Part shown: positions 1 through 64,000 of the stretch, piece by piece
How the letters are laid out: every line of letters begins with the position of its first letter
How positions within the stretch are numbered: the first letter of the stretch is position 1
Source: Spiroplasma cantharicola
GTDB taxonomy: Bacteria > Bacillota_I > Bacilli_A > Mycoplasmatales > Mycoplasmataceae
Assembly: GCF_001281045.1 (NCBI RefSeq)
Contig: NZ_CP012622.1
Coordinates: 62,001 to 126,000 of the forward strand
Reading direction: 5' to 3'
Length of the DNA: 64,000 nt
Program-made: the position numbers and the translations under genes
The notes under the pieces: model-generated
What the model was told of the DNA's origin: nothing
The model's input: the letters and a program-made list of their open reading frames with translations, nothing else
Databases searched by the model: none

Positions 1-705
1 AAATTCGCTTGAGATTTAAATATGACTGGTTTAATGAATGCTTTAGAAATAGCAAAAGAATTAAAAACTAAATTCTTTGCTCCTTCTTCAATAGCTGCAT
101 ATGGACCAGATGCACAACCAGATAATACTCCACAAGATACTGTTATGAACCCTACAACAATGTATGGTGTGACAAAAGTTGCAGGAGAATTATTAGAAAA
201 TTATTATAATAGAAAATATAATGTTGATTCAAGATCAGTAAGATTTCCAGGTTTAATTTCATATAAAGTAGAACCAGGTGGAGGAACTACTGATTATGCT
301 GTAGATATTTATTATCAAGCTTTATTAACTGGTAAATACGAGTGTTATATTGATAAAGGTACAAAAATGGATATGATGTATATGGATGATGCAATTGATG
401 CGATTGTTAAATTGATGAATGCAGATGAAAAAAGATTAGTTCATAGAAACTCATTTAATATAACTGCAATGTCTTTTGCACCAGAAGAAATTTTTGAATC
501 AATTAAAAAATATATTCCAAATTTCAAAATGGAGTATAAAGTAGATCCTGTTCGTCAAAAAATAGCAGAATCTTGACCGAATAGTATTGATGATAGTTGT
601 GCAAGAAAAGAATGAGATTTTAATCCTAAATTTGATTTAGACTCAATGACAAAAGAGATGTTAGAAAAATTAGAGCAAAAATTAAAAGCAGAAGGAAAAA
701 TTTAA
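1..705 (+). CDS. tdh: L-threonine 3-dehydrogenase, short-chain (NAD-epimerase fold), 5'-truncated by window edge
   Basis: The reading frame is open from the first base, so the N-terminal Rossmann half lies outside the window. What remains (about 234 codons) has the YGVTK Tyr-x-x-x-Lys catalytic pair of extended short-chain dehydrogenases. The segment beginning VRFPGLISYK and continuing to GGGTTDYAVDIY is characteristic of the epimerase-like NAD-dependent threonine dehydrogenase, which oxidises threonine to 2-amino-3-ketobutyrate. One TGA at 574-576 is read as Trp, and the C-terminal 40 residues follow it. An intrinsic terminator lies directly downstream. The partner ligase (kbl) is not in the window. 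A generic sugar epimerase is the alternative, but the GGGTTDYAVDIY block argues for threonine dehydrogenase. Confidence 0.8.
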
Positions 706-718
706 TATTAAAAACTCG

Positions 719-745
719 AAACCTTGATAGTATATCAAGGTTTTT
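719..745 (+). terminator. Intrinsic terminator after tdh
   Basis: An 11-bp stem (AAACCTTGATA at 719-729 with TATCAAGGTTT at 733-743) encloses a 3-base loop and runs into a T-tract. It ends the threonine dehydrogenase transcript. Confidence 0.85.
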
Positions 746-750
746 ATTAG

Positions 751-756
751 TATAAT
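751..756 (+). promoter_or_regulatory. Candidate -10 box (TATAAT) upstream of a small structured transcript
   Basis: A perfect TATAAT lies just after the tdh terminator. No convincing -35 is visible 16-18 bases upstream. It would start RNA at about 763, ahead of the structured stretch that ends at the T-run near 837. Confidence 0.35.
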
Positions 757-762
757 TATCTT

Positions 763-837
763 GTTAAATAATTATCATATAAAAGAATATAGACAATAAT
801 GTCTCAACGATTTAAAAATTAAATTCTTTTATTTTTT
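763..837 (+). ncRNA. Candidate small structured RNA or leader between tdh and secA
   Basis: After the TATAAT at 751-756, the sequence can fold into an outer stem (AAAAGAAT at 781-788 with ATTCTTTT at 823-830). Inside it are a small hairpin (AGAC 791-794 / GTCT 801-804) and a second AT-only hairpin (around 811-822), joined by CAACG. Six T residues follow at 832-837. This looks like a three-way junction with a built-in terminator, either a short ncRNA with its own promoter or a leader read into secA. It lacks the conserved apical loop of SRP RNA and does not match a riboswitch I know. The A+T richness makes chance pairing a real possibility. Confidence 0.3.
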
Positions 838-869
838 GTTTATAACTTTCTATTTGACGATAATAATTG

Positions 870-875
870 TATAAT
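870..875 (+). promoter_or_regulatory. Probable secA -10 box (TATAAT)
   Basis: TATAAT lies 42 bases before the secA start. A TTGACG at 854-859 resembles a -35 but is only 10 bases away, which is too short a spacer, so only the -10 is claimed. Confidence 0.45.
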
Positions 876-916
876 CATAGAGATTTTTGACTTAGCAAAA
901 AAAGGAGTAGTTTTTA

Positions 917-3817
917 ATGGCAAGAGATAAATCAATAGTTAAGAAGCATGGTAAAATAGCAGATGAAATTATTTCACTAGAAGCTGATTATGAGAAATTA
1001 AGTGAAGCTGATTTATTAAATAAAACACAAGAATTTAAAGAAAGATTAGCTAATGGTGAAACTTTAGACGATCTTTTAGTTGAAGCTTTTGCAGTAGTTA
1101 GAGAAGTTGCATTTAGAGTTTTAAAACTAAAAGCTTATAAAGTTCAATTAATTGGGGCAATAATTTTACACCAAGGAGATATTGCTGAGATGAGAACCGG
1201 GGAAGGTAAAACTTTAACTGGTCTTTTTCCTGCTTATTTAAATGCATTATCTGGACAAGGAGTTCACGTTGTTACTGTTAATGAATATTTATCACGAAGA
1301 GATAGTGAAATTAACGGTCAAGTTTATGACATGCTAGGGATTAGTGTTGGACTAAATGGTAGGGATCTTTCAAAAGAACAAAAGAGAAATGCTTATGCAA
1401 AAGATATAACTTATACAACTAACTCAGAATTAGGTTTTGATTATTTAAGAGATAATATGGTTTATCGTCTAGACCAAAAAGTTCAAAGAAAACTTAATTT
1501 TGCAATTATTGATGAGGCTGACTCAATACTTATTGATGAGGCAAGAACTCCATTAATTATTTCTGGTGGAAGTCAAAATAGAATTAATTTATATAAAGCA
1601 GCAGATGCTTTTTCTAAATCATTAGATGAAAAAACAGATATTGAAATTGATTTAGAATCAAAACAAGTTTATTTAATTGAACCAGGAATTCAAAAAGCAC
1701 ATAAATTCTTTAGTATTGATAACTTGTTTGATTTTAGAAACACTGAAGTATTTCACTTAATTATGAATGCTTTAAAAGCAATGTTTACTTTTAAAAAAGA
1801 AGTTGAATATACTGTTCAGGGTAATGAGATTATTTTAATTGATCAATTTACAGGAAGAACAATGCCAGGTAGAGCATATAGTGATGGTTTACAACAAGCT
1901 TTACAAGCAAAAGAAGATGTTGAAATTGAAGAAGAAACAACAACACTAGCAACAATAACTTATCAAAATTTTTATAGACTTTATAATAAACTTTCAGGAA
2001 TGACAGGAACTGCAAAAACTGAAGAGGAAGAATTTTTAAAAATATATAATACAAGAGTTATTGTTTGTCCAACAAATAAACCAATTATCAGAGTTGACGA
2101 ACCAGACTTAACTTTTGGAACAATCAATGCCAAATTAAAACATTTAGTAAAAGATTTGGAAGAAGTAAAAAATGCTGGAAGACCAATCCTTATTGGAACA
2201 ACTTCAGTTGACTCTTCTGAACAAGTTTCTCATTATTTAGAAAAAGCTGGTTTAAAATTTGAAATGATTAATGCCAAAAATCACCATAGAGAAGCTGAAA
2301 TAGTTGAAAAAGCTGGACAAGTAGGTTCAATAACATTAGCTACTAATATGGCTGGTCGTGGAACAGACATCAAGCTTTCAGAAGAAGCTAAGAAAAATGG
2401 TGGTCTATTTGTTATGGGTATTGAACGTAACGAAGCTAGACGTATCGATAATCAATTAAGGGGTAGAGCTGGTAGACAAGGTGACCCAGGAAGTTCAAGA
2501 TTTTATATTTCAATGGAAGATGAATTAATGATTCGTTTTTCAGCTCCAAAATTAAGACAAATGTTTTTAAAATTAGGAGACGACCATATTAAATCAAGAT
2601 TGTTTACAAGAGCAATTACAAATGCTCAAAAAAAACTTGAAGGATTGAATTTTGATCAACGTAAAAATGTTTTAGATTATGACAATATTCTTTCACAACA
2701 ACGTGAAGCAATATACTCTCAAAGAGATTCAATTTTAGAACAAGAAACTTTAAAAGGAGTTATTGCAAGATTTCAATACACAATTGCATATGAAATTGTT
2801 GAAAGAAATTCAGAGCTTGTTAGAGGTGAAAGAACAATTAATATCCCTTCTTTAATAAAAGAAATTGATTCAAGGTTTGTTATTGAAGGTTCATTAACTG
2901 AAAATGATTTTAGTGGATTAGAAAAAGGTCAAATAGCTAAAAAGATATCTGAAAATATGATGGAATTATATTTGAGTAAAACAAGTTCAGTACCTCAGGA
3001 AGTTATAAGCGAAATGGAAAGAAGAACTATTCTTCAATCATTAGATTATCACTGACAAAAACACATTAATATAAATCAAAAATTAAGAAGTGGAATTTAC
3101 TTACAACAATATGCACAAAATAACCCATTACATGAGTATGTTGAAGAATCAGCTAGATTATTTAATAAAATGAAAATAATGATTGCAGAAGAAACAATAA
3201 TTAAACTTTATGGGTCATTTGTTAGAGAAGTTAGTCAAGAAGGAAAAAATCTTGAATTTAGAAATGACGAACCAAAAACTATTAATATAAGTGATAAAGA
3301 TATCGATCAAATTTTAGAAGAATGAAAAATTCCTAAAGAAAAATTTGCAAGAAAAACTGTTGAAGATAGATTTAAAGAACTTAAAAAAGAGTTAAAAGGT
3401 AAAAAAGATGAGTTAGAAAAAGTTAAATTTCAGTATGCTATTCTTGAAGGTTTAATGAAAAAACTTGATGAAGTTTTTGCACAACAACAAAAAACTACTG
3501 AGGTTCCTTTCGAAGAAGTTGAAAGAATGATGACTAAGTTTAAATTGAAGAAAACTTTCACTGCAAAAGACGTCAAAACTAGTTATGAGAAATTAATTAA
3601 AAAAGAAACTGATGAAAAAGAAAAAACTAAACTTTTAATTGAAACTCAGATATTAACTGCTTTAGCTGCAGAGTTAGAAAAAAGACAAAAAGAATTTAAA
3701 ATTGTTGACGAAAAAGGTAAAGTTAAAAAAACATTTAAGACTAATCCCGATGGTTCAATATCAGAAGATGATATTGAAGATACAGAACAAGTTCAAACAA
3801 AAACAAAAATTGGTTAA
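917..3817 (+). CDS. secA: Preprotein translocase ATPase SecA
   Basis: This is the motor ATPase that drives unfolded preproteins through SecYEG. The 966-residue product has the Walker A segment MRTGEGKT near residues 92-99. The DEAD-type block IIDEADSILIDEARTPLI lies near residue 200. The helicase motifs TNMAGRGTDIKL and QLRGRAGRQGDPGSSRFY follow in the second nucleotide-binding fold, then the scaffold and wing domains. The length is normal for SecA, but the C-terminus is charged and Lys/Glu rich and lacks the zinc-binding Cys-rich tail. The start is fixed by AAAGGAG nine bases upstream. TGA codons at 3053 and about 3323 are Trp. A strong terminator follows. SecG, another translocase subunit, is encoded at 16955. 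Confidence 0.97.
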
Positions 3818-3839
3818 AATATTTTTTTCTATTTTTTAC

Positions 3840-3865
3840 AACAAGACAAAAGTCTTGTTTTTTTT
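3840..3865 (+). terminator. Intrinsic terminator after secA
   Basis: An 8-bp stem (AACAAGAC / GTCTTGTT) with an AAAA loop is followed by eight T residues. Confidence 0.9.
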
Positions 3866-3876
3866 ATTAAACTATG

Positions 3877-3882
3877 TAAAAT
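3877..3882 (+). promoter_or_regulatory. Candidate uvrBA -10 box (TAAAAT)
   Basis: TAAAAT, preceded by TG, lies after the secA terminator and 70 bases before uvrB. A TTGTTT at 3856-3861 could act as a weak -35 with a short 15-base spacer. Initiation near 3889 would place the hairpin at 3902-3921 in the untranslated leader. Confidence 0.35.
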
Positions 3883-3901
3883 ATTGCTAGGCAAGATTAT
3901 T

Positions 3902-3927
3902 TCTAGGGGCCAAACTCTAGATTTTTT
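3902..3927 (+). terminator. Attenuator-like hairpin in the uvrBA leader
   Basis: A 7-bp stem (TCTAGGG 3902-3908 / CTCTAGA 3915-3921, one G-U pair) with loop GCCAAA is followed by six T residues. It sits after the probable uvrB promoter and before its RBS, so it may stop transcription early in the leader. It could also be a second terminator for secA. Confidence 0.5.
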
Positions 3928-3951
3928 ATGTCCTATTAAAGAGGTAATAAA

Positions 3952-5937
3952 ATGGAAAGTACAAATCAAAAATTCAGTCTAGTTACTGAATATAAACCTG
4001 ATGGAGATCAGCCAAAAGCAATTGAAAAATTAATTCATGGGTTAAAAAATAATGTTAAACATCAAGTTTTAATGGGAGCAACTGGAACGGGTAAAACATT
4101 TACAATGGCAAATGTTATTCAAGAGATGAATAAGCCAACTCTTGTTTTAGCACACAATAAGACATTAGCAATGCAATTGTATATTGAGTTAAAAGAGTTA
4201 TTTCCAAATAATAGAGTAGAATACTATGTTTCAAATTTTGACTTTTATCAACCAGAAGCATATATTCCATCGAGAGACTTATATATAGATAAAGATGCAA
4301 AGAGAAATAATGATTTAGAAATGATGAGATTGAGCTCAATGAATGCATTAATGATTAGAAGAGATACAATAGTAGTTGCATCTGTTGCATGTATTTATGC
4401 AACTCAAGATCCAAAAGAGTATGGAGATGTTTTCTTTGAATTAGAAGTAGGTCAACTTTTATCTAAAAAAGAGTTATTAACTTTTTTAGTGCAAACAGGT
4501 TATACACGTGATGAAACTGATTTATCTATGGGTTATTTTAGTGCAAAAGGTGATGTTATAAGAATTGCTCCAAGTTGAACTGATAAATATCATATTAGAA
4601 TTTCAATGTTTGGTGATGAAATTGAAGCAATTGAAATGATTGATGTTTTAAATAATACAGTTTTAGAAAAAATTAGAATGTTTACTGTTTATCCAGCTGC
4701 AGCTTATGTAACTAATTTTGATAAAATGAAATTAGTTGTAGAAAATATTGGTAAAGAATTAAACCAAAGAGTTCAATGATTTCAAGACCAAAAAAAATTT
4801 ATTGAAGCTGATAGATTAATGAAAAGAACTAAATACGATATGGAAACTATGAGTGAGTTTGGAATATGTAGTGGGATAGAAAATTATTCACCACATTTAG
4901 ATTTTAGATCACCAGGTACACCTCCATTTACTTTAATTGATTATTTTGGAGATGATTTTTTAACTATCATTGACGAATCTCATATGATGATTCCTCAATT
5001 AAATGCTATGTATAATACTGACAGAAGTAGAAAAGAAACTCTAGTTGAGCACGGTTTTAGATTGCCAAGTGCTATTGATAATCGACCATTAAAATTTGAA
5101 GAGTTTGCAGGAAAATTAAAAAATGTAATTTATACATCTGCAACGCCAGGACCTTATGAACTTGATTTAGTAGATAATGATGTAATAGAACAAATCATTA
5201 GACCAACAGGTTTAGTAGATCCACAAATTGAAATTCGCTCAACAGTTAATCAAATGAATGACATTGTTGATGAAATAAATAAAGTTGTTGCAAAAAAACA
5301 AAAAGTTTTTATTACAGCAATTACTATTAGAATTTCAGAAGATATTACAACTTACTTACAATCAAGAAATTTAAAAGTTGCCTATTTACACTCAGAATTA
5401 AAGACTTTGGAAAGAAATCAGGTTTTAACTGATTTAAGAAAAGGAGTTTATGATGTTATTGTTGGAGTTAACTTATTGAGAGAGGGATTAGATATTCCCG
5501 AAGTTAGTTTAGTTTGTATCCTTGATGCAGATAAGCAAGGTTTTTTAAGAAATACAAGAAGTTTAATTCAAACAATAGGAAGAGCTGCAAGAAACTCAGA
5601 AGGACGTGTAATTTTCTATGCTGATTCAACTTCTCCAGCAATGAAAGAAGCTATTGAAGAAACAGATAGAAGAAGAAATATTCAACAAGAGTATAATAAA
5701 CTTCATGGAATTACTCCAACAACTATTATCAAAAAAATTACAGATATTATTTCTGATTCAAATATTAGAAATAAAGTTGATGAATTAAAGAAACTAAAGA
5801 AAAAAGAAAAAGAAAAGAAAAAAGAAGATTTAATTTCTGACTTAAGAAAACAAATGTTAACTGCTGCAAAAGAACAAAATTATGAAAAGGCAGCTGAACT
5901 TAGAGATCTTATTTTAGAGTTACAAGCAGAAGGATAG
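3952..5937 (+). CDS. uvrB: Excinuclease ABC subunit B (UvrB)
   Basis: UvrB is the damage-verifying helicase of nucleotide excision repair; it is loaded by UvrA and recruits UvrC. The 661-residue product has Walker A (GATGTGKT, residues 43-50) and the beta-hairpin region with [19 protein letters not shown]. Helicase motifs include [17 protein letters not shown] and QTIGRAARN. The C-terminal UVR domain ([18 protein letters not shown]) contacts UvrC. Family length is 650-680, so it is complete. Trp-coding TGA codons lie near 4576 and 4777. The GAGG RBS is about seven bases upstream of the start. It forms an operon with uvrA, which starts 11 bases after its stop. uvrC is not in the window. Confidence 0.97.
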
Positions 5938-5948
5938 AGGTTATCATT

Positions 5949-8789
5949 ATGAATAAAAAAATAATTATCAAAGGAGCAAGAGAACATAACTTGAAAAATA
6001 TTGACATTGAAATTCCAAAAGAGAAGCTTGTAGTATTTACAGGACTTTCTGGAAGTGGGAAATCTTCATTAGCTTTTAATACTATTTATGCTGAAGGTGA
6101 AAGGAGATATATTGAATCGCTTTCTTCTTTTTCAAGACAGTTTTTAAAGTCAGTTGAAAAACCAGATGTTGATGAAATAGAAGGTTTAAGTCCAGCAATT
6201 TCAATAGATCAAAAAACAACAAGTCATAATCCAAGATCAACTGTTGGAACAACAACTGAAATCCATGACCATCTTAGATTACTATTTGCAAATATTGGAA
6301 CTCCTTTTTGTGTAAATGGACATGGTCCAATTAAAACTTCTTCTCTTAAAGAAATAATAGAAACTTTAAAAAAGGAAACAAAAGAAGATGATCAAATTTT
6401 TATTTTAGCACCTGTTGTTAGAGATAAAAAAGGAACTCATAAAGATCTTTTTATAAAATTAAAAAGAGAAAATTTTTTAAGAGTACAAATAAATGGAGAA
6501 GTTAGAAATCTTGAAGAAGATATTCAATTAGAACAAAATAAAAGACATAACATTGATATCGTTGTAGATAGATTAATTTTTAAAGCAGGAGATGAAGAGT
6601 TACAGTCAAGAATTTATTCAGCTATTGAAGTAGGTTTGGGTTATTCAAATGGTTTAATAAAAATTTATTATCCAAAAAGAAATAATGAAACTAAATTATT
6701 TTCAACTAAGTATTCTTGTAGTGAGTGTGGATTTTCAATTCCCAATTTAGAAGCAAACTTATTTTCTTTTAATAAAAAAAATGGAGCTTGTGAAACTTGT
6801 TCTGGTCTAGGAGTTAATTTAGAAGCTGATCCAGGTTTAATAATTCCTGACTCATCACTTTCAATTCGCGAAGGTGGTATTTTATATTACAAAAATATTG
6901 TTGATTCAACAAATATTGAATGACAAAAATTTAAATTACTATGTGATTATTATTTAATTGATATAAATTCTCAAATAAATAAGTTAAGTGAAAAACAAAT
7001 TAATGTTATTTTATATGGAAGTGATGAACCAATTGAAACTAAAATAACAACAGTTAGTGGAAATACATTAAGAGCATTTGATTATATTGAGGGAATAGCA
7101 AATATAATTGAAAGAAAATATATTGAAACCAAATCAGAGGACAATAGAAAATATTATGGCAAATATATGATGTCAAAGGTTTGTAAAACTTGCAAAGGTA
7201 AAAGATTAAATGATATTGCTTTAAGTGTAAAAATTAATGATCTTTCAATTGCAGATTTTGTAGAACTAACTATTGAAGAGGAATTAACTTTTTTATTAAA
7301 TTTAAATTTGACTGAGCAACAAGCCAAAATTGCAAGTTTAGTTTTAAATCAACTAGTTTCAAGAATAAGTTTTTTAAATGAGGTAGGGTTAAATTATTTA
7401 ACTCTTTCAAGAAGTGCAACAACTTTATCTGGAGGAGAAGCACAAAGAATTAGATTGGCAAAGCAACTTGGTTCAAAATTATCAGGAGTTCTTTATGTTC
7501 TTGATGAACCGTCAATTGGTTTACATCAAAGAGATAATGATAAATTAATAACTACTCTAAAAAAATTAAGAGATTTAGGAAATACATTAATTGTCGTAGA
7601 ACATGATGAAGATACAATGAAGGCATCAGATTGAATTGTTGATATAGGGCCTGGAGCTGGAATTGAGGGTGGAAATATTACAGCTCAAGGTACATATGAA
7701 GATATTTGTAAAAATCCAAATTCATTAACAGGAAAATATTTATCAAAACAATTATCAATACCTACACCAAAAAAACGTAGGGGTGGGAATGGTTTAAAAA
7801 TTGAAATTAAGGGTGCAACTGAAAATAATTTAAAAAACATCGATGTAACTCTACCATTAGGTAAATTTATTTCTGTTACTGGGGTTAGTGGTAGTGGTAA
7901 ATCAACTTTAGTTGAAGAAGTTATTTATAAAGGATTAAAAAAAGAATTAAATAAAGAGTTAATTCGTCCTGGTAAGTATAAATCAATTAAGGGATGAGAA
8001 AATATTGACAAAATTATTTATGTATCTCAAGATCCAATTGGAAAAACACCAAGATCTAATCCTGCAACTTACACATCTGTTTTTGATGATATTAGAGATC
8101 TTTATACAGAAATTCCAGAATCAAAAATTAGAGGTTATAAAAAAGGAAGATTTAGTTTTAATGTTCCTGGTGGAAGATGTGACTCTTGTTGAGGAGATGG
8201 AGTTGTTCGTGTTGACATGCAATTTCTTGGATATGTTGAAGTGGTTTGTGAAATATGTGATGGTAAAAGATATAATGAAGAAACTCTTCAAATAAAATAT
8301 AGGGGAAAAAATATTTGAAACGTTTTAAATATGACTGTTCAAGAAGCTCATGATTTTTTTGAAAATATTCCTAAGATTAGAGAAAAATTAGAAACAATAT
8401 TAGCTGTTGGTCTTGGTTATATAAAATTAGGTCAAAATGCTACAACTCTTTCTGGGGGAGAAGCACAAAGAGTTAAACTTTCAACTTTCTTATTAAAAAG
8501 ACAAACAGGTAAAACATTATTTTTATTAGATGAACCTACAACAGGATTACATATTGATGATGTAAAAAGATTAATAAGTGTCTTAAATATTTTAGTTGAT
8601 CAAGGAAACACAGTTTTAACAATTGAACATAATCTTGATTTTATAAAAGTTTCAGATTATGTAATTGATTTAGGTCCTGAAGGTGGAAGTGGAGGAGGAA
8701 CAATTCTTGCTACTGGTACACCAGAACAAATAATTGAAAACAAAGAAAGCTTTACAGCAAAATATTTAAAGGAGTATTTAAATGATTAG
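5949..8789 (+). CDS. uvrA: Excinuclease ABC subunit A (UvrA)
   Basis: UvrA is the ABC-type ATPase dimer that scans DNA for bulky lesions and loads UvrB. The 946-residue protein starts [15 protein letters not shown], as UvrA does, and has Walker [10 protein letters not shown] in the first half and GVSGSGKST in the second. Two signature blocks [10 protein letters not shown] are present. Zinc-finger cysteine pairs include CSECGF, CETCSG, CKTCKG, CDSCWG and CEICDG. The Trp in the CDSCWG loop comes from TGA. Length is typical (about 940). The stop overlaps the start of folC by eight bases, so the two are probably translationally coupled. Confidence 0.97.
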
Positions 8790-9879
8790 TGTTGAGGAAA
8801 ATTTAATACCTTCTGAAATAATTTTTAAAAAAAGTTATAATTTAAAAAAATTATTAGAAGATCTTGGAAATCCACAAAATAGTTTTAAAGTTATTAATGT
8901 AGTAGGAACAAATGGTAAAGGTTCTACTTCACAATTTATTTTTAGTGGTTTAAAAACTAAATTTAAAAAGGTTGGTTTATTCATCTCTCCAGCATTTTTA
9001 AATCAAAATGAAAGAATTCAATATAACTCAAAAATGATTTCAGATGAAGATTTAAAAAGAATACTTTCAAAAAATGAAAAATTAATTAAAAAATATGAGT
9101 TAACTTTTTTTGAAATTTGAACTTTTATTGCAATTTTATATTTTCACGAATTACAAATTGATATTGCTGTTATCGAAGCAGGAATTGGGGGTTTAAAGGA
9201 TTCAACAAATGTCTTTGAAAAACAATTGGCAGTTTGTGTAACTTCTCTTGGTTTAGATCATCAAGAAATTTTAGGTGAAACAATTGAGGAGATTATTTAT
9301 CAGAAATTAAACATTGCAAAAGAGAATGTCAAAATATTTTTAAGTGCAGATAATATAAAATATAAAAAAATAATAAAAACAATTAATGATAATCCAAAGG
9401 TCTTTACAAAAAAATTTATTGACCCAGTTTATTTTCAAAGTTTTAATAAAGGTTTAGCAAAAGCCGTATTAAATTATTTAGGAATTGCAGTTGATTCTTT
9501 TAATGAGGCCCCTTTGGGAAGATATAGCTTGTTAAGAAGTGACCCAATTTTTATTATTGATGGTTGTCATAATCATAATGGAGCTTTAAAACTTTCTAAG
9601 CAAATAAAGGATATTGAAGATTTAATAATTTTATTTGGAGCAAGCGAGGGTAAAAATTATAAGAGAATATTAAATGTTTTTAGAAAAAGGAAAAAAAATA
9701 TTTTCTTAACAGAATTTGATCATAAGAAATCTTGAAAAATAAATCAACAGGAATTTGCTAATTATACAATTATTAATAATTGAAAAAATTTTCTTACAGA
9801 AAATAAAAATAAAAATATATTAGTATGTGGAAGTTTGTATTTTATTCCATTAGTATATAAATGAATGGAGAAGAAATAA
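8782..9879 (+). CDS. folC: Folylpolyglutamate synthase / dihydrofolate synthase family protein (FolC)
   Basis: FolC-type Mur-ligase-fold enzymes add glutamate to folates so that they are retained in the cell and used as cofactors. The 365-residue product has the ATP-binding loop [10 protein letters not shown] near residues 40-50 and the downstream [10 protein letters not shown] block, here read [30 protein letters not shown] segment is typical of the central domain. It is shorter than enterobacterial FolC (about 420), mainly in the C-terminal domain, which is common in reduced genomes. TGA at 9118 and several later sites are Trp. It overlaps uvrA by eight bases and the next gene starts two bases after its stop. 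Confidence 0.9.
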
Positions 9880-9880
9880 C

Positions 9881-10546
9881 ATGAATTTATATCTATATAC
9901 AAATATTGCAGCTATATTTCTTATTCTAGGAATTCTTTTATGTGCTCTAGCTTTAGAGAATTTTACTTTTAAAAAAATTAGTTTAAAGCATCTAACAGTA
10001 ATTTCATTATTTGCAGCTTGTAGTGCAGTATTAACTGGATTTACTTATAAACTTCCTCCAATTATTGGAAATACTCATATTGCTTTAGGTGACTGAATTA
10101 TCTTTTTATTAGGTCTTTTATTTGGTCCTTTATGTGGAATCATTTCTGCTATTTGTACAGATACTTTAATGGCAATTGTTATGCCAAGTAGTTATGGTTA
10201 TCATGCAGGTTATATGTTTGGTAAATGTGTTTTAGCTTTTTTTGGATCACTTGTTTTTTTAACAAGAGCACAAAATAGAATTCTTTTAAAAATTATTATT
10301 TTATATTCAATTGCATATATTTTTCAAAGTTTAATATTAAATCAAATTTGAATGATGTCTTGAAAAGGAGACGCAGCGTGAGTTGATTTTGTGGCGAAGT
10401 TAATTAAATTGCCAATAATTTTACCAATTTATATATCCTTTACATATTCAACATTTTTACCTATAAGAAAGCTGCTAAAAAATTGAAATACTGAGTTTGT
10501 ATGATGTTTTAAAACAGAGTATTTATTAAAAAATCTAGATTATTAA
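9881..10546 (+). CDS. ECF transporter S component, probable folate (FolT-like)
   Basis: A 221-residue hydrophobic protein with about six membrane segments. The N-terminal helix is followed by KHLTVISLFAACSAVLTG, and a central IALGDWIIFLLGLLFGPL block resembles the substrate-binding S subunits of energy-coupling-factor transporters. S subunits bind one vitamin and dock onto a shared EcfAAT module, which is not in the window. The position immediately after folC suggests folate as substrate, but that is inference from context; other vitamins are possible. The stop codon lies inside the loop of a strong terminator hairpin that ends the uvrBA-folC unit. Confidence 0.7.
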
Positions 10547-10560
10547 ATCTAGATTTTTTA
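10529..10560 (+). terminator. Intrinsic terminator overlapping the ECF S-component stop codon
   Basis: A 12-bp perfect stem (AAAAATCTAGAT 10529-10540 / ATCTAGATTTTT 10547-10558) has a 6-base loop that carries the stop codon, and ends in T residues. Confidence 0.85.
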
Positions 10561-10574
10561 ATTAATTTATTAGA

Positions 10575-10580
10575 TATAAT
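10575..10580 (+). promoter_or_regulatory. Probable hprK -10 box (TATAAT)
   Basis: A perfect TATAAT lies 19 bases before the hprK start codon. The only possible -35 overlaps the upstream terminator T-tract and is not convincing. The implied leader is very short. Confidence 0.5.
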
Positions 10581-10599
10581 TACTATTGAGGTAAAAAAA

Positions 10600-11529
10600 A
10601 TGAGTAAACTTTATGCAAAAAAAATAATTGATGAATTTAAACTAGAAGTTGTTTCAGGTCAAGATAAAATAGAAAATAAAATTGATGTTTATGGAATAAA
10701 TAGAGCTGGCTTGGAATTAACTGGTTACTTTGAAAGTGGAGAAAAATCTCATAGAATAATTGTAATGTCTACAAAAGAATATTTGTACATTATGAATTTT
10801 GAAGAAAAAGAAAGACGATTAAGATATCAAAAACTCTTTTCAAGAAATATTCCAATGATAATTCTTACAGATAAGTTTGAAGATAAATTAGCAATAACTG
10901 TTGCAAAAGAAAGTAACTCATTGCTTGTGAGAACTAGAACAGAATCAACTAGTGATTTTACTCAAAATGTTCTTGAATTTATGGATGATTATTTTGCACC
11001 TCTAATTGAAGTGCACGCTTCATGTGTAAATATTTTTGGTAAAGGTGTTTTATTAATTGGTGAATCTGGAATTGGTAAGTCTGAGATTACTTTAGACTTA
11101 GTTAAAACAAATCATTTATTTGTTGGTGATGATAGAATTGTTATTACTAAAAAATCAAATGAATTATATGGCAAAAGTCATGAAATACTGAAAAATTTAG
11201 TTGAAGTTAGAGGAATTGGAATAGTTGACGTTTCTCAAACTAATGGTTATCAAGTTATATTAGAAAAAACTAAAATTGATCTTGTTATTGAATTAACACA
11301 ATTTAAGAAAAATGGTATCGATGATTCAGAAAGATTAGGAACTTCTTTTGCAACATATGAAATATTAGGAGCTTCAGTTCCTTATATTAAAATACCTGTG
11401 TCTTCAGGAAGAAATATCCCAAACATAATTGAAGCTGCAGTTGCTAAATTAAAAATTAAGCAAAGTGGGCTTTATAAAGATGAAACTCAAATTTTAAGTG
11501 AAAGAGCAATTAAATTTAATAATGATTAA
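10600..11529 (+). CDS. hprK: HPr kinase/phosphorylase
   Basis: HprK phosphorylates Ser46 of HPr with ATP or pyrophosphate and reverses this with phosphate, linking PTS flux to metabolic state. The 309-residue protein has EVHAS (His139), the P-loop GESGIGKS (154-161) and the family signature LVEVRGIGIVDV (200-211). The length matches the family (about 310). Its target HPr is encoded at 42186 with both His15 and Ser46 conserved, so the pair is complete. AGG-type RBS (TTGAGG) lies about 10 bases upstream. Its last eight bases overlap the start of lgt, giving the hprK-lgt-trxB arrangement common in Firmicutes. Confidence 0.96.
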   Translation: MSKLYAKKIIDEFKLEVVSGQDKIENKIDVYGINRAGLELTGYFESGEKSHRIIVMSTKEYLYIMNFEEKERRLRYQKLFSRNIPMIILTDKFEDKLAITVAKESNSLLVRTRTESTSDFTQNVLEFMDDYFAPLIEVHASCVNIFGKGVLLIGESGIGKSEITLDLVKTNHLFVGDDRIVITKKSNELYGKSHEILKNLVEVRGIGIVDVSQTNGYQVILEKTKIDLVIELTQFKKNGIDDSERLGTSFATYEILGASVPYIKIPVSSGRNIPNIIEAAVAKLKIKQSGLYKDETQILSERAIKFNND

Positions 11530-12913
11530 TTTTTTATCTGATGTTATTTGAGAAAATGGAGAAAAGATTCCATATGAATCTGATCCACTATCATTTTTAT
11601 ATTCTCTTTTAGTTGTAACTGGAGTTCTCACTGTAATATTTGTATCAGCTTTTAAATTATATAAAAGAGGTATTCCACTTAAAGATTTTATGAATGGTAT
11701 ATATATATCATTGCCTGTTGGAATAATTGGGGCAAGTATTTTTGGAAAGTTAGGGTCATCAGGGGATCAATGAAAACTTTATATGTTAGTTTTCTTTTGA
11801 GAACCGGGAATGAGTTTTTTTGGTTCAATGCTTTGTGGAGGCACTGCTGCATTTTTGTGATTATGACATAAAAGTAGACAAAGCAGAATTTCGATTTATG
11901 TTTATGCAGATTGTATTGTTCCCAATATTTTATTAGGTCAATCAATTGGAAGATGAGGAAACTTATTTAATCACGAAATATTAGGTAGAGAAGTCCATGA
12001 TTTAAATAAAATAAATTGATTGCCAAATTTTATTTGACATAGATTGTTTTATTTTAAAGACTTAAGTGCATCTTCAGAATTAGATACACTTCAATTTCGT
12101 GAACCCTTATTTTTATATGAATCATTTGCAACTTTATTTCTTTGACTTTTAATTACTTTTGTTTTTGCAAACTTATGAAAAATCATAAGTAAAAAACCTT
12201 GAAAAATAGACCCAGAGAATTTCCCATGTAAAGCAAATAAAACTTTTAAATCTATTTCCGAAGAAAATTTAAAAATCTATAATACTCAAACAACAATTGA
12301 ATATTTGAAGGATAAAGAAGGTAAGCTATATTTGTCAAATTCTTGAGTTTGAAAAAAGGCGTATACATTATATGAACCTTCAAAAGATTTAACTCAAAAG
12401 GCTCAATTTAAAATAGATCAAAGAAAGACATTAGCAATAAAAGCACAAGAAAAATATGTAGCTTTAATTAGAAAAAATAATGAAGAAATACAAAAACAAA
12501 AAAGTAAGTTAGAAAAAAGTAAAATAACAAAGCAAGAATTTAATAATTATAGAATTCAATTAAAAAAAGATAGTAGATCAGAATTAAAAAAATTGAAATT
12601 TGAAAAAAATAGATTTATTAGTTTTTTAAAAAGTGATTCCAAAGAACTTTATGAAATAAATAATCCTAATAGTTATAAAATTATTCACAGTGGAGTATTG
12701 GCAGGAATATACATAGTAGGTTATACTATGATAAGAGTTATTCTTGATCAATTAAGAAACCCATATGAATTAACTGTTAAAAACAATGTTGTTCTAAATT
12801 CCTTATTTTTAACAGGATTTTTGATACTTGGGTTATCTATAATTATATTTGCACAGTTTATTGCTCCAAAAAAATGAAGGGAAGAAGGTTGATTATATGA
12901 AAAATCATATTAA
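11522..12913 (+). CDS. lgt: Prolipoprotein diacylglyceryl transferase paralogue 1, divergent active site
   Basis: Lgt moves diacylglycerol from phosphatidylglycerol onto the lipobox cysteine of prelipoproteins at the membrane. This 463-residue copy keeps the Lgt signature GRWGNLFNHE (143-152: Arg144, Asn147, Glu152) and a C-terminal [10 protein letters not shown] segment. The loop that in Lgt reads MAIHGG is here MSFFGS (97-102), so the conserved His is Phe100. Residues about 210-360 form a long Lys-rich cytoplasmic insertion absent from typical 280-residue Lgt. TGA-Trp codons are frequent, which hides the gene from standard-code ORF finding. It overlaps hprK by 8 bases and trxB by 17. It may have reduced activity, different specificity or an auxiliary role; a second, canonical copy is at 13893. 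Confidence 0.88.
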
Positions 12914-13829
12914 TGTTGATTATGACTTAATAATTGCAGGTGCTGGTCCTGCTGGTTTAAGTGCTGCAATATATGCAGGGAGAGCTGGATTAAATGTTTT
13001 AGTTTTAGAAAAAGAAGCTCCTGGTGGTAAAGTTATTAAAACTGGAGAAATTGAAAATTATCCAGGTTTTACAAATATTCAAGGACCAGATTTAGCAATG
13101 CATTTCTTTGAACAAGCAACTGCAATGGGTGCTAACTTTGAATTTTCAGGTTTAAAAGATTTTGAAAAAAAAGAAGTTTTTAGTGTAATTCTTGAAAATG
13201 GAAAAATCTTAAAATCTAAGGCATTAATTATTGCAACTGGTACAAAAGAAAATTTATTAGGAGTTCCAGGAGAGATTGAACTTTATGGAAAAGGAGTTTC
13301 ATATTGTGCTGTTTGTGATGGAAGTTTTTATAAAGAAATGCCTGTTGCAGTTGTTGGTGGAGGTTATAGCGCAATTGAAGAATCTATATTTTTAACAAGA
13401 TTTGTTTCAAAAGTTTATCTTATACATAGAAGTAAAAAATTTAGAGTTGATAATAAGACATTAGAGAAAGCTAAATCTAATGAAAAGATAGTATTTATTT
13501 TGGACTCTATTGTTGAAAGTATACAAGGTAGTGAAAAAGTATCTTCAATTAAAATAAAAAATACTATTGAAAATAAGGTATTAGAAATTGAAGTCAATGC
13601 TATTTTTCCATTTATTGGACATTATCCAGTAACAAACTTTGTGAAGCAAATTCAGATATTAAATGAAGAAAAGCACGTTGTTGGAGATGAAAGAATGAAA
13701 ACTAAAATTGAAGGCTTATTCGTGGCTGGAGATGTAAGAAATACACCCTTTAGACAAATTGCAACAGCCACATCTGATGGGGCAATTGCTGGTCAAAACG
13801 CTGTAAATTATATTGAAAATCTTGATTAA
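12897..13829 (+). CDS. trxB: Thioredoxin-disulfide reductase
   Basis: This flavoprotein passes electrons from NADPH to thioredoxin. The 310-residue product has the FAD-binding [10 protein letters not shown] (15-24), the redox pair CAVC (Cys137 and Cys140), the NADPH-fold GGGYSA and the C-terminal FAD block beginning GLFVAGDV. The start is placed at 12897 ([10 protein letters not shown]) and not at an upstream ATG at 12849, because GGGAAGAAGG lies before 12897 and the N-terminus then matches the family. It overlaps the end of the first lgt by 17 bases. Its stop is inside a terminator hairpin. Confidence 0.95.
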
Positions 13830-13845
13830 TTATCAAGGTTTTTTA
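13817..13845 (+). terminator. Intrinsic terminator overlapping trxB stop
   Basis: Stem AATCTTGAT (ending 13826) pairs with ATCAAGGTT (13832-13840) through one G-U, with a 5-base loop and following T residues. Confidence 0.75.
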
Positions 13846-13892
13846 TTAATTGCTATGTTAAAATAATCAAAGTTATAAAAGGTGTTGATAAA

Positions 13893-15182
13893 ATGTTATA
13901 TGGATGAATACAAAAAGACAACTGAAAAGAAGCAACACAATGATGAACTGTAAGAGATGATTATGGTTTTATTCATGTTTATGCTTTAACTATGACTTTA
14001 GGAGTAATTTTTGCTGTGGGAATTTCAGCTATAAAACTCTATAGAAGAGGCGTATCATTGACTGAACTTTGAATTGGAGCAGCAATTATAGTACCTGTTT
14101 CTTTATTAGGAGCTAGTTTTTTTGGTAAATTAAATGCTGGAGGTTATGGGAAAAATAATAGTGGTTTCTTTGGATTATTTGCATTTTGAAATGGTGGAAT
14201 GGCAATTCACGGGGGAGTTTATATTGGTACTTTAGCTGGATTGATAATATTTTATTTTTTAGGTAGAAGAACTAAAGTTTCATTATGAGTCTACGCCGAT
14301 TGTATAATTCCAAATATTCTTGTTGGTCAAGGAATTGGTAGATGAGGAAATTTCTTTAATCACGAAATATTTGGTAAACCTGTTGCACTATGGAATAATG
14401 GAGATTCAACAGCTTTAAATTGATTACCCTATTTTATAAGAAGAAATATGGTTTGAACTTATGATGGAGATAATGGAGAGACCTTAAATGGATTAGTTCT
14501 TGAAAAAGGTGAGAACTATCTTATGTCACCAATATTTTTATATGAATCAATGAGTTTAATTGCAGCTTGATTAATAATAACTTTTGTAATTCCCAATATT
14601 GGTAAGTGATGTAGTAAAAAGCCTTGAAAAGTAAACCCAGAAGGTTCATTTGAAGGACTTTCTAAATTTAATATTTGAAAAAAAGAAGTTTATGCAAATC
14701 ATCATAAAAAAGAAATCGAATTATATAAAAAAGAAATAGTAAAAATAGATGATAAAAATTACATTAAAAGAAAATGAAAACAAGGAAGACTTTTATCCAA
14801 ATGTAATAACCCTGAAAAATATGTGCTTATTAGATCGGGGGTGCAAGCAGGATCATATTTCTTTGTATGAAACTTAGTAAGACTTATCTTAGAAATAGGA
14901 AGACCAGATGATCATTTATTCCTAATGTATCAAAGAACTTTATCTTTAACCATAATCGCTTTGTCAATGTTCTTTGGTTTATTAGTCGCATTAATGGCTC
15001 AATTTGTTTTTCCATATCTATTTAGAGCAACTGGTTTTATATACGAACAAGAATATTTCTACTTAGACCATGAAAATAATAAGGAGTTTAAAAAGGAAAT
15101 ACAAACAAAAAAAATAGAGAAAAACAAGATCAAAGAAGAAAAAGCAAGACAAAAATTAAAAGAAAAATTAGAAAAAAAATAG
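13893..15182 (+). CDS. lgt: Prolipoprotein diacylglyceryl transferase paralogue 2, canonical motifs
   Basis: This second Lgt (429 residues) has the full motif set: GGMAIHGG with His106, GRWGNFFNHE (149-158, including Arg150, Asn153, Glu158), FLYES, and a late LVRLILEIGRP block equivalent to the C-terminal Arg-containing motif. It also carries an extended, charged cytoplasmic segment before the last helices and a Lys/Glu-rich tail, so it is longer than bacterial Lgt (about 280). It probably supplies most of the diacylglyceryl transfer for lipoproteins such as the BMP protein at 26154. AAAGGTG precedes the start. whiA begins 10 bases after its stop, so the two likely share a transcript. Confidence 0.93.
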
Positions 15183-15192
15183 GAGGGTAACT

Positions 15193-16140
15193 ATGTCTTT
15201 TGCAATGGAAGTTAAAGAAGAAATTTTGAATCACACTTTTACAAATGAGCAAAAGATTATGCTACTCTCTGGTTTTATAAAATACAATGGTGAGATTATA
15301 TATACAAATAGCGGAGTTGCTTTAAAACTTACAAGTAATAGTAACAATGTTATTAGAAATATATTTTCAATTTTGAAAACTGTATATAACGGTAAAATTG
15401 AAATATCAATTATACAAATTAAAAAACTTAGAAACAATAAGACTTATCAACTAATGTTAACTGAAAATGTTATTGATTTTTTAACAACGAATAATATATT
15501 TCAGCCAGCTTTAGCAAATAAAATTATTGAAATTAATTTGGAAAAATATATTAAAAAAACTTGAGAGGGATTAACACGAGCCTATATTTCTGGAATATTC
15601 ATAGCTATTGGAAGTGTTAATTCTCCTGAAACTACAAATTATCATTTAGAGTTACAATTTAAAGAAAATGAATCAGCTCAATATATCACAAAAGTTTTAA
15701 AAAAATATCACTTTAATTTTAAAACTACAATGAAAAGAAATAAAATAGTTTGCTATATTAAAAAATCTATTGCTGTTTCTGACTTTCTAAAATTTATGGA
15801 TGCATCAATTTCTGTTATGAAATTTGAAAATACCAGAATTAATAGAGATGTTAGCAATAATATAAATAGAATGATAAATATAGATATCTATAATCAGCAA
15901 AAATCGTCAGAAACTGGTCTTAAACAAATACGAGAAATTAATAAAATTATGAAAAATAATCTTATTTCAGAATTATCGCCTAAAGCCCAGTTGCTTTCAC
16001 AAATAAGATTAGAGAATCCAGACGCATCATTTTCAGAATTAGAAATTCTAATGAACGATAGAAATGTATCAATAACGAAATCTGGAATAAGCAATTTATT
16101 TAGAATAATAAGTAAATTGGCAAATACAATTGGAGAATAA
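15193..16140 (+). CDS. whiA: DNA-binding protein WhiA
   Basis: A 315-residue member of the WhiA family, which combines a LAGLIDADG homing-endonuclease-like N-terminal fold with a C-terminal helix-turn-helix. The N-terminus MSFAMEVKEEILN is typical. The C-terminal half carries the conserved ELSPKAQLLSQIRLENPDAS segment and the ITKSGISNLFRII recognition region. WhiA proteins bind DNA and affect cell division and ribosomal gene expression in Gram-positive bacteria; its role in mollicutes is uncertain. GGAGGG precedes the start. Trp at 15562 is TGA. It lies between lgt and a small XRE gene two bases downstream. Confidence 0.92.
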
Positions 16141-16142
16141 AT

Positions 16143-16361
16143 ATGGAAAAAAACATTATAAGAACATTTAGTAAGAACATGAAACGACTAAGGGTAGATG
16201 CAAAATTAACACAAGAAGAATTAAGCTTCTCATCAGAGCTACACAGAAACTATATTTCAGATACTGAAAGAGGTAAAAGAAATATATCGCTAAAGTCTGT
16301 TGAAAAAATAGCTAAAGCACTAAATGTAGAGCCAATTGAATTTTTTAGGGACATTGATTAG
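16143..16361 (+). CDS. Small XRE-family helix-turn-helix regulator
   Basis: A 72-residue protein that is nearly all one Cro/C1-type HTH domain: LRVDAKLTQEELSFSSELH forms the first helices, followed by YISDTERGKRNISLKSVEK and a final helix around IAKALNVEPIEFF. Single-domain XRE proteins of this size include phage repressors and restriction-modification controller proteins. No methylase, endonuclease or phage gene is adjacent here, so that link is not supported. It starts two bases after whiA and probably shares its transcript and translation. The target is unknown. A strong bidirectional terminator follows. Confidence 0.85.
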   Translation: MEKNIIRTFSKNMKRLRVDAKLTQEELSFSSELHRNYISDTERGKRNISLKSVEKIAKALNVEPIEFFRDID

Positions 16362-16365
16362 TATT

Positions 16366-16397
16366 AAAAAAAACAGAACTTAAGTTCTGTTTTTTTT
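16366..16397. terminator. Bidirectional terminator between XRE gene and rhodanese-like gene
   Basis: AACAGAACTT (16372-16381) and AAGTTCTGTT (16382-16391) form a perfect palindrome extended by A-tract and T-tract on either side, so it can stop transcription from both directions. It lies between two convergent genes. Confidence 0.85.
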
Positions 16398-16791
16398 AAT
16401 AAATAACTACTTTTGTCAATTTATCAAATTTTGGATTATCTTTTATATTTTTATAACCATCATAAAAAATATAAGATTTAAAACCCTTAATTCTTAGACT
16501 TTTATAAATAGATAGATGACTTCTTGAGTCCTCATCAATTATAAGAATTTTATTTTTTTTATCCAATACTTTAAAATATTTTAAATTAAAAATTAGTATT
16601 GGAATATTAATTGAACCTTTAAGGTGATTTTCATTAAATGAAACGTTATTTCTAATATCAATAATTTGTCACTTTTTGCTTTTTATTATACTATTAAGAC
16701 TTTTAATATTTTTTGTTTTATATTTTGCCTTAAAAGCATTTGTCTTAAATATCTTTTCAAAAAATTTAAATACGTATTCTAGTCATTGCAT
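16396..16791 (-). CDS. Rhodanese-like domain protein lacking the catalytic cysteine
   Basis: A 131-residue minus-strand protein, visible only with TGA as Trp (TGA codons near both ends of the N-terminal half). Residues 41-60 read WQIIDIRNNVSFNENHLKGS, the rhodanese opening motif (DIR, then H-x-x-G-S), followed by INIP. The loop where rhodaneses have Cys reads IIDEDSRS (84-91), with Asp86 in place of Cys. The fold is therefore kept but sulfurtransferase activity is unlikely; inactive rhodanese domains often bind partners. The N-terminal 40 residues are basic and hydrophobic and may be membrane-associated. AGGTGAT is a suitable RBS and a TATAAT lies about 20 bases before the start. Confidence 0.75.
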
Positions 16792-16808
16792 TTTTTATCA
16801 CCTAAATG

Positions 16809-16814
16809 ATTATA
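16809..16814 (-). promoter_or_regulatory. Probable -10 box of the rhodanese-like gene
   Basis: On the minus strand this reads TATAAT, 17 bases before the start codon. No clear -35 is visible in the A/T-rich upstream sequence. Confidence 0.45.
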
Positions 16815-16954
16815 ACTTGAAAATACTCTATTTTTTTAATGCTTTATTGAAATATTTTTTTGAAGTAGGTCATTTTATGTGAATATAGATGCATAAAAGT
16901 TTTTCTTTTTGTAGCAATTGTAGTATTATATACTTAATGAATGGAGGGCCTTGT

Positions 16955-17248
16955 ATGAATTTACTTGCCGGAACAGCGTCACAACAAACACTAGCAAATC
17001 AAATAATTTTAGGTTTTGAAATTCTTGGATTAATCGTATCTATATTAATGATAATTGTTGGTTTAGTACAGAATAAAAGTTCACAAACTGGATTGAGTGC
17101 TTTAAATGGTGGTAATGATGAATTATTCTCTAACTCAAAAGAAAGAGGAATGGATAAGACTACATCAATATGGATGTTCAGCTTAGGAATTACACTATTT
17201 ATAATTACAATTGTAATGGGAATTATTTCAAACACTGTTCTAAGTTAA
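16955..17248 (+). CDS. secG: Preprotein translocase subunit SecG
   Basis: A 97-residue protein with two membrane segments (about residues 14-34 and 68-90) separated by a loop that reads NKSSQTGLSALNGGN, the typical SecG connector. SecG joins SecYE and assists the SecA cycle. The start at 16955 follows GGAGGG by about eight bases; a start at 16889 would add an unrelated Cys-rich extension and is rejected. Upstream lies the divergent rhodanese-like gene. The downstream neighbour rnr begins 29 bases after the stop, the secG-rnr-smpB order common in Firmicutes. Confidence 0.92.
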   Translation: MNLLAGTASQQTLANQIILGFEILGLIVSILMIIVGLVQNKSSQTGLSALNGGNDELFSNSKERGMDKTTSIWMFSLGITLFIITIVMGIISNTVLS

Positions 17249-17260
17249 TAGTGTTTTTTT
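17230..17260 (+). terminator. Weak terminator after secG
   Basis: AAACACT (17230-17236) pairs with AGTGTTT (17250-17256) across a 13-base loop and continues into T residues. The short stem suggests partial readthrough into rnr. Confidence 0.45.
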
Positions 17261-17276
17261 AATAGAAAGAGAAATT

Positions 17277-19373
17277 ATGAAAAATATAATATTAGAGCGG
17301 TTAAAGAAAAAAGAAAAAATGCACTTAAATGATTTAATTAATAATATGAATGAAAAGTATGAAAGCGTTACTGATGCTTTAAGAATACTTCAAGAAGATC
17401 ATTTAATAGGATGAAGTAAAGAAAATGTTATTTATTTTGTGGGTGAAAAATATAAAATTGGGTCAATAAAAATAAATGACAAAGGTTTTGGTTTTATAAA
17501 AGAACTGAACAGTGAGGATGATGATTTTTTTGTTCCTCCAAATGGACTTAATGGTTCTATATCTTCTGATGAGGTAATTTTTACTGTTCAAAAGGAAAAT
17601 GATGATAGATTTAAAGCAAATGTTGAAGATGTTATTTTAAGAACAAAAACATCTTTAATTGGTGAAATAAGAAAAAGTAATTGTGGTAGATTTATGGACT
17701 TTATACCAAATGAACCAGGATTTAAAAATTATAGAATTGTATTGGTTAATTCAAAAGATTATAAATTAAAAGAAGATTTAATTATAAAAGTCAAAATATT
17801 AGATGTAAGAGATAGAAAACTTTTTACAAGAATTCAAAAAATAATTGGTGATGCAAATAAAGCAATAGATAGAATTATTTCAATTGCTTATGAATTTGAA
17901 ATAAAACCAGAATTTAATAAGCTGACATTAGATAATGCAATTGAAGTTGCTAAACCAATTGATTATAAAGATGAAAAAATTAAAAGAAGACTTTCAAATT
18001 CTTTAATAAATAAAAATTTAGTGACAATTGATGGAGCGGATTCAAAAGATCTAGATGATGCAATTTATGTTGAAAAAACAAATAATGGATATAAACTTAT
18101 TGTTGCAATTGCTGATGTAAGTTATTATGTAACTCCATTCTCACCTTTGGATAATACAGCTTTATTTAGAGGAAACTCTGTTTATTTAGCAAATAAAGTA
18201 ATACCAATGTTACCTGAAAAATTATCTAATGGAGTTTGTAGTTTAAATCCAAATGAAGAAAAATTATGTATGGTTGCAGAAATGGATTTTGATTTAAAAG
18301 GAAATGTAATAAGCAAAAAAGTATATGAATCAATTATGATTTCAAAAGCACGTCTAACTTATAAAGAAGTTAATGAGCTATACAATAATAATAAAGTGGA
18401 AATTAAAAAAGAAATTATTGATATGTTAATGACTGCAAAAGAGCTTCATGAAATTATTGATTTAGAAAGATCAAATAGAGGAGCAATTGAATTTGATATT
18501 GCAGAACCAAAAATAATATTAGATAAAGATTCAAATGTCATTGAAATTGCAAAACGTGGAAGAGGTATTAGTGAAAAACTTATTGAAAATTTTATGGTAA
18601 GTGCAAATGAGTGTGTGGCAAGTATCATCTTTGAAAAAAAATTACCTTTTATTTATAGAAATCATGATGTTCCAAAAGAAGAAAATCTTATTGAATGACA
18701 TTCAATTTTGAGAGCTTTAGGAGTAAATGTTAAATTAACTGATTTAGATAAAATTAATCCAAAAATGATTAAGCAAGCTTTAAGTCAAATTGAAAGTCAG
18801 ATAACGGATTCAACTGAAAGAGATGTTATTAATGTAACTCTATTAAAATTTATGGAAAAAGCTGCTTATGAATTGGAAAATATAGGACACTTTGGATTAG
18901 CAAGTGCTTGTTATACACATTTCACAAGTCCAATTAGAAGATATAGTGATTTGATTGTTCATAGATTTTTAAAACAATATTTAATTTCAAAAGATTTAAG
19001 AGAACAGAAATTAGAACAAAATAAAAATTTTGTTCTAAAAGCTTGTGCTATTATTAATGATACAGAAAAACAAGCTGTTTCTGCCGAAAGAGAAGTTAAT
19101 AAAGTTTGTATGGCTGAGTATATGCAATCTAAAATTGGTCAAGAGTATGAAGGAATTGTTGCTGCAGTATTAAAGTTTGGGATTTTTGTACAACTAGAAA
19201 ATTGTGTTGAAGGTTTAATTCATATTTCAGAGTTACCTGATTTTACTTTTGAAGAAAAGACAAATATTATGGTAAATAAACAAAATAAAATATTTAGATT
19301 AGGTCAGAAAATAAAAATTAAAGTAAAAAATGCAGATGTTAAAAAAAGAATTATAGACTTTGTGCTTGTTTAA
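17277..19373 (+). CDS. rnr: Ribonuclease R (RNB-family exoribonuclease)
   Basis: RNase R degrades structured RNA from the 3' end and, with tmRNA-SmpB, removes nonstop mRNAs. The 698-residue product has an N-terminal winged-helix-like region, a cold-shock domain (residues about 60-120, KINDKGFGFIKE), the RNB catalytic domain with IDGADSKDLDDAIY (metal-binding Asp cluster) and HFTSPIRRYSDLIVHR, and a C-terminal S1 domain containing YEGIVAAVLKFGIFVQL. The basic C-terminal tail of E. coli RNase R is missing. The start at 17277 extends the open frame upstream through a TGA-Trp. smpB begins 14 bases after the stop. Confidence 0.95.
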
Positions 19374-19387
19374 CGGTGGTGATTAAA

Positions 19388-19828
19388 ATGGGTGAGCATG
19401 TATTATTAAAAAATAAAAAAGCATATTTTAATTATGAAATACTTGATAGTTGAGAAGTTGGAATAGTTTTAACTGGGCCAGAAATAAAATCAATTAGAAA
19501 TAAAGATGTTTCAATTGAGGAATCATTTGTTCTTATTAGAAAAGGTCAAGTGGAAATTTTAAATATGAATATAAAAAATTATGAATTTGCAAATAACATT
19601 AAATTAGATGCAACTAGAAATAGAATTTTACTCTTACACAAAAGTGAAATAAAAAAAATAATAAAAAGAGTGCAACTTGAAAATCTTACATTAGTTCCTT
19701 TAAAATTATATTTAAAAGATAATTTGGCTAAGTTGGAACTTGGATTAGCAAAAGGGAAAAGAGAAATTGACAAAAGAGAAACAATTAAAAAAAGAGATAT
19801 TGAAAGAAGATTAAATAAGATTAAGTAA
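19388..19828 (+). CDS. smpB: SsrA-binding protein SmpB
   Basis: SmpB binds the tRNA-like end of tmRNA and carries it to stalled ribosomes. The 146-residue product includes the conserved [20 protein letters not shown] segment and ends with the basic [20 protein letters not shown] tail that reaches the decoding centre. Trp36-equivalent is coded by TGA, so the N-terminal third is missed with the standard code. GGTGGTGA serves as RBS. Its RNA partner ssrA is encoded 950 bases downstream on the same strand. Confidence 0.95.
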
Positions 19829-19885
19829 TAAATTATTTTTTTATTAAAAATTTTATAATAAATCTATTATACAAAGGAGAAAAAA

Positions 19886-20101
19886 ATGAGAGAAGAAGCA
19901 TATATATTTTCAATTGTTAGTACAGTATTGTCATCTTTTTTATTAATACCATTAGCTTGAATGATACCAATGACAATAGCCACAAAAAAATCTATTGGAG
20001 ATAATAAACCTCATATTGCTTTAGGGATTTGTAGTATATTTTTTATGGGTATTTTAGGGTTCATATGTGGAATATTAATTTTAATACCTGAAGAAAATTA
20101 A
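19886..20101 (+). CDS. Small two-helix membrane protein, function unknown
   Basis: A 71-residue protein with two hydrophobic segments (about residues 7-30 and 47-66) joined by the polar loop TKKSIGDNKPHI, ending PEEN. AAAGGAG eight bases upstream of the ATG and a good terminator behind support expression. I do not recognise the family. Its layout recalls the short membrane proteins with conserved Gly- and Ile-rich helices that are common in this group; the convergent gene at 20155 is also a small membrane protein but is not obviously related. Confidence 0.7.
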
Positions 20102-20121
20102 TTTTTGAAATTGTTTAAAAT

Positions 20122-20151
20122 AAAAAACACCATTTTAAAATGGTGTTTTTT
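20122..20151. terminator. Bidirectional terminator between convergent membrane genes
   Basis: A 15-bp perfect palindrome centred between 20136 and 20137 (AAAAAACACCATTTT and its complement) with A and T tracts on its two sides terminates both converging transcripts. Confidence 0.9.
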
Positions 20152-20154
20152 ATT

Positions 20155-20610
20155 TTAAACTTCTTTATTTTGATCGTTTTCAGTTACATTAACAGTTGGG
20201 TTTAAATTTGTATTATTTTCTTTTTTGAATTTATTATATTCAACACAAATCATAATTCCACTTGCTAACATTAAAGCCGAAGGAATCAAACTCAATAATG
20301 CATATGTACTTGTCAATATTGTTAATAAAGATAATCCAGATACCACTATTTCAATAATTCCGGCAGCTAAGATTCTCTTCTCATTTTTTGATTTCAAAAA
20401 AACTAATATTAATATATATAATATTAATGAAATACCTAATGACACAATTAGAAAACCAATTACAAATGTAGTAACGATGTCACTTTCAATTAAACCTGGT
20501 TCCTGTTGCAAGGCTATTGCTCCCAATATTGCAATCACTGTTACTAGTGAACTGAAAACTATGGAAATTATAACGCCTGCTAGTCCTAAACCTTTTGATG
20601 TTTTAGTCAT
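20155..20610 (-). CDS. Four-helix membrane protein, function unknown
   Basis: A 151-residue minus-strand protein with four predicted membrane segments (about residues 10-33, 46-72, 79-99, 103-122), linked by short loops, then a polar tail rich in Asn, Thr and Lys. GAGGAG lies 11 bases before the start. The Gly/Ala/Ser-rich first helix and the overall plan resemble the DUF4064/DUF4190-type small membrane proteins, but I cannot assign it. It faces the 19886 gene and shares its terminator. Open frames seen on the plus strand here are shadows. Confidence 0.75.
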   Translation of the reverse strand: MTKTSKGLGLAGVIISIVFSSLVTVIAILGAIALQQEPGLIESDIVTTFVIGFLIVSLGISLILYILILVFLKSKNEKRILAAGIIEIVVSGLSLLTILTSTYALLSLIPSALMLASGIMICVEYNKFKKENNTNLNPTVNVTENDQNKEV

Positions 20611-20766
20611 TTACTTATTCTCCTCATATTAATAATAATGTTTTTTTGAAATAAAGCAATTTATTTTAGTTAATAAAATTAATTTTTATCTAAATATTAA
20701 GAAATGTTGAAATTATTACAGGCAAGATAAAATTTAATAGCACTAAACTTTATACAAATAATGTTT

Positions 20767-20772
20767 TATAAT
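20767..20772 (+). promoter_or_regulatory. ssrA -10 box (TATAAT)
   Basis: A perfect TATAAT ends eight bases before the first base of the mature tmRNA at 20781, the right distance for transcription to start at or near the mature 5' end. The -35 is not obvious. Confidence 0.6.
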
Positions 20773-20780
20773 ATATGTAT

Positions 20781-21196
20781 GGGGGTGTCCCGGTTTCGAC
20801 AGGATACAGCTGACTCATAACTGCAGTGGTCTGGTAGACCTTAATACTTCTAGGTTTGATAAAATGCAAACGAAGAAAAAAATGAATTTGAAATGCCAGC
20901 ATTTATGATCAATAATGCATCAGCTGGAGTTGCTTTAGCAGCTTAATAAACTTTTTTAAAGTTTATAGTGTTTCAACGTTATGAAGTGTGTTTGTGCTTC
21001 ATTGATTAACGTATTACCTAGCACAATAGAACAAATGACTCTAATAATAAGTTTGTTTGAAAAATCATTATTAGCGCTAAAAATTTAAATCTTGTTGGCT
21101 CTGTTGGTTTTTTAGCGTAAGTTAGAGACAACTAAACTGTAGACGTTATGGGTTGGAGTATTTTGGACGCGGGTTCGATTCCCGCCATCTCCACCA
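20781..21196 (+). ncRNA. ssrA: tmRNA
   Basis: tmRNA rescues stalled ribosomes and tags their products. The 5' end GGGGGTGTCCCGGTTTCGAC pairs with the 3' end CATCTCC ahead of ACCA (seven pairs with two G-U). The T arm GGGTTCGATTCCC lies at the 3' end and CCA is encoded, ending at 21196. The tag reading frame runs 20866-20943 with stops TAA TAA: 26 codons, first residue Ala, beginning ANEEKNEFEM and ending SAGVALAA. Its partner smpB is upstream. The interior contains hairpins consistent with the pseudoknot region, for example ATAAACTT with AAGTTTAT at about 20946-20965. Confidence 0.97.
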
Positions 21197-21240
21197 TTTT
21201 TTTATGCTTAATTGCTTTATAAGAAAGGAATGTAATTTAT

Positions 21241-23187
21241 ATGGATATTATAAATGTTTTGATTACATGTCTTTCTTATACAGCAATTATTGCTTTTTGT
21301 TATACATTACTTTGAGGTTTAACAAGACATCTTTTTAAAAAAATAGAAGTGTATTATGAAATTCTTTTAGGTTTTATTTTAGGTTTTGTATCAACTTTTT
21401 CTCTTATTATAATTTCAATATTGGGAATTAATACTGGAAATTTAGGTATAACAATTTTATTGCCAACATTCTTATATTGAGTTGCAATTGTCTTTATTTC
21501 TCCATTTAGTGGAATTGGAATTCTAGTTTGTAATATTTTAAATTTAGCTGTTTTTTCTTCACTCTTTAGCGATTACTTTGGTAAGCCAACTGGTATTTGA
21601 AATATAACAATGCTTACATTAGCTTATATAATTCCTCTTGTGAATTATATAATTTCAACTTTTTGAATTAAAATCTCAAAGTGATCAAGTTGATCTATAA
21701 CTACAATTAGTATACTTATAGTTGGCCTAATTTGAGCATTATCTACAATCAAAACTGCACCATCACTTGATAATTTAGCCAACTTACTTTTTTGATTAGG
21801 AAGTGGTTATTTGGCTTATGCATATATTGCAGTTATAAATCAAATTTATTTACATGCATTAAAACTTCAAAATATTGTAGTTTATGATAATACTTATTAT
21901 TTGAATTTTACTTCAGCACATGATCAAATTTTAAATAAAATTCAAGATGAAAAATATAAATATGGCTTATATATAACTTACTTTATTTCAAATTTTGAAA
22001 AATTTGAATCAAAGGTTAATGGTTATATAAGAGAGCAAGTTGTAAATTCAATTTCAGAAGAAAGTTACAATTTACTACAAGAAGAATTTCCTAAAGCAAT
22101 ATTTTTTAAACCAAATTATAAAACTTTTGGTGTGTTTGTGCCTTTTGAATTAAAAGAAGATTTTAGTGAAAAAAATAATTTAAAACTGGAGAAAATAAAA
22201 AGTATTTTTTCTACAGTTAATACTTCATTTAATATTAGTAATTATAAAATTAGTGTAAAGTTAAAATCAGTTTGCTCTTTTTATGGTTTGCATTCAAATA
22301 ATTTAGATACTCTATTAGAATATAATTTACATGTTGAAAATGATTTACTACTTAAATATCAAGATGAAAATATTGTTGTTAATCCAATGGAAATAATAAA
22401 AGAGAAAAATCAAAATAAGAAAATGTTATCTTTAAATGAAATTGCTAATTTAAATCAGTTTGTAACTTTGTTTGAACCGATATACTATACAAGAACAAAT
22501 GATTTTGAATATTATTTTTTAAATGGTCTTATAGATGGTTTAGAAATAAATGCAGATGAGTTTTCTCAAAAAAATAAATTAATATTTGATATGGGATTAT
22601 CAACATTATTTTTAAGATATACTTCATTTCACTCATTAAAAAAAATGGCTAAGCAAAGTGAAAAAATAAAAAATAAAAAATTCTTTATAAGCTATGACAG
22701 TAATTATTTATCAGATAAAGAATTTGATGCTGAAGAATTTATTTTAAAATTAAAAAATCTTAAAATAGATTTATCAAAAATAGTACTTAATTTTGATATA
22801 AATAAAGAAGTAGATGATAAAAAAGAATTAGAAAAAAATATTGAAAAATTGAAAAGTCACTCAATACAAATATCAATAAGTAATTTTGGTTCACTTAAAA
22901 CTGATTTTGCTTTATTAAACTCTTACAAACCAGAATTTATTTTTTTAGAAAATGAAATATCAAAAAAAATAAATTTTGTTAAGGAAAATGAAAAAATAGT
23001 AATTGAAAGTCTTAAAATAGCAAATAAATTGGAAGCAAAATTAGTAGCTTCTTCAGTAAATAGTTATTTAATTTATAAACATCTTAAACTTTTAGGAGTA
23101 GAATTATTCACTGGTGAACTAATTGGAAGTTCAGTAGAACCTAGAGAAAATATTTCAGATGAGTTAAAATATTTATTAAATAAATAG
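21241..23187 (+). CDS. Membrane protein with degenerate GGDEF-like and EAL-like domains
   Basis: A 648-residue protein. Residues 1-205 form about six to seven membrane helices. Residues 240-345 resemble a GGDEF fold (YFISNFEKFESKVNGYI matches the D-x-x-x-F-K region), without a GGDEF motif. Residues 405-635 follow the EAL phosphodiesterase pattern in order: FEPIYYTR at the start, SISNFGSL where DDFGTG should be (547-552), a PEFIFLE strand where lKID normally lies, ASSVN in place of AEGVE (603-607), and LGVELFTGELIG in place of the lG-QGYl end. All metal and catalytic acids appear lost. A role as a pseudo-enzyme sensor is inference. TGA-Trp codons hide the N-terminal third. mgtE starts 20 bases downstream. 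Confidence 0.65.
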
Positions 23188-23207
23188 AAAATTAGGGAGG
23201 ATATATT

Positions 23208-24650
23208 ATGTTAGAAAGAGAAGAAAAATTAAAGACGTTAAGTGAAGAAATTGAAAAGGTAATTAATGCAAATAATATTAAAGAATTAAGAAAGTTAGAA
23301 GAGGAGCATTACCCTCAAGATATTGCAGAAGCTCTTGAAAAATTGGAAGATAAAATTACAATTGTGGCATTAAGATTATTTACAAATGATACAAGTAGTG
23401 AAATATTTCCTCACCTTGATGCAGATATACAAGAGGAAATAATAAATAAAATGTCTTCTAAGCAAGTAAGTCTATTATTTTCTGAATTATATACAGATGA
23501 TATTGTTGATATATTAGAAGAGATGCCTTCAAACATAGTTAAAAAAATTTTAAGATCTTCAACTCCAGAAACTAGAGCTCAAATAAATAGTATTTTAAAA
23601 TATAATGATGATACTGCTGGAAGTATCATGAGTGTTGATTATACTAGATTCAAAATAAATTGAACTGTAACAGAAGCCATTGAAAAAATAAGAGAAAGAG
23701 ATGAAGAATCGGAAGATCATAATACGTTTTATGTTGTAGATGATTTAAATAATTTAAAGGGAATTGTTGAATTAAAAGACTTAGTCTTTTCAAAAGGTGA
23801 AACTCTTTTATCTGAAATAATGGATGAAAGAGTTATCTTTGCTCGTACAAAAGATGATCAAGAAAGCGTTATAGAGTTATTTAAAAAATATGATATTACA
23901 ACTCTTCCAGTTATTAATGTTCAACAAAAACTTGTAGGTATTGTTACAGTTGATGATGTCTTAGATGTAATTGAAGAAGAAGTAACTGAGGACATTCATA
24001 AAATGGCTGGTATAAGTCCAACAGATGATGAATATTTTAAAACAAGTATTTGAAAAATGGTTAGGTCTAGAAGTGTTTGACTATTACTATTAATGTTATC
24101 TGCAACATTTTCACAAATTATAATTTCAGTATTTATAAAAATTTATCATTCAAAAAGTGGCAGTCAAGGAATCTCAGATCAAAACTCAATAAGTTATATT
24201 ATTATGATTTTATTAGCTCCCTTGTTAACTGTAATTTCTGGAACAACAGGGAATGCTGGAAGTCAATCTTCTACAATGATTGTTCGAGCTTTATCTTTAA
24301 AAGAAGTTGAAACAAAAGATTATGCTAGAGTAATGTGGAAGGAATTTAGAGTAGCTATTATTACAGGTTTAATATTAGTGACAGTTAACTTTGTAAGAAT
24401 GATAATTATTTATTCTATTGAATTTAAAGGGAATTTAAGTAATCCTAACTTATGATATACAATTGCTACAATTTCAATTGCAATGTATTTATCATTAATA
24501 ATGGCTAAATTAGTTGGGGGAACTCTTCCAATAATTGCTAAAAAACTTAAATTAGATCCAGCAATTATGGCATCACCATTATTAACAACTCTTGTTGACG
24601 CATTATCAACAGCTTTATTCTTTTCTGTAGGTTTAATTTTCTTTATATAA
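23208..24650 (+). CDS. mgtE: Magnesium transporter MgtE
   Basis: MgtE is a homodimeric Mg2+ channel gated by its cytoplasmic domains. The 480-residue product has the N-terminal superhelical domain (HYPQDIAEALEKLE, FSELYTDDIVDILEEMP), two CBS domains (about residues 140-265; TTLPVINVQQKLVGIVTVDD in the second), a connecting helix and five C-terminal membrane helices. The conserved pore motif appears as TTGNAGSQSS, and PLLTTLVDALSTALFF matches the last helix. Length is slightly above the 450 typical. TGA-Trp codons occur near 23661, 24051 and 24450. GGGAGG lies upstream. It probably shares a transcript with the upstream GGDEF/EAL-like gene and with trmB 21 bases downstream. Confidence 0.95.
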
Positions 24651-24671
24651 TTTTTTATATAGGAATTTAAT

Positions 24672-25322
24672 ATGAGATTAAGAAATAAAAATTGAACAAA
24701 AAATTTCATTGAAGAAAATTTAAAATACTTAATAACTACAGAAGAAAAAATTAATGCAAGTAAATTATTTTCTAAAAAGCAAGATACTTTTTTAGAAATT
24801 GGTTGTGGTAAAGGTCAATTTATAATTGAACAAGCAAAAAATAAATCTAATAAAAATTTTATTGCTATGGAAAAAGAAACAACTGTAATGGGAGTTGCTT
24901 TAAAAAAAGCTATCAATCAGGAAAATTTTGATCTTAAAAATTTATTATTTTTAAATCGCTTTGCTGAAAATTTGTTAGATATATTTGAGCGGAATTCTTT
25001 AAAAGGAATATTCTTAAATTTTTCAGACCCATGACCAAAAGCAAAACACTTTAAAAAAAGATTAACTTATCTAAAGTTTTTAGAAATTTATTGAGACCTA
25101 TTAGCAGATAATGGTATTATTGAAATTAAAACAGATAATGATCAATTATATGATTTTAGTTTGGAACAAATTAAAGACTCTAAGTTTAAAATTATTTATG
25201 AAACAAATGATTTATATTCTAATAAGGAGTTTCTAAAAGATAATATTCAAACCGAGTATGAACAGAAGTTCTATGCACTTGGGAAAAAAATTAAAAAAAT
25301 TGTAATAAAAAAAGAGGTTTAG
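24672..25322 (+). CDS. trmB: tRNA (guanine-N7-)-methyltransferase
   Basis: TrmB makes m7G46 in tRNA variable loops using S-adenosylmethionine. The 216-residue protein opens MRLRNKNW (as many TrmB do), has the SAM-binding LEIGCGKGQFI (about residues 41-51), the catalytic block FLNFSDPWPKAKHFKKRL and a late GIIEIKTDN. Two of the Trp codons are TGA, so no long standard-code frame exists. Its last four bases overlap the convergent minus-strand gene, and a terminator stem begins inside its last codons. Confidence 0.93.
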
Positions 25323-25346
25323 TTTTTTTCTATAACCTCTTTTTTT
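25307..25346. terminator. Bidirectional terminator inside overlapping 3' ends of trmB and the 25319 gene
   Basis: A 13-bp stem (25307-25319 with 25334-25346, core GAGGTT / AACCTC) with a 14-base loop has an A-tract on the left and a T-tract on the right. It spans the stop codons of both converging genes. Confidence 0.75.
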
Positions 25347-25873
25347 GGTGGATTTTTAATAAATTCCAAATATTGATTTCTAAATTCCTCATTTTGTGAA
25401 ATTAAGTATTTGTTAATTTCAAAAAATAAATATAAATAAATAACATTTATAATAAAAATAATTAAATAGATTCATCAAGTTTCAGAAGCATTTTGTACTC
25501 AAGATACTTGATTAATCACTGAACCACTTGTCATTTCAATAAAGAAAGCTCCGATTGAAAATATAGTTATAAAGATAGATACAAACCTACTTTTCAAAAT
25601 TCTAATTTCTTTGTCATCTGTTTCTGTATTTGTTATAACTTCTATATTGTAAAATAGAGAAATAGATATTTTGCTTAAGTTTGTTAATAGACAGACCATA
25701 TAGACTAATAAAAAATTTAAATTGAATTGACAAAACAGAGATATTTTTTTTCTTAATTCTAAACCACTCATACTCAGAATTATAATTGAAGAAATAACCA
25801 TAAAAGATAATGTCAATGAAGCAAATCATAGTATTGGTTTTCTCAAATCCTTTTTAATTATTTTAAAGTCCAT
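25319..25873 (-). CDS. Membrane protein, function unknown
   Basis: A 184-residue minus-strand protein. Hydrophobic segments occur at about residues 14-34, 48-68, 96-116 and 130-150. There is a polar cytoplasmic loop NTETDDKEIRILKSR and a charged C-terminal tail ending NPPKKEVIEKN. TGA is Trp in three places (the WW pair near residue 130 among them), so only the first 105 codons are open with the standard code. GGTGA is a modest RBS. I do not recognise the family. It converges on trmB with a four-base overlap and diverges from the riboswitch-controlled transporter operon. Confidence 0.75.
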
Positions 25874-25890
25874 TTTTTTCACCTTTTTAT

Positions 25891-25920
25891 ATTATATTTT
25901 ATTATTGTTAAAATTGTAAA
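25891..25920 (-). promoter_or_regulatory. Promoter of the 25319 membrane protein gene
   Basis: On the minus strand, TTTACA (25920-25915) and TATAAT (25896-25891) are separated by 18 bases, a good vegetative promoter 18 bases before the start codon. Confidence 0.6.
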
Positions 25921-25959
25921 ATAATATAAATATAATTCTTTTTTTCAAAGTATTCATTC

Positions 25960-25965
25960 TATAAT
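25960..25965 (+). promoter_or_regulatory. Probable -10 box of the nucleoside transporter operon
   Basis: TATAAT at 25960 would start RNA at about 25972, just before the riboswitch aptamer at 25987. A second TATAAT at 25931 is the alternative. No consensus -35 is seen for either. Confidence 0.45.
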
Positions 25966-25986
25966 AAAGGTGTAAATTAAATAAAA

Positions 25987-26049
25987 GCTTTTATAAGTCG
26001 ACATAAAGGGTTGATGTTTCTACAATGTACCAATACATTACCTAAAAGC
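25987..26049 (+). promoter_or_regulatory. Purine-family riboswitch aptamer (guanine / 2'-deoxyguanosine type, variant)
   Basis: The 63-base element has P1 (GCTTTTA 25987-25993 / TAAAAGC 26043-26049), a TATAA-like junction, and P2 (GTCGAC / GTTGAT, two G-U pairs) with a 7-base loop ATAAAGG ending in GG. It continues with the diagnostic GTTTCTAC junction, then P3 with CC in its loop (able to pair with the L2 GG) and ACCTAA as the last junction. The base matching the specificity position 74 is C, as in guanine or 2'-deoxyguanosine sensors; adenine sensors have U. The junction otherwise departs from consensus (ACC where GAC is expected). It precedes a nucleoside transporter, which fits. Confidence 0.75.
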
Positions 26050-26055
26050 AAAAAT

Positions 26056-26093
26056 TAAAGGAATTTTTAATTTACATATATAAAGTCCTTTTT
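26056..26093 (+). terminator. Riboswitch expression-platform terminator
   Basis: AAAGGA (26057-26062) can pair with TCCTTT (26086-26091), followed by T residues, between the aptamer and the lipoprotein gene. A competing AAAAATT / AATTTTT hairpin just downstream of P1 suggests a switch between terminating and antiterminating folds. Confidence 0.5.
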
Positions 26094-26153
26094 ATCAAAC
26101 ATAATAGCAATAATTAGTTTACACAAATAAATAAATATAGGAGAAAAAACGAA

Positions 26154-27536
26154 GTGAAAAAATTACTTTCAGGATTAATGGCTGGGGTTGTTGTTTGCTC
26201 ATCAACTTCTAGTCTAGTTTCGTGTAGTAAATTATCTGCAATATCAGAAATATATTTAGTAACAGATGCAGGTAAAATCTCTGATAAGTCTTTTAATGAA
26301 TCAACTTTTAAAGCAGGAAATGAATTCCTTCAAGAAGTTCTTCAAAGAAAAGATTGAAAAATATCTAAAATTGAACCAGAAAATAGTAGTTCAAAAGTAA
26401 TGAAAAATCAATATAGAAATGCAAGAAATAATGGAGCAAAAATTATTTTGTTACCTGGATTTCACCATGCAATGCCTGGAGAAGGTGAAAACTATGCTCC
26501 ACAAGTTATGAGTGAAAAAGGTTCCACAATTTTTCTAGATGGAGAAAGTTCAGCTACTAATGAAATTGGATTTAGTTTTAGAGGAGACATTTCTGGCTTT
26601 TATGCTGGAATGAGTTCGATAATTTGGGGTCTCCAACAAGGAAATAAATATAAGGAAATTTCTCTTGGTTCATTTGGTGGAATATCAAATCCAAGGGCAG
26701 TTGATGCATTTATTGTTGGATATTTAGCAGCTATTGAAGTTTTCAATGAACTTAAAAAAACTGATGAAGGAAAAGCAAAGCTTAAAGATTTTGGTTTAAA
26801 TGATGAGGCATATGCCAAAAAAGTCAAAATGACCCAAAGTCAATTTCCTAATTCTCCATCAGATGCAAGTTGATATTCTAATTCATTCCAACAAGGAGAT
26901 GGATTAGTTGTATCAAGTACTTTGATGCAGAATGGTGCTAACTTTATAATGCCAGTTGCAGGACCACAAACTATAGACGTAGTTGGTCTTTCAAAACAAA
27001 AAGATGGAGGAGATACTGTCAAAGTGATTGGTGTAGATACTAATCAAGCAGAAGCATTTCCTCAAAATAAAAATATGTTTTTAACAAGTGCTGAAAAAGA
27101 TCTTCAGAATGCTACAATAGCTGGTTTAGCACATACACCATATTGAATTGAAAAAGATATAGAAGTTGTTGGAAAGACAGCCACTTACTTAAAAGGTAAA
27201 ATAAATTTAACTGAAAAAAATGAAGAAACAGGAAAGTTTGAATCAGTAGAAATTGATGATGAATTCCCTTGAAGTGAGTTGGAATGAAAAGAAGGTAAAG
27301 TTGGAAGAACACTTTGAGTTGGTGGAAATATGTCAGCTGGAGGCAACAATTTAGCTACTCCAGAATTAAAAGAAAAAATTCTTTTAATTTTTGAACCAGA
27401 CGTATTAACACAAGCTTCAATAGAATTGTTTGAAACAATTGATAACAATGCATTTGAAAAATCGTTAATTAATGAAAAAACAATTAAGGCTTATGCTGAT
27501 AGAATTTTAAATGGTTCTGCAGGAGGTGCTTTCTAA
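26154..27536 (+). CDS. BMP-family lipoprotein, substrate-binding protein of a nucleoside ABC transporter
   Basis: A 460-residue lipoprotein. The start is GTG, 10 bases after AGGAG. The signal peptide MKKLLSGLMAGVVV is followed by the lipobox SLVSC (Cys24). The mature part begins with EIYLVTDAGKISDKSFNESTF, the BMP/PnrA opening that binds a nucleoside. IILLPGFHHA, GGISNPRAVDAFIVGYLAA and VIGVDTNQAEAFP follow in family order. Solute-binding proteins of this family bind purine nucleosides in other bacteria; the upstream purine riboswitch and downstream deoD agree. It is about 100 residues longer than typical BMP proteins. The ATPase gene begins immediately after the stop. Confidence 0.88.
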
Positions 27537-29084
27537 ATGGCTAAATATGCAATTGAAATGGAAGATATCTCAATGATTTTTAATAAAAAAGTTATTGCAA
27601 ATGAAAACATTAATTTTAAAGTTGAAAAGGGAGAAATACATTGTTTAGTTGGTGAAAATGGTGCTGGTAAGTCAACACTAATGTCAATTCTATTTGGTAT
27701 CTACCAACCAACAAAGGGTATTATTAAAATAAATGGTAAAGAAGAAATAATTACTTCTCCAATAAAAGCAACAAAATTAGGAATAGGAATGGTACATCAA
27801 CATTTCAAAATGATTGATATTCTTCCTGTTTGAAAAAATATTGCTTTAGGTGTTGAAGATGTTATTGGCTGAGAATTTATTAATAAAAAAGCAGTTATTG
27901 AAAAAACTACTGAATTAATGCACAAATATAATTTAGAAGTGGATTTAAATAAAAAAGTTCAAAATATATCTGTAGGTATGAAACAAAGAGTTGAAATTTT
28001 AAAAATATTATACAGAGATGCAGATATTCTTGTTTTTGATGAACCAACAGCTGTATTAACACCAGCAGAAATTGATGGATTATTAGATGTTATGTTGGAA
28101 TTTAAAAAAATGGGTAAGACAATTATCTTTATTACTCATAAATTTGCTGAGATAGAAAAAGTGGCTGATAAAGCAACTGTAATACGAAAGGGAAAATATA
28201 TTGGTACTTATGATGTTAAAAAAATAGGTATTAAAGATATTTCAAAAGCTATGGTTGGAAGATCCCTTGTTGAAGTTAAAAATAATTCAACAGCAACTGT
28301 GGGCGAAACTGTAATTAAGTTTGAAAATATTAATGTAAAAAAACATAGTAATAATAAAGTCATTGGTCTAAAGAATTTTAATTTAGAATTAAAGGAAGGC
28401 GAAATAGTTGCTATTGCTGGTGTTGAAGGTAATGGCCAAAATGAAATTGCTTCGGTTCTTAGTGGATTAACAAAACCATTAAGTGGAAAAATATTTTATA
28501 GAGGTGACGATATTACAAAATCTTCAGTTTCAAAAAGATATTTAAAAAATAAAATGAGTTTTATTCCAGAAGATAGGCATGAACATGGATTAGTTTTGGA
28601 TGCAAATATTATAAATAATACAACACTACAAGATATTTCAACTAACAAATATAGTAAGTGGTGATTTGTAAATTTTGCAAAAGTTCAAAATCATACTCAA
28701 AAAATAATTAAAGACTATGATGTAAGAAATGCCGATTCAGGATTTAGAATTGCAAGAGATTTGTCTGGAGGTAATCAACAAAAGGTTATTATAGGACGAG
28801 AGCTTTCAAGAGAAAATGATTTTATAATTATTTTTCAACCTACAAGAGGGTTAGATGTTGGTTCAATAGAATTTATACATCAACAGATTTTAAAAGCAAA
28901 AGAAGAAAGAAAAGCAATATTGTTAATTTCATATGAACTTTCAGAAGTAATGCAATTAGCAGATCAAATTGTTGTTCTTAACTCTGGAAATATTATTGGT
29001 AAATTAGATAAAAAAGAAGCGACTAAAGAAAAAATTGGTCAATTAATGACTTCGAATATGGAAGGAGTTAGTACAAATGTTTAA
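27537..29084 (+). CDS. Nucleoside ABC transporter, tandem ATP-binding protein (NupO/RbsA type)
   Basis: A 515-residue ATPase with two ABC modules. The first has intact Walker A (GENGAGKST), an ISVGMKQR signature and Walker B with DEPTA. The second has a degenerate Walker A (GVEGNGQNE, no Lys), a good LSGGNQQK signature and FQPTRGLDVGS where DEPT is usual, so the catalytic Asp-Glu pair reads Phe-Gln. Asymmetric sites of this kind are normal in sugar and nucleoside CUT2-like importers. It powers the two permeases encoded next. Start directly abuts the lipoprotein stop; the stop overlaps the next start by eight bases. Confidence 0.93.
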
Positions 29085-30780
29085 AGTTAAGTTATGAACT
29101 CTAAAAGTTAAAACAGAAGCATTTGTAAAGTCCCCTGGTTTTTTAGAAAAATTAGGTTTTGTAAAATCTTCTGTAATATCAATTGTACTTGGTCTTTTAG
29201 TTGGGGTTCTATTCATATTCAGTAACGGAGAAAATGGATTTGCTTTCTTAGGAACTGCATTTGTTAGAGCTTTATCAACAAATGTTGATAGAACATTAGT
29301 TTATTTTGGAGTATACATTTTAATTGGATTAGGATTAGCTCTCGGATTTAAATTAAAAATATTTAATATGGGTGGTTCGGGACAAATTCTTTCAGGTTTA
29401 TTAATGTCTTATTTAATAATGAGTTCGATAGGTAATGATACAAAAAACGCTTTTCTGATTTTTATAATGTTTATAATTTCAGGAATGTTAATATCTGTAC
29501 TTTGTGGAGCAATGAAAGTTTATTTAAATGTTCATGAAGTGGCTTCATCAATATTACTGAATTGAATATTTTGATATTTATTAAAATGATATATGACTGT
29601 ATCAGGAACACCAGCAGCGTCACCTTCATTAAATGAATCAATGGCTATGTTAGGTAATTCACTTTGAGCGTTATGCGTTATGTTAGCATTAATATCTGTT
29701 GTAGTAGTATATATTATATTTACATTTACTACAACTGGATATAAAGTTAAAGTAATTGGTAATTCACCAACAGCTGCAAAATATGCAGGTATTAAGAGTC
29801 AATATTACATTCTAATGGTTATGGCAATACAAGGAGCTTTAATTAGTATGGCTGGTTTCTTTTATTACTTTTTAATTCAAGGAAGTGTAACTTTTAATAA
29901 GGACTTAGTTCCTCAACTTGGTTTTGATGGAATTCCTATTGCACTAGTTGCCTTTAATAATATTTTGGGTATTGTGCCAATTGCGTTCTTTTGAGCAATT
30001 GTTAAAGAGGGTGCTGCTGTTGCAATTACAACACCTAACTTTAATAATTTACAACCAGAAGTTGCTGACTTAATCTTTGGAATTATAATTTATTGTTCAA
30101 CACTTTATGTAATATTTATTAAATTAAATTTATGAACTAAAATAAAAGAAAAATTATATCTTGAAAAAGATATAATTACAAAAAATCAAATTGGAGTTTA
30201 TAAATTAGAAATTAAAAGTATCAAAAAATTAATTAAAGAAATTCCCCATTTAGAGGATTTAGTAGCAATTAAAGAAGAAATTAAAAAAACTTCAAGAAAT
30301 GACAAACAAAAAATAAAAGATTTATCTTATCAATATAATGAATTAAAAACTTTTCATCATAGAAAACATTTAAAAAATATTGAAGCAATAAAACAATTAA
30401 TTCATGATGCAATTGAAAATGGGTATAGAAATTATCGATTAAATTCTATTAATGGATTATGAATTAACTTCAATAATCAGAAAATTGGAAAACAATTTGT
30501 AGCTTTAGACATAATAATTGAGAAAATAAGTGATTATGATAAAAATGAAAAATCAATCATTTCTCAAGAATGTAAAGAGTTGATTGAAAATACAAAAAAA
30601 GAAATAAGTGTTTTAAAAGAAAGTTATCTTGCTTCAAAATTAGAAGCAAAAAATTTCTTAAAAGATTTAAAAAATGAATACAAAAAAAACTTAAAAGAAA
30701 ATCAGGATACTGAAAAAATTAAAAAAGAATATTTTGAAAGATTAGTGGAGGTGAAAGATAAATATGACAGACTTCATTAG
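29077..30780 (+). CDS. Nucleoside ABC transporter permease 1 with long C-terminal coiled-coil extension
   Basis: A 567-residue permease of the BPD_transp_2 family. About residues 1-355 hold eight to ten membrane helices, with MGGSGQILSGLL, LNVHEVASSILLN and YKVKVIGNSPTAAKYAGI as conserved markers. The remaining 210 residues are hydrophilic, Lys/Glu rich and strongly helical (for example KELIENTKKEISVLKESY), predicted as a coiled coil in the cytoplasm. Ordinary permeases of this family end soon after the last helix, so the tail is an addition. Many TGA-Trp codons fall within the membrane helices. It overlaps the next permease by 17 bases. Confidence 0.9.
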
Positions 30781-31705
30781 TGCATTGTTTAGTGATACAT
30801 CTACTTTCTTTGCAATATTTATGTTAGCAGCAATTGCTGGTATGTTTTCAGAAAGGTCTGGAGTTGTAAATCTTGGTATTGAAGGGTTTATGACAATGGG
30901 AGCTTTAGGTTATAGTTTATTTGGGTTTGCAGTGCATTCATCTGGTGCTGAAATAAGTCAATGATGACAATTAATTGGATTATTTGTTGGAGCTGTAATG
31001 GGAGGATTACTATCATTATTGCATGCGTTTACGGCAATAAAATTAAAGGGAGATCAAATTATTTCTGGTACTGCCATAAATATCTTAGCTCAAGGAATTG
31101 CTTTAGTTCTAGCAACTTCAACATTAACAGGTCCAGAAAATTATATTTCAACTGGATTTATGGTAATTGGAATTGGATCAGGAATTAATATAATAATTAC
31201 ACTATACTTAGTTATAGCAATAATTATTTCTTTAATAGTAGGATTTTACTTTACATTTACAAAAACAGGTACAAGACATATAGCAGCTGGTGAAAATCCT
31301 CATGCTTTAGATTCAGCTGGAATTTCAGTTACAAAATACAGAGTAGTTTGTATATTGATTTCTGGAATGCTTGCAGGTTTAGCAGGAGCAATATTTGTTG
31401 TATCAAGACTATTAGGTAGTTTTGCAGGTTCAGTGCAAGGTTATGGTTATATTTCTCTTGCGATTATGATTTTAGGACAATGAAGAATTAGTATGATTGC
31501 TTTATTCTCATTTGTATTTTCATTAATGTTTGCCTTTGGTACAAGATTACCAGTAATTGAAAATGCTGGAAATTGAATGAAAACAAATGGATCACTGTTT
31601 AGAATCTTACCATTTGTGATGTCTTTGGTTATTATGATGATTTTTGCAAGAAAATCAAAACCACCAAAAGCCAATGGAATCCCATTTGATAAAACACAGA
31701 GATAA
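30764..31705 (+). CDS. Nucleoside ABC transporter permease 2
   Basis: A 313-residue partner permease with about nine membrane segments. Markers of the family are MFSERSGVVNLGIEGFM, GDQIISGTAINILAQGIA and HIAAGENPHALDSAGIS (the cytoplasmic coupling loop to the ATPase). It forms the membrane pore with permease 1. The start overlaps permease 1, with GGAGGTGA in front. A strong terminator follows, and deoD begins 75 bases downstream of the stop, behind its own RBS. Confidence 0.93.
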
Positions 31706-31711
31706 AATAAT

Positions 31712-31740
31712 AAAAAAAATTTCTATGGAAATTTTTTTTT
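31712..31740 (+). terminator. Intrinsic terminator of the nucleoside transporter operon
   Basis: A 12-bp A/T-rich stem (31712-31723 with 31728-31739, core ATTTC / GAAAT) with a TATG loop continues into nine T residues. Confidence 0.8.
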
Positions 31741-31780
31741 ATTTAGTTAAAATTACCTTGGTAAGAGGAGGATTATTATT

Positions 31781-32497
31781 TTGAATATACCAACACCACA
31801 TATTAATGCTAAAAAAGAAGATATAGCAAAAATCGTATTAATGCCAGGAGATCCATTAAGAGCAAAAAAAATCGCAGAAACATATTTAGAAGATGTAAAA
31901 CTTGTAAATGAAGTTAGAAATATGTTTATGTATACAGGAACTTACAAAGGTGTAAAAATTACTGTTGCTGGAAGTGGAATGGGTTGTCCAAGTATTGGAA
32001 TTTACTCATATGAGCTTTTTAAATTTTATGATGTAGATTACATTATAAGAGTTGGAAGTGCTGGAAGTTATAAAGAAGAAATAAAAGTTTATGACATTTT
32101 TAATGTTAAAGAATCATTTGGAGAAAACAATTATGCAAAAATTGCTGCAAACATTGATTCAAACATAATTGAAGCAGGTAAAGTTTTATTTGATAAAATA
32201 GAAGAAGTTGCAAAGAAAAAGAATATTAAAATTCATAGTGGAAGATGTCACTCATCTGATGTTTTCTATAGATATGAAAATGTACTTGATTTTGCAAAGG
32301 CTAATAATTTATCTCTTGTTGAAATGGAAACTTTTGCATTATTTGCAAATGCAAAACTTACAAAAAAACAAGCAGCGTGCTTATTGACAGTTTCAGATAG
32401 TTTAGTTACTAATGAAGTAACAAGTGCTGAAGAAAGACAAAATAATTTTATGGGAATGATAGAGCTTGCTCTAGAAGCTTCAATAGAGTTAAAATAG
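31781..32497 (+). CDS. deoD: Purine-nucleoside phosphorylase (DeoD type)
   Basis: DeoD cleaves purine (deoxy)nucleosides with phosphate to base and (deoxy)ribose-1-phosphate. The 238-residue product has IVLMPGDPLRAKKIAE (phosphate-site Arg), RVGSAGSY and the family end block VEMETFALF, with SDS in the LLTVSDSL stretch. The start is TTG, supported by a strong AGAGGAGG nine bases upstream and by agreement of MNIPTPHINA with family N-termini; no ATG is suitable. It follows the nucleoside transporter, whose imported substrate it would process. A 19-bp stem terminator follows. Confidence 0.95.
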   Translation: MNIPTPHINAKKEDIAKIVLMPGDPLRAKKIAETYLEDVKLVNEVRNMFMYTGTYKGVKITVAGSGMGCPSIGIYSYELFKFYDVDYIIRVGSAGSYKEEIKVYDIFNVKESFGENNYAKIAANIDSNIIEAGKVLFDKIEEVAKKKNIKIHSGRCHSSDVFYRYENVLDFAKANNLSLVEMETFALFANAKLTKKQAACLLTVSDSLVTNEVTSAEERQNNFMGMIELALEASIELK

Positions 32498-32503
32498 TAA
32501 ATT

Positions 32504-32544
32504 AAAAAGCAAAAAAACACCAAAATGGTGTTTTTTTGCTTTTT
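32504..32544 (+). terminator. Intrinsic terminator after deoD
   Basis: A 19-bp perfect stem (32504-32522 / 32526-32544, including GC and CACC pairs) with an AAA loop and a T-run inside the stem; one of the strongest hairpins in the window. Confidence 0.9.
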
Positions 32545-32588
32545 GGAAAAATATTCTATTAGACCTTTTACTAAACATTAAAATATAG

Positions 32589-32594
32589 TAAAAT
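32589..32594 (+). promoter_or_regulatory. Candidate tsaD -10 box (TAAAAT)
   Basis: TAAAAT lies 29 bases before tsaD and after the deoD terminator. No -35 match is visible, so it is a weak assignment. Confidence 0.3.
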
Positions 32595-32623
32595 TAATTT
32601 AACTTTATAAAGGGAGGATTTAA

Positions 32624-33580
32624 ATGAGAATTTTGGCTATTGAGTCAAGTTGTGATGAATTTAGTATTTCAATCATGGATAAAGGAAAAGTTTTATCTAA
32701 TGTAATTTCAAGTCAAATAAAAGAACACTCCGAATTTGGAGGAGTTATTCCGGAATTAGCTTCAAGATTACATGTTGAAAACTTTCATTGGGTATTATTA
32801 GATTCACTTCAACAAAGTAATTCTCAGTTAGAAGATATAGATTATATTTCTTATACATCTAATCCAGGACTTATTGGAAGTCTAATTATAGGAAAATTAG
32901 TTGCACAAACTATATCGACGTATTTAAAAAAACCATTGCTAGATATGAATCATATTGAAGGCCATATTTATGGAGCCAATATTGAACAAAAATTTCAATA
33001 TCCAGTATTAGCTTTAGTGGTTAGTGGTGGTCATACACAAATTCAACTTTTAAAGGAATCATTGAGTTTTGAATTAATAGGTACTACTCAAGATGATGCT
33101 GTTGGTGAATGTTATGATAAAGTTGCAAGAGTCTTAGGATTTAATTATCCTGGTGGACCTGTAATAGATAAATTAGCGCAAAATGGAAATGATAAAAAAT
33201 ATAAATTACCAATTAGCAAAAATGATGATAGTTATGATTTTTCATTCTCGGGTTTAAAAACTGCGAGTCTCAATTTGATCAATAAACTTAATCAAAATAA
33301 TGAAGAGATTATAATTGAAGACTTTTGTGCAAGTTTTCAAAAAACAGCGATTGATACTTTAATGATAAAGTTTGAAAAAGCAATTAAGGAATTTAAACCT
33401 AATACAATAACTGTTGTGGGAGGAGTTAGTGCAAATCAAAGCATTAGAAGCATTTTTTATAAAGTAGGAGAAAAATATAATATAAAAAAAGTTATTATTC
33501 CAGATTTAAAGTATTGTACAGATAATGCAGCTATGATAGCTGAGCTGACAAATGAGTATTTAGTTAAAGATAAAAAGTAG
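32624..33580 (+). CDS. tsaD: tRNA N6-adenosine threonylcarbamoyltransferase TsaD
   Basis: TsaD transfers the threonylcarbamoyl group to A37 of ANN-decoding tRNAs, with TsaB and TsaE (not in the window). The 318-residue product starts MRILAIESSCDEFS, has the metal-binding HIEGH, VSGGHTQI, DDAVGECYDKVARVLG and the ATP-fold block VVGGVSANQ, then TDNAAMIA near the end. GGGAGG is the RBS. A MurR/RpiR regulator starts ten bases after the stop. Confidence 0.96.
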   Translation: MRILAIESSCDEFSISIMDKGKVLSNVISSQIKEHSEFGGVIPELASRLHVENFHWVLLDSLQQSNSQLEDIDYISYTSNPGLIGSLIIGKLVAQTISTYLKKPLLDMNHIEGHIYGANIEQKFQYPVLALVVSGGHTQIQLLKESLSFELIGTTQDDAVGECYDKVARVLGFNYPGGPVIDKLAQNGNDKKYKLPISKNDDSYDFSFSGLKTASLNLINKLNQNNEEIIIEDFCASFQKTAIDTLMIKFEKAIKEFKPNTITVVGGVSANQSIRSIFYKVGEKYNIKKVIIPDLKYCTDNAAMIAELTNEYLVKDKK

Positions 33581-33590
33581 GAGAAAATTT

Positions 33591-34370
33591 ATGAGATCAT
33601 TTTTAAGCAAATTAACAACTATTGATGATAAAGATTTAACAATAAAAGAAAAGAAAATTGTTGACTATATTAAAGATCACTTAAAAGAAATTGTTGATAC
33701 TAATATGAAAATTGAAAGAATGGCACAAGAAGCAGGAACAGGATATAGTGCTATTTATGGGTTACTAAAAAAATTAAACATTAAGGGGTTTAGAGATTTT
33801 GCTATTTCACTTGCAAATGATGCAGAAAATCAGGAAATAAATATAGCAAAAAATGACGAAAATGTGGTTTCTGGATATATTAATATAATTAAACAAAACT
33901 ATGCTTTAATAGAAAAGAAATCAATATTTGATACATTAAATATTATTAAATCTTCAAAAAAAATATTTTTTTGTTATTGAGAAAATTTACTTTCAGGTCC
34001 AGCTCAAGAACTTTCTAACTTTTTTTACAAAAGTGGATTTAATGTTTACTTATTAGACAGTGATCAAGAAACAATAAAAGATAGAATTAAAACTTCAAAT
34101 GAAGATGATATTTTTATTTTCTTTACAAGATATGGTAATTCATCAAGATTAGATAAAGCTATAACTGAATTGGGAGAAATGAAAAGAAAAGTAATATATA
34201 TTTCAGGAAAAGTAGCGTCAAGTGATATTACAAAATACTTAAGTTCTATTCATACATTAATTGTTGATAATCCTGATAAAAGTATATATAAGGGACATAT
34301 TTCTAATTCTGTACCCTTTAATTATTTTAATGATTTATTAATTTATCACTTTTTAAATTCAGATAATTAA
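33591..34370 (+). CDS. MurR/RpiR-family transcriptional regulator
   Basis: A 259-residue regulator with an N-terminal RpiR winged helix (KIVDYIKDHLKEIVDTNMKI then MAQEAGTGYSAIYGLLKKL, residues about 18-65) and a C-terminal SIS-like domain (residues about 105-250) for sugar phosphate binding. The SIS part is diverged: the strand-loop IFFFTRYGNSS corresponds to the usual IAISRSGxT phosphosugar loop and keeps the Ser residues. Members control sugar phosphate and aminosugar genes. No such target is adjacent; the flanking genes are tsaD and a hydrolase. One TGA-Trp splits the frame. Confidence 0.8.
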
Positions 34371-34394
34371 TTATGTAGAAAAGAATATTAAACT

Positions 34395-35504
34395 ATGAAA
34401 AAATCAAAAAGACAAAGAAAAAATACATTATTAAATAGTGTTAAAAGAAGTTTTAGAGTTTTCTATTCAGGATTAGAAAAACCTTTTTCTCAATCCTCTT
34501 TAAGAGTTTCTAAAAAAGTCAAGGTATATAATAAAACCAAAGAAGATAAAATTTGACTTAAAGAAATTCTTACAACAAATAAAATTGTTAGAAGGTTTTA
34601 TAAAAGACCAGAAATTGAAGTAAAAGATATTGAAAATTTATCTTCAATTAATTTTAAAGCTAGAGATGGGTTAAATATTTCAGGTTTAGTTTATGAACCT
34701 AATAAAAACTCAAATAAATGAGTAATTGCTTGTCATTGATTTGCTGGACATAAAACTTGATCACTTCATCATGCAATGGCATTTGCAAAGATGGGTTACA
34801 ATATTTTAGTTTTTGACTTTAGAGGCCATGGTCAATCAGAAAATGGTTCTACAACTATGGGTGCTAATGAGCAACATGATTTGATGGGTGCAGTTGATTG
34901 AATTAAAGAAAATAAAAAAGTTGATAAACTAGCATTAATGGGAACTAGTATGGGTGCTTTTGTAATCAATTATTGTTCAATAGTATACAAAGAAGAATTT
35001 GAAAAATTAAATTTACAATTTTTAGTTTCCGATGCAGGATTTGGAAGTGTCTTTAGATTATTTTTGCATGTTAGAAATATTTATTTATTTTTACTACCAA
35101 AAAGAAGAACTAAAAAAGTTATTAATAGATTAATTGAAAAACATAATAGACATGAAAGCAATTTAAATTTGCATAATGCAAGTATATTTAAAGTTTTAGA
35201 TACAGCTGATCATAAGAGTTTATTTCCAACTTTATTTTTTCATTCAACAGATGATAAAGTTACAAGTTGCTCAGATACTTATGAATTATTATTAAAAAGA
35301 AATTGTAAAAAAGATGATTATTTAGTTTTTAACTTTTCAATGCACACTCAATCAGTAAGGTATCACTTTAAGACATACAATTACAAGTTGGCAGAGTTCA
35401 TTAATTTGTATGAAAAAGATAATGAATTATTTAATCAATTAGTTGAAGATTGAAACTTATTAAAATTTGAAAGAAAAGATAAAATTTCTCTTTTATTAAA
35501 TTAG
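34395..35504 (+). CDS. Alpha/beta hydrolase, membrane-anchored or basic N-terminus
   Basis: A 369-residue protein. Residues 1-75 are very basic. The catalytic fold begins near residue 85 with FKARDGLNISGLVYEP, then WVIACHWFAG (oxyanion region), FDFRGHGQS and the nucleophile elbow GTSMGA (Ser in the middle). An acid is plausible in FHSTDDKVT and the His in FSMHTQSVRYH. The order matches S9/DUF1749-like hydrolases seen as several copies in these genomes. The substrate is unknown; lipid ester or peptide hydrolysis would both fit. TGA codons at several places encode Trp. Confidence 0.8.
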
Positions 35505-35515
35505 TTAATAAAAAT

Positions 35516-35541
35516 AAAAGAGAGTTTTAACTTTCTTTTTT
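35516..35541 (+). terminator. Intrinsic terminator before asnS
   Basis: An 11-bp stem (35516-35526 / 35529-35539, one G-U pair) with a tight loop runs into T residues. Confidence 0.6.
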
Positions 35542-35542
35542 G

Positions 35543-35548
35543 TATAAT
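35543..35548 (+). promoter_or_regulatory. Probable asnS -10 box (TATAAT)
   Basis: TATAAT, preceded by TG, lies 24 bases before asnS and directly after the terminator T-run. Confidence 0.45.
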
Positions 35549-35572
35549 AATATTGTAAGAGGAAGTGTTAAT

Positions 35573-36934
35573 ATGAAAGATATTAAAGAATTATATTTAA
35601 AATATAAAGAAATAAAAAGTATAAATTTAATTGCAAGAGTAAGAAATAATAGACAAGGTAAAGCTGTCAGTTTTTTAGTTTTAAATGATGGAACAACAAT
35701 TAAAGATGTTCAAGTAGTTTATAAATCTGATGTTAAAGGTTATGAACAAGCCACACAATCTAGAGTGGGTTCAATCATTGAAATTAAAGGTAAAGTAATT
35801 TTAACTCCTGGTAAGCAACAAGAGTTTGAAATTCAAGCTGAAGAAATTATTTTATTAGATCAAGCAATTGAAGAATATCCACTTCAAAAAAAAGAACACT
35901 CTCCTGAATTCTTAAGAGAGATATCTCATTTAAGAGCTAGAACAAAAACTTTTCAATCTATTTTTAAAATTAGATCAGTAGCAGCATTTGCTATTCATAA
36001 ATTTTTTCAAGAAAAAAATTATATTTATGTAAATACACCAATAATTACAGGAAATGATGCTGAGGGTGCAGGAGAATCATTTACAGTTACCACAAAAAAA
36101 GATGGTAACTATGAAGACGATTTTTTTGGTAAAAAAGCAAGTTTAACAGTTTCTGGTCAATTGCATGGTGAATCATATGCTCAGGCTTTTAAAAATATTT
36201 ATACTTTTGGTCCAACTTTTAGAGCAGAAAATTCTCATACTTCAAAACATGCAGCTGAATTCTGAATGATAGAACCGGAAATGGCTTTTTGTGATTTAAA
36301 AGAAAATTTAGAAGTAATTGAAAGTTTAATTAAATATACAATTAACTATATTTTTGAAACTGCAAAAGAAGAATTAGAATTTTGCAATGAAAATTTAGAA
36401 ACAGGATTAATTGATAAATTAAATAATGTAAGAAAATCTAATTTTGTTGTAAGTAAATATGAAGAGGTTATTGAAGTTCTTAAACAAGCAGTTAAAAATG
36501 GTCATAAATTTGAAGAATCAAATATTGAATTTGGTCTTGATTTGGCTACAGAACATGAAAGATATATTTGTGAGGTTGTTAATAAGTGCCCAACATTTGT
36601 AACCAATTACCCAAAAGAGATTAAAGCATTTTACATGAAACAAGATGAAAATAATAAAACTGTTGCAGCAGCAGATTTATTAGTTCCAGGAATTGGTGAA
36701 TTAGTTGGTGGTAGTCAAAGAGAAGATAGTTTTGATAAAATTATTAAAAGATGTAAAGAAATGGGAATTGAACCTGAGGATTTAAGTTGATATAACGAAC
36801 TTAGAAATTTTGGATATTATAAATCATCAGGATTTGGATTAGGATTTGAAAGACTTATAATGTATGTTACTGGAGCTTCAAATATAAGAGATGTAATTTC
36901 TTTTCCAAGAACACCTAAAAATTTATTATTTTAA
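35573..36934 (+). CDS. asnS: Asparaginyl-tRNA synthetase
   Basis: A class IIb synthetase that charges tRNA-Asn. The 453-residue protein has the N-terminal OB-fold anticodon-binding domain (residues about 15-105, [20 protein letters not shown]) and motif 2 around [16 protein letters not shown], with the Trp from TGA. The motif 3 block [15 protein letters not shown] and the ending RTPKN are also present. The length is normal. The start is set at 35573, behind AGAGGAAG; a start at 35540 would overlap the promoter region. A terminator directly overlaps its stop codon. Confidence 0.96.
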
Positions 36935-36957
36935 AAGCAAAATATTTTTGCTTTTTT
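36933..36957 (+). terminator. Intrinsic terminator after asnS
   Basis: AAAAGCAAAA (36933-36942) pairs with TTTTGCTTTT (36946-36955) around a 3-base loop, then T residues; it overlaps the stop codon. Confidence 0.85.
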
Positions 36958-37036
36958 ATTTATTATGTATTTCTAGAAAAGGTTTTTTGTACTTATAAAT
37001 TAGTGTAAAATTATTGTAATAAGTAGGGGGTATTCT

Positions 37037-38005
37037 ATGTTAGTTTCATTTGTTCTTACGTGACAAGATATTGAAGAAAATATTGATGCTACATTACAAA
37101 GCATTTTAGATCAAAGTGATAATGATTGTGAAATAATTTTAATTGCAGATAAAATGTTAGAAAGTAATGAGCAACTTTCAATATCAAGAAAATATTTTTG
37201 AGATATTGAAAATATAAAAATAGTTATAAATAGTTCAATTCAAGGAGCTTCAGTTTGTTGAAATACAGCTATTGATTTAGCTGATGGTGAATATATACAT
37301 TTTATATCTCAAGGAGATATAATTAATCCTAATTTTATTAGTTTATTAAAAAAAGAATTGGCAAAATATGATAATAAAGAAATTGATGTTTTAGAATATA
37401 CTACTCAATTAACTGGTTTATCTGATAAATGCATTGATACTCTATTAGAAAAAGGAAAGATTTATAATTTAAATAATGAATATCAACCTTTTGCTTACTT
37501 AAGTACTTCTTTATCAAACAAGTTGTTTAAAACTAATTTACTAAAGGAATTTGGTTTCAAATTTAGAAGATTTGTAAGATATGATATGTTATTTGCATAT
37601 AAAGTTTTAGGTCAAGCAAATTCTTATTTGTTTTTAAATATAAATGAACCTTTAGAAGAAATGAATTTACAAAAAGTTCAATACTCAGTTTTTGATTTAG
37701 TTAATCAATGAACTCATATTTTAAATTATTTTAGAAGAATTGGTAAATTTAAGCCTTTAAAAGATTATTTAAATTATGCATATTACAAAACTATGATTCA
37801 TATATGATTATGAAATATTAAAAAATTTGATAATAAATTACTAATTAAAAAGTCAGCAAATTTTGCAATAAGAAAATTTGAAGATAAAAGAGAAGACTTT
37901 ATGAAAAATAATAAAGCATTTTTAGAAACAGAAGATGAAAGGTTCAAAGAAATAATAAAAGGGTTTTCATCATATATGAAAAATTTATTAAAATTAGCTA
38001 AATAA
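37037..38005 (+). CDS. Glycosyltransferase family 2-like protein with altered DxD
   Basis: A 322-residue protein whose N-terminus VSFVLTWQDIEENIDATLQS, followed by QSDNDCEIILIAD, has the GT-A opening of family 2 transferases. The donor-metal motif (usually DSDD) reads ISQGDIINP, so only one Asp remains. The middle and C-terminus are unlike known acceptor domains and lack clear membrane helices. Sugar transfer onto lipids or capsule is the usual role of GT2 proteins in mollicutes, but the degenerate motif leaves activity in doubt. GGGGG precedes the start. An RDD gene begins 17 bases after the stop. Confidence 0.6.
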
Positions 38006-38021
38006 AAAAGGGAGATTTTTA

Positions 38022-38702
38022 ATGATAAATCAAGAAAATCAAAAAGATGAAAGAGATTCTTTTAGAAATTTGGTTAAACCACATTTAGGAAGAATATTTT
38101 TTGCAAGATTTTTTGATATTATTTTATGTTCAATTCCAACTTTACTATTATCTTTTTTAAATCCAATTCACGATTTAAAAAGTTTACTTATTAACATTCC
38201 AATAAGTCAAATAGTATTATTTTTTTATTTTGTTTTTTTGCCATACTTTTGCAAGGGAAATACTTTAGGAAAATTAATTTTTAATTTAAGGTTGAAAAAA
38301 AGTAATTATGAAAAAATTAAAATGTCAGAAATTTTCTTTAGAGAATTATATTTTTTATATATCCCTTTATTTTTTTTATTAATTATTCAGATTATTATGG
38401 GAATTATTTTATTTACTTCTCCAAGAGATTCCAATAATATGATAATCTTAAAAATAATAAATAATATTGGATATGCTTTTTTAGCAATGTGATTTATGTA
38501 TATACCTTTAACAATTTATTTGCAAAAAGATAATATTTCAGCAATTGATCTTAAATTAAAAACAAGAGTTTATTATCTTGAAAAAATAATTATAATAGAA
38601 AAAAATGAGCAAGAGTTTGATCATGTTCATTTACAAAAAAATAAACCAGGTAAAATTAATCTAGAAGAAATAAAAAAAATAATAGGAGAAGAAGATGAAT
38701 AA
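38022..38702 (+). CDS. RDD-family membrane protein
   Basis: A 226-residue protein with about four membrane segments. RIFFARFFDIILCSIP matches the Arg-Asp opening of RDD proteins, and FCKGNTLGKLIFNLRLKK matches the later Gly-rich loop. The C-terminal 60 residues are polar and charged. RDD proteins are of mostly unknown function; some affect ion exchange. TGA at 38490 is Trp. The last eight bases overlap the following hydrolase gene. Confidence 0.7.
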
Positions 38703-39861
38703 TTTTGAAAATACAAAAAATAAATTAATAGAGTTTGTCGAAAAAAAATATTTTACCGGAGCAGTTTTAAAAATTAATAGAAATAAAGAAAATATTTTTT
38801 CCTTTTCATTTGGTATTAATGATGTAGATAAAAAAACTAAAATGAATGAAGATTTAATTTTTAGAGGCTATTCTCTTACAAAAACTGTAACTGTGGCTGC
38901 GTTTCTAACTTTAATTGATAAAAAGATAATTAGTTTAAATGAACCTTTACATAAATTTTTTCCAGAATTTAAAAATATGAAAGTTTTAAATAATAATGAG
39001 ATAATCGATGCCAAAAAAGAGATTTTAATTAAACACCTATTAACAATGACATCAGGGTTAGCATATTTCGGAAATAAAAATATAACACAAAAAGAAACAA
39101 CAGTGTTATTATCAGAATTTGTAAAACCTGTTAATGGTGAATTTATGAATTACAAAGAATTTATAAAAAAACTTTCAAAAATTCCTTTGGAATTTGAACC
39201 AGGAACAAATTGGAGATATGGACTATCTCTTGATGTTATTGCAGGTGTTATTGAAAAAGTTACTGGGATGACTTATAGAGATTTTGTAAAAGAGGCAATA
39301 TTTGATAAATTAGAAATGTCTGACAGCGATTTTTATTTAAAAGACAAAAATAGAGAGGCAAAAGTTTATAATTGAAGTTTAGTAAATGATGAACCAATAT
39401 TAAAAAAAGTTGAGAATTTTAATTTTTTCATTCAAGAGATTGATAAGGTTCCCAAAATGCCAATGGGTGGAGCTGGTTTATTTACAACTGTAAAAGATTA
39501 TTTAAAATTTTTAGATTTTTTAATTGATGGAAAAGATTCAAAGGGAAATCAAATTATTAGTAAAAAAATATTAAAAGAAATGACATCAGATAAATTAAAG
39601 AAATTGAAATCAAATTTTAGATGAACTTTAAATGAAGATTATAGTTATGGTTATGGGGTTAGAGTAAGAATAAAAAATGACAATTTCCCTTTAACTGAAA
39701 TTGGAGAGTTCGGTTGAGATGGATTATTAGGGTCAATTGGTTTAGTTGATCCATTAAATAAATTTAGTGTTTGTTTAATGTTAAGTTCAAAACCAGGACA
39801 TAATAAATTAATTGAAAGTGAGTTTTTTGCAGAACTTTATAAAGATTTAAAAAGTATTTAA
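38695..39861 (+). CDS. Serine hydrolase of the beta-lactamase / penicillin-binding fold
   Basis: A 388-residue protein. The nucleophile motif S-x-x-K is SLTK (Ser60, Lys63), the HLLTMTSGL block and FEPGTNWRYGLSLDVIAGVIE follow as in class C beta-lactamase-like esterases (the usual YSN reads YGL), and a GWDGLLGSIG segment stands where HTGG-type motifs occur. This organism should have no peptidoglycan, so an esterase or peptidase role is more likely than cell-wall action. TGA-Trp codons occur in the C-terminal half. It overlaps the RDD gene by eight bases. Confidence 0.8.
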
Positions 39862-39932
39862 ATTATTACTTTAATTTTTTAAGTTTTATCTTAAAAAATT
39901 GATATTATAGAAAAGTTATAGGAGTTATTTAT

Positions 39933-42101
39933 ATGATAAAAGAACTATTAAAAGAATTAAATGATGAGCAACTAGATTCAGTAATCACTACAGATGTTCC
40001 TGTAAGAATAATTGCAGGAGCAGGTAGTGGAAAAACAAGAGTTATAACAACTAAAATAGCGTATTTAATAGAAAAAGAAGGAATTTATCCACCAAAAATA
40101 TTAGCAGTTACTTTTACAAATAAAGCAGCTCAGGAAATGAAAGATCGAGTTAATAAAATAATTCCAAATTTGGATAGAAATCCGTTAATTACAACTTTTC
40201 ACTCTTTTTGTGTCAGAGTACTTAGAGAAGATTGCGAAGATATAGGAATATCAAAGGATTTTACTATTATTGATGCATCAGATCAGGCGAAGATAATTAG
40301 AGATATAATTAAAAAACTTGATATTAGCACTGATAAAAATAGACCAGAAAGAAAAATTTTATCAAAAATAAGTAATTGAAAAGCAAAACAAATTGATTGA
40401 AATGAAGCTTATGAAGAAACTTTCAATTTTGAAGAAAAAAAATGAGCAAAAGCATATAGAGATTATCAACAATATTTATATGATAAAAATTATTTAGATT
40501 TTGACGATTTAATTTTAAAGGTTCATAAACTTTTTAATGAAAATATACAAATAAGAGAAAAATGAAGAAATAGATTTGATTATATAATGGTTGATGAATT
40601 TCAAGATACAAATTACACTCAATTTGATTTGGTTAAATGATTAACAGGTTCAAAAAATAATTTAACAGTTGTTGGAGACCCAGATCAAACTATTTACTCA
40701 TGAAGAGGGGCAAAAGTTAATATTATTCTTAATTTTAAAAATGAATTTGCAAATTCACGTACAATAATGTTAACTGAAAATTATAGATCAACAAAACCAA
40801 TTTTGGATATAGCAAATAATTTTATTGATAATAATAAAAATAGAGAAAAAAAAGATATTTTTACTCAAAAAAAAGCGGGAGAAATTGTTCAAGTAAAAGA
40901 AGTGGCTTCAAGAAATTTTGAAGCAAAATTTGTAACTAAAAAAATTAAGGAATTAGTTGAAGAAAATAATTATAAATACTCAGATATTTTTGTACTTTAT
41001 AGAACAAATGCTTGATCTCAAGAATTTGAAAAGGAGTTTCAAAATCAGAAAGTTCCATTTCAACTTATTGGTGGATTTAAGTTTAGAGATAGAAAAGTAA
41101 TTAAAGATGTAACTGCACTTTTGCGTTCAGTTGTTTTTAAAGATGACTTAGCTATGGAAAGAGTTTTTACATTTACTCCTAAAGTAGGAGCTGTAACAGC
41201 TTCAAAATTAAAAATTGCTTCAGAGCAATTGAACTTAAACTTATTTGATTTTTTGACATCTCAAAATCAAGAAGTCAATCAAATATCAAAAAATTTAAAT
41301 GAACTGGTTGCTTGTTTAATAAAAGCAAGAGAGATTTTTGAAGAAAATAAGAGTATATTAAAGTTAACAGAAACTTTAATTAAAGAATCTGGTTATAGAG
41401 ACCGATTAGATTTAAAAGATAAAGAAGATATTGAAGCACTACAAAATTTAGAAGCTTATTATGACCAAATGGAAAAATATGATAATTATTATAATGAATC
41501 TGAAAATGAATTAAATAGAGCAGTCATGTTTCTACAAGAAGAAGCTTTATCAAGCGATGAAGATAATCAAAGCGAGATAAATAAGGTTACTTTATTAACA
41601 ATTCATTCCGCAAAGGGATTAGAAAACAAAGTAGTATTTATTGTAGGTTTAAATAAAGATGTATTTCCTTCAAAAATGAGTTTTTTATCAATTGAAAATC
41701 TTGAAGAGGAAAGAAGAGCCTTTTATGTTGCTATTACAAGAGCACAGGAAAGAGTATTTATATCGTATGTATCTGGAGAATATTCTTATATTTCTAATGG
41801 AGAATTAGGACCTTCAAGATTTATTCAAGAACTTAATCCTGAATTATATGAAATTGAAAAAAGTATTTATTTTCACTCAAATACTGATGTTTCAAGTACT
41901 TATAAGGGAAAAGCAAATTTAGAGTTTAGACCTGATAAATTAGAAGCTGGAGTTATTAAGGGAGATAAAATAAAGCATATGATATTTGGAGATGGACTAG
42001 TTGTTAAAGTTATTGATAGGTATATCTCAGTGGCATTTTCAGACCCCAAACAAGGGGTTAAAATGATACCAATTAGCTCTAGTGCATGAGAAAAAATATA
42101 A
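39933..42101 (+). CDS. pcrA: ATP-dependent DNA helicase PcrA/UvrD
   Basis: A superfamily 1A 3'-5' helicase used in repair and in removing RNA polymerase and RecA from DNA. The 722-residue product has Walker A AGAGSGKTR, motif Ia TFTNKAAQEMK, motif II VDEFQDTNYTQF, motif III VVGDPDQTIYSWRGA, motif IV NYRSTKPIL, motif V TIHSAKGLE and motif VI RRAFYVAITRA, in order. The Trp in SWRGA is TGA. The C-terminal end is short but contains a basic KGKANLEF and a compact Tudor-like module (GDKIKHMIFGDGLVVKV). GGAG precedes the start. It is the third repair helicase gene in the window after uvrB and uvrA. Confidence 0.95.
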
Positions 42102-42133
42102 TAATTTTAATTAAAATTTAAAGCAATTTTTTT

Positions 42134-42162
42134 ATTGTATATGTAACATTTTTATATACAAT
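42134..42162 (+). promoter_or_regulatory. ptsH promoter overlapped by a 9-bp inverted repeat
   Basis: TTGTAT (42135-42140) and TACAAT (42157-42162) are separated by 16 bases and form a good promoter 23 bases before ptsH. The same region is an inverted repeat: ATTGTATAT (42134-42142) and ATATACAAT (42154-42162), 11 bases apart. Because the arms sit on the -35 and -10, a bound dimeric regulator would cover the promoter. The regulator is unknown. Confidence 0.6.
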
Positions 42163-42185
42163 AATATTGTTAAGGAGGATAATAT

Positions 42186-42449
42186 ATGACTTCATTCACA
42201 GCTAAAGTAATTGATCCAGTAGGATTACATGCCAGACCTGCATCAGTTTTAACAAAAGAAGCATCAAAATATGCATCAGAAATTAAAATAAAATGCGGAG
42301 ATAAAGAAGGTAATTTGAAATCAATTATGAACGTTATGGCACTTGCAGTAAAAACTGGTGCTGAAATTACAATTGAAGCAAATGGCGAAGACGAAAGTGC
42401 AGCTATTGAGGCAATTGAAAAAGCAATGAAAGATAACTCAATTATCTAG
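42186..42449 (+). CDS. ptsH: Phosphocarrier protein HPr
   Basis: HPr relays phosphate from EI to sugar-specific EIIA proteins. The 87-residue protein has GLHARPAS with His15 (site of EI phosphorylation) and GNLKSIMNVMAL with Ser46 (site of HprK phosphorylation). AAGGAGG is a strong RBS. EI is at 55058, EIIA-Glc at 56874 and HprK at 10600, so the general components are scattered through the window. Single-gene transcript with its own terminator. Confidence 0.97.
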   Translation: MTSFTAKVIDPVGLHARPASVLTKEASKYASEIKIKCGDKEGNLKSIMNVMALAVKTGAEITIEANGEDESAAIEAIEKAMKDNSII

Positions 42450-42456
42450 TATTAAT

Positions 42457-42481
42457 AAGCCTTTTTATAAGGCTTTTTTTT
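42457..42481 (+). terminator. Intrinsic terminator after ptsH
   Basis: AAGCCTT / AAGGCTT stem (42457-42463, 42469-42475) with a 5-base loop and a T-run. Confidence 0.85.
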
Positions 42482-42955
42482 ATTATTAACATTTTTTAGA
42501 AAAAAAATCTTATTTAGTTAAATTAAATGAATTATTTTCTTAAACTTTTTTGAAAAAACTATACCTTTTTTTTCCTTTTTTGGTTATAACATTATAGAAA
42601 TAAAAAAACATTTCACATAAAAATATCTTCAAATTTAACAAAAGATTTAAATTTATAAATTAACTGAAAAAGTATAAATCAGGAGGTTTATAATAATTAA
42701 AGTTAAAAGGATATTTATATTAGTCTTTTCATTGGCTATAAAAAAAGACTAAAATAGCATTACATTAGCCATAATATAAATATTGTATTTTTTGTTTCAC
42801 TTAATATTTATTTACTAAAAAGTTTTAAGTGAAATCACTTACTTTTCTAGGTAAAATTTTTAACAACAAAACTAGGCACAGTTTCATAATTATAGGCGCT
42901 TGTTATAGCGCATTATTCTATAAAAAATAGAATTAAACGAAAGGCGATATATAAA
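42482..42955 (+). promoter_or_regulatory. 474-base non-coding region: probable structured leader of nrdFIE
   Basis: No gene of useful length is seen. The stretch holds an isolated AGGAGG at 42681 followed by a 20-codon AT-rich frame without a standard start. A stem at 42721-42729 / 42743-42751 (TAGTCTTTT) has a loop TGGCTA that can pair with TAGCCA at 42766-42771, a possible pseudoknot. A 10-bp hairpin TTTCACTTAA (42795-42804) / TTAAGTGAAA (42825-42834) follows, then small hairpins at 42896-42911 (GCGCT / AGCGC) and 42915-42933 (ATTCTA / TAGAAT). It ends at the AAAGGCGA RBS of nrdF. Several promoter-like AT blocks exist but none is clear. Confidence 0.5.
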
Positions 42956-43978
42956 ATGGCAAAGAAAAAAAACCAATATTACTATGATTCACTTTCTCCG
43001 ATTGAATTTGCTTTAAATAAGTTTAAAGGAAGAATGAGATCAGTGAATTGAAATGTAATGAATGACGATAAAGATTTAGAGGTTTGAAATAGAGCTACAC
43101 AAAATTTTTGATTACCTGAAAAAGTACCAGTTTCAAATGACTTAGTTTCTTGAAAAACACTAACTCCTGAATGACAAGAATTAGTAACAAGAACTTTTAC
43201 TGGACTTACTTTATTAGATACTATTCAAGCAACTGTTGGAGATGTTGCTCAAGTTCAAAATTCATTAACAGATCATGAGCAAGTTATTTATACTAATTTT
43301 GCATTTATGGTAGCTGTTCATGCAAGATCTTATGGAACAATTTTTTCTACATTATGTTCAAGTGACCAAATAGAAGAAGCACATGAATGAGTAATTAATT
43401 GTGATAGTTTGCAAGAAAGAGCTAAAGCATTAATACCATATTACACAGGAAATGATCCATTAAAATCAAAAGTTGCAGCAGCACTTATGCCAGGGTTCTT
43501 ACTTTATGGAGGATTTTACTTACCGTTTTATTTATCAGCAAGAGGTAAATTACCAAATACATCAGATATTATAAGATTAATTTTAAGAGATAAAGTTATT
43601 CATAATTATTACAGTGGATATAAATATCAAAGAAAAGTTGAAAAATTATCTCCTGAAAAACAAGCAGAGATGAAAAAATTTGTATTTGACTTATTATATG
43701 AATTAATAGATTTAGAAAATAAATTTTTATATGAATTATATGACGGGTTTGGTATTGCAGAAGATGCAGTCAGATTTAGTTTATACAATGCAGGAAAATT
43801 TTTACAAAACTTAGGATATGAATCTCCATTTACAGAAGAAGAAACTAGAATCGAACCAGAAATATTTACACAATTATCAGCAAGAGCTGATGAAAATCAT
43901 GACTTTTTCTCAGGGAATGGGTCATCATATGTTATGGGTGTAACTGAAGAAACATCTGATGAGGATTGAGAATTTTAA
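42956..43978 (+). CDS. nrdF: Ribonucleotide reductase small subunit NrdF, VPK (class Ie) type
   Basis: NrdF generates the radical used by NrdE. The 340-residue protein aligns with class Ib R2 but three carboxylate metal ligands are replaced. FMVAVHARSY has Val119 where Glu is expected (His122 and Tyr126 kept), MPGFLLYGGF has Pro179 for Glu, and LRDKVIHNYY has Lys213 for Glu (His216 kept). Asp88 remains. The Val-Pro-Lys set is the signature of the class Ie R2 described from Mesoplasma florum, in which Tyr126 is converted to a stable DOPA radical without bound metal, with NrdI's help. GAAAGGCGA precedes the start. TGA-Trp codons interrupt the N-terminal third and the C-terminal end. Confidence 0.95.
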
Positions 43979-43981
43979 TTA

Positions 43982-44437
43982 ATGCATGATGATGTTATTA
44001 GAATATCAAATAAAGATATTAAAAAACCAAAGGGAAAAGTATTTGTTGTATACTTTTCTTCAGTCTCTAATAATACCCATAGATTTATGGAAAAACTAGA
44101 TGTAAATGATGCAAGAATTCCCTATGAATTAGATGATCAATTAATTGTTCAAAAGGAATATGTTTTAATAACTCCAACTTATGCTGGAGGCGGCGGAGAC
44201 ACAAAGGGTGCTGTACCAGTTCAAGTAATTAGATTTCTAAATAATGAAAATAACAGAAATTTATGTAGAGGAGTAATAGCTTCTGGAAACACTAATTTTG
44301 GTGATACGTTTGCAATTGCAGGACCAATAATTTCTAAAAAATTAAAAGTTCCTTTACTATATCAATTTGAGCTTTTAGGAACAGTAAATGATGTTGAAAC
44401 AATAAGAAAAATCTTGGAAGATTTTTGAGAGGAATAA
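43982..44437 (+). CDS. nrdI: Flavodoxin-like ribonucleotide reductase activator NrdI
   Basis: A 151-residue FMN protein. VYFSSVSNNTHRF is the phosphate-binding loop, and YAGGGGDTKGAVPVQVIRFL with the later GNTNFGDTFAIAGPII complete the NrdI pattern. NrdI supplies superoxide to NrdF in class Ib and is needed for radical formation in class Ie. It lies between nrdF and nrdE with gaps of three and four bases, so the three are one operon. The last three codons follow a TGA-Trp. Confidence 0.95.
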
Positions 44438-44441
44438 AATA

Positions 44442-46607
44442 ATGAAAAAAGATAATATAAAAAATCTTTCTGGTACAAATGAATCAGATGAATATATAAA
44501 ATTGAATGCCAGAGCTAAATTGTTTGTGCCTGGTCAAGATAACTTTAAATTAGATATTCAAGCTGCAGAATTATATATGAAAGAGCATATTGAACCAAAT
44601 ATGATGAAGTTCTCAACTACTAAAGAAAGAATAGATTATTTAGTAAAAAATCAATATTATGATGATGAAGTTATTAAAAAATATACAATAAAGCAAATTG
44701 ATGAATTAAGTAAATATGCATATTCATTTGACTTTAAGTTTCCTAGTTTTATGGGAGCTTTAAAATTCTTTAACGCTTATGGTTTAAAAAGTTTTGATGG
44801 AAAACAATATTTGGAAAGTTATGAAGATAGAGTAGTTTTAAATGCGTTATTTTTAGGGGGTGGGAACTTCGAAAAAGCTAAAAATATTTTAAAGCAAATT
44901 ATTTTAGGAAGATTCCAACCAGCAACTCCAACATTTTTAAATGCAGGTAAAAAACAAAGAGGAGAATATGTTTCTTGTTATTTACTTAGAGTTGAAGATA
45001 ACATGGAATCAATTGCAAGAGCAGTAACAACATCTTTACAATTATCAAAACGTGGAGGGGGAGTTGCAATTTGTTTAACTAACCTAAGAGAATTTGGAGC
45101 TCCTATTAAAAATATTGAAAATCAAGCAACAGGTGTAATTCCTGTAATGAAAATTTTAGAAGATTCATTTTCTTATGCAAACCAATTGGGGCAAAGACAA
45201 GGAGCTGGAGCTGTATACTTAAATGTTCACCATCCAGATATAATGTCATTCCTTGATACAAAACGTGAAAATGCTGATGAAAAAATAAGAATTAAATCTT
45301 TATCATTAGGAGTTGTTGTTCCTAACATTACTTTTGATTTAGCAAAAGAAAATAAAGATATGGCACTTTTCAGTCCATATGATGTTGAGAAAGTTTATAA
45401 AAAACCATTTTCAGATATTTCTGTAACTGATGAGTATGAAAATATGTTAAAAAATAAAGATATTAAAAAAACATATATTAATGCTAGAAAGTTATTTCAA
45501 GCAATAGCAGAATTACATTTTGAAAGTGGTTATCCATATTTATTATTTGATGATACTGTAAATAACAATAATGCTCATCCAGTAGCTGGAAGAATTGTTA
45601 TGAGTAACTTGTGTAGTGAAATTGTTCAAGTTTCAACTCCAAGTGAATATAATTCAGATTTATCTTTCAAAAAAACAGGAGAAGATATTTGTTGTAATCT
45701 TGGAAGTATGAATATTGCAAAAACAATGGAAAGTGGAGAAGAGTTTTCAGAAGTTATTTATAATTCGATCCTTGCTTTAGATCATGTTTCAAGAAATAGT
45801 GATTTATCAAGTGCACCATCAATTGAAAATGGAAATAAAAATAATCATGCTGTAGGTTTAGGTGCTATGAATTTACATGGATTCTTATCAGTAAATCATA
45901 TTTATTATAATTCACCCGAAGCAATTGACTTTACTAATATGTTTTTCTATACAATGGCTTTCCATGCTTTTAAAGCTTCGAATAGATTAGCAAAAGAATA
46001 TGGTTCTTTTGCAGGATTTAAAATTTCAAAATTTGCAGATGGTTCATATTTTGATAAATATACTAAATGTGAAAATAACAAATTTATTCCTCAATCAGAA
46101 AAAATTAAAAATTTATTTGAAAAATACAAAGTTTCAATACCAACTCAAAAAGAATGAATAGAGCTATCAAATGAAATTAAAAAAACAGGATTAGCTAATT
46201 CACATTTAATGGCAGTTGCTCCAACAGGTTCAATAAGTTACTTATCATCTTGTACACCAAGTTTACAACCAGTAGTTGCACCAGTTGAAGTTAGAAAAGA
46301 AGGAAAACTTGGAAGAGTTTATGTTCCTGCTTATAAAATTGATTTTGATAATATGGGTTATTATTCATTAGGAGCATATGAAGTTGGTCCAGATCCTATT
46401 ATTGATATCGCAGCAGCAGCACAACAACACGTTGATCAAGCAATATCATTAACATTATTTATGACTGACCAAGTAACTACAAGAGATTTAAATAAAGCTT
46501 ATGTAAGAGCCTTTAAAAAAGGATGTGCTTCAATTTACTATGTAAGAGTACGTCAAGAAGTTCTTGAAGATAGTGAAAATTATGAATGTGATGCTTGTGT
46601 TATTTAA
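44442..46607 (+). CDS. nrdE: Ribonucleotide reductase large subunit NrdE
   Basis: NrdE reduces ribonucleoside diphosphates. The 721-residue protein has the N-terminal ATP-cone-free region, the core with QPATPTFLNAGK and VSCYLLRVEDNME, and LSKRGGGVAI. LCSEI holds the first active-site Cys partner, NLGSMNIAK contains the thiyl-radical Cys region (DICCNLGSMN), and PTGSISYLSSCTPS follows. It ends ECDACVI with the C-terminal redox pair CDAC. AGAGGAATAAA precedes the start. The operon ends at a terminator directly after its stop. Confidence 0.97.
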
Positions 46608-46628
46608 AAAACCTTAAAGGTTTTTTTT
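46606..46628 (+). terminator. Intrinsic terminator after nrdE
   Basis: AAAAACC pairs with GGTTTTT around a TTAAA loop, followed by further T residues; it overlaps the nrdE stop. Confidence 0.7.
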
Positions 46629-46690
46629 ATTTTCATTTTTATTGTAAAAAGTTAAGTTAAATAATTTACAATATTACAAAGGAGAAAGTT

Positions 46691-47440
46691 ATGATAGAGA
46701 TAAAAAACATAACCAGAAAATTAGGGAATTTTGGTTTAAAGGATGTAAGTTTTACAATAAAGAAAGGTTCGGTTGTTGCCTTTGTTGGTGATAATGGTGC
46801 AGGAAAAACTACAACAATTAAAGCTCTTTTTGGTGAACTTAAATTAGATAGTGGAGAAGTTTTAATAGATGGTGAGAATTTATTTAAAAATAATAATTTA
46901 TCAAAAGTAGCATTTTTTCCAGATTCAAATAATGTACCTTTAGATATAAAAGTACATGAGTATCTGCACTATATATGTGCTGCAAATAATATGAATAAGG
47001 AAAGAACTGAATTGAGTATTGATAATGTTTATAGATTATTAGAACTTAGACCATATAAGGATAAAAAAATAAAGCAACTTTCTTCTGGGTGAAAAAAGAA
47101 AGCAATTATGGCAAGTGTTTTAGTTCGTTCACCAGAATATATTATTTTTGATGAGCCAACAGCCAATGTTGATGTTGAATCAAAATTATATTTTATGAAT
47201 ATTTTTAAACTTTTATCAAAAGTAGGGATAACAATTTTAATTACAAGTCATATAATTGAAGAACTACAAGAGTTAGCTAATTATTTAGTTTTAATTAAAA
47301 AAGGTCAAATAGTTTATGCAAATGATTTTGATAGAAAAAAAGAGCACATAATGGATGTTTATAAAAGACATATGAATGAGCCAATTAAGGACTTACATAT
47401 TCTAAGAGACTTGTATAAAAATAAAAAGGAAAGAGAGTAA
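46691..47440 (+). CDS. ABC transporter ATP-binding protein, copy A
   Basis: A 249-residue single-module ATPase with Walker A GDNGAGKTT, signature LSSGWKKK and Walker B YIIFDEPTANVD, then the switch His in TSHI. The signature lacks the usual Gly-Gln (LSGGQ) and its Trp is coded by TGA. It is a close paralogue of the gene at 49511; long stretches such as KKGSVVAFVGDNGAGKTT are identical. It probably drives the permease encoded next. AAAGGAG precedes the start. Confidence 0.93.
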
Positions 47441-47441
47441 T

Positions 47442-49496
47442 ATGGAAAATTTAGTAGTAAATAGGAATAAGAAGAATTTTAGAAATTTTACTTTGCTTTA
47501 TTCAATTAATTTAAAACTAAGTTTAAAAAACATTGGTTCTATTATTAGTGGATTAGTTTTTTCATTAGTAACTATAATATTCTTTATAACTGAATATTCA
47601 AACATTATTGATAAATCAAATATTTCAAGTTATACTTCATTAAAATATTTAACTTTCTTATTTGGGGGAGCAACATTAATTTTTCATATAGTATTAAATT
47701 CATTATATTTATTCAAAAGACAAGTAAAAGATGGTATATCTTCAATTGAATTAAGAGCAGGGTATAAAACTTGAAAATCTTATTTAATTAGAGTTCTTAT
47801 TACTTTTACTGTGGCTTGTATTTATATAACAATACCCTTACTATTTGCAATTATTTTAAATTTAGCTAATTTAAGTGATAGTACATTTTTCTTCAATTTA
47901 CATTATTCACAAATATTTTTCTTTTACTTTTTAGCTTTTTTTTCAACAATTGTTTTATCTTTAATGATGGTTGTTTTTAAAACTTCATTAGCAACTCTAT
48001 TTTCAATGATATTTATGTTCACTGTAGTTTTAGCACCAATGTTTGCATCATTTAAATTTATTATGAGTAGCTCAGATTTTTCTAACTGAAAAACAAATAT
48101 TAAAATGTTAGGGGCCCAAGATTTCTATAATACTTTTAAAAGTGATAATGAACTATTTGATGATGATGAAAATGAAGGACAGTCTAAGTCTTTAAATGGA
48201 ATACATAAATATTTAAATCAGAGTTTACAACCATTAAATAAATATGAAAATATTGAAGAAAATAGTGAAAGTAAATTTAATTATAAAATAATTCCTGATC
48301 AAAAATTTTTCCCTGCTTGAAATTCAAAAAAATATTTAAACCAAAATGAATTTACTTCACAAGAAAATTTTAATTATGAAAAAGCAACTCATATTCTTCT
48401 TAAGAATATTGGTTTTGGACAAGTATATTATAATTTTAATGTTTTTGATGATAATACACATGAACAGAAATATTTATTAGAAAAGACTCCCATTTGAAAG
48501 ATAATTGAAAAAATAAATAGAACAGCATTAGAAAATAGTGAAAAGCTTATTGCTCAAAATGAAAATGAAATACCATCAATATTTGTTAAGAAAACTTATT
48601 CTTATGTAAATAATGAAGTTAATTCAAAAGATATTAATATAGAAAATTTCTCAACTCAAATGTCAAATATTTTACCAGAGTATTCAAGTATGTTTTCATT
48701 TATTCAAACTTTTTATAATAAAAATAAGACTGCAATTTTAGCTGATAATAAGAATCCATATTCATCAAGTAATTCTTTTTACAATGATATTTTTGACTTT
48801 GCTCTTGTAAATACTAGAAATAAAGATTATAGAAAAACTTTAAATTTCTTTTCTTGAAAAAAAGTCTTTGAATCAAACAATAAAAAGTCTTATCAAAATG
48901 TTACAGATGACTTTTGTAAATTAACTGTATCAAATAATAGTGACGGAGAACCTTTAAAATTATGTATTAATCAAGAAGTACAAAAACAAAATGATGAAAT
49001 GGCAAAAGTATATAAAAAATTTCCTGAGTTAACAATTATTAATGCATTAATAATTAACTTATGAAAAGAAGCAATGGAATTTGATGTTGTAAGACCTTCA
49101 GGTTGATATTCTTCAAATTCAAGTATTGATGATGGACTTTATTTATATTTTAATGTAGCTAAAAAATCTAATACATTGACTACAGATATATCTAGACATT
49201 TTGCAGCTATGTCAACAGGATTATTCTCTTCAAGATTATTAAATGATTCATATAATTCTTCAGGAACTATTTTTTATCAAGGACAATTTTTAAATATAAA
49301 AAACATTTTTGATTTTGAAAACTTTAGTTCTGAAAATAAAGAACAAGGTAAAGCAATGAAGCCAATTTATGAAAAACTTAAAATAAAAACCTCGACATCA
49401 TTTATTATACCTCTTGCGTATTTTATATATATATTAATAATTACACCACTTGGTTATGTTGGTTATTTAGCTTTTAATAAAAAAGCTAAATTATAG
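47442..49496 (+). CDS. ABC transporter permease with large extracytoplasmic domain, copy A
   Basis: A 684-residue protein. Residues 1-210 hold about five or six membrane helices (for example GSIISGLVFSLVTIIFFI, YLTFLFGGATLIFHIVL), followed by a hydrophilic 430-residue domain rich in Asn, Asp and Lys and with YSSNSSIDDG-type stretches, and one last helix (IPLAYFIYILIITPLG) near the C-terminus. The extracellular domain therefore lies between the helices. It is open only with TGA as Trp (at least ten sites). The plan resembles ABC-2 permeases; the copy at 50262 has the same plan. Substrate unknown; export of peptide or lipid is a guess. Confidence 0.75.
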
Positions 49497-49510
49497 AAAG
49501 GAGCTTTAAT

Positions 49511-50260
49511 ATGATAGAGATAAAAAATATTACTAGAGACTTGGGTGGGTTTGTTATTAACCAAGTTAGTTTTACAATAAAGAAGGGTTCAGTTGTTGCT
49601 TTTGTTGGTGATAATGGTGCAGGAAAAACTACAACAATTAAAGCTCTTTTTGGAGAGTTAAAATTAGAGCAAGGGGAAATACTAATGGATGGTAAAAGTA
49701 TTTTTGATGAGCAAAATCTTCAACGAATTGCTTTTTTTCCAGATTCAAATAGTGTTCCATTAAATATGAAATTAAAAGATTATGTTGCATATATTTGTGC
49801 AGTTAATAATATTTCAAAAAAGGAAGCAAAAGAAACTGCTGATAAAATATTTAAAATGCTTTCATTAGAACCTTATATAAACAAAAAAATTAAAAGTTTA
49901 AGCGCGGGTTGAAAAAAAAGAGCAATTATGGCAAGCGTTCTAGTGAGAACACCTGAATATATTGTTTTCGATGAACCAACAGCCAATGTCGATGTTGAAG
50001 CCAAATTATCTTTTATGAACATTCTTCATGAACTTTCAACAATAGGAGTAACAATTTTAATTACTAGTCATATTCTAGAAGAATTACAAGAGGTTGCAAA
50101 TTATGTTGTTTTTATCAGAGATGGAGAAGTTGTTTTAGAAAAAGATTTTGATAATAAAAAAGAATCAATTTCACAATTATATAAAGAAGTTATGGCTGAA
50201 AAAAATAATGGTGAAAAATTATTAAAAGAAATTTATAAGAGTAAGGAAATGGTGGATTAG
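49511..50260 (+). CDS. ABC transporter ATP-binding protein, copy B
   Basis: A 249-residue paralogue of the 46691 ATPase with the same layout: Walker A GDNGAGKTT, signature LSAGWKKR, Walker B YIVFDEPTANVD and TSHI. The first 70 codons are nearly base-for-base conserved with copy A, showing recent duplication or conversion, while the central part has diverged. The Trp in the signature is again TGA. GGAGC precedes the start. It starts 14 bases after permease A. Confidence 0.93.
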
Positions 50261-50261
50261 T

Positions 50262-52148
50262 ATGGAAACAATTAAAACAAAAGTTTTAAAAACTAAAAAG
50301 CCAAAAGAATTTAATGGATTTAAAACTTTATATCTTATAAATCTTAAAAGATTACTTAGAAATAAAGCAGTGTTGGCTACTGCAATAATTTCAATTATTG
50401 TAACTTTAATACTTTCTTCATCTGTAGCTGGTTTATTGAATACACCAATTAATGCTTTTGAAATTGGTGTAATTATTGTTTCAATTTCATTTATTTTTGA
50501 AGTGTTTTTCTTTATTGTGTTTATGATTATAATGTCTACCGAACTTATTAAAAAACAAATGCAAGATGGAATTCAAAATATTGAAACACGATCTGGTATT
50601 AAATTTAATAGTTCTTTCTTATTAAGATGATTTGTATTTATTACTTTTGTTGGTGGAATTGCGCTTATCAATTCAATTTTAAAAATAATTATTGCATCAT
50701 CAATTGTTTTAAAATTTGATTTAATATCGGGTATTGTTTTAAGCACATGTGTCTTTTATTTCTTTTTAACTATTGTTTGAAGTCCGATAGTATTTTTAGT
50801 AACAATTCTATGCTCAATTGCTTGAAGCGTAATGATAAATATATTAATTGCGATGATTCTTTGTTTATCTGGTCTTTTCTCTTCATTAAGTTCTATGACA
50901 GATTTTACAAGAATTAATAATTATGATTCTGTTATGAAAACAAATATAAAAATAAATATTTCTAAATCATTTTATGATAATTTCAAAGATGACAAAGCTG
51001 TAAATTCAATTTTTATTGATTCAAAAGCAAATGAAAAAAGTTCATTGTTTTTAAATCAAATTCAGACTAATTTAGAACTAGAATCTTTAAATGCGCAAGA
51101 TATTAATTATTATAATTTATCGAATTTAGGACAGAGACAAGGATTAGCATTTGACAGTCTAATTGCTGCTTTATATGGTGGTGGTGCAAATATTCATTAT
51201 GCAGAGGTAGAAATAACTGAGCCAGAAGATACAATTAAAAGTGAAATTGCAAAACCAGTTTTACAAGATACAGAGATTTTTAAAATTTTAAATGAAATTT
51301 ACCAAACTATATTGACTGGTATGAAATCAAATAATAATAAACCAACTATATCTAGTCCTGGATTTAAAGGTGGATATTTAGATGAATTATATGGAGCTGA
51401 ATCAGGGTTTCACAATTTATCTCCTTTGATTAAATGATTAAAAAAGCAAGAAGATACAAAAAAATATTCTGCTTTATTGGATTGAGTTAATTCTATTTAT
51501 TCTAAATATGCATTTATTTTAACTGGAACAAAAATGATGGAACAAAATAGAACTTATATTTTCGCAAGTGATTTTGATGAGTTATGAAAACTACTTGAGA
51601 AAAAAGAAACTGTAGTGGAAAATTCTCAGGTTCATAAAGTCTATAAAAGATATCCAGAATTATTGATTATTAATAATATAATTACAGAGGCATGATTAAA
51701 TAATATGCTTTGAAAAGCAGAACTTTATAACTCAGTTTGAGGATTGTCAAGTGAAGAGTCTAATTTTAATGATGCAGCTCAAGCATATCAAGCATATCAA
51801 GGTTGAGCCAATGAATCTATTTTAAAAAATAATATTAATATCTTTCAGCACTTTTCAATAATGTACAGTCAATTATTCGGAAGTGCATTTAATAAGGACT
51901 TAGTTTTTTCAAAATCAGTGCTAGCATATTCAGGAATAACAAATGGTTATACAAATTATTCGGAGTTAGCAAAATATGATTTAAGTGAAAATAAAAGTAA
52001 TGAAGCATTAACTCCAATTTTTGAAAAAGCTAATTTAAAGAAAAAGTTTGGGTATAATGTAGCAGTTAGTTATTTAATATATTTACTTGTATCATTTGGT
52101 TTAAATTATTTGGTTTATTTAGTATGATCAAGAAAATCTAAAATTTAA
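50262..52148 (+). CDS. ABC transporter permease with large extracytoplasmic domain, copy B
   Basis: A 628-residue permease paired with copy B ATPase. N-terminal helices include AVLATAIISIIVTLILSSSV and IGVIIVSISFIFEVFFFIVF; about six helices precede a hydrophilic domain of some 370 residues, with one C-terminal helix (VAVSYLIYLLVSFGLNYLVY). The N-terminal cytoplasmic sequence differs from copy A but both end the first intracellular loop with Q-DGI--IE-R-G. TGA-Trp is frequent. The gene ends at a terminator with an unusually long T-tract. Confidence 0.75.
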
Positions 52149-52182
52149 AAACATCATAATAGATGTTTTTTTTTTTTTTTTT
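52147..52182 (+). terminator. Terminator with 17-base T-tract after the tandem ABC operon
   Basis: AAAAACATC / GATGTTTTT stem (52147-52155, 52162-52170) with a 6-base loop; the T-run extends to 52182. The tract is long enough to be length-variable. Confidence 0.85.
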
Positions 52183-52217
52183 AATTTGTATATAATAATG
52201 AAAAAGGAAACTAATTT

Positions 52218-54263
52218 ATGGAAAATAATTTCTTTGTTAGATATATTGATGACGAATCTTTAATTGAATATAAAGAGAAAAAAGAATTTAAAAAAAGTAA
52301 AGGTTTTTTTGGACTATGATTTTTCTATTGAAAAAAATATAAAGTTAAATCTATTTTTGCAATAATTTTTATACTTTTAGTTTCTGGTTTTTCAGTATTT
52401 AATATTCTTATTGCAAGACAAATCACTTCAATTTTAATTGGAGAGTCTTTAATTGAAACTTTAAATAATAAGGAACTACTATCTGAAATCATAACTGGTT
52501 TAATTCCTCTAGTTGGTGAAGAAAATGAAAAATTATTAGAGATGATAAATGAATTTCTAGCAAGCAATGATTTAGAAATGCCTAAGGAATTAGTTAATAA
52601 TATATTGCAAAAATTTTATTTTGATTATTTAAGCTATGATGGTAAAAATGTTGTAGCAATATTTTTTGGATTATCTATTACAAAAATGCAATGAGTTTAT
52701 ATTTTATTAGCAACAATAGGATTAGTAATAGTTTGTATGTATATTGCATATTGTTTTTGTGGAATTATAAGCGAAGAATCTCAAACAGATTTAAAAAATA
52801 AATTAATAAAATCTTTATTAACAAAAAATGTAGATTTCTATAATAAGAATTCACAGGGAAAAATTACAGAGACAATAGTTAAAGATTGTAAAAATATAGC
52901 AGAGCAATTAAAGGTAGCTCCAATAATTTTATTATTTATTGTTTTTTCAACAGTTGGTTCAACTGCAATGCTAATATATATTGATAAATTAATTTCTATA
53001 TTAATGTTTAGTCTAATATTATGCGTAATGCTAATTGCATTATCTGTTGTTTTATTTATTGCTAAACCAGTAAAAAAAAGTATGGATGCTAAATCAAAAA
53101 GTGATTCTGAAATTACTGAAAAAATATCAGCAATACGATTAATTAAATCTACTGGAACTTGGGAAAAAGAAATTGAACATTTTAATCAAGATAATCAAAA
53201 ACAAAATAAGTATAATCGAAAATTGAATTATGCAATATCTATAATTCCTGGAATTATTATTGGTGCAATTGGGTGTCTTACATTATCTTCTATTGTTTTT
53301 GGAGTTTTCATTTATGCAAATGATACAAGTAAATTGATAACAGTATTTTCTACATTCACTGCAGGTATTTTTGTAATGGTGACACCAATTTTTCAATTAA
53401 ATACTATTTTGCAAAGTATTAGTTCAACAAATAAATCTTCACAAAATATTGCAAGTATAGTAAATGATGAAGATAATATAATTGAAATTGAAAATCCAAA
53501 GTTCATTAATAAAAAAGGAATTGAGAGTATAGTTTTTGATAATGTTTCATTTGCTTATCCATTGTCTCCGGAAAGTAATATTTTAAATAATTTATCTATA
53601 AGTTTTGAAAAGGGAAAATCATATGCTTTTGTAGGTCCATCTGGTTGTGGTAAGTCAACAATAACAAGATTACTTTTAAGATTTTACGAAAATTATGAAG
53701 GTTCAATTAAAATTAATGGAGATATGGAATTAAAAGATATTGAATTAAAGGACTGGCTTGAAAATATTGGTTATGTAGATCAAGAACCACAAATTCTTTC
53801 TGGAACTATTAAAGAAAATTTACTATATGTTAAAAATGATGCTACAGATAAAGAAATTATTGATGCATGTAAAAAAGCAAAGTTACATGATTTAATTATG
53901 AGTTGAGAAAAGCAATATGATACTTTTTTATTTGAAAGAGGAAAACAACTTTCAGGGGGACAAAAGCAGAGGCTTGTAATCGCAAGAACATTTTTAAAAA
54001 ACCCAAGTTTAATTATTTTAGATGAAGCTACAAGTGCATTAGATAATTTAGTTGAAAAGGAAATTTCAATTGAGCTAGATAAGCTTATAGTTGGAAAAAC
54101 AACAATAACAATAGCACATAGATTAACTACAATTAAAAACTATGACAAGATCTTTGTATTAGATTCCTTCAAAAAAATTGCTCAGGTTGGAACCTTTAAT
54201 GAACTAATAAAAAAAGATGGTTTATTTAAAGAGTTATATGAAGTAGATAAAGGAGAAAGTTAA
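52218..54263 (+). CDS. ABC transporter, fused permease and ATPase (ABCB/exporter type)
   Basis: A 681-residue half-transporter. Membrane helices occur at about 45-65, 165-195, 225-290 and 335-400; an unusually long loop (about residues 75-155) follows the first helix. The ATPase module has Walker A GPSGCGKST, the Q-loop YVDQEPQILSGTIKENLL, the signature LSGGQKQR, Walker B LIILDEATSALD and the His switch IAHR. It is likely an exporter dimer. AAAGGA precedes the start. The membrane protein that follows begins one base after the stop codon. Confidence 0.92.
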
Positions 54264-54264
54264 A

Positions 54265-54900
54265 ATGATAAAAATTAAAAATGCTTTTAATGCAAAAAAT
54301 AATTGAAAGACAACTATTATTTTATTTATTTTTTTATCATTAAGTTCAATTCTTATTTTATTTTTACTTCCAATGGTTTTTGAAACACAAGATGGAGAAT
54401 TAATAAAATTAAATTTAGTTGGGAAAAAAGAAAATACAATTTCTTTTGCACAAAAGGAAATACAAAATGATCAAACAAAAATTCTATGAGATTTTGATTA
54501 TAGTTATACTTTATTTACATATCAAAATTTATGAGCTTATTTTGGTTGATTCTTTTTAATTTTATTGCTTACTTTAAATCATTTTACTCTATTAAAAAAA
54601 ACAAGAGGCACTAGAAGACTTGTAAGTTCATCAATTATTTTAGTTGCATCATTTTTATTATTAATGATTACAATAAATTATATGGTTGCATATTCTCAAT
54701 GAGTTGATGCTTATGGAAGAGTTTTAAAAAAGGTTTTAAAAAAATCAAGATTAGGTAAATTAAAACAAGCCTTAATGTTTATTTTCTCAGTCTTTTTTAT
54801 TATTATGAGTTCTTATAATATTTATGTAGAAAAAAAAGTAACTTATAAAGTTGTAAAAAGAATAATAGAAAAACAAAAACTGATTGAAGTTAATAATTAA
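54265..54900 (+). CDS. Four-helix membrane protein, function unknown
   Basis: A 211-residue protein with hydrophobic segments at about residues 18-38, 88-110, 122-144 and 166-184, a polar loop between the first two, and a basic C-terminal tail. No family recognised. It begins one base after the ABC exporter stop, with the RBS AAAGGAG inside that gene's end, so it is probably its translational partner. TGA-Trp codons account for most of its Trp residues, hence it is absent as a standard-code open frame. Confidence 0.75.
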
Positions 54901-54954
54901 TTTTTAAAGCGTTTTTAATAATTTCAAATTGAAACAATAATTTAAAACATACAT

Positions 54955-54990
54955 AGTAATTAAAAACTCATTTAATTAGTTACTTTTTTT
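54955..54990 (+). terminator. Possible terminator before ptsI
   Basis: An AT-only imperfect stem (AGTAATTAAA 54955-54964 with TTTAATTAGTTACT 54971-54984) runs into seven or more T residues. The bulge makes it weak. Confidence 0.4.
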
Positions 54991-55022
54991 ATATGCTCTT
55001 TACACTCTATATATACAATATT

Positions 55023-55031
55023 TGTTATAAT
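55023..55031 (+). promoter_or_regulatory. ptsI extended -10 promoter (TGTTATAAT)
   Basis: TATAAT at 55026-55031 is preceded by TG one base away, an extended -10. The nearest -35-like hexamer TTTACA at 54999 is 21 bases away. The half-site ATATACAAT (55011-55019), also present in the ptsH promoter palindrome, lies just upstream. Confidence 0.6.
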
Positions 55032-55057
55032 ATATTTGTTTTAAAGGAGAGATTTTA

Positions 55058-56776
55058 ATGTCTAAAAAAATGTCAGGAATTGGAGCAAGTAATGGTATAT
55101 CAATCGCTAAGGTTTATATATTAGATGAGCAACCAATAAAAATTTCAAAAGAAATACCAAAAAATATTGAATCGGAATTAACACTTATTACATCATCTAT
55201 TGTAAAAGCTAAAACTGATTTAGAGAATTTGCAAGTAATTGCAAAAGAAAAATTAGGGGAAGAGAAAGCTGCTATTTTTGAAGCTCATGCTTCAATTTTA
55301 GAAGACCCTGCAATGGCAGAGGAATTTACAGCTTTAGTTAAAGAAAAAAATTATAATGCAGCAAGAGCAATCAAAGAAGTTGCAGATAAATATATGTCTA
55401 TGTTTGAAGCTATGGATGATGATTATTTTAAAGAAAGAGCTGCAGATATTAAAGATGTTACTGAAAGATTAATTAGATATGTTTTAAATATTCCACTTGC
55501 AGATTTAGCAACAATTAATGAAGAAGTTATTATTGTAGCTGAAGATTTAACACCTTCACAAACTGCACAATTAAATCCTAAATTTGTAAAAGGATTTGCT
55601 TGCAATATTGGTGGAAGAACTAGTCATGCTGCTATTATGGCAAGAAGTTTGGAAATTCCAGCAGTTTTAGGTTTAAAAACTATTTTACATGATGTAAAAG
55701 ATAAAGATGTTTTAGCAATGAATGGTGAAACTGGTGATGTTGAAATCAATCCTTCAGATAAAAATAAATGAAAAAAATTAGCAGAAAACTTTGAAAAGGA
55801 AAAAGAGGAATTAAAAAAACTAAAGGATAAGCCAACTCTAACTAAAGATGGATTTGATGGATTTGTTTTGGAAGGGAATATTGGAAGTCCTAAGGATGTT
55901 GAATCAGTTCTTGAAAATGGTGGAGAAGGAATTGGTCTATTTAGAAGTGAGTTCTTGTATATGGATAATGACCATTTTCCAACAGAAGAAGAGCAGTTTA
56001 TTTCTTACAAAAAAGTTGTTGAAGAAATGAAAGGTAAAATTACTATTATTAGAACTCTAGATATTGGGGGAGATAAAAAATTATCATATTTTTCATTCCC
56101 ACATGAAATGAATCCATTTTTAGGATATCGTGCTATTAGATTTACCTTAGATAGAAAAGATATTTTTAGAGATCAAATAAGAGCTTTATTAAGAGCAAGT
56201 GCTTTTGGACCAGTAGGTATTATGTTTCCAATGATAGCAACTATTGATGAATTTTTAGCAGCAAAAAAATTTACATTGGAATGTAAAGCAGAGTTGACAA
56301 AGGAAGGTCATAAAGTTGGTAAAGATTTACAAATTGGAATGATGGTTGAAATTCCTGCCGCTGCAGTTAATGCTGATAATTTTGCAAAACACGCAGATTT
56401 CTTTTCAGTAGGTACAAATGATTTAATTCAATATACAATGGCAGCTGATAGAATGAGTGAAAATGTTACTTACTTATATCAACCATATAATCCTTCAATT
56501 TTAAGATTACTAAAAATGACAATTGATGGTGCACACAAACATGGAAAATGAGCAGGAATGTGTGGGGAGATGGCAGGAGAACCTGATGCGTTACCATTAC
56601 TAATGGGATTAGGTCTTGATGCTTATTCAATGTCTGCAACAAGTATTTTAAAAGCAAGAAGTATTATGTCAAAATTAACTTTAAAAGAAACACAACAATT
56701 GGCAACTAAGGCATTAGAATGTGAAAATTCAGATCAAGTTTTAAAATTAGTTAAAGCAGTAATGAAAGATAAATAA
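55058..56776 (+). CDS. ptsI: PTS enzyme I
   Basis: EI transfers phosphate from phosphoenolpyruvate to His15 of HPr. The 572-residue protein starts [15 protein letters not shown], carries the phosphorylated His in [13 protein letters not shown] (His190), the PEP-binding region with [14 protein letters not shown] and the barrel end [14 protein letters not shown], and the active-site Cys in [11 protein letters not shown]. Length is the family norm (about 570). AAAGGAGAG precedes the start. TGA-Trp codons lie at 55770 and 56550. crr follows separately after a terminator. Confidence 0.97.
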
Positions 56777-56779
56777 TTT

Positions 56780-56810
56780 AAATAAATGATTCATAAGAAT
56801 CATTTATTTT
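56780..56810 (+). terminator. Intrinsic terminator after ptsI
   Basis: A 13-bp perfect stem (56780-56792 / 56797-56809, AAATAAATGATTC) with an ATAA loop and T-rich tail. Confidence 0.8.
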
Positions 56811-56827
56811 ATTTAAAATAAATAATA

Positions 56828-56850
56828 ATAACATTTTTTTGTTATAAAAT
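56828..56850 (+). promoter_or_regulatory. crr promoter region with inverted repeat
   Basis: ATAACA (56828-56833) and TGTTAT (56840-56845) form a 6-bp inverted repeat across a T-tract. A -10-like TATAAA / TAAAAT at 56843-56850 overlaps the right arm, 24 bases before crr. Confidence 0.4.
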
Positions 56851-56873
56851 AATGAGTGAGGAGAAGGTAAATT

Positions 56874-57350
56874 ATGGGATTATTCACAAAAAATAAAAAA
56901 CTAGAAGTATTTGCACCAGTTGATGGTGAAATTATTGACTTATCAAAAGTTGAAGATGAAGTATTTTCAGAAAAAATGTTAGGAGATGGAATTGCATTTA
57001 TTCCCGAAAATGGAGAATTTGTAGCACCAATAGATGGAAAACTTGTAACAGTTTTTCCAAGTGGTCATGCATATGGAATTTCAAATTCAAATGGTGTCGA
57101 AATTTTATTACATATTGGATTAGACACAGTTTCTCTAAATGGTGATGGTTTTGATATTAAAGTAAAACAAGGAGCAAATATTAAAGCTGGAGAGTTGTTG
57201 GTAAATGTAGATATGGCAAAGGTTTCTAAAAAAGTACCTTCAATGAATACACCATTAATATTTACAACTGATTCAATGAATGGAAGAAGTTTTGAAGTTT
57301 TAAAAACTGGTAAAGTTAAAAAAGGTGATTTAATAATTGAAGTTAAATAA
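56874..57350 (+). CDS. crr: PTS glucose-type EIIA component
   Basis: A 158-residue soluble EIIA-Glc. FAPVDGEIIDLSKVEDEVF opens the domain; the active-site histidines are His65 (PSGHAYGI) and His80 (ILLHIGLDTV). It accepts phosphate from HPr and passes it to a glucose- or trehalose-type EIIBC, which is not in the window. GGAGAAGG precedes the start. A stand-alone crr after ptsI is a common Gram-negative and mollicute arrangement. A terminator follows. Confidence 0.95.
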   Translation: MGLFTKNKKLEVFAPVDGEIIDLSKVEDEVFSEKMLGDGIAFIPENGEFVAPIDGKLVTVFPSGHAYGISNSNGVEILLHIGLDTVSLNGDGFDIKVKQGANIKAGELLVNVDMAKVSKKVPSMNTPLIFTTDSMNGRSFEVLKTGKVKKGDLIIEVK

Positions 57351-57361
57351 TATTTTTTATG

Positions 57362-57386
57362 AAAAGCCCTATTAGTTAGGGTTTTT
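57362..57386 (+). terminator. Intrinsic terminator after crr
   Basis: AAAAGCCCT (57362-57370) pairs with AGGGTTTTT (57378-57386) with one G-U pair and a 7-base loop, followed by T-rich sequence. Confidence 0.8.
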
Positions 57387-57422
57387 CATTTTTTTTGGAG
57401 TAAAATAAAAAAAGGTGATTTA

Positions 57423-58382
57423 ATGAAAGAAAAGATAACCAAATTAAGAGATAAGCATTTTAATTTAAGTGAAGAGACAAAATTCAGATTTGACCTATTA
57501 AATTACAAAACAGATGGAATGATTTTTTTAACTTCTGTACTAATAGTGCCTTTTGTTTTGTCTTTATTTGTGTCTTATTTTGGTTATAATAACAATGAAG
57601 TCTTTGCTCTTTTATATTTAGTATCTGTTATTGTGGGAATGGTTTTTAATATGCTTAGAAATGGACCTGGTTTTTTTAAAGGAGGCTACTTTTGAATTTA
57701 TCTTTTAATTATTGGTCCTCAAATTGTTTTCATTTTTACAGGACTTTTAATGTCATTATTTAATTCTTCATTAAATAATGACCCAAAGTTAATATCAGCA
57801 TTTTCATCTATAATTACTATGATATTGACAGAAGTTATAATTATAATTTTGGCTATAATTTATGATAGAAAAATCTTTAAGAGATTTAAAGAAACTTTAA
57901 AAACTAAATGAAAAGAAGTTATTGTAATTGCAGTAGCAGGGACAATAATATTATATTTTGTTTCAACATTTATATTTTTAAATTTAATTGAGACTAAATT
58001 AATGGGAGCTTCAGAAAGTGAAAATCAAAAGAATTTAATAGGGATATTAAGAGATAGCGATAAATCAATTACTATAGCATATGTTATACTATTATTTATC
58101 CTTACTGTTGTTGTAGCTCCTTTTTGTGAAGAGTTATGTCTTAGAAATTCTTTCAATTTAAATGCTTCTAATAGATGATTAGGATTTGTCGGTAGTGCAA
58201 TGTTCTTTGGTTTTGTTCATTATGGACCAACTTTTGATTTTGGACATATATTGAGTTACTCTGCAGCGGGTTTTATATTATCGGGAATATTTTTATTTAC
58301 AAAAGGTAATATGACTTTCTCTTGAATAGTGCATTTGCTAAATAATTTATTGGCATTTATTTTAATATTAATTATTATTTAA
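57423..58382 (+). CDS. CPBP-family intramembrane metalloprotease
   Basis: A 319-residue membrane protein with about eight helices. The CPBP active motifs are all present: APFCEELCLRNS (E-E-x-x-x-R), FGFVHYG (F-x-x-x-H) and the last motif WIVHLLNNLLAF (H-x-x-x-N). Members include the Rce1-type and bacterial processing enzymes; the substrate here is unknown. GGTGA is the RBS. TGA codons in the middle and last helices encode Trp. A pseudouridine synthase gene starts 21 bases downstream. Confidence 0.88.
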
Positions 58383-58403
58383 AAAAAGAAAAACGAGGTT
58401 GTT

Positions 58404-59297
58404 ATGACAATAATAAAAGTGAACCAAAATGATGTTGATCAAACTATTTTTAATTTTATTAAAAAAAATTTTAAATCTACAAATTTATCAATTATTTATA
58501 AATGATTTAGAAAAGGAAAAATTAAAGTTAACGATATTAAAGTTAAAGATACAAAGCAAAAAATTAAATTAAATGATGAAGTTAAAATTTATGATAGTAG
58601 TGAAACAGAAAAAAGAGATCAATTTATAGAAATTGATTTTTCTGATTTAGAAATTATTTATGAAGATGAAAATATTGTTATTGTTGATAAACAACCAAAT
58701 CTTGAAGTTCACTCACCAATAAATATAAATTTAGATCAAAAAGTGAAAAGCTACTTAAAAGATAAAAAAGAGTATAATCCAGATTTAGAAAATAGTTTTG
58801 TAATAAGTCATGTTCACAGAATTGATAAACTTACAAAAGGTTTAGTTATTTATGCAAAAAATAAAATTACTCTAGATATTCTTTTAAATGAATTAAATAA
58901 TAAAACTAAAATTAAAAAACTATATTTAGCAAGAACAGAAAATAATAATTTAGAAACAGGAAAAATATCAGGATACATTAAATATGATAATGATAATCAA
59001 AAAGCTAAATTTAGAATTGAAAAATTCAATAATGCTAAAAAAGTTGAACAAATAAATAAGATAATTGATGAGCAAAATAACATATATGAAATTCAAATAT
59101 TAACTGGAAGAAAACATCAAATTAGAGCTGTTTGCAATTTTTATAAATCACCAATATGTAAAGACTTTAGATATGGTGGCAAAAGAAGTCACCTAAGAGA
59201 AATAGACTTAATTGCTTACAAAATAATTTTCAATAATTTTGACGGTCATTTAGAATACTTAAATGGTAAGGAATACAAATCAAAATATAATTTTTAA
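58404..59297 (+). CDS. RluA-family pseudouridine synthase (RluC/RluD type)
   Basis: A 297-residue RNA-modifying enzyme. The N-terminus (about residues 15-65) is an S4-like RNA-binding domain with IIYKWFRKGKIKVNDIKV. The catalytic domain has IIYEDENIVIVDKQPNLEVHS and VHRIDKLTKGLVIYAKN, with the catalytic Asp in HRID. The consensus GR-HQIRA appears as TGRKHQIRAVC. The KDFRYGGK block near the end fits 23S rRNA modifiers. Position cannot say whether RluC or RluD. AGGTTGTT is a weak RBS. Confidence 0.88.
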
Positions 59298-59332
59298 TGT
59301 TAAAATTAAAATAATATATTAGGAGGTTAGCA

Positions 59333-61225
59333 ATGTTATCAACAAGACAAGGTATTTTTAGTGTTATTGTTGGTACAACAATCTCTACTTTAAATGCAAT
59401 AATTCAATTTCTAACAATGTATTGAGTGTTAGAAAAGTTTGGAACTGAATTTAACGGGTTTGTGCGTTTAGTAACATCATTTTCTGCAATTATAGCAACA
59501 GCTGAAGGCGCATTAGGAATTGCAGCATCAATTTTACTTGTAAAGCCCTTAGTTAATAATGATTGAATTAGTGCAAATGAGATTTACTCAACAGCAAAAA
59601 AAAGTTTTAGAAGATCAGCAATTGTTGGCTTAGTTTTAGTAACTGTAACTGCACTTGCATATCCATTATATGCTGGAGTAAATGCTCAAGATAGTAGTAT
59701 TTTTGATCCAAATAGTTGAAAAAGTATTGGTTTAACTTTAAACGATGGACAATTTGCTGCTTATTGACAGCTAATGATTATTGCTTTAATTTTTGGCTCA
59801 AAAAATTTCGTTTCTGCTTATTGATTTAGTGTTTATGAAACTATAATTATAGCTGATAATAAAAATGTTATAAGAAGAATAACAATTCTATTTACAGATA
59901 TTTTAGTAAATGGATTAACATTTTATTTATTAGCAATAGCTCAAAATCCAATAATTGCATTTATTCCTATTTTACTTTATTCACCAGTTAAAGGATTATT
60001 GATATATTTATATGTTAAAAGAAAATATTTATGATTAAAATACTATCGTGATTTTAATAGCTTTAAATTAAATACAACAACTTCAAAAATAACTTGATCT
60101 AATTTAGGATCTACTTTATTGTTAAATTCTGACATTGCAATAGCTTCAGTTATTTTTGGTTTAAATGTTTCATCAACACTTTCACTATATTTAGTTGTTG
60201 CTTTAAATGTTAGATTAATAATGACTAATTTTATTGTTTCTTTTAGAGAATTTTTTGTTACATTAGTTGCTAGAAGAGGAAGAATTAATTGAAGTAGTTA
60301 TGCTAAATATGAACTTTATACTTATTTAATAGCAGCTTTTACATTTATTAATATGTCGATATTATCACCATACTTTGTTAGTGCACTTTATGGTAAAAAT
60401 ATTACTTTAACTGACCCAACAAATCCAAGTACAAGAGCTTTTGAATTCATGTTTTATACACCAAATTTCTCAATGCTTTATGCAGCTGTAACCGCTTTTA
60501 CTATTCTTTGTGATAGTCAAATGACTTTAATTCAAGCAAAAGGTCGATATGGTGAAGTTTCAAAATTTCAAAATATAATTGGAGTTGCTTATATAGTTAC
60601 AGCAATTCTAATTCCATTTGTACTAGTAACATCTGGTGTTGGTGGAATTAACAGTTTAGTAATTGGAGTTATAAGTATGTATTTAATTAAACTATTTTGC
60701 TTAATTATTAGATATGGTTATTTATGAGTTTATGTTTGAAAATATGTTACTTATAATTCTAATAAAAAATATGTGGCAAATAATTTCTTGATATTAATAG
60801 TTCCAACTTTTATTGCAGCTTTATTAAATATATTTGTGATTAGTCAATATTTAGACATTAGAAAAGCAACGGGAGAGGGTGCTCATATTGCGCCTTTAAT
60901 TGGGCTATTCTTTGGAAGTATTTTCTCAACAATTTTTGCATTAATATTATTTTCATATATTCTCAATGCAAAGTCTTTTAATGGAATTATAAGAAATCTT
61001 CCAATTATTCAAAAAACTCTTTTAAGAAAAACTTCTCAATCAAGAAAGAAAAATTTGGAAGAATATGGTATTGATGTTAATGAAATTGTTGATAAAGGAA
61101 GTCAAATTTCTCATGCTATGTATGGCATTGAAGAAACAACAATTAGTTCATCAGTAATAAATGAGTCAACTGTTATTAATGTTAATCCCAAAAATGAAAA
61201 TATTTATGTTTTAAAGGGAAAATAA
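59333..61225 (+). CDS. Polytopic membrane protein, flippase-like (MOP superfamily)
   Basis: A 630-residue protein with about 12 to 14 hydrophobic helices and a polar cytoplasmic tail from about residue 560. The opening MLSTRQGIFSVIVGTTISTLNAIIQ, then VLEKFGTEFNGFVRLVTSFS, resembles Wzx/MATE-like flippases, in which a helix bundle is followed by a short loop. The C-terminal tail RKTSQSRKKNLEEYG is Ser/Lys rich. The identity is tentative: such proteins in mollicutes are mostly annotated as uncharacterised. AGGAGG lies eight bases upstream. A terminator follows. Confidence 0.5.
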
Positions 61226-61249
61226 AATTGATTTATATCAATTTTTTTT
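61225..61249 (+). terminator. Intrinsic terminator after the flippase-like gene
   Basis: AAATTGAT (61225-61232) with ATCAATTT (61237-61244), 4-base loop, then T residues. Confidence 0.75.
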
Positions 61250-61284
61250 ATTTACTTTTTAAGAATATTTAAATAGTCACTAGG

Positions 61285-61293
61285 TGCTATAAT
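61285..61293 (+). promoter_or_regulatory. Extended -10 promoter (TGCTATAAT) of the 61310 gene
   Basis: TATAAT at 61288-61293 is preceded by TG one base away. It lies only 16 bases before the ATG, giving a very short leader that still contains AAAGGTGA. Confidence 0.55.
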
Positions 61294-61309
61294 TTATAAA
61301 GGTGAAAAT

Positions 61310-62923
61310 ATGACAAGTTCTTTAATATTTATTGTTATAGGAATATCAATGCTATATTTATTTATGTTTTATACATCAGGCTTAATATTCATTGAATTTT
61401 TTAAATTTAAGATCAAAAATCACTTTGTGGCAATTGCTACGGGTTTTTTTAGTTATTTTACCTTTATATCTGTTTGTACCTTTCCTTTGCAATTAATATC
61501 AGTTTTACCTTACGTTTTTTTTGTCTATTATATATTTGCAATTACTATAATTTACCTACTATTTTGCTTTATATTTATAAAATTTTGACTAAATACTAAT
61601 TTTTTCAAGTTGGATTCCTTAATATTTTTATTAGTGGTAGCTGTTTTTATTGGTATAGATTACTTTTCAGTTAACAGCATTTCAAGAGAAAATTTTAGTA
61701 GACACAAAAATACCTTAGCTATTTTATATTGATTAAAAGATAACCAAGTTTCATTTTTTAATGATTCTACTCTATTTAATTTTCTTGGATTTAAACCATT
61801 TCAAGGTTGATATACTTTCCAACTTTCTGTAATAATGATGGTTAATGTTGAGCCTTATCAGTATAAAGATCTTATAGTTCCTTTATTAATAATTTTAGAT
61901 GCTTTTATAATAACTTCAATCTTATTTTTATTTTATGAATCATTTACACCTAAAATGAGATTAAATAATAGGGTAGCTGTTTTTTTTATAAGTTTGGTAA
62001 CATTTATTATTACAAGAATGATTTTTTGATGATTAGATTATTCCATATTTACAGGAGATATGATTTTACTTTATTTAATTTTTTATGCGACAACTATGTT
62101 GTTAAGATATACAACTCTAAATGTTAGAGAAAGATATAACCCTATTTTTATAGGTTTTGTATTGGGGGGCTATATTTCCTTTTCTTGAGAAAGCTCATAT
62201 CAAATATTATTTTTATTGTATGCTTTTATATTTTTAATCCAAAGGAGATTTAATCAAAACTTTACAAAAGACATTCTAAAAATTGCTATTTTCCCAATGG
62301 TTGGCTTTATTTTCTATAATATTATTTTGAGATTATATTTACAAGTTGTTATTTTTGGATCAATTCTTGTACTAATGCTTCTAGCTTCTTACTTAATGAA
62401 TAGACGTTATAGTTTTGTTGCAAAATTTGAACTATTTTTAGAAAATCATAATTTATTTACTGTCCTATTTGTGCCAATATTTTTTATGACAATTTCAACA
62501 GCATTTATATTAGCCTTTAATGAAAACATTTTAGCTGAAAAATATAATTCATTAAATATAATTTATATTTGAACTTCTTTAGTAGAAAATAATATAGCAA
62601 AGCAATTTTTAACTTTTATAATATCAATGACACTATTAACATGTTCTTTTGTATGAGTTTTCTTTAGGAAAAAAGTTAAATACGATTTAATAACTAATTG
62701 TATTGATTTATTTTTAGTTAGTTATCTAACATTTTATAATCCAATTTCAGTTAGATTTATAAGTACATTCTATCCAAAAATGTTTGAAACTAATGGAATG
62801 GTTCTAGTTGTTTTGTTATTTACATTCATAAATGCATTACCTTATGCCATTAAAACAAAAAAAACAATTCAAGAGTCAAACGATGTAATAGTTATAAAAA
62901 AATATTCAAGAGTCAATTTTTAA
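61310..62923 (+). CDS. Polytopic membrane protein, function unknown
   Basis: A 537-residue protein with about 12 to 13 hydrophobic helices and short loops; an early polar loop (about residues 120-165) contains SRENFSRHKN and GFKPFQGWYTFQ, and the C-terminus is short and basic. GT-C glycosyltransferases have a similar plan with an acidic first loop, but the diagnostic Asp pair is not evident, so no function is given. It is visible only with TGA as Trp. ligA starts 15 bases after the stop. Confidence 0.6.
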
Positions 62924-62938
62924 TAAGGAGAAATTTTA

Positions 62939-64000
<1,062 letters not shown>

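Follow-up and report, generated by a model that had tools for sequence, protein, structure and literature searches.

Structures with bound c-di-GMP exist for the EAL domains of FimX and of YkuI from B. subtilis, and CdaR, the partner of the membrane diadenylate cyclase CdaA in Bacillales, carries YbbR repeats outside the membrane. In LapD, control over a dead GGDEF-EAL module can come from a helix that emerges from the membrane (PMC3032553). Among mollicutes, gene U1 of Ca. Oceanoplasma callogorgiae, from a deep-sea coral, has an EAL match and a transmembrane segment, and was read as a possible use of c-di-GMP in a group that otherwise uses c-di-AMP (PMC11535214). The essential c-di-AMP synthase of mollicutes, CdaM, lacks a sensory domain and crosses the membrane with one helix; how it is controlled has yet to be explained (PMC5508000). 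Here we analyze a membrane protein from a 64,000-nucleotide stretch of DNA (the window) that appears, from its sequence and those of its relatives, to be a dead GGDEF-EAL transducer that is unexpectedly tied to c-di-AMP synthesis. A literature search, which took in papers outside subscription access, found none describing this family.

EALp, our working name for this protein and its orthologues, is encoded by an open reading frame that fills exactly positions 21241-23187 of the forward strand and contains eight TGA codons read as tryptophan under code 4 (Table 1). Our reading is that the window belongs to the Apis clade of Spiroplasma. An automatic pipeline would probably label the gene ‘EAL domain-containing protein’. 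The membrane domain is predicted by the positive-inside rule to be oriented N-out/C-in; the loops between its helices are short, and it contains the conserved residues Y21, G26, R29, Y38, Y39 and G44.

Table 1. Features of the EALp locus, in window coordinates.
Feature	Position	Strand	Remarks
rnr (RNase R)	17277..19373	+	Conserved ancestral neighborhood; name from sequence and established knowledge
smpB	19376..19828	+	Conserved ancestral neighborhood
ssrA (tmRNA)	20781..21196	+	Ends 44 nt before EALp
EALp CDS	21241..23187	+	648 aa, code 4; 7TM - degenerate GGDEF - degenerate EAL
EALp membrane domain	21241..21846	+	aa 1-202, 6-7 predicted TM helices
EALp linker	21847..21915	+	aa 203-225, conserved Y.HA.KLQN..YD...YY
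EALp degenerate GGDEF-like domain	21952..22368	+	aa ~238-376
NYKTF replacing GGDEF	22114..22128	+	aa 292-296; from alignment and column counts
EALp degenerate EAL domain	22447..23127	+	aa 403-629
SNFGSL replacing DDFGTG	22879..22896	+	aa 547-552
ASSVN replacing AEGVE	23047..23061	+	aa 603-607
mgtE	23208..24650	+	Starts 20 nt after EALp; elsewhere cdaM lies between them
trmB	24672..25322	+	Adjoins EALp in the citri clade (without mgtE)

The original prediction, of degenerate GGDEF and EAL domains in a membrane protein, is borne out. The Pfam EAL family (PF00563) matches with an E value of 6.8e-20 (71.9 bits, above the curated cut-off of 31.3), which places EALp in this family as a fold. The same match was found in all 31 scanned members from the window’s family (f1), and with a profile built from 31 relatives, EAL phosphodiesterases of solved structure are matched at E 1e-15. 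EAL is the only Pfam family that EALp and its relatives match credibly; GGDEF (PF00990) gave no match in EALp up to E 1. In a profile–profile comparison (hhalign), residues 203-380 aligned with six GGDEF domains over 169 columns at E 2e-4, with unrelated controls at 0.05 or worse. Using a model of the cytoplasmic part as query, the best full-length Foldseek matches were all tandem GGDEF-EAL structures, a further similarity to the GGDEF fold that comes from a low-confidence model; the structure matches include LapD, FimX and YkuI, and the EAL domains of the latter two stand high in the list. VIA-align superposed the EAL part with a Z of ~14 and an rmsd of 2.6 over 151 residues. Because the models were built from only 4 sequences, their confidence is low (pLDDT 53 and 46), and they therefore support the fold class only, the domain orientation being unreadable at the rmsd of >13 seen in two-domain matches. 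Together, these comparisons support the EAL fold firmly and the GGDEF fold moderately. There is little to favor GdpP as the source of the GGDEF part, which aligns to the GGDEF domain of GdpP at E 0.0099 and to ordinary GGDEF domains at 3e-4.

Judged by alignment, both active sites have been lost. At the EAL catalytic positions, assigned by alignment with PdeR, CdnP and others, the window protein has S484, N517, S547-N548, F568, S604 and T624 where the seven canonical metal- and substrate-binding residues are N, E, D-D, K, E and Q, so that it does not have the residues of a c-di-GMP phosphodiesterase. The substitutions SNFGSL and ASSVN, first noticed in this sequence alone, fall at the predicted positions. 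Among the 92 relatives, the number of these residues retained is zero in 62, one in 24, two in 4 and three in 2. The GGDEF-like domain likewise departs from a diguanylate cyclase, with NYKTF in place of GG(D/E)EF; the motif is replaced in the f1 relatives as well, and the position of the first metal-binding aspartate is I249, invariantly isoleucine or valine in f1. The former catalytic columns of the EAL domain have a mean entropy of 2.32, compared to 1.98 for random columns of the domain, and in 89% of random sets of eight columns conservation is equal or higher. The former active site thus shows no extra conservation within the domain, which argues against a nucleotide sensor using that pocket. 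Of the suggestion of a repurposed nucleotide or lipid sensor, ‘repurposed’ is still the most apt part. Rather, conservation is strongest in the linker from TM7 to the GGDEF-like domain (residues 203-220, Y.HA.KLQN..YD) and in the GGDEF core, which carries the motifs FFK...FG.F.P and S.YG.HSN...L...N; further conserved residues are scattered over the membrane part and the EAL scaffold. Such a pattern fits a scaffold that transmits signals and does not fit a ligand pocket taken over from an EAL enzyme. The linker may resemble the S helix found in LapD (PMC3032553).

The gene order in relatives links this scaffold to a cyclase. With an E cut-off of 0.01, a profile built from distant members detected the EALp family in 98 of 320 genomes examined from the order, a count that includes two weak matches in f11 (another group) and three near-threshold fragments or doubtful matches; 217 of 317 genomes encode a diadenylate cyclase (DAC). 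In 30 loci from four families (f3, f5, f7 and f8), EALp lies directly upstream of a DAC gene on the same strand, with gaps of -14 to +119 nt, and in two more loci (f4) the two are separated by two genes. The four downstream cyclases examined with Pfam were confirmed (4e-37 to 8e-31) and are membrane diadenylate cyclases of the CdaM kind. Because the EALp gene stands directly before cdaM in these relatives, EALp becomes a candidate for regulating another second messenger, c-di-AMP. In f3, f5, f7 and f8, mgtE often follows the DAC gene. The locus is dismantled in f8; there the EALp-DAC pair persists in 17 loci, compared to ~3 with rnr directly upstream and 3 with mgtE after the DAC gene; the EALp-DAC link is therefore the most durable. 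In loci missing EALp, DAC often directly precedes mgtE, as EALp often does in loci missing DAC. An ancestral cluster rnr-smpB-EALp-cdaM-mgtE followed by separate losses appears to be the simplest history.

Several further arrangements were seen. At locus L083 in genome G068, the EALp homologue (6601-8523) is followed directly by a tandem pair of diadenylate cyclase genes. Genomes of genus g43 (L171 in G281; L194 in G278) differ at what seems to be a single locus: some carry EALp-mgtE and no DAC, others DAC-mgtE and no EALp. Large open reading frames upstream of cdaM in EALp-less mycoplasmas were considered as extreme EALp homologues; on reading, those found are unrelated.

The two genes also occur apart. 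DAC is present and EALp absent in 172 genomes, so the cyclase can do without EALp; in f8, the reverse holds for nine genomes. DAC (PF02457) was found in none of the 60 f1 genomes, with controls working, nor in the window genome among them, so the proposed partner is absent there. On the EALp tree, a quick tree whose deep branches are weak, the absence of DAC needs three changes (f1, g43 and g46). c-di-AMP synthesis seems to have been lost in Spiroplasma and its relatives.

We therefore favor, with middling confidence, a reading in which EALp is a catalytically dead membrane GGDEF-EAL transducer that was ancestrally a partner of CdaM and has another partner in Spiroplasma today. In such a mechanism, the membrane domain would sense a membrane, osmotic or ionic condition, and the conserved TM7-linker would relay the signal to the GGDEF-like domain. 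As output, EALp would make a protein contact, with neither catalysis nor c-di-GMP binding, and the original partner would be the diadenylate cyclase CdaM. In Spiroplasma, where the cyclase has been lost, EALp would now act on a different partner; MgtE could serve as such only in lineages that still have it. A stronger version, which we put forward tentatively, holds that the family is the missing membrane-sensing regulator of CdaM, using GGDEF-EAL as a pure protein-interaction module, and that in Spiroplasma it has outlived its messenger and acquired a new target.

The gene order in f1 is rnr-smpB-ssrA-EALp-mgtE-trmB, with local insertions, and becomes EALp-trmB in the citri clade (g8, with S. 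poulsonii and S. phoeniceum). In the window, a small predicted membrane protein (20155-20610, reverse strand; tandem copies in L108) lies between smpB and ssrA, and a 20-bp stem-loop with a T-rich tail (20113-20160) forms a strong terminator-like element 3' of smpB. Farther upstream, two open reading frames (11498-12913 and 13893-15182), which we read as paralogous prolipoprotein diacylglyceryl transferases, flank a gene that reads as thioredoxin-reductase-like.

Another reading makes EALp a magnesium or envelope regulator acting on MgtE, as its likely cotranscription with mgtE first hinted. The two genes are close neighbors in the window and adjoin in most of f1, nearly everywhere outside the citri clade, and mgtE belongs to the ancestral EALp locus. 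Against this, mgtE was not detected in the four citri-clade genomes tested (G164, G172, G175 and G177), three of which hold EALp, and seven f1 genomes, from other genera, keep mgtE without EALp. The survey of conservation beside mgtE thus bore out the association for most of f1, whereas in f3, f5, f7 and f8 the direct neighbor is DAC. We consider this role rather unlikely. In Spiroplasma, EALp thus persists without the gene of its proposed ancestral partner, CdaM, and in the citri clade without mgtE as well. The mgtE-less citri-clade genomes may rely on another Mg2+ transporter.

Little credence attaches to a post-transcriptional regulator that would work, as CsrD does, with a ribonuclease, here the adjacently encoded RNase R: CsrD too is a membrane-bound dead GGDEF-EAL protein, and rnr-smpB lies upstream of EALp in many loci, but both genes are found away from EALp in the citri clade and in most f8 loci.

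A dead receptor of c-di-GMP, of the LapD or FimX type, would share with EALp the domain order and membrane anchoring, and both proteins appear among its structure matches. Such a receptor is very doubtful here, because its messenger has no visible source: no GGDEF cyclase was found in the window genome or f1, and practically none in the whole order, where the single match above the threshold is a GGDEF domain of the GdpP type. Neither the window genome nor f1 has an EAL protein other than EALp, and PilZ was absent from the five f1 genomes tested, in line with the general view that mollicutes lack c-di-GMP signaling. The EAL pocket positions of EALp are unconserved, and Pfam finds no HAMP domain.

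That EALp is a relic without present function, as had also been proposed, is almost certainly wrong even though all catalytic motifs are gone and some families have a further truncated EAL part, because selection on it is purifying and the gene is kept across the genus. Its dN/dS, 0.05-0.24 across the 11 pairs with measurable dS, is far below 1, in a range similar to that of its neighbors mgtE and trmB, and is low in every domain examined. Every one of the 20 genomes of the window’s genus has a single copy of EALp; in f1 as a whole, 41 of 60 genomes have it, with full length in every f1 locus read except one. EALp is absent from one citri-clade genome and from g2, g3, g7, g11 and g12, which presumably represent the Mesoplasma/mycoides group. 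The EALp tree follows the host families (again with weak deep branches in a quick tree), showing vertical inheritance.

Searches beyond these genomes added few relatives. In a collection of genome contigs, a single-sequence search with EALp returned none and a profile search returned three named Spiroplasma EALp loci; a profile search of viral contigs found none. Among 296 genomes of the class, a profile search matched other proteins only in the EAL part or, at most, slightly beyond it; the idea that the 7TM part belongs to a known family outside the order found no support in these genomes, in which an outside relative of the membrane domain did not turn up. Other mollicute proteins of ~530-625 aa (L091, L092, L093, L094-L097 in f11, and L098-L101 in f2, f3 and f7) have one TM helix, at the N terminus, and end in a degenerate EAL-like part; their similarity to the EALp profile is clear for f11 (E 8e-10) and L100 and weak for the others.

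The EALp family offers a concrete candidate for the control of the mollicute c-di-AMP synthase in the lineages that have it. It keeps GGDEF-EAL scaffolds under selection in an order with practically no c-di-GMP machinery, and Spiroplasma and its relatives constitute a bacterial family without a detectable diadenylate cyclase. If the stronger version, with EALp as the missing regulator of CdaM, is right, an undescribed family couples a scaffold of the c-di-GMP type to c-di-AMP synthesis.

Several known systems resemble EALp in part. The paper describing U1 does not describe the EALp family, and the likeness between them is by description only. YkuI and FimX share the EAL fold with EALp, but have no 7TM part. 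CsrD (E. coli) has the same dead pair of domains (GGDEF replaced by HRSDF) at the membrane, but differs in the membrane part, and no Csr/RNase E system is known in the EALp host. GdpP, a c-di-AMP phosphodiesterase, combines a membrane part and a degenerate GGDEF domain in a c-di-AMP context; by Pfam, EALp does not have its DHH-DHHA1 domain. LapD of Pseudomonas shares the membrane anchor, two dead cytoplasmic domains and a helix joining the membrane to GGDEF. By contrast, EALp has ~7 TM helices and, by Pfam, neither the HAMP nor the periplasmic output domain of LapD; its EAL pocket is unconserved, and its genome has no c-di-GMP system. With CdaR, finally, the EALp relatives share the arrangement of a membrane protein encoded directly beside a membrane diadenylate cyclase, seen in those 30 loci and not in the window genome, and EALp differs from CdaR in having no YbbR domains by Pfam.

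Follow-up and report, generated by a model that had tools for sequence, protein, structure and literature searches.

The nrdF gene in the window (the whole stretch of 64,000 nucleotides that was analysed) raises the question of whether its product is an ordinary dimetal class Ib R2 subunit or a metal-free one, and whether the organism has any other ribonucleotide reductase at its disposal. We consider it very probable (about 94%) that the nrdFIE genes form a complete class Ie (VPK) ribonucleotide reductase which is the only reductase of the organism, and for which the mechanism of Mesoplasma florum R2e is to be expected. Class Ie VPK reductases are an already known, recently described kind of enzyme, of which the window offers a further example. 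The features of the operon are the following:

42956..43978, + strand: nrdF, class Ie (VPK) R2 subunit, 340 aa, read with code 4
43310..43312, + strand: codon of Val119 (Glu in class Ib), from the alignments
43331..43333, + strand: codon of Tyr126, the expected DOPA radical site, from the alignment and the published numbering
43490..43492, + strand: codon of Pro179 (Glu in class Ib), from the alignments
43592..43594, + strand: codon of Lys213 (Glu in class Ib), from the alignments
43982..44437, + strand: nrdI, flavodoxin-like activator, 151 aa (TIGR00333, 1.6e-54; PF07972)
44442..46607, + strand: nrdE, R1 catalytic subunit, 721 aa, with a C-terminal CxxC (CDACVI) (TIGR04170, 1.8e-296)

The 340-aa open reading frame of nrdF is obtained when seven internal TGA codons are decoded as Trp, and its product belongs to the Pfam family Ribonuc_red_sm (1e-79). 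The ligand positions were compared in an alignment of 124 sequences, made up of the window R2 and 123 R2s from related genomes, database loci and E. coli. At columns 88, 119, 122, 179, 213 and 216 the window protein reads DVHPKH, a set that is shared by all the R2-bearing genomes (40/40) among the 60 genomes of the family examined and by the nearest database relatives, namely Mesoplasma, Spiroplasma, Mycoplasmopsis, Streptococcus ictaluri, Lactobacillus kitasatonis and an Atopobium. Seventy aligned sequences, E. coli NrdF among them, read DEHEEH and three read DQHSKH, while Tyr126 and Trp52 are invariant throughout the alignment. Pairwise alignment likewise places a Glu of E. coli NrdF opposite each of V119, P179 and K213. 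Class Ib enzymes are defined by four carboxylate and two His ligands, and in the window R2 three of the Glu are replaced. An earlier note on this DNA had claimed exactly this replacement, with Asp88, His122, His216 and Tyr126 retained, and had compared it to the VPK set of M. florum R2; its residues and numbering proved right, and the alignment of the ligand columns that it had proposed as a check has no Glu at 119, 179 or 213. That a dimetal class Ib R2 has simply been misread, through misalignment or a sequencing error, was already refuted by the 124-sequence alignment and can be dismissed with near certainty. The NCBIfam name "class 1b" and the class Ib ancestry of the fold and of the partner genes (NrdI, NrdE) would speak for such a misreading, but the alignment leaves no ambiguity, and VPK recurs in all 40 R2s of the family, each taken from a separate genome, as well as in M. 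florum R2e, whose structure is solved. The label "class 1b" given to the window R2 reflects the current annotation model, which applies it to metal-free class Ie enzymes.

The best solved match of the window R2 is M. florum R2e (6GP2, E=1e-206), which aligns over all 340 residues without gaps, so that the published active-site numbering (Asp88, Val119, His122, Tyr126, Lys213, His216 and Trp52; PMC8902622) transfers directly. The two proteins share the ligand and radical residues of the VPK type (6GP2/6GP3/8BT3/8BT4) as well as the nrdFIE operon. The QSK-type class Ie R2 of Gardnerella (Bifidobacterium vaginale), which is also metal-free, DOPA-bearing and NrdI-dependent, has Lys213 in common with the window R2 but carries Gln and Ser in place of Val and Pro. 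E. coli NrdF, a class Ib protein, is about 53% identical, of the same fold family and likewise partnered by NrdI and NrdE; it differs in having the three Glu ligands and the nrdHIEF order, as opposed to VPK and nrdFIE in the window. It is very improbable that the VPK site binds an unusual metal or some other cofactor in vivo in this organism. We found no point in support of such binding, whereas two carboxylates are lost relative to class Ib, one site is filled by Lys, and the homologue with the ungapped alignment is both metal-free and active.

The sequence anatomy, the gene order and the status as sole reductase come from the window organism's own genome, and the chemistry is taken from homology to M. 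florum R2e. On that basis reduced NrdI would react with O2 to give an oxidant that is fed into R2. This oxidant would hydroxylate Tyr126 to DOPA, and a metal-free oxidation would then turn the DOPA into a stable radical, which would be passed through Lys213 and Trp52 to the thiyl cysteine of NrdE. The DOPA radical on Tyr126 is thus inferred by homology with the M. florum enzyme, and the window enzyme requires O2 but probably has no need for iron or manganese. Since the M. florum enzyme has been characterised, ribonucleotide reduction independent of iron and manganese is predicted for this organism, which would join those expected to make dNTPs de novo with no need for iron, manganese or cobalt.

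The three genes, all intact and of full length, follow each other in the order nrdF-nrdI-nrdE with spacings of 3 bp (nrdF/nrdI) and 4 bp (nrdI/nrdE), and NrdE and its E. coli counterpart have their cysteines at matching alignment positions. All VPK loci examined have the nrdFIE order, and those class Ib loci for which the retrieved sequence covers the three genes are ordered nrdI-nrdE-nrdF. This order has been reported in virtually all VPK genomes, with VPK genes in 93 Mycoplasmatales species, and was not found in QSK genomes (PMC11846895); the window genome, which may itself be part of that census, therefore fits the published pattern. In the 506-bp gap 5' of nrdF only ORFs of 20-43 aa occur and there is no candidate for nrdH or another small gene, nor has the NrdH family a match in the genome. 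Directly 3' of nrdE (46691-50260) two similar ABC ATPase genes surround a gene for a 684-aa membrane-like protein without Pfam match, forming a duplicated exporter-like cassette.

The genome searched (1.18 Mb in one contig, 99.96% complete) contains one R2 and one R1, the latter being the nrdE of this operon, and neither NrdD nor NrdJ was found in it. Its genetic code, size and relatives indicate that the organism is probably a Spiroplasma. In the sister genomes G041 and G043 an intact nrdD-nrdG pair lies in a sugar-operon region (supported by NCBIfam NrdD and NrdG matches in G041 and by the layout in both), which is syntenic with C1:663816-671605 of the window's genome. There nrdD is reduced to a scar of 33 codons (NrdD residues 559-591, approximately C1:667518-667616) and the adjoining nrdG is frameshifted in several places:

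G000:C1:667059-667616 (L186, outside the window): nrdD scar and frameshifted nrdG, by synteny with nrdDG of G041 and G043

The loss of nrdD is therefore real and fairly recent and, given the intact nrdDG of the sisters, leaves the class Ie enzyme as the only reductase. For the deletion of the anaerobic backup there is direct genomic evidence here. With nrdD gone and nrdG broken by frameshifts, a strict dependence on O2 is expected for the making of dNTPs de novo; as the enzyme needs O2, either O2 or salvage should be required for dNTP supply. The earlier note had stated that nrdI is retained between nrdF and nrdE, and NrdI is indeed recognised there by TIGR00333/PF07972, 3 bp after nrdF; a second nrdF with a full ligand set, which it had named as a refutation, does not exist in this genome. 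Its assignment to class Ie (VPK) thus agrees with the ligand columns, the closest solved structure, the nrdFIE order, the presence of NrdI and the lack of any other class I, II or III reductase. No family match to Nramp or to Fe/Mn superoxide dismutase was obtained in the genome.

A deoxynucleoside kinase homologue (dNK family) is encoded, so salvage could supply some dNTPs. One might go further and suppose that the operon, though intact, is dispensable, dNTPs coming mainly from host deoxynucleosides and the class Ie enzyme being on its way out; the kinase, the decayed regulatory leader described below and the existence of related genomes that lack R1 as well as NrdD would all agree with this. 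We regard it as very unlikely, if less so than the use of an unusual metal, as nrdF, nrdI and nrdE have stayed intact and highly conserved (nrdF about 98% identical to the sister species) while nrdD and nrdG decayed, and no other reductase was found in the genome. Among the relatives, ten genomes gave no R2, R1 or NrdD match (G015, G017, G020, G021, G025 and G026 of genus g8, and G001, G002, G051 and G053) and apparently have no ribonucleotide reductase at all.

The leader upstream of nrdF contains the following elements:

42583..42601, + strand: conserved block TTATAACATTATAGAAAT, putative operon promoter, conserved in nine close relatives
42602..42955, + strand: nrdF leader, within which the cobalamin-class aptamer known from relatives is decayed
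42771..42795, + strand: relic of a terminator hairpin, A-U only, -0.5 kcal/mol as against about -6 in relatives
42795..42835, + strand: hairpin TTTCAC...GTGAAA, present in each of the nine close relatives

A promoter scan yielded more sites in shuffled sequences than in the actual one, so the promoter assignment follows from conservation only. No match to the cobalamin riboswitch (RF00174/RF01689, E up to 10 in the leader) or to the 2'-dG-I riboswitch (RF01510) turned up in the window leader, nor anywhere else in the genome. Other Rfam matches in the leader at E up to 10 were chance-level sRNA and miRNA hits and were rejected, as was a match to n00280 at 41679-41781, which lies inside the upstream helicase gene and below the gathering score. 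The riboswitch control by cobalamin or 2'-dG that relatives show has thus probably been lost from nrdFIE, a conclusion inferred from the leader.

Riboswitches and nrdJ were compared in the 40 genomes with R2e out of the 60 of the family. A 2'-dG-I riboswitch lies shortly before nrdF in 11 genomes (the Mesoplasma-like genus g7 together with G003, G052, G054 and G055), as already known for M. florum (PMC8872408), and sets these Mesoplasma-like relatives apart from the window, whose leader has no recognisable riboswitch; none of the genomes with this element before nrdF has nrdJ. In nine other leaders (L013, L022, L024, L029, L116, L118, L121, L122 and L123) a cobalamin riboswitch above the Rfam cut-off precedes nrdF, and eight of these nine genomes encode an intact B12-dependent NrdJ (called by NCBIfam PRK08115 in the five proteins scanned and from the pattern of PF02867 matches in the rest). 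The cobalamin element is present in 8/10 of the R2e genomes with intact nrdJ versus 1/30 of those without (Fisher p = 5e-6, a value that is too optimistic because the genomes are related). In the ninth genome, G045, nrdJ is broken into fragments: three separate R1-type matches at G045:C2:112029-113724 (in L176), about 6 kb before nrdF, represent the gene, and cobalamin elements persist both before nrdF and after the broken nrdJ. Repression of a class I reductase by B12 has a precedent in the Streptomyces nrdABS operon (PMC4991794), where, as in the relatives of the window, a cobalamin riboswitch precedes the class I genes and a class II NrdJ is co-encoded; in the relatives, however, the switch precedes a metal-free class Ie operon, and in the window it has decayed. 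In the open-licence literature we found no description of a Spiroplasma ribonucleotide reductase or B12 riboswitch, or of the regulation of this operon.

In the tree the window's clade is sister to G045. Whole-genome searches gave weak cobalamin-class matches before nrdF (E 2e-5 to 4e-4) in four genomes (G038, G033, G040 and G039), a weak AdoCbl-II match at the same place in G042 and, in G034, only a partial aptamer core with a chance-level score (leaders L155-L158 and L160, with L159 marginal). All six lack nrdJ, and their still recognisable aptamers may reflect slow decay or a changed ligand. The window's genome (G000) groups with G041 and G043 in a clade (support 0.999) that has lost the aptamer core and in which little is left of the terminator stem (0 to -1.3 kcal/mol, compared with -5.7 to -7.0 in these six relatives). 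The simplest reading is that in the window's lineage nrdJ was lost first, the switch then decayed and nrdD was lost last.

On balance we favour the proposal that the class Ie operon of Spiroplasma-like bacteria is placed under interchangeable metabolite sensors, a cobalamin riboswitch where a class II reductase is present and a 2'-dG riboswitch where it is not, and that loss of nrdJ leads to decay of the cobalamin switch, leaving an unswitched, O2-dependent and metal-free enzyme to provide all new dNTPs. The pattern among the relatives suggests that the availability of B12 decides between the B12-dependent and the metal-free reductase in this group, which is testable in cultivable species. In one further relative, a 2'-dG-I riboswitch match (G059:C1:95227-95291, L179) is located just 5' of nrdJ, the gene of the B12-dependent reductase.
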